The notes under the pieces were generated by a model that was not told the origin of the DNA, searched no databases, and saw nothing but the letters and a program-made list of their open reading frames with translations. Positions 1-13,694 of a stretch of DNA of 13,694 nucleotides are shown here, piece by piece; the stretch's first letter is position 1, and the number at the start of each line of letters is the position of its first letter. This DNA is from Acidobacteriaceae bacterium. GTDB taxonomy: Bacteria; Acidobacteriota; Terriglobia; Terriglobales; Acidobacteriaceae. The translations under genes were made by a program, and so were the position numbers. The stretch spans positions 2,787-16,480 of the forward strand of contig PLKU01000083.1 in assembly GCA_003140705.1 (NCBI GenBank), read 5' to 3'.

Positions 1-932
1 GCGCAATTGCAGTGGCAATCTTTTTCGGACATTTCCCGGTCTCCTTCACCGTCGTGACGGTAGGCCTGGTTCTTACGCTTCTGTTTTCCTTCTTCTTTAC
101 TTCTGTGGCTGCCAACGCCATTGCCACCACGGCCCGCAATCCGGTGTCGGGAATGACCATGTTGACCATCATCATCTCCTCGGCCGTCTTGTTACGATTC
201 GGCCTGTCGGGAACCGCCGGAATGTTCTTCGTGATGGCCATCGCCGGTATGGTGTGCACTGCTTTGTCTATCTCAGGGCAGACCATTACCGACCTGAAAG
301 CAGGCTATTGGCTCGGCTCTACTCCGGCAGCACAGGAGAAGGTCAAGTTCCTGGGTGTTCTGGCATCGGCGATCGCCGCCGGACTGACGATCGTCATGCT
401 GGCCCACACCTTTCAATTTGGAGAAGCCGCGGCTGGAGACTTGCGGCCGGTTTTGGCCTCGCCTCAAGCCTCCATCATGAAGGCTCTTGTCGAGGGGTTC
501 ATGAGCCACCAGCCGGTGGCTTATCTTCTGTTTGGTGTAGGGGCAATGGTCGCGCTGGTGCTGGAGATGCTCGGACAGCCTTCTCTGATCTTTGCTCTGG
601 GAATGTATCTCCCGCTCGAGCTCAACACTCCCGCATTGGTGGGAGGGTTCCTATCACATTTCTTGAACAAGCGTTCGGAAAGGGCCACAGGTGAACGCGG
701 CAAGACGATTCGCGAGCGTGGTGTCATCATTGCCTCTGGACTTATGGCCGGCGGAGCGCTGGGAGGCGTGATGGGTGCGGCCCTGCGGCTCTTCCCCTGG
801 TATCGGGAGGATTTGGTCAAGACTCCGTTTTATTCGGACGAGGCGATTTCGCAATCTGTTTCCGCCATATTGTTTGTTGGCCTCTGCCTTTATGTATGGT
901 TTGGCTCGTTGAAGAAAGTGAGGGAGGTCTGA
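1..932 (+). CDS. OPT-family oligopeptide transporter, C-terminal part (cut by window start)
   Basis: An integral membrane transporter of the oligopeptide transporter (OPT) superfamily, expected to import peptides or metal-chelate substrates across the inner membrane with a cation gradient. The reading frame is open to the first base of the window, so the gene starts outside. About 309 residues are visible, against roughly 600-700 for the family, so this is the C-terminal half. Visible marks are a string of about eight hydrophobic segments, the OPT-like motif GYWLGSTPAAQEK about one third into the visible part, and the late motif GMYLPLELNTP followed by a glycine-rich segment. The GTG at 12 is only an internal codon. 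The TGA stop (930-932) shares its last base with the ATG of the next gene, so the two are co-translated. Family assignment is fairly safe; the substrate cannot be told from this half. Confidence 0.85.
   Translation, partial: AIAVAIFFGHFPVSFTVVTVGLVLTLLFSFFFTSVAANAIATTARNPVSGMTMLTIIISSAVLLRFGLSGTAGMFFVMAIAGMVCTALSISGQTITDLKAGYWLGSTPAAQEKVKFLGVLASAIAAGLTIVMLAHTFQFGEAAAGDLRPVLASPQASIMKALVEGFMSHQPVAYLLFGVGAMVALVLEMLGQPSLIFALGMYLPLELNTPALVGGFLSHFLNKRSERATGERGKTIRERGVIIASGLMAGGALGGVMGAALRLFPWYREDLVKTPFYSDEAISQSVSAILFVGLCLYVWFGSLKKVREV
921..927 (+). promoter_or_regulatory. Shine-Dalgarno site AGGGAGG inside the end of the transporter gene
   Basis: The sequence AGGGAGG lies 4 nt before the ATG at 932 and within the last codons of the transporter gene. 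It fixes the start of the metallopeptidase at 932 rather than at the upstream in-frame GTG/ATG-like codons from 896, and together with the TGATG junction it points to translational coupling. Confidence 0.75.
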
Positions 933-2272
933 TGGACCAAGCAGGAAAATATGTTGCCGACGCTGTTCTTGGCATAGACACACTCTGGGGTGGTGACGTG
1001 ATGTGTTCGTCGGGCACCGGCCGGTTTATTGCCGATTCATGGTTCTCCGATGAACCGCTCCCTATCGCGTATACGCATCCGGCAGCGGTGCGTCTGCGGG
1101 AATGCGGCGGGGTGTCCGGCAAAAGCGTCGATCCCGAGACAGTAGACGAGTACCTGCGTGCGGTGAATCTTCCTCAGGCCATCGACGGCCTTCGCGCAGA
1201 GGCGGAACGGATGAGCGGGTTGCGACGGCCTTATCTTACCGGCCTCGCAGACAGCCTGGAAACCATGGGTGATCTTGCAATGGAGGTCCTAGGCAAAGGC
1301 GATCCGGTACCCTACGCGCGCTGCGTCGAAGCGTCGACTTCGAAGCCTCCTGAACCATCCCAGCCGGAGCGAAAGCGGGAACGCGTGGCCGAACTGCTGG
1401 GCTGCGCCGGCTACTCGTCGGCCAGTGCGGGCGAATTGCTGCAGGCGGTGGATGCTTGGCGCCGGGATCGTGTCATCCCGATGGCTTCAGTGCGCTCTCT
1501 GGGTGCGGCCGTGATCGCTCATTTCGATAGCCTCAGTGCGAAGAATCTACTGCCATACCTTCCACCGGAGCTTGCGCGGGTGCCACGCGCCAACATTGAT
1601 TTCCTCCCCATTCGGGACGCTTGGTTTTCCGGTTCGATGAACTACATCGGCAGGGCACGCAATGCGGATGGCACGCCGCAATACGAAGCAGGTTACGAGA
1701 TTAATGCCTCGTTGCAGATTTCTTATCCTGAATTTGAGCAGCTCGTGAGCCATGAGGTTGTTCCTGGGCACGTGACCACCTTTGCCTACTTGCAAGATTT
1801 GTACGTACGCGGAATGACCGGTTTCGAAGCTACGGTTCTCACAATGAACACGCGCGCTGCCACTCTGTTTGAAGGAATTGCCAACAACGCAATCCTGATC
1901 GCTCATGACGTCACCGAGGTGGATCAATTGCCCGATGAAGATATGCAGATAGGCGTGCTGCTGGCCCTGTTGCAGGATGATGCCAAGAACCAGTCATCGT
2001 ATATGACCTGGGGTGAAGGTAGAGCACAGGCGGAGGTGGCGGCGACGCTGCGACGTGATTTTCTCGTAACGGAAGAGCGCGCCGACAAATTGTCGGGGGC
2101 TTGGGGACGCCATCCGTTGCTGGGTAGAATGTATCTTCCGGCCTACCGCGCCGGCACGGAACGGGTTGCAGAACTGCGGAGAACTTATCCTCCCGACCTG
2201 GTGCTGTCGACAATCTACGGATGCAAGGGATTAGTAGACATCCAAACGCTTGATGAAGCGCTTATGGGCTAG
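932..2272 (+). CDS. DUF885-like zinc metallopeptidase (HEVVPGH), cytoplasmic
   Basis: A putative peptidase of 446 residues. The motif HEVVPGH at residues 274-280 has the HExxPGH form seen in DUF885-type metallopeptidases. The Glu of FEGIANNA (residue 314), about 40 residues later, is in the right place for the third zinc ligand, as in the EGWA element of that family. There is no signal peptide and no membrane segment, so it should act in the cytoplasm. The start at ATG 932 is chosen for the AGGGAGG site just upstream. It overlaps the stop of an oligopeptide transporter by one base, which suggests it hydrolyses the imported peptides (inference). It is shorter than the 550-600 residues usual for secreted DUF885 proteins, and its N-terminal 250 residues carry no motif I know. 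The family call rests on the zinc motif, so a related HExxH clan is possible. Confidence 0.7.
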   Translation: MDQAGKYVADAVLGIDTLWGGDVMCSSGTGRFIADSWFSDEPLPIAYTHPAAVRLRECGGVSGKSVDPETVDEYLRAVNLPQAIDGLRAEAERMSGLRRPYLTGLADSLETMGDLAMEVLGKGDPVPYARCVEASTSKPPEPSQPERKRERVAELLGCAGYSSASAGELLQAVDAWRRDRVIPMASVRSLGAAVIAHFDSLSAKNLLPYLPPELARVPRANIDFLPIRDAWFSGSMNYIGRARNADGTPQYEAGYEINASLQISYPEFEQLVSHEVVPGHVTTFAYLQDLYVRGMTGFEATVLTMNTRAATLFEGIANNAILIAHDVTEVDQLPDEDMQIGVLLALLQDDAKNQSSYMTWGEGRAQAEVAATLRRDFLVTEERADKLSGAWGRHPLLGRMYLPAYRAGTERVAELRRTYPPDLVLSTIYGCKGLVDIQTLDEALMG

Positions 2273-2369
2273 AAGCCAGTGCGTCATTCAACCGGTCTGG
2301 GCGCAGGAAGCATCCAGGCTCGGTCCACCAACCGTAACTTGTCAGTCGTCTCCGGGCGGTGTTCGCTTT

Positions 2370-2390
2370 TGGTGCGCCTTCGGGCGCCCA
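2370..2390. terminator. Hairpin with TTCG loop between convergent genes
   Basis: A GC-rich stem, TGG(T)GCGCC with GGCGCCCA, closes on a C(TTCG)G tetraloop (loop at 2379-2382) with one bulged T. It is the only clear hairpin in the 165 bp between two convergent genes (stops at 2272 and 2438). A run of four T stands on its left and only three T on its right, so a Rho-independent role is possible in either direction but weakly supported. Confidence 0.35.
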
Positions 2391-2437
2391 TTTGACTTGA
2401 CTCCTGCGCCTCCACTCACCTGAACTTTTGCCAACTT

Positions 2438-3487
2438 TCACGCTTGCCGAGCCATCGCAAGGTCCACGATTTCCCCGATCATCTGTGTATAAGAGAGACC
2501 AGATTTTTTGGCTGCCATGGCAAACTCCTGTCCGCTGGAGAGCCATGGGTTCGGATTTGCTTCGATGACATAAACCTCACCCTTGCTTGATACGCGCATG
2601 TCGATCCGGCCATAATCGCGCAGTTTGACGGCGCGATAGGCCCTGATCGCGATCTCGGTGAGCTTGGTTACGGTCTCTTCATCGAGGTCGTCGGCGATCG
2701 CCGATTTTGTCAGCTTATATGCTTCCGTGTCTTTCTCGAATTTCACATCCTGGCTGGCGATCTTGGGCGTGCCCTTCGGAAGCCTCGAAAGATCAAGTTC
2801 AACAAGTGGGAGTACATGAGCGTTCTCGTAATTGCCGAGGATGGAGGCATAGATCTCGCGGCCTTCGATGTACTCCTCGATCAACGCCGGAGAGTCGAAT
2901 TCCTTCTGTATGTAGTCGATGCGCTCCATCAACTCCTTCACGCTCGTCACTACGGCAGAGGCATCGATGCCTATGGACCCATCTTCGGATGTGGGTTTCA
3001 CTATGAGTGGGAACGAAATGTCATGTGCGTGGTCGATGGTGCCACGATAGGCTGTCGCGAAGTAGGGAGACTGAATCCCGTAAAAAGCGAACATCTTCTT
3101 GGCAATCGATTTGTCCTGCGCAAGAATATTCGCATGCGGGCCGGCGCCGGTGTAGGGGATATCGAGCAGGTCCAGGAATGCGGTGACGTGCATCTCCTTG
3201 GTGTCATCGCCCGCATAGGATTCCGTTAGGTTGAAAATGAGATCGGCGCCACTTTTGGCGAGTCCGAGCAGTGATTGCGGGCGGCCGTCGAGAACGTGAT
3301 ATGACGGCTCATGACCTAGCTTTTCCAGGGCTTCGAAGATCTCTTCGCGGTCGTGCTTAACCGGCTTCTTCTTGCGCTTCTTTTGCCCCTTGCGCTGGCG
3401 AGGTGCGGGAACCTCTTCCTGTACTTCAGCAGGTTCTTCTTCCCACATGTCGTACAGCACGGTGACTTTCAACTTCGTTCCAGTCAT
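2438..3487 (-). CDS. D-Ala-D-Ala ligase-like ATP-grasp protein (atypical)
   Basis: An ATP-grasp ligase of 349 residues; such enzymes join a carboxylate to an amine through an acyl-phosphate. Domain marks: an N-terminal strand KVTVLYD (residues 7-13), the nucleotide-binding segment FPLIVKPTSEDGSIGI (159-174), ALIEEYIEGREIYASIL (201-217), and the metal-binding end YGRIDMRV...VIEANPNP (292-314). The arrangement is that of Ddl. However, the glycine-rich GGxSxE loop that holds the first D-Ala in true Ddl enzymes is absent: an acidic stretch and a K/R-rich tract (residues 30-45) follow strand 1 instead. The final motif is also ANPNPWL rather than the Ddl form EVNTxPG. A role in cell-wall D-Ala-D-Ala synthesis is therefore unlikely. 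The ATG at 3487 follows GGAGGT by 3 nt, so it was preferred over an upstream in-frame codon at 3523. It lies 39 nt downstream of a metallopeptidase gene on the same strand, probably in one operon. The substrate is unknown. Confidence 0.8.
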   Translation of the reverse strand: MTGTKLKVTVLYDMWEEEPAEVQEEVPAPRQRKGQKKRKKKPVKHDREEIFEALEKLGHEPSYHVLDGRPQSLLGLAKSGADLIFNLTESYAGDDTKEMHVTAFLDLLDIPYTGAGPHANILAQDKSIAKKMFAFYGIQSPYFATAYRGTIDHAHDISFPLIVKPTSEDGSIGIDASAVVTSVKELMERIDYIQKEFDSPALIEEYIEGREIYASILGNYENAHVLPLVELDLSRLPKGTPKIASQDVKFEKDTEAYKLTKSAIADDLDEETVTKLTEIAIRAYRAVKLRDYGRIDMRVSSKGEVYVIEANPNPWLSSGQEFAMAAKKSGLSYTQMIGEIVDLAMARQA

Positions 3488-3526
3488 GCGACCTCCAATC
3501 GGCGTGACGGCATCTGCCGGCACGCC

Positions 3527-4606
3527 TCACGGATGAATGAACTTTCCACGGATCAGGTAATTCATTGAGAGTGCGGTTGTGTAGACCGCGAACTCCGTGA
3601 GGTACTCGGACTCACGTCGAATGTCTACGCGCAGACCCAGGTCCTCGACACGTCTGCAGATAGCTTCCACGAGTCGGTTGACGATCGGACGTTGAACACC
3701 GCTCCAATATGCGACCTTGTCGACAATGGGCTTGCGATGCTGACGCAACATCTCCTGCGCGGGTCGCACACCTTTTTGTCGCTTACGGGAGACATTGAAG
3801 ATGTCCGCAAGGTCTGTATCGAGCGCGAGTTCCTGCACCGGAATCTCCTCTGGCAGGCTGAGATGATAGAACTCGCCGACCGTCGACTCCATCTCGTCGA
3901 CGGTGATGTCGGTGCGGCCGCGACGCCGGATGGGTTCGACATCTCCAACTTTTCGCGCCAAGCGATCCACGTATTGGAGCTTGGCCAGGGCGCCCCAACC
4001 TTCGTAGCGCTTTCGCCATTGCGAACGAGGCGTGAGCCAGACCGCAAACGTTTCTGCAAAATCTTCATCCGGATGCTTCTGCGCGTACCACCCGGCCAGG
4101 TGGCGAACAAACTTCCGCGAAAACGGGATGGGACGGTAATTATCGCGATAGGCGCGGCGAAACGGACCGAAGAGATCGCGCCACTCAGCTGACTTGTAGA
4201 GCTGGTACGCGTAATTGAATGCGTGTCCGGCCTCATGACGCATATATATCATGATCTCGCGAGCATCTTCCAGGTCGTTCATTTCGCGCTCAAGCTTTGC
4301 CAGGTCCGGGTTGGCCAGATAGAACGGCATGCCGATAACGGGCTCGCCTGAGGGACATCCCCATTCATCGGTGAGGTAGCAAAGTGGGCGGAACTTGTGC
4401 AGGCCCTTGGCATCCAATTCGCGATAGAGCTGGTCAACAAATCGTTCGAGCGGAGAACCCTCGAGCTTGAGCCCGAGTTCGCGAATGGGCTTGGCGAGTA
4501 TCTCTTGAAATTCCGTTCGGGTTTTCTCGAAATTGCGCAAGGGGCTATTCAGAGTTCTACACCATCGAGCCAGATTTGGCACAGCAGGCGTATCGCTTAT
4601 GCACAT
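3527..4606 (-). CDS. Putative zinc-binding metallopeptidase (HEAGH, Peptidase_Mx-like)
   Basis: A protein of up to 359 residues resembling the family of putative zinc-binding metallopeptidases (COG4307/Peptidase_Mx type; from memory, not searched). HEAGH at residues 124-128 supplies two His ligands and the catalytic Glu. EDFAETFAVWL at 181-191 supplies the likely third ligand, Glu185, in the way FAE-F elements do in that family. No signal peptide or membrane segment is evident, so a cytoplasmic site is likely. The C-terminal third (from about 230) is charged and ends in a conserved-looking segment with two Arg-rich helices. The start is uncertain: ATG at 4606 has no clear Shine-Dalgarno site, and a start about 20 codons later is possible. 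It is the first gene of a probable operon with the ATP-grasp gene (gap 39 nt). A peptidase beside a peptide-ligase-type enzyme suggests that a small peptide or peptide tag is made and trimmed (inference). Confidence 0.75.
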   Translation of the reverse strand: MCISDTPAVPNLARWCRTLNSPLRNFEKTRTEFQEILAKPIRELGLKLEGSPLERFVDQLYRELDAKGLHKFRPLCYLTDEWGCPSGEPVIGMPFYLANPDLAKLEREMNDLEDAREIMIYMRHEAGHAFNYAYQLYKSAEWRDLFGPFRRAYRDNYRPIPFSRKFVRHLAGWYAQKHPDEDFAETFAVWLTPRSQWRKRYEGWGALAKLQYVDRLARKVGDVEPIRRRGRTDITVDEMESTVGEFYHLSLPEEIPVQELALDTDLADIFNVSRKRQKGVRPAQEMLRQHRKPIVDKVAYWSGVQRPIVNRLVEAICRRVEDLGLRVDIRRESEYLTEFAVYTTALSMNYLIRGKFIHP

Positions 4607-5011
4607 AGTATTGTGCGACCGCAGGGATCTGGAACATCAATTTCATGCGCGGTGTTGCGCCACGCAAAGCTCAAAGCTTTGGGGGTATTGAATATCACCT
4701 GAACTTAGTCTGGAAGATTCTGTTTCAAGCGGAAGACCGCCATAGTGTCTATATCGGGTCGCCGGAACCGCTGTGTTCCGGAGCGCAGTAAGACGGCATA
4801 GTGCGGCGGGCCGATCTATCCCGGAATTGAAGCCCTTGAAGACAATTACCTGCATGAATGGCGGCTTTCCATTGTCGTTGGCAGCAATGGAACAATTAAG
4901 GAAAGCAGAACTGCATATAAAGACAAGTACTCTCTATGTAGACAATCAAGCGGCTGCAGCTAGAACAATGCGGATGTTAAGAGCGTCGGGGCTCTTCACC
5001 TGGTCCGGATC
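4607..5011. other. 405-bp intergenic stretch without a convincing gene
   Basis: This stretch lies upstream of the minus-strand metallopeptidase and should hold its promoter, but I see no good -35/-10 pair. It contains a perfect palindrome CAAAGCTTTG (4672-4681) and a hairpin-forming repeat at 4762-4781. From about 4850 the composition is visibly more A/T-rich than the flanking genes. A plus-strand open frame (4773-5075, 100 codons) runs across it and into the terminator; it has no motif and is probably not a gene. Confidence 0.5.
4762..4781. repeat. Perfect inverted repeat CCGGAAC-N6-GTTCCGG
   Basis: Two 7-bp arms (4762-4768 and 4775-4781) are exact reverse complements around the 6-nt spacer CGCTGT. 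It lies about 155 bp upstream of the metallopeptidase start. It could be an operator half-site pair or a small hairpin. There is no T-run after it, so a terminator is unlikely. Confidence 0.4.
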
Positions 5012-5073
5012 AAAAAAGGCGGCGTGGGTTGTGCAAGATAGCCTTATTGGCAAAGCCCACGCCGCACTTTTTT
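5012..5073 (-). terminator. Rho-independent terminator of the receptor remnant
   Basis: The arms GCGGCGTGGG (5019-5028) and CCCACGCCGC (5056-5065) pair perfectly over 10 bp. The pairing extends through G-C and six A-T pairs past one bulged A (5066), giving a stem of about 17 bp. The 27-nt loop contains a small inner GCC/GGC hairpin. Read on the minus strand it begins 5 nt after the stop codon of the TonB-receptor fragment and ends in a run of six T, as expected of an intrinsic terminator. With its A-run it could also work in the other direction. Confidence 0.8.
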
Positions 5074-5078
5074 GACTC

Positions 5079-5491
5079 CTAGAAGATGAACTTGGCGCTT
5101 ACCTGAAGCTGGCGCGATGAACCGCCATCGCTGACGGCGAAGCGAGTTGCCGAGATCTGGCCGAAGGCAGAGGACTGGACATTGCCCGACGGCTGCCCGA
5201 AGTTGGGGTGGTTGAGAATGTCAAAAGCATCGGCGCGCAATTCGAAGGTGAGGCCCTCGAATAGCTTCGTGTCTTTCTGCCCGGATAGGTCAATATCCGC
5301 GAAGCCCGGACCCGTGCCGGCATTGCGCTGCATCAGGCCTAGGCCGGTGTAGACGGTTGGTGCAGTGCTTGCGGTGGCGCTGGCTTGCGTGCCCACAACC
5401 TCAAAGCTGCAGGAGGAAGTGTAATTCGTGTTGTCACAGACTGTGCCACCGGCGCCAAGGCCGGTGCTTGCCCGCGGACGGCCAACCAGGC
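5079..5491 (-). pseudogene. TonB-dependent receptor (Oar-like), C-terminal remnant
   Basis: Only the last ~135 residues of an outer-membrane TonB-dependent receptor remain, out of roughly 1,000 or more in the Oar-like group. The remaining part is well preserved: a loop with two Cys, then ADIDLSGQKDTKLFEG, then LRADAFDILNHPNFGQPSG, and a final strand ending in aromatic FIF, the usual outer-membrane C-terminus. The frame has no stop within the remnant and keeps its own terminator just downstream. Reading upstream on the minus strand, recognisable sequence (CLVGRPR) ends near 5491, where xylanase homology begins on the other strand. The plug domain, signal peptide and most of the barrel are absent, so it cannot make a functional receptor. 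The first possible start codon in this frame is a GTG at 5396 with no ribosome site. The left boundary (stop TAG at 5079) is firm; the right one is approximate. Confidence 0.75.
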
Positions 5492-5494
5492 AAT

Positions 5495-6109
5495 CTTCGC
5501 AAATCGTTCTGGTTCGAATGCATCGGCCCGGATTACATCGAGACAGCTTTCCGCGCGGCGCGCGAAGCTGACCCGCACGCGCGCCTCACTTATAACGACT
5601 ATGGGGTGGAGTCCGACAATCCGGAACAGGCTACCCGGCGCGCATCGATCCTGGCGCTGCTTCACCGCTTGCAGCAGCACAACGTGCCCATCGATGCGGT
5701 CGGCATTCAGTCGCACATCAAGGCGGGCGCGCAGTCTCCCATGGGTAAAGGCCTGGCTGAGTTCATTGAAAGCGTGCGCCAGATGGGACTAGAGGTTTAC
5801 CTTATCGAGATGGACGTTAACGAAGACGACCTCGCGTTCGATGACGTTCAGCAACGGGACAAGGCGATCGCCGAGACCTACCGCGCGTTTCTCGATGTTG
5901 CGCTTGCAAACTCTGCTGTAAAAGCCATGCTGACCTGGGGCGTGAGCGACCGGCGAACCTGGTTAAATGATGGGCCGACACACCATCGCAAGCAACCGAA
6001 CCGCCCCCAGCGCTCGCTTCCCTTCGGTCGCGACTATCGCCCGAAAGATGCGTTTTTCGCCATTCGCGACAGCTTCGACGCCCTGCATACATCTGCAAGC
6101 ACCCTTTAA
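5495..6109 (+). pseudogene. GH10 endo-1,4-beta-xylanase, 5'-truncated remnant
   Basis: About 204 C-terminal residues of a glycoside hydrolase family 10 domain (normally ~300-350) remain. In order: LRKSFWFECIGPDYIETAF, then the NDY motif (about 5598-5606), QSHI, the segment YLIEMDV whose Glu (codon 5807-5809) fits the catalytic nucleophile, and LTWGVSDRRTWL near the end. What is missing is the N-terminal half of the barrel, including the WDVVNE motif with the acid/base Glu, which should stand only some 20-25 residues upstream of where homology starts. No in-frame start with a ribosome site lies at the junction; the open frame simply runs on through antisense receptor sequence to 5357. It should be inactive. 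The intact enzyme would have cut xylan, with the neighbouring receptor perhaps importing products (inference). Confidence 0.75.
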
Positions 6110-6286
6110 GAAATCAGCAGAACCACCTAACACTCTTCGTTACACCTTGAAAGCCCATTCATGACTTGCTGTCCCCTGCGCGGCCCGTGTCCAAGTGGCT
6201 GAAATAGATCAAGATCACGCACACGAAATACAATGGACCTTGTCTGGCGCGTAGAGCTTACGGCGTCCCAGAAAAGGGAGGGCAGG

Positions 6287-7642
6287 TTGCCTTTACAACG
6301 GTTGCTGGGAACTAGCCATCATCGGAGCCCCCGCACCATTCAACCAACGTTGAGCACGGTCATTGCAGTGGCTCTGCTTTTTGCCAGCGCCGGCGCCGAA
6401 TCCCAATCGCCGGCGAACAAAGAGGAGCCTGAGAGCCATCTTCGTTTCACGCTGATTCTGTCTCGGCACGGTATTCGGCCGCCACTCGTCGCCGCATCCA
6501 ATCTGAATCTTCGCGCCTCCGACCCGTGGCCGGAGTGGGAAGTCCCGCTGGGGTACCTGACACCGCATGGCGCACTGGCAATCAAAAAAATGGGCACATA
6601 TATGCGCCTGGATTTTGCGCGCCGCGGGCTCCTGTCCCGTTCAGGGTGTCCCGACAGCAGTGAGATCTATCTCTATGCCGACACCGACGAGCGCAATGTC
6701 GAAAGCACGCGCGCTACTCTCGCGGGGCTCGAACCAGGTTGTGACTCGGTGCCGATCAACACAATTGATCCAGCGCTGGGCGTAAAGGATCCCCTGTTCT
6801 CGGCTGTTCCTTCGACCTTCGCACCGCCGCCGAAGGATGCGGCGGACGCAGACTTTCACGCCGCGGTGGGGAACGATCCCGTGGCTTTTTTTTCATCTGC
6901 CGCAAACCCTGGACTCGACCAGCTTGGGCGTATTCTGGCCCCAGATCATGCGCATCCAGCAGCCAAGCCAATCCTCGATGATGCCAGGCCTCTAACGGCG
7001 GCTTCAACACTGATCGAGGATCTCCTGCTCGAGTATCTCGACGACAAGCCGATGTCCGAGGTGGGCTGGGGTCGCATTGACGAGCCGGCCCTCCGGCGTC
7101 TTCTGCCATTGCATACGAAGCAATTCAGCTTAGGCACCCGCACCCCTTTGAATGCCCGCACCGAGGGTTCTAATTTGATGGCGCACATTCTTTGGACACT
7201 TGAGCAGGCGGCGCAGTCGCGTGAGCACAAGCCCGTGCCGGGAGCCCTTGGTCCCGTCAGTACCCGTCTCGTTTATGTGAGCGGGCACGACTCGAATCTT
7301 TGCAACATTGGCGGCTTGCTCGATGTGCGCTGGGATGCGGATGGACGTACCGACGATACGCCGCCCGACTCGCAGATTGTTTTTGAATTATGGCAAAGCG
7401 CGAGGACGAAGGAGTACACCGTTCGTCTCAGATTCCGCGCGCAGACAATAGGCCAGTTGCGATTCAGTGAGGATCTGACGCTGTCCAGTCCGCCTGTCGA
7501 AGTGAATTTGACGCCTCCCGGTTGCCATTCGAGTCAGCCCTGCTCCTTTTCAAATTTCGATCATGCGGTGCACAGCCTTCTCGATCCCGCGTATATTAAG
7601 GCAGACCTTTTGCCAACGCGCGTGGCGGCAGCTCAACCCTGA
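6287..7642 (+). CDS. Histidine acid phosphatase (phytase/glucose-1-phosphatase type), exported
   Basis: A branch-2 histidine phosphatase that removes phosphate from phytate, sugar phosphates or similar esters through a phospho-histidine. RHGIRPP (H61 when counted from the TTG at 6287) is the nucleophile motif, and GHDSN (H334-D335) is the proton-donor HD motif. The 451-residue length fits the family. A Sec signal peptide is visible: a basic start, then LSTVIAVALLFASAGA, with probable cleavage near residue 36, so the enzyme should act in the periplasm or outside. Start choice: TTG at 6287 has AGGGAGG 5 nt upstream, whereas the in-frame ATG at 6233 has no ribosome site and would put 18 extra charged residues before the signal peptide; the longer form is not excluded. 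Four Cys pairs or singles in the mature part could form disulphides. It stands alone on the plus strand between the xylanase remnant and a small membrane protein. Confidence 0.85.
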   Translation: MPLQRLLGTSHHRSPRTIQPTLSTVIAVALLFASAGAESQSPANKEEPESHLRFTLILSRHGIRPPLVAASNLNLRASDPWPEWEVPLGYLTPHGALAIKKMGTYMRLDFARRGLLSRSGCPDSSEIYLYADTDERNVESTRATLAGLEPGCDSVPINTIDPALGVKDPLFSAVPSTFAPPPKDAADADFHAAVGNDPVAFFSSAANPGLDQLGRILAPDHAHPAAKPILDDARPLTAASTLIEDLLLEYLDDKPMSEVGWGRIDEPALRRLLPLHTKQFSLGTRTPLNARTEGSNLMAHILWTLEQAAQSREHKPVPGALGPVSTRLVYVSGHDSNLCNIGGLLDVRWDADGRTDDTPPDSQIVFELWQSARTKEYTVRLRFRAQTIGQLRFSEDLTLSSPPVEVNLTPPGCHSSQPCSFSNFDHAVHSLLDPAYIKADLLPTRVAAAQP

Positions 7643-7782
7643 GGCGGTGAAAAATGACTTCGACTTGAAAGGATTCAATTGCAAGTTCGCTGACGTCTCA
7701 CCTGTGAGCGGATGTAAGCTCAGATAGCGGGCCGCAAGGGACGAAATTCACTTGAGCACGAATCTGAAGGCTGGAGGCTGCC

Positions 7783-8136
7783 GTGGCTTTGAACACGATC
7801 AAGATTTCGCAGGTTGCTCGCTTTCGAGCCGCCTTGATATTGGCCGTCATCGCGGACGCTCTGCAACTCGCCGTTTTTCCGATATTCGTCGAGGGTGCTG
7901 AATCGCCGGCCGACGACGTAGTCGATTTCGGTGTTGCAGGGGTGCTGGTCTACCTTCTCGGCTGGCACTGGGAGTTTCTGCCATCGTTTCTTGGCAAGCT
8001 TGTGCCGGGGGTTGACCTGGTTCCCTTCTGGACGATTGCGGTTGCAAACGTATATCGCAAATCGAAGCAGATGACGATTCAACAGGAACAACACATTGAA
8101 GAGCCGCCGACAATCAGCGGAACTCGGAGTTTGTAG
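7783..8136 (+). CDS. Small conserved membrane protein of unknown function
   Basis: A 117-residue protein starting at GTG, with GGAGG 5 nt upstream. Hydrophobic segments lie at about residues 15-36 and 47-62, with a weaker third at 77-90, flanked by charged residues (DDVVDFG between them, VYRKSK after them). I recall similar small proteins with the pieces DALQLAVFP and GWHWEFLPSF in acidobacterial genomes, but I cannot name a function. The last 30 residues are hydrophilic and probably cytoplasmic. The gene converges with the acyl-CoA dehydrogenase gene, only 9 bp apart, which leaves no room for a terminator between them. Confidence 0.65.
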   Translation: MALNTIKISQVARFRAALILAVIADALQLAVFPIFVEGAESPADDVVDFGVAGVLVYLLGWHWEFLPSFLGKLVPGVDLVPFWTIAVANVYRKSKQMTIQQEQHIEEPPTISGTRSL

Positions 8137-8145
8137 GATTAAGAA

Positions 8146-9336
8146 TCAGTACGCCGCAATCCCGGTGATATGCTGACCGAGAATCAGGGCATGAATGTCG
8201 TGGGTGCCCTCATAGGTCTTTACCGATTCAAGATTCATCATGTGCCGCATCACAGGGTAATCGTCTGTGATTCCGTTGGCGCCAAGGATATCCCGGGCCA
8301 TGCGAGCCGTCTCCAGGGCCATCCAGACGTTGTTCCGCTTGGCTAGCGAGATGTGCTCGTGACCCGCAGTACCTGCGTCTTTGAGGCGGCCCACGTGCAG
8401 CGAGAGCAACTGTGCCTTGGATATCTCAGAGACCATCCACACAAGTTTTTCTTGAATAAGTTGATGGCTGGCAATGGGCTGGTCGTGAAACTGCTTGCGG
8501 AGTTTCGCGTATTGGAGAGCGGTGTCATAACAAGACATGGCTGCGCCAATGGCGCCCCAACTTATTCCATAACGCGCTTGGTTGAGGCACATCAGCGGGC
8601 TCTTGAGGCCACTGGTACCAGGCAGCAGGTTGGAAACGGGAATGTAAACGTCCTGCAAAGCAAGGCCGCTGGTGACTGAAGCGCGGAGAGACCACTTGCC
8701 GTGGACTTCGTGCGCGGAGAAGCCGGCACGATCGGTCTCAACAAGAAAGCCGCGAACAATGCTTTTTGAGGGATCGCTTTCGTCGGCGACCTTGGCCCAG
8801 ACGATAGCGACGTCAGCGATGGTGCCAGTGGTGATCCACATTTTTTCGCCGTTGAGGATGTACTCATCGCCGGATCGGCGGGCAGTGGTCGTCATGCCAC
8901 CAGGGTTGGATCCAAAGCCGGGCTCGGTCAGGCCGAAACAGCCGAGCTTTTCTCCGCTCGCTAAAACGGGGAGCCAGGTGCTTTTCTGGTCTTCAGAGCC
9001 AAAGGTGTAGATCGGATACATGACCAACGCGGATTGCACGCTGACGAAGCTACGGAGACCTGAGTCACCGCGCTCAAGCTCCTGCATCACCAAGCCGTAC
9101 TCTACGTTAGACATGCCGGCGCAACCGTAACCCTGAAGGTTGGCGCCATAGAAACCAAGCTCGCCCATCAGCGGGACCAATTCTCTGGGAAAGCGGCCCT
9201 CGCGAAAACAATCCTCAATGATGGGGAGGAGGTTGTCGTCAACGAAGTCGCGGGCTGTGCGACGGACCAGAAGCTCGTCCTCAGAGAAGCTGGAGTCGAG
9301 GTGAAGGAAGTCAACGTTTTGGAATTTGAAAGACAT
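8146..9336 (-). CDS. gcdH: Glutaryl-CoA dehydrogenase
   Basis: An FAD enzyme of 396 residues, the full length for the family. It oxidises and decarboxylates glutaryl-CoA to crotonyl-CoA in lysine and tryptophan breakdown. What marks it as GcdH rather than a general acyl-CoA dehydrogenase is the combination of GLRSFVSVQSALVM (Arg95, Ser99), matching the residues that hold the distal carboxylate of glutaryl-CoA, with the C-terminal TYEGTHDIHALILG, whose Glu376 is the catalytic base. LGCFGLTEPGFGSNPGG is the usual FAD/substrate segment. It lacks a signal peptide. The start ATG at 9336 has only a weak AAGG site. It follows the mlaF-like gene by 34 nt on the same strand and is probably transcribed with it, an unusual partner for which I see no metabolic reason. 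Confidence 0.93.
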   Translation of the reverse strand: MSFKFQNVDFLHLDSSFSEDELLVRRTARDFVDDNLLPIIEDCFREGRFPRELVPLMGELGFYGANLQGYGCAGMSNVEYGLVMQELERGDSGLRSFVSVQSALVMYPIYTFGSEDQKSTWLPVLASGEKLGCFGLTEPGFGSNPGGMTTTARRSGDEYILNGEKMWITTGTIADVAIVWAKVADESDPSKSIVRGFLVETDRAGFSAHEVHGKWSLRASVTSGLALQDVYIPVSNLLPGTSGLKSPLMCLNQARYGISWGAIGAAMSCYDTALQYAKLRKQFHDQPIASHQLIQEKLVWMVSEISKAQLLSLHVGRLKDAGTAGHEHISLAKRNNVWMALETARMARDILGANGITDDYPVMRHMMNLESVKTYEGTHDIHALILGQHITGIAAY

Positions 9337-9370
9337 TCGTGTCTGCCTTAGCGGTCTTCTTGGTCCAAGA

Positions 9371-10231
9371 CTATTCCAGGAACTCGCGGACGAACTTGTT
9401 GTCGGTGTGAAGCAGATTGTGCAAAGAGCCGTCGAAGATCAAGCGACCATCCTCGAGCATGAGGAACGTGGTGTTCGGGTTGGTCACACCCTGAGGCAAG
9501 GTAACCATGTGTCCCTGATCCTCATCAAATTGATGCGTGCAGAGGGTGAAGGCGTCCTGGAGGCGATGGGTGACCAAAATTGAAGGGGTGTGGTAGACGT
9601 CGCGCTCCTTCATCACCAGCTCAATAATCGTTGTGGAAGTGACGGGGTCAAGACCGCCCGTTGGAGAGTCGTAGAGGATGAGCTCGGGTTGATGGATGAG
9701 AGCGCGCGCAATGGCAACGCGGCGTCGCATGCCGCCAGAAAGACTGCTGGGAAAGAGCGCAAAAGTGTCGTCGAGCTCGACGAACTGCAACGCTTCGTGG
9801 ACGCGGGCATCGATTTCGTCATCACGGACACGTTCTGCAATCAACTGGTAGGCCACATTGTCCCGGACGGAGAGCGAATCGAAGAGCGCGCCCTCTTGGA
9901 AAACCATGCCGGCCCGAGTGCGGAGGGCGAAGAGGGTCTCCTCGCGCATGTCGGCGATTTCCTGGCCGAAGAGCTGGATGCTTCCCTGGTCGGGCCGAAC
10001 CAAACCATTGACCAGCTTGAGCAGGACGCTCTTGCCTACCCCGGCGGGCCCAAGCAAAATGCGCGTCTCACCCGGCGCCAGGGAGAAGCTGATCTCCTGA
10101 AGAACCGGCTTGCCGTCGAAGGCGATAGAGACATTGCTGAAGGCGACGACGGGACCGGCATCCGCGGGCAGAGCAGGGTGTCGCCCCGAGGGAGCCGGAT
10201 TGGGCGAGGCGTTGGAGGAGGTCTCGCTCAT
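9371..10231 (-). CDS. mlaF: MlaF-like ABC transporter ATPase with altered Walker B
   Basis: The ATPase subunit (286 residues) of an MCE/Mla-type phospholipid transporter; it drives lipid movement between inner and outer membrane from the cytoplasmic face. Visible motifs: Walker A GPAGVGKS (61-68), Q-loop VFQEGALFDSLSV (Gln112), signature LSGGMRRRVAIARAL (164-178), Walker B ELILYDSPTGGLDP (183-196), and the switch His in LVTHRLQDAF (His222). The residue after the Walker B Asp188 is Ser189 (codon TCT on the minus strand), where nearly all active ABC ATPases have the catalytic Glu. A low-complexity Ser/Pro/Ala-rich tail of about 28 residues precedes the domain. Its ATG overlaps the stop of the permease gene by four bases (ATGA), so the two are translationally coupled. 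Mla assignment comes from the permease partner. Confidence 0.88.
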   Translation of the reverse strand: MSETSSNASPNPAPSGRHPALPADAGPVVAFSNVSIAFDGKPVLQEISFSLAPGETRILLGPAGVGKSVLLKLVNGLVRPDQGSIQLFGQEIADMREETLFALRTRAGMVFQEGALFDSLSVRDNVAYQLIAERVRDDEIDARVHEALQFVELDDTFALFPSSLSGGMRRRVAIARALIHQPELILYDSPTGGLDPVTSTTIIELVMKERDVYHTPSILVTHRLQDAFTLCTHQFDEDQGHMVTLPQGVTNPNTTFLMLEDGRLIFDGSLHNLLHTDNKFVREFLE

Positions 10232-11010
10232 AGCGGGGGTAAGAGGGTGAGAAGTACTTGAGTAACAAGAAAGTCGACGAAGATGATGAGGACCGAAGAA
10301 GTGACGACCGCCTGAATAGTTGAGCGGCCTACTCCCTCAGTGCCGCCCGAGGTTCTCATGCCATAAAAGCAGCCGATCGAGGCAATGATGAAACCTGAAA
10401 AGAGCGGCTTGACAAGCCCCTGAATAATGTCGGGATAACGGAGGTGCTCCCAGGCCTGGGAAAAATATTGCGTGCCGTCCTGGTGGTTCATGAAGACGCT
10501 GACGGCGGCTCCGCCAAAGATGCCGAAAGCGTCGGCAAGGATGGTGAGAAACAAGAGCATGGTGATGCATGAAAAGAGGCGTGGCGTGACCAGTTTGCGC
10601 ATGGGGTCGACGCCGAGGGCGCGCATAGCGTCAATCTGCTCGGTCACGACCATGGAGCCGAGTTCGCTGGCCATCGAGGATGCGTTGCGGCCTGAGACCA
10701 TGATGCCTGTAAGCACCGGGCCCAACTCCCGAATCATGGTAATGCTGACGAACCGCCCTGTGACGGCGGCGGCACCGAACTGGGCCAACGTGGCGGCAGA
10801 TTGAAGGGCTAAGACGCCTCCGGTAAAGAAACCAGCCATGAGCACGATAGTTGCCGAGCCAAAGCCGATAATGTCGGACTGCACAAGGAATTCCGGCCAG
10901 TAACGGGGCGCGCTAAAAAGATTCATGACGGCGCGATGCGCAAACAGGGAGTATTCCTGAACGGTGAGCACGAGTTGCTTGGCAGTTCTATCGATCGTGA
11001 TGGTCGCCAT
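10228..11010 (-). CDS. mlaE: MlaE/YrbE-type lipid ABC transporter permease
   Basis: A permease of 260 residues, the normal MlaE length, forming the membrane channel of the phospholipid transporter. The family signature is clear: IRELGPVLTGIMVSGRNASS followed by ASELGSMVVTEQIDAMRALGVDPM, with about five hydrophobic segments around and after it. The start was set at ATG 11010 because the protein then begins MATITIDR and has family length. The frame is open for another 117 codons upstream, but those residues are basic and featureless, and no good ribosome site is visible at either start. The gene opens an operon with mlaF and gcdH. No MCE-domain (MlaD-like) gene follows, although it usually stands beside mlaEF, so the substrate-binding part must be elsewhere if the transporter works. 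Confidence 0.9.
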   Translation of the reverse strand: MATITIDRTAKQLVLTVQEYSLFAHRAVMNLFSAPRYWPEFLVQSDIIGFGSATIVLMAGFFTGGVLALQSAATLAQFGAAAVTGRFVSITMIRELGPVLTGIMVSGRNASSMASELGSMVVTEQIDAMRALGVDPMRKLVTPRLFSCITMLLFLTILADAFGIFGGAAVSVFMNHQDGTQYFSQAWEHLRYPDIIQGLVKPLFSGFIIASIGCFYGMRTSGGTEGVGRSTIQAVVTSSVLIIFVDFLVTQVLLTLLPPL

Positions 11011-11311
11011 AAGGTTTGCCGGGCTGCGGGATGTGCCGGGGTGAGTGCTCGGTTGAAACGATCTTGCATGGTCAGAATAGCGCATCGGGGGAGCCGGTCC
11101 ATGTGCGAAGGTTGTTCGACAGTTAAACAGGTCGGGCCTGGTGAACCACCTGGCAAGAATTACTTGGTGGGGTAAAGAAAATTCCCCCTCTTGCCGCCGC
11201 AGGCTCGGTTCGGTCGCTTTCTTTTCACTAACTTGTGGTGTGGCAATCGGAATGCAGTTGATCCGGCGGACGCCGGCGGGTTCCGCGAAAACGGTTAGAG
11301 AGGTGAAGGGG
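11011..11311. other. Divergent intergenic region between mlaE and the trehalose synthase fusion
   Basis: This 301-bp region must carry the promoters of both divergent transcription units. I find no consensus-like -35/-10 pair on either strand. It contains a 17-bp imperfect palindrome CCTGGTGAACCACCTGG (11137-11153) with arms CCxGGTG and CACCxGG, a possible regulator site. An in-frame extension of the synthase gene (from 11141) crosses it but looks non-coding. Confidence 0.45.
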
Positions 11312-13627
11312 ATGCGCTTCTTCGGTGTGCGTTTGATCCTTGCTCTGTTCGTGGGCATCACATTGGTTTCCCTTGGCTCGGCTTATTTTGAGGTGTTGGC
11401 GCATAAGCTCTCGCTTCGGCGCGAGTTGCAGCGCCGGACCATTTGGCTCGCCACGAGTCTGCAACTCGACCTGGAGCCAGGATTGGCGAATGGGCAAATT
11501 GGGAACCTGGCGGACCGGATTGAACGGCTCCGCGCCCGAGATGAGGCGCTGGCCTTGGCCGTCTATGACGTCCATGGAGCAGTTCTTGCCACCGCCGGAC
11601 CGGTTGAGCTTTTCAAGGAACTTCCACAGGCAGTGTTGACCAAGGCCATTCAGAAGGGCGTGAATTCGGGAGCGTTTGGTCACGATTCTAACTATCAGTG
11701 GCTGGAGGAGGCTGTCCCGCTGAATTCCGGCGGGCAGCCGACTGGCGCGCTAGTGGTCTTGGAAGATGCGGGGTACATTCGCGCCGAAGGCACGGCGGCC
11801 TGGCTGCGGAGTTTCTGGCGGATTGTCGCATTCCTGGTGCTGATTGTAGGCGTGACGCTGCTGATGGTTCGCTGGTTCCTGATGGAGCCGATGACCAAGC
11901 TGGTGGAGCGCTTGCGCCGCGTACGAATGGGGCACAACGACCCGGATCCCGAGGAAAACAAAGCAGAGTTGAACCTGTTCCGCCCGTTGGCGCACGAGGT
12001 GGAGACTATGGCACAGAGTCTGGCCAAGGCACGGGCATCCGCGGCTGCCGAGGCTCGAATGCGCGATGAAGGCGAGCACCATTGGACGGCGGAACGGCTG
12101 GCGGTGCATGTGCGCGAACGGCACGGGTCGAGCAAGATTTTCGTGGTATCGAACCGCGAACCATACATGCACGTTCGGCAGGGCCGGCAAACCGTTTGCG
12201 TGGTTCCTCCCAGCGGACTGGTAACGGCCATTGAGCCGGTGCTGCGGGCCTGCGACGGAGTGTGGGTGGCACATGGAAGCGGAGCGAACGACGGTTTGGT
12301 TGTGGATGAGTTCGACCGGCTGCGCGTTCCGCCGGACGATCCACTTTACACACTTCGGCGCGTTTGGCTGTCCAGGGAAGAAGAAGAAGGCTACTATGAC
12401 GGGTTTGCCAACGAGGGGCTGTGGCCTCTTTGCCATATCGCTCATACACGGCCGATTTTTCGCGCTTCAGATTGGGAGCACTACAAGCGGGTCAATGCCA
12501 AGTTCGCAGCGGCCCTGCTGGAGGAGATGGAGGGCAGCGCCGAACCAGTCGTTTTTGTGCAGGATTATCATTTCGCGTTGCTGCCGCGAATCTTAAAGGA
12601 GGCGCGCCCGGATGCGCGCGTGGCCATCTTCTGGCACATTCCCTGGCCCAATCCTGAGGCGTTTGGGATTTGCCCGTGGCAGGCGGAGTTGTTGGATGGC
12701 CTGCTTGGTGCCGATCTCATTGGCTTTCACATTCCCCTGCACTGCAACAATTTTCTGTCGACCGTGGACCGCGTGCTTGAGTCGCGAACCGATCGTGAAC
12801 ACATGACCTGCCGGCGGAATGGACATACAACCACGGTGCGCCCATACGCGGTAAGCGTGGCCTTGGACGGGACCAAGCCCAATCGAGTTGGACGCGAACC
12901 GTCGCGTTCGGAGCTGTTGGCGATGTTTGGCGTGCGCAGCGAATCCCTCCTGCTTGGAGTAGACCGAATGGACTACACCAAGGGAATTGTCGAACGGCTC
13001 ATGGCAATCGAAAGACTGCTCGAAGAGCATCCATGGCAACGGGAACGGATCACCATGGTGCAGATTGCGGCACCGAGCCGGTCGCGCATTCCCAGCTACG
13101 TGGAACTCAGCGAACGGATCAAGTCGACGGTGGAGCGGATCAATCTGCGTTTTCAGACTCCGCATTGGCGGCCCATTGTCCTCATTGAGCGGCAGTGTAG
13201 CCACGCAGAGGTCGACCGTTGGTATCGAGCAGCGGATCTATGCCTCGTGACCTCACTTCACGACGGGATGAACCTTGTGGCGAAAGAATATCTGGCCGCA
13301 CGCGACGACGAAGACGGAGTGCTGGTGTTGAGCAAATTCACAGGCGCGGCAGTGGAGCTGGGCGACGCCCTGTTGGTGAATCCATACGACATTGAAGGCG
13401 TGGCCGAGGCCATCCATCGGGGTCTTGAGATGGACCGGGGGGAACGGCGGATGCGCATGCAAAGGATGCGGCGACAGGTGATGGAGCACAACGTATACCG
13501 GTGGGCGGCAAACATATTGGGCGACCTTTGCGAACTCCGCCTTGATAACACTGAGGATGTGGAGCTCGTACGAGGCAAGTTGTTGTTCGCTTCAGCAGAG
13601 GGTGGGAATCGTCGTAAACTGGCTTAG
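11312..13627 (+). CDS. otsA: Membrane sensor-HAMP-trehalose-6-phosphate synthase fusion (GT20)
   Basis: A 771-residue protein in two parts. Residues 1-240 look like a receptor: TM1 (about 4-24), an extracytoplasmic domain (25-167) with the Cache/PAS-like piece VYDVHGAVLATAGP and a later GQPTGALVVLEDAGY, TM2 (168-190), then a HAMP-like segment (about 193-240) starting EPMTKLVERLRRVRMG. A short Ala/Arg helix links to residues 274-745, a complete GT20 domain. Its residues match OtsA: SNREP, QDYH (Asp418), GVDRMDYTKG (Arg552, Lys557) and SLHDGMNLVAKEYLA (Asp651, Glu659). OtsA joins UDP-glucose and glucose-6-phosphate to trehalose-6-phosphate. The nucleotide loop reads PPSGL rather than GGL, and HIPWPNPEAFGICPW is typical of a distinct subgroup, so another acceptor sugar is possible. 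Free-standing OtsA is about 470 residues and soluble. ATG 11312 was chosen because AGAGAGGTG precedes it and TM1 begins at once; the in-frame start at 11141 adds 57 residues without RBS support. The next gene starts about 14 nt after the stop. Confidence 0.88.
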   Translation: MRFFGVRLILALFVGITLVSLGSAYFEVLAHKLSLRRELQRRTIWLATSLQLDLEPGLANGQIGNLADRIERLRARDEALALAVYDVHGAVLATAGPVELFKELPQAVLTKAIQKGVNSGAFGHDSNYQWLEEAVPLNSGGQPTGALVVLEDAGYIRAEGTAAWLRSFWRIVAFLVLIVGVTLLMVRWFLMEPMTKLVERLRRVRMGHNDPDPEENKAELNLFRPLAHEVETMAQSLAKARASAAAEARMRDEGEHHWTAERLAVHVRERHGSSKIFVVSNREPYMHVRQGRQTVCVVPPSGLVTAIEPVLRACDGVWVAHGSGANDGLVVDEFDRLRVPPDDPLYTLRRVWLSREEEEGYYDGFANEGLWPLCHIAHTRPIFRASDWEHYKRVNAKFAAALLEEMEGSAEPVVFVQDYHFALLPRILKEARPDARVAIFWHIPWPNPEAFGICPWQAELLDGLLGADLIGFHIPLHCNNFLSTVDRVLESRTDREHMTCRRNGHTTTVRPYAVSVALDGTKPNRVGREPSRSELLAMFGVRSESLLLGVDRMDYTKGIVERLMAIERLLEEHPWQRERITMVQIAAPSRSRIPSYVELSERIKSTVERINLRFQTPHWRPIVLIERQCSHAEVDRWYRAADLCLVTSLHDGMNLVAKEYLAARDDEDGVLVLSKFTGAAVELGDALLVNPYDIEGVAEAIHRGLEMDRGERRMRMQRMRRQVMEHNVYRWAANILGDLCELRLDNTEDVELVRGKLLFASAEGGNRRKLA

Positions 13628-13641
13628 AGAGCGGGTACACG

Positions 13642-13694
13642 GTGACTCCAGAGGTGGCGGACAAGCTGGAAGCATTCTTTAGCGGCTTTGCCAA
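13642..13694 (+). CDS. Start of a downstream gene, possibly trehalose-6-phosphate phosphatase (cut by window end)
   Basis: A GTG codon 14 nt after the synthase stop opens a frame to the window edge, reading MTPEVADKLEAFFSGFA. A GAGAGCGGG stretch about 10 nt upstream could serve as the ribosome site. Only 17 residues are visible, without any motif. The identity as otsB-type phosphatase is a guess from its place directly after the synthase; the leader length before a DYDGTL motif would fit. An alternative start is the GTG at 13654. Confidence 0.4.
   Translation, partial: MTPEVADKLEAFFSGFA

Follow-up and report, generated by a model that had tools for sequence, protein, structure and literature searches.

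A trehalose-6-phosphate synthase with the layout of a transmembrane receptor in Acidobacteriota

Introduction

Receptors combining HAMP and Cache domains are known to drive signalling outputs. In the output table of PMC4822843, the outputs are kinases, chemoreceptors, GGDEF/EAL/HD proteins, serine phosphatases, cyclases, Ser/Thr kinases, transcription factors and ion channels; going by that part of the paper, the survey was limited to proteins with listed signalling outputs and could therefore not have revealed a GT20 glycosyltransferase. In the open-licence literature we found no description of a receptor-type trehalose-6-phosphate (T6P) synthase, and nothing on a HAMP domain together with otsA. 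The excerpt of PMC3164672 contains no HAMP, and in that of PMC12023794 "HAMP" is the author Hampp.

We investigated a stretch of 13,694 nt (the window) from an Acidobacteriaceae bacterium (GCA_003140705.1, contig PLKU01000083.1), in which a T6P synthase is preceded by the parts of a receptor. Proteins of this kind are currently named plain trehalose-6-phosphate synthase in databases. A one-component transmembrane receptor with a metabolic-enzyme output is, in our view, the best explanation for this gene, and an extracytoplasmic cue probably gates the synthesis of T6P, and hence of trehalose, by its product.

Frame and layout of the synthase

The features of the gene are the following:

11312..13627, + strand, receptor-type T6P synthase of 771 aa in one open frame from ATG to TAG
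11318..11374, + strand, first transmembrane helix (TM1), residues ~3-21, from hydropathy, conserved in 72/72 members
11387..11800, + strand, single Cache (extracytoplasmic PAS-like) domain, residues ~26-163
11810..11878, + strand, second transmembrane helix (TM2), residues ~167-189, from hydropathy, one length in 71/71 members (L079 left out)
11879..12025, + strand, divergent HAMP (helix AS1 with invariant P193, variable connector, helix AS2), residues ~190-238
12026..12082, + strand, signalling-type linker helix, residues 239-257, from identity and fixed spacing
12083..12124, + strand, W-helix, residues 258-271, with W258 and L263 invariant, the N-terminal helix of the GT20 subclade
12134..13528, + strand, GT20 trehalose-6-phosphate synthase domain, residues 275-739, Pfam PF00982 (E 5.9e-118)

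The layout of TM1, Cache-type extracytoplasmic domain, TM2, divergent HAMP, helical linker and GT20 is well supported, and the ATG at 11312 agrees with the start position in relatives. Our locus sample, the best 80 of 581 relatives from a scan of genome contigs, favours full-length matches; the N-terminal module and the GT20 domain share one frame in 79 of these 80 loci, among them that of the isolate Edaphobacter aggregans DSM 19364 (L072), and a contig end interrupts the synthase gene in the remaining one. A frameshift or misassembly fusing a kinase receptor with a separate otsA was considered, given that the genome is a draft of 582 contigs with an N gap just downstream of the synthase, but the recurrence of the one-frame layout, including in an isolate, rules it out for practical purposes. 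The sequence-only reading of the window had placed TM1, sensor, TM2, HAMP and GT20 in a single frame, naming a frameshift between two genes as an event that would undo this; the frame stands and the event is excluded. The two transmembrane helices that it had called were recovered as well (Kyte-Doolittle, 19-residue window, mean of at least 1.6), with a hydrophobic window for TM1 in 72/72 and for TM2 in 71/72 aligned members (L079 has no TM2), and its extracytoplasmic domain of ~143 residues corresponds to ~140 residues between the helices, occupied by a single Cache domain. In the predicted structure model, TM1 continues as a long helix (residues 2-59).

The extracytoplasmic Cache domain

The N-terminal piece of the window protein itself has no Pfam match at E<=0.1. 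Among 71 N-terminal regions of members, sCache_3_2 matches 22 (best E 1.3e-8) and SMP_2, also of the Cache clan, matches 35 (best E 1.4e-6), both at the same threshold. The N-terminal family profile also finds the extracellular domain of WalK (E 8.2e-4) and 4u64, a periplasmic output domain of the LapD type (E 0.0024). The region between the two helices therefore belongs, by sequence or fold match, to the single Cache sensors. Its length varies from 131 to 157 residues across members, with a mean pairwise identity of 0.31, and the near-invariant residues are few (L66, G81 and I156), so that there is no conserved ligand signature pointing to one signal. The Cache domain and both transmembrane helices are retained in 71/72 members. 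Two proteins depart from the common plan: L110 has lost the Cache domain while keeping the transmembrane part, HAMP and linker, and L079 has neither TM2 nor AS1.

A receptor half shared with sensor histidine kinases

The module (positions 1 to ~262) is also found without GT20 in 13 ORFs of 484-621 aa among the matches listed, with E from 1.7e-27 to 2.7e-17 to the synthase module. Ten of the 13 were retrieved, and all five of these that were scanned are HAMP-HisKA-HATPase_c sensor kinases above the Pfam cut-offs. In profile-profile comparison the synthase and kinase modules align over 262 columns (E 3.2e-32), from TM1 through Cache, TM2 and HAMP to the linker. End-to-end homology of residues 1-262 with the receptor half of sensor histidine kinases is thus well supported at the sequence level. 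HisKA starts at residue 265-266 in the kinases, and the W-helix and GT20 of the synthase start at 258 and 275, respectively, which means that the enzyme occupies the position of the kinase core. The window protein itself has no Pfam match to HisKA or HATPase_c at E<=1 and is not a sensor kinase. No second kinase with the module of the synthase was found in its own genome, which is 73% complete. Kinases with the whole receptor half of the synthase (L113-L122) are present in Acidobacteriota, and their ligands and regulons might reveal the cue of the synthase.

The match to the LapD-type domain also allows for an inside-out or feedback receptor, in which the Cache domain, with a partner outside, would receive information on the state of the enzyme or the level of T6P/G6P across the membrane. 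We regard this as very improbable, since no conserved gene for such a partner was found among the neighbour families and the nearest homologues are outside-in kinases.

HAMP, linker and W-helix

The sequence-only reading had also called a HAMP segment. PF00672 has no match in the window protein at E<=1, so that Pfam detection failed there, yet HAMP matches are present in the N-terminal regions of 13/71 relatives (E<=0.1, best 3.6e-5), and the call holds through homology and location, with a connector between two amphipathic helices following TM2. The family profile of TM2 and HAMP reaches solved HAMP domains weakly (E 0.025-0.9) and in the expected register; a few non-HAMP or unrelated helical chains appear at similar E in the same search. 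Because the homologous kinases have a HAMP above the Pfam cut-off, and the profile-profile alignment spans that HAMP, the segment after TM2 is, by homology, a divergent HAMP. The usual residue at the start of AS2 is Glu; in the window protein it is L222.

TM2, AS1, AS2 and the W-helix each have one length in 71/71 members (L079 left out), and the distance from P225 to W258 is 33 residues in 67/72 members, 34 in 4/72 and 32 in 1/72. The HAMP connector varies from 11 to 22 residues (mean pairwise identity 0.20). Identity is 0.44-0.45 in the HAMP helices and 0.57 in the linker, the most conserved stretch of the N-terminal half. A heptad-like periodicity was found in AS2 (p 0.001); for residues 240-257 of the linker it is not significant (p 0.13), and a continuous coiled coil is therefore not claimed. 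In two monomer models the linker helix does not run on into the W-helix, with an interruption at residues 253-259 in the first and 257-259 in the second, and confidence is low in the relay region (block means of 54-69 over residues 201-260 in the first model). The W-helix is also present in the soluble relatives L128, L129 and L130.

We take the fixed lengths of TM2, the HAMP helices and the W-helix, with the P225-W258 spacing, as signs of a working relay. Against a relay are the drift of HAMP from the Pfam model, the Cache-less L110 and the helix break in the models. The same observations, together with the weak conservation of the Cache domain, favour the main rival, which ranks next after the signal-gated synthase: the module would be a membrane anchor only, tethering a constitutive synthase (and, by way of it, OtsB) where trehalose protects lipids, with a sensor and HAMP that are inherited but have ceased to signal. 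Such an anchor needs no fixed spacing, whereas the lengths of TM2, AS1, AS2 and the W-helix and the distance from HAMP to enzyme hardly vary among members from 10 named phyla; nor does the near-universal retention of Cache and both helices, or a linker that is the best conserved N-terminal stretch, fit a simple tether. Plain anchoring is unlikely in our estimate, although it deserves more weight than any other alternative.

The GT20 domain and its probable product

The catalytic domain belongs to Glyco_transf_20 (PF00982, 395 bits against a gathering score of 32.5). The nearest solved structure is the OtsA of Mycobacterium thermoresistibile (MtrOtsA; 5jij, E 1.1e-91), and the predicted model superposes on 5jio with a TM-score of 0.91 on the target. 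The score for the NCBIfam OtsA equivalog TIGR02400 is 432.7 bits, under the cut-off of 564.85, and for this reason we file the protein as GT20 and not as an OtsA equivalog. For MtrOtsA, the excerpt of PMC6879718 names the donor residues Arg286, Lys291, Asp385 and Glu393, the acceptor residues Arg18, Tyr90, Asp144 and Arg324, and Gly39, which is given as absolutely conserved. These residues map to R552, K557, D651 and E659 (donor), R282, Y362, D418 and R590 (acceptor), and G302, all identical in 72/72 members, so that as far as that excerpt goes the window protein has the donor and acceptor residues of a GT20 T6P synthase. The full catalytic set listed from the window alone (Asp418, Arg552, Lys557, Asp651 and Glu659) was accordingly confirmed in every member. 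The allosteric Arg384 of MtrOtsA is replaced by H650 in 72/72, and the known mycobacterial effector site is therefore not retained. Judging by its residues, the GT20 enzyme looks competent. Mean pairwise identity in this domain is 0.57-0.68.

A GT20 enzyme with a different acceptor, for example one like glucosylglycerol-phosphate synthase, would place another compound under the control of the receptor. The score below the OtsA cut-off would agree with this, as would the deviations of the subclade near the glycine loop (S301 in 52/72 members and G in 20/72; H321 in 52/72, where MtrOtsA has W). The four acceptor contacts are nevertheless all retained, the model of glucosylglycerol-phosphate synthase itself (TIGR02398) gives only 312.8 bits against its cut-off of 569, and a trehalose-phosphatase gene lies downstream. 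In addition, the position of MtrOtsA Gln146 is H420 in 71/72 members, and E. coli OtsA likewise has His there. Another product is thus improbable, and we continue with T6P as the product of the signal-gated synthase.

Neighbouring genes

Two features flank the synthase gene:

11008..11311, no strand, intergenic stretch separating the synthase from the divergent MlaE-like gene, putative place of the promoter
13642..13694, + strand, first part of otsB (trehalose-phosphatase), the next gene downstream, which runs past the window (locus L002; PF02358, TIGR00685)

This otsB gene scores 46.8 bits for PF02358 (cut-off 27) and 71.4 bits for TIGR00685 (cut-off 68.05). In the window locus otsB lies 71 bp behind the synthase, the only break being a 2-N assembly gap. 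Counted on six-frame segments, otsB has its start no more than 450 bp downstream in 56 of the 77 loci with enough sequence, occurs anywhere in the locus in 59/77, and is absent in 18/77, the last being a point against the receptor-enzyme interpretation. The next commonest neighbour families in the locus clustering occur in 12, 11 and 10 loci.

Outside the closest relatives of the window, the neighbours include TreT (32/64 loci), DUF5752 (34/68) and an MscS-like channel (11/68). An MscS channel in ~28 loci was rejected, since that cluster is held together by DUF5752. None of the three is present at the window locus, where otsB alone supports trehalose, and an osmotic role read from the window's own neighbours was for this reason set aside. 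The DUF5752 gene stands between otsB and TreT, and is fused to an MscS-type mechanosensitive channel in five loci (L054, L063, L064, L066 and L082). DUF5752, of which no mention was found in the open-licence literature, may be part of trehalose and osmotic control.

Upstream and divergent on the - strand are genes for an ABC ATPase and an MlaE-type permease (window 9371-10231 and 10228-11007, by Pfam), and relatives of the two genes likewise precede the synthase, on the opposite strand, in 11 and 10 loci. Farther away, the window contains two overlapping remnants: on the - strand (5079-5396) the C-terminal piece of an outer-membrane beta-barrel, and on the + strand (5357-6109) a GH10 xylanase-like frame that is missing its N-terminal third.

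Distribution and origin

The best 80 of 581 relatives come from 10 named phyla: Acidobacteriota (46), Elusimicrobiota (11), Nitrospirota (5), Omnitrophota (4), Daviesiibacteriota (3), Methylomirabilota (2), Myxococcota (2), Bacteroidota (1), Verrucomicrobiota (1) and Edwardsiibacteriota (1), with 4 loci having no phylum name; most are metagenome bins, so that individual assignments may be misbinned. In whole-genome searches the full-length form was found in 30 genomes (own included) among the 297 listed for Acidobacteriota, in 6/60 genomes of the phylum of L080 (Elusimicrobia) and in 8/61 of that of L063 (Nitrospirota).

No second GT20 was found in the window's own genome (73% complete, 582 contigs). 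Among 40 genomes of relatives (own included), 35 have GT20 and 28 of these 35 have the receptor form; a second GT20 above the cut-off is absent from 26 of the 28 and present in G012 and G040, with the GT20 pieces in G015, G021, G025, G030 and G034 counted as one gene each. The genomes of L051, L063, L064, L072, L080 and L097 likewise have one GT20 each, in the receptor form. The receptor form is therefore usually the sole GT20 enzyme and not a spare regulatory copy, and it may be accompanied by further routes to trehalose, for example TreT. The earlier statement that OtsA is normally soluble is right for OtsA in general; among the GT20 proteins of the receptor synthase's own subclade, membrane-bound forms are common.

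In the GT20 tree, a quick IQ-TREE search without bootstrap and with the root on a long branch, a single group (SH-aLRT 97) contains the 72 full forms together with L110, L103, L104, L107, L108 and L132, and soluble relatives lie next to it; L105, L127 and L132 have long branches, and the sequence in row L131 was trimmed at a point slightly too far upstream. This grouping fits a single event that joined a kinase receptor to a soluble synthase immediately before W258, followed by change or loss. The soluble relatives, the Cache-less L110 and the TM2-less L079 indicate that the enzyme itself does not depend on the module. Within one genus there is a second GT20 paralogue in the membrane (L103, L104, L107 and L108), with two transmembrane helices, another kind of sensor, a degenerate HAMP and ~10 fewer residues in the linker.

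Proposed mechanism

The architecture and ancestry of the receptor synthase can be considered established by sequence comparison. The receptor-enzyme interpretation first drawn from the window gained from the receptor layout, the divergent HAMP, the intact catalytic domain and the receptor half shared with kinases; the dimerisation, the signal-dependent change in activity, its sign and the cue or ligand are what we infer in addition. In the signal-gated synthase, a cue outside the cytoplasmic membrane would move TM2, and HAMP and the linker helix, as a dimer, would transmit this movement to the W-helix. The W-helix leads into the first GT20 strand, near R282, an acceptor contact, and near the G302 loop, which must close over the substrates; the relay could thereby set the rate of T6P synthesis, and the downstream OtsB would turn T6P into trehalose. 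Osmotic, desiccation and envelope stress are natural guesses for the cue.

More broadly, and here our confidence falls slightly short of even, the kinase receptor half may gate a compatible-solute enzyme directly, without phosphotransfer, a second messenger or transcription in between, as the main or only control of OtsAB in many bacteria of at least 10 phyla, giving a response to drying or osmotic change on the scale of minutes. If the proposal is true, environmental sensing and metabolism are united in one protein, which would help to explain how trehalose is regulated in Acidobacteriota of soils and in many uncultured lineages. HAMP signalling could then also be assayed simply, through a small-molecule product, and the engineering of receptor-controlled enzymes would gain a natural model.

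Comparison with known systems

The enzyme half is closest to OtsA (E. coli, 1gz5/1uqt; M. thermoresistibile, 5jij/5jio), with which it shares the fold, the donor and acceptor residues and the linkage to otsB. The solved OtsA proteins are soluble GT20 enzymes, whereas the window synthase is preceded by a kinase-type receptor, falls in a different GT20 subclade, marked by an SNREPY motif, and scores under the OtsA equivalog cut-off. The receptor half is that of single-Cache/HAMP/HisKA/HATPase_c kinases (WalK/YycG, CitA/DcuS-like and L113-L122), from which the synthase differs in having neither HisKA nor HATPase_c and, as its output, a metabolic glycosyltransferase. One-component Cache/HAMP receptors with GGDEF/EAL, adenylate/guanylate cyclase, PP2C/SpoIIE or Ser/Thr kinase outputs likewise join sensing outside to an enzyme inside; their outputs act on signalling, whereas that of the synthase is a sugar phosphate en route to a compatible solute.
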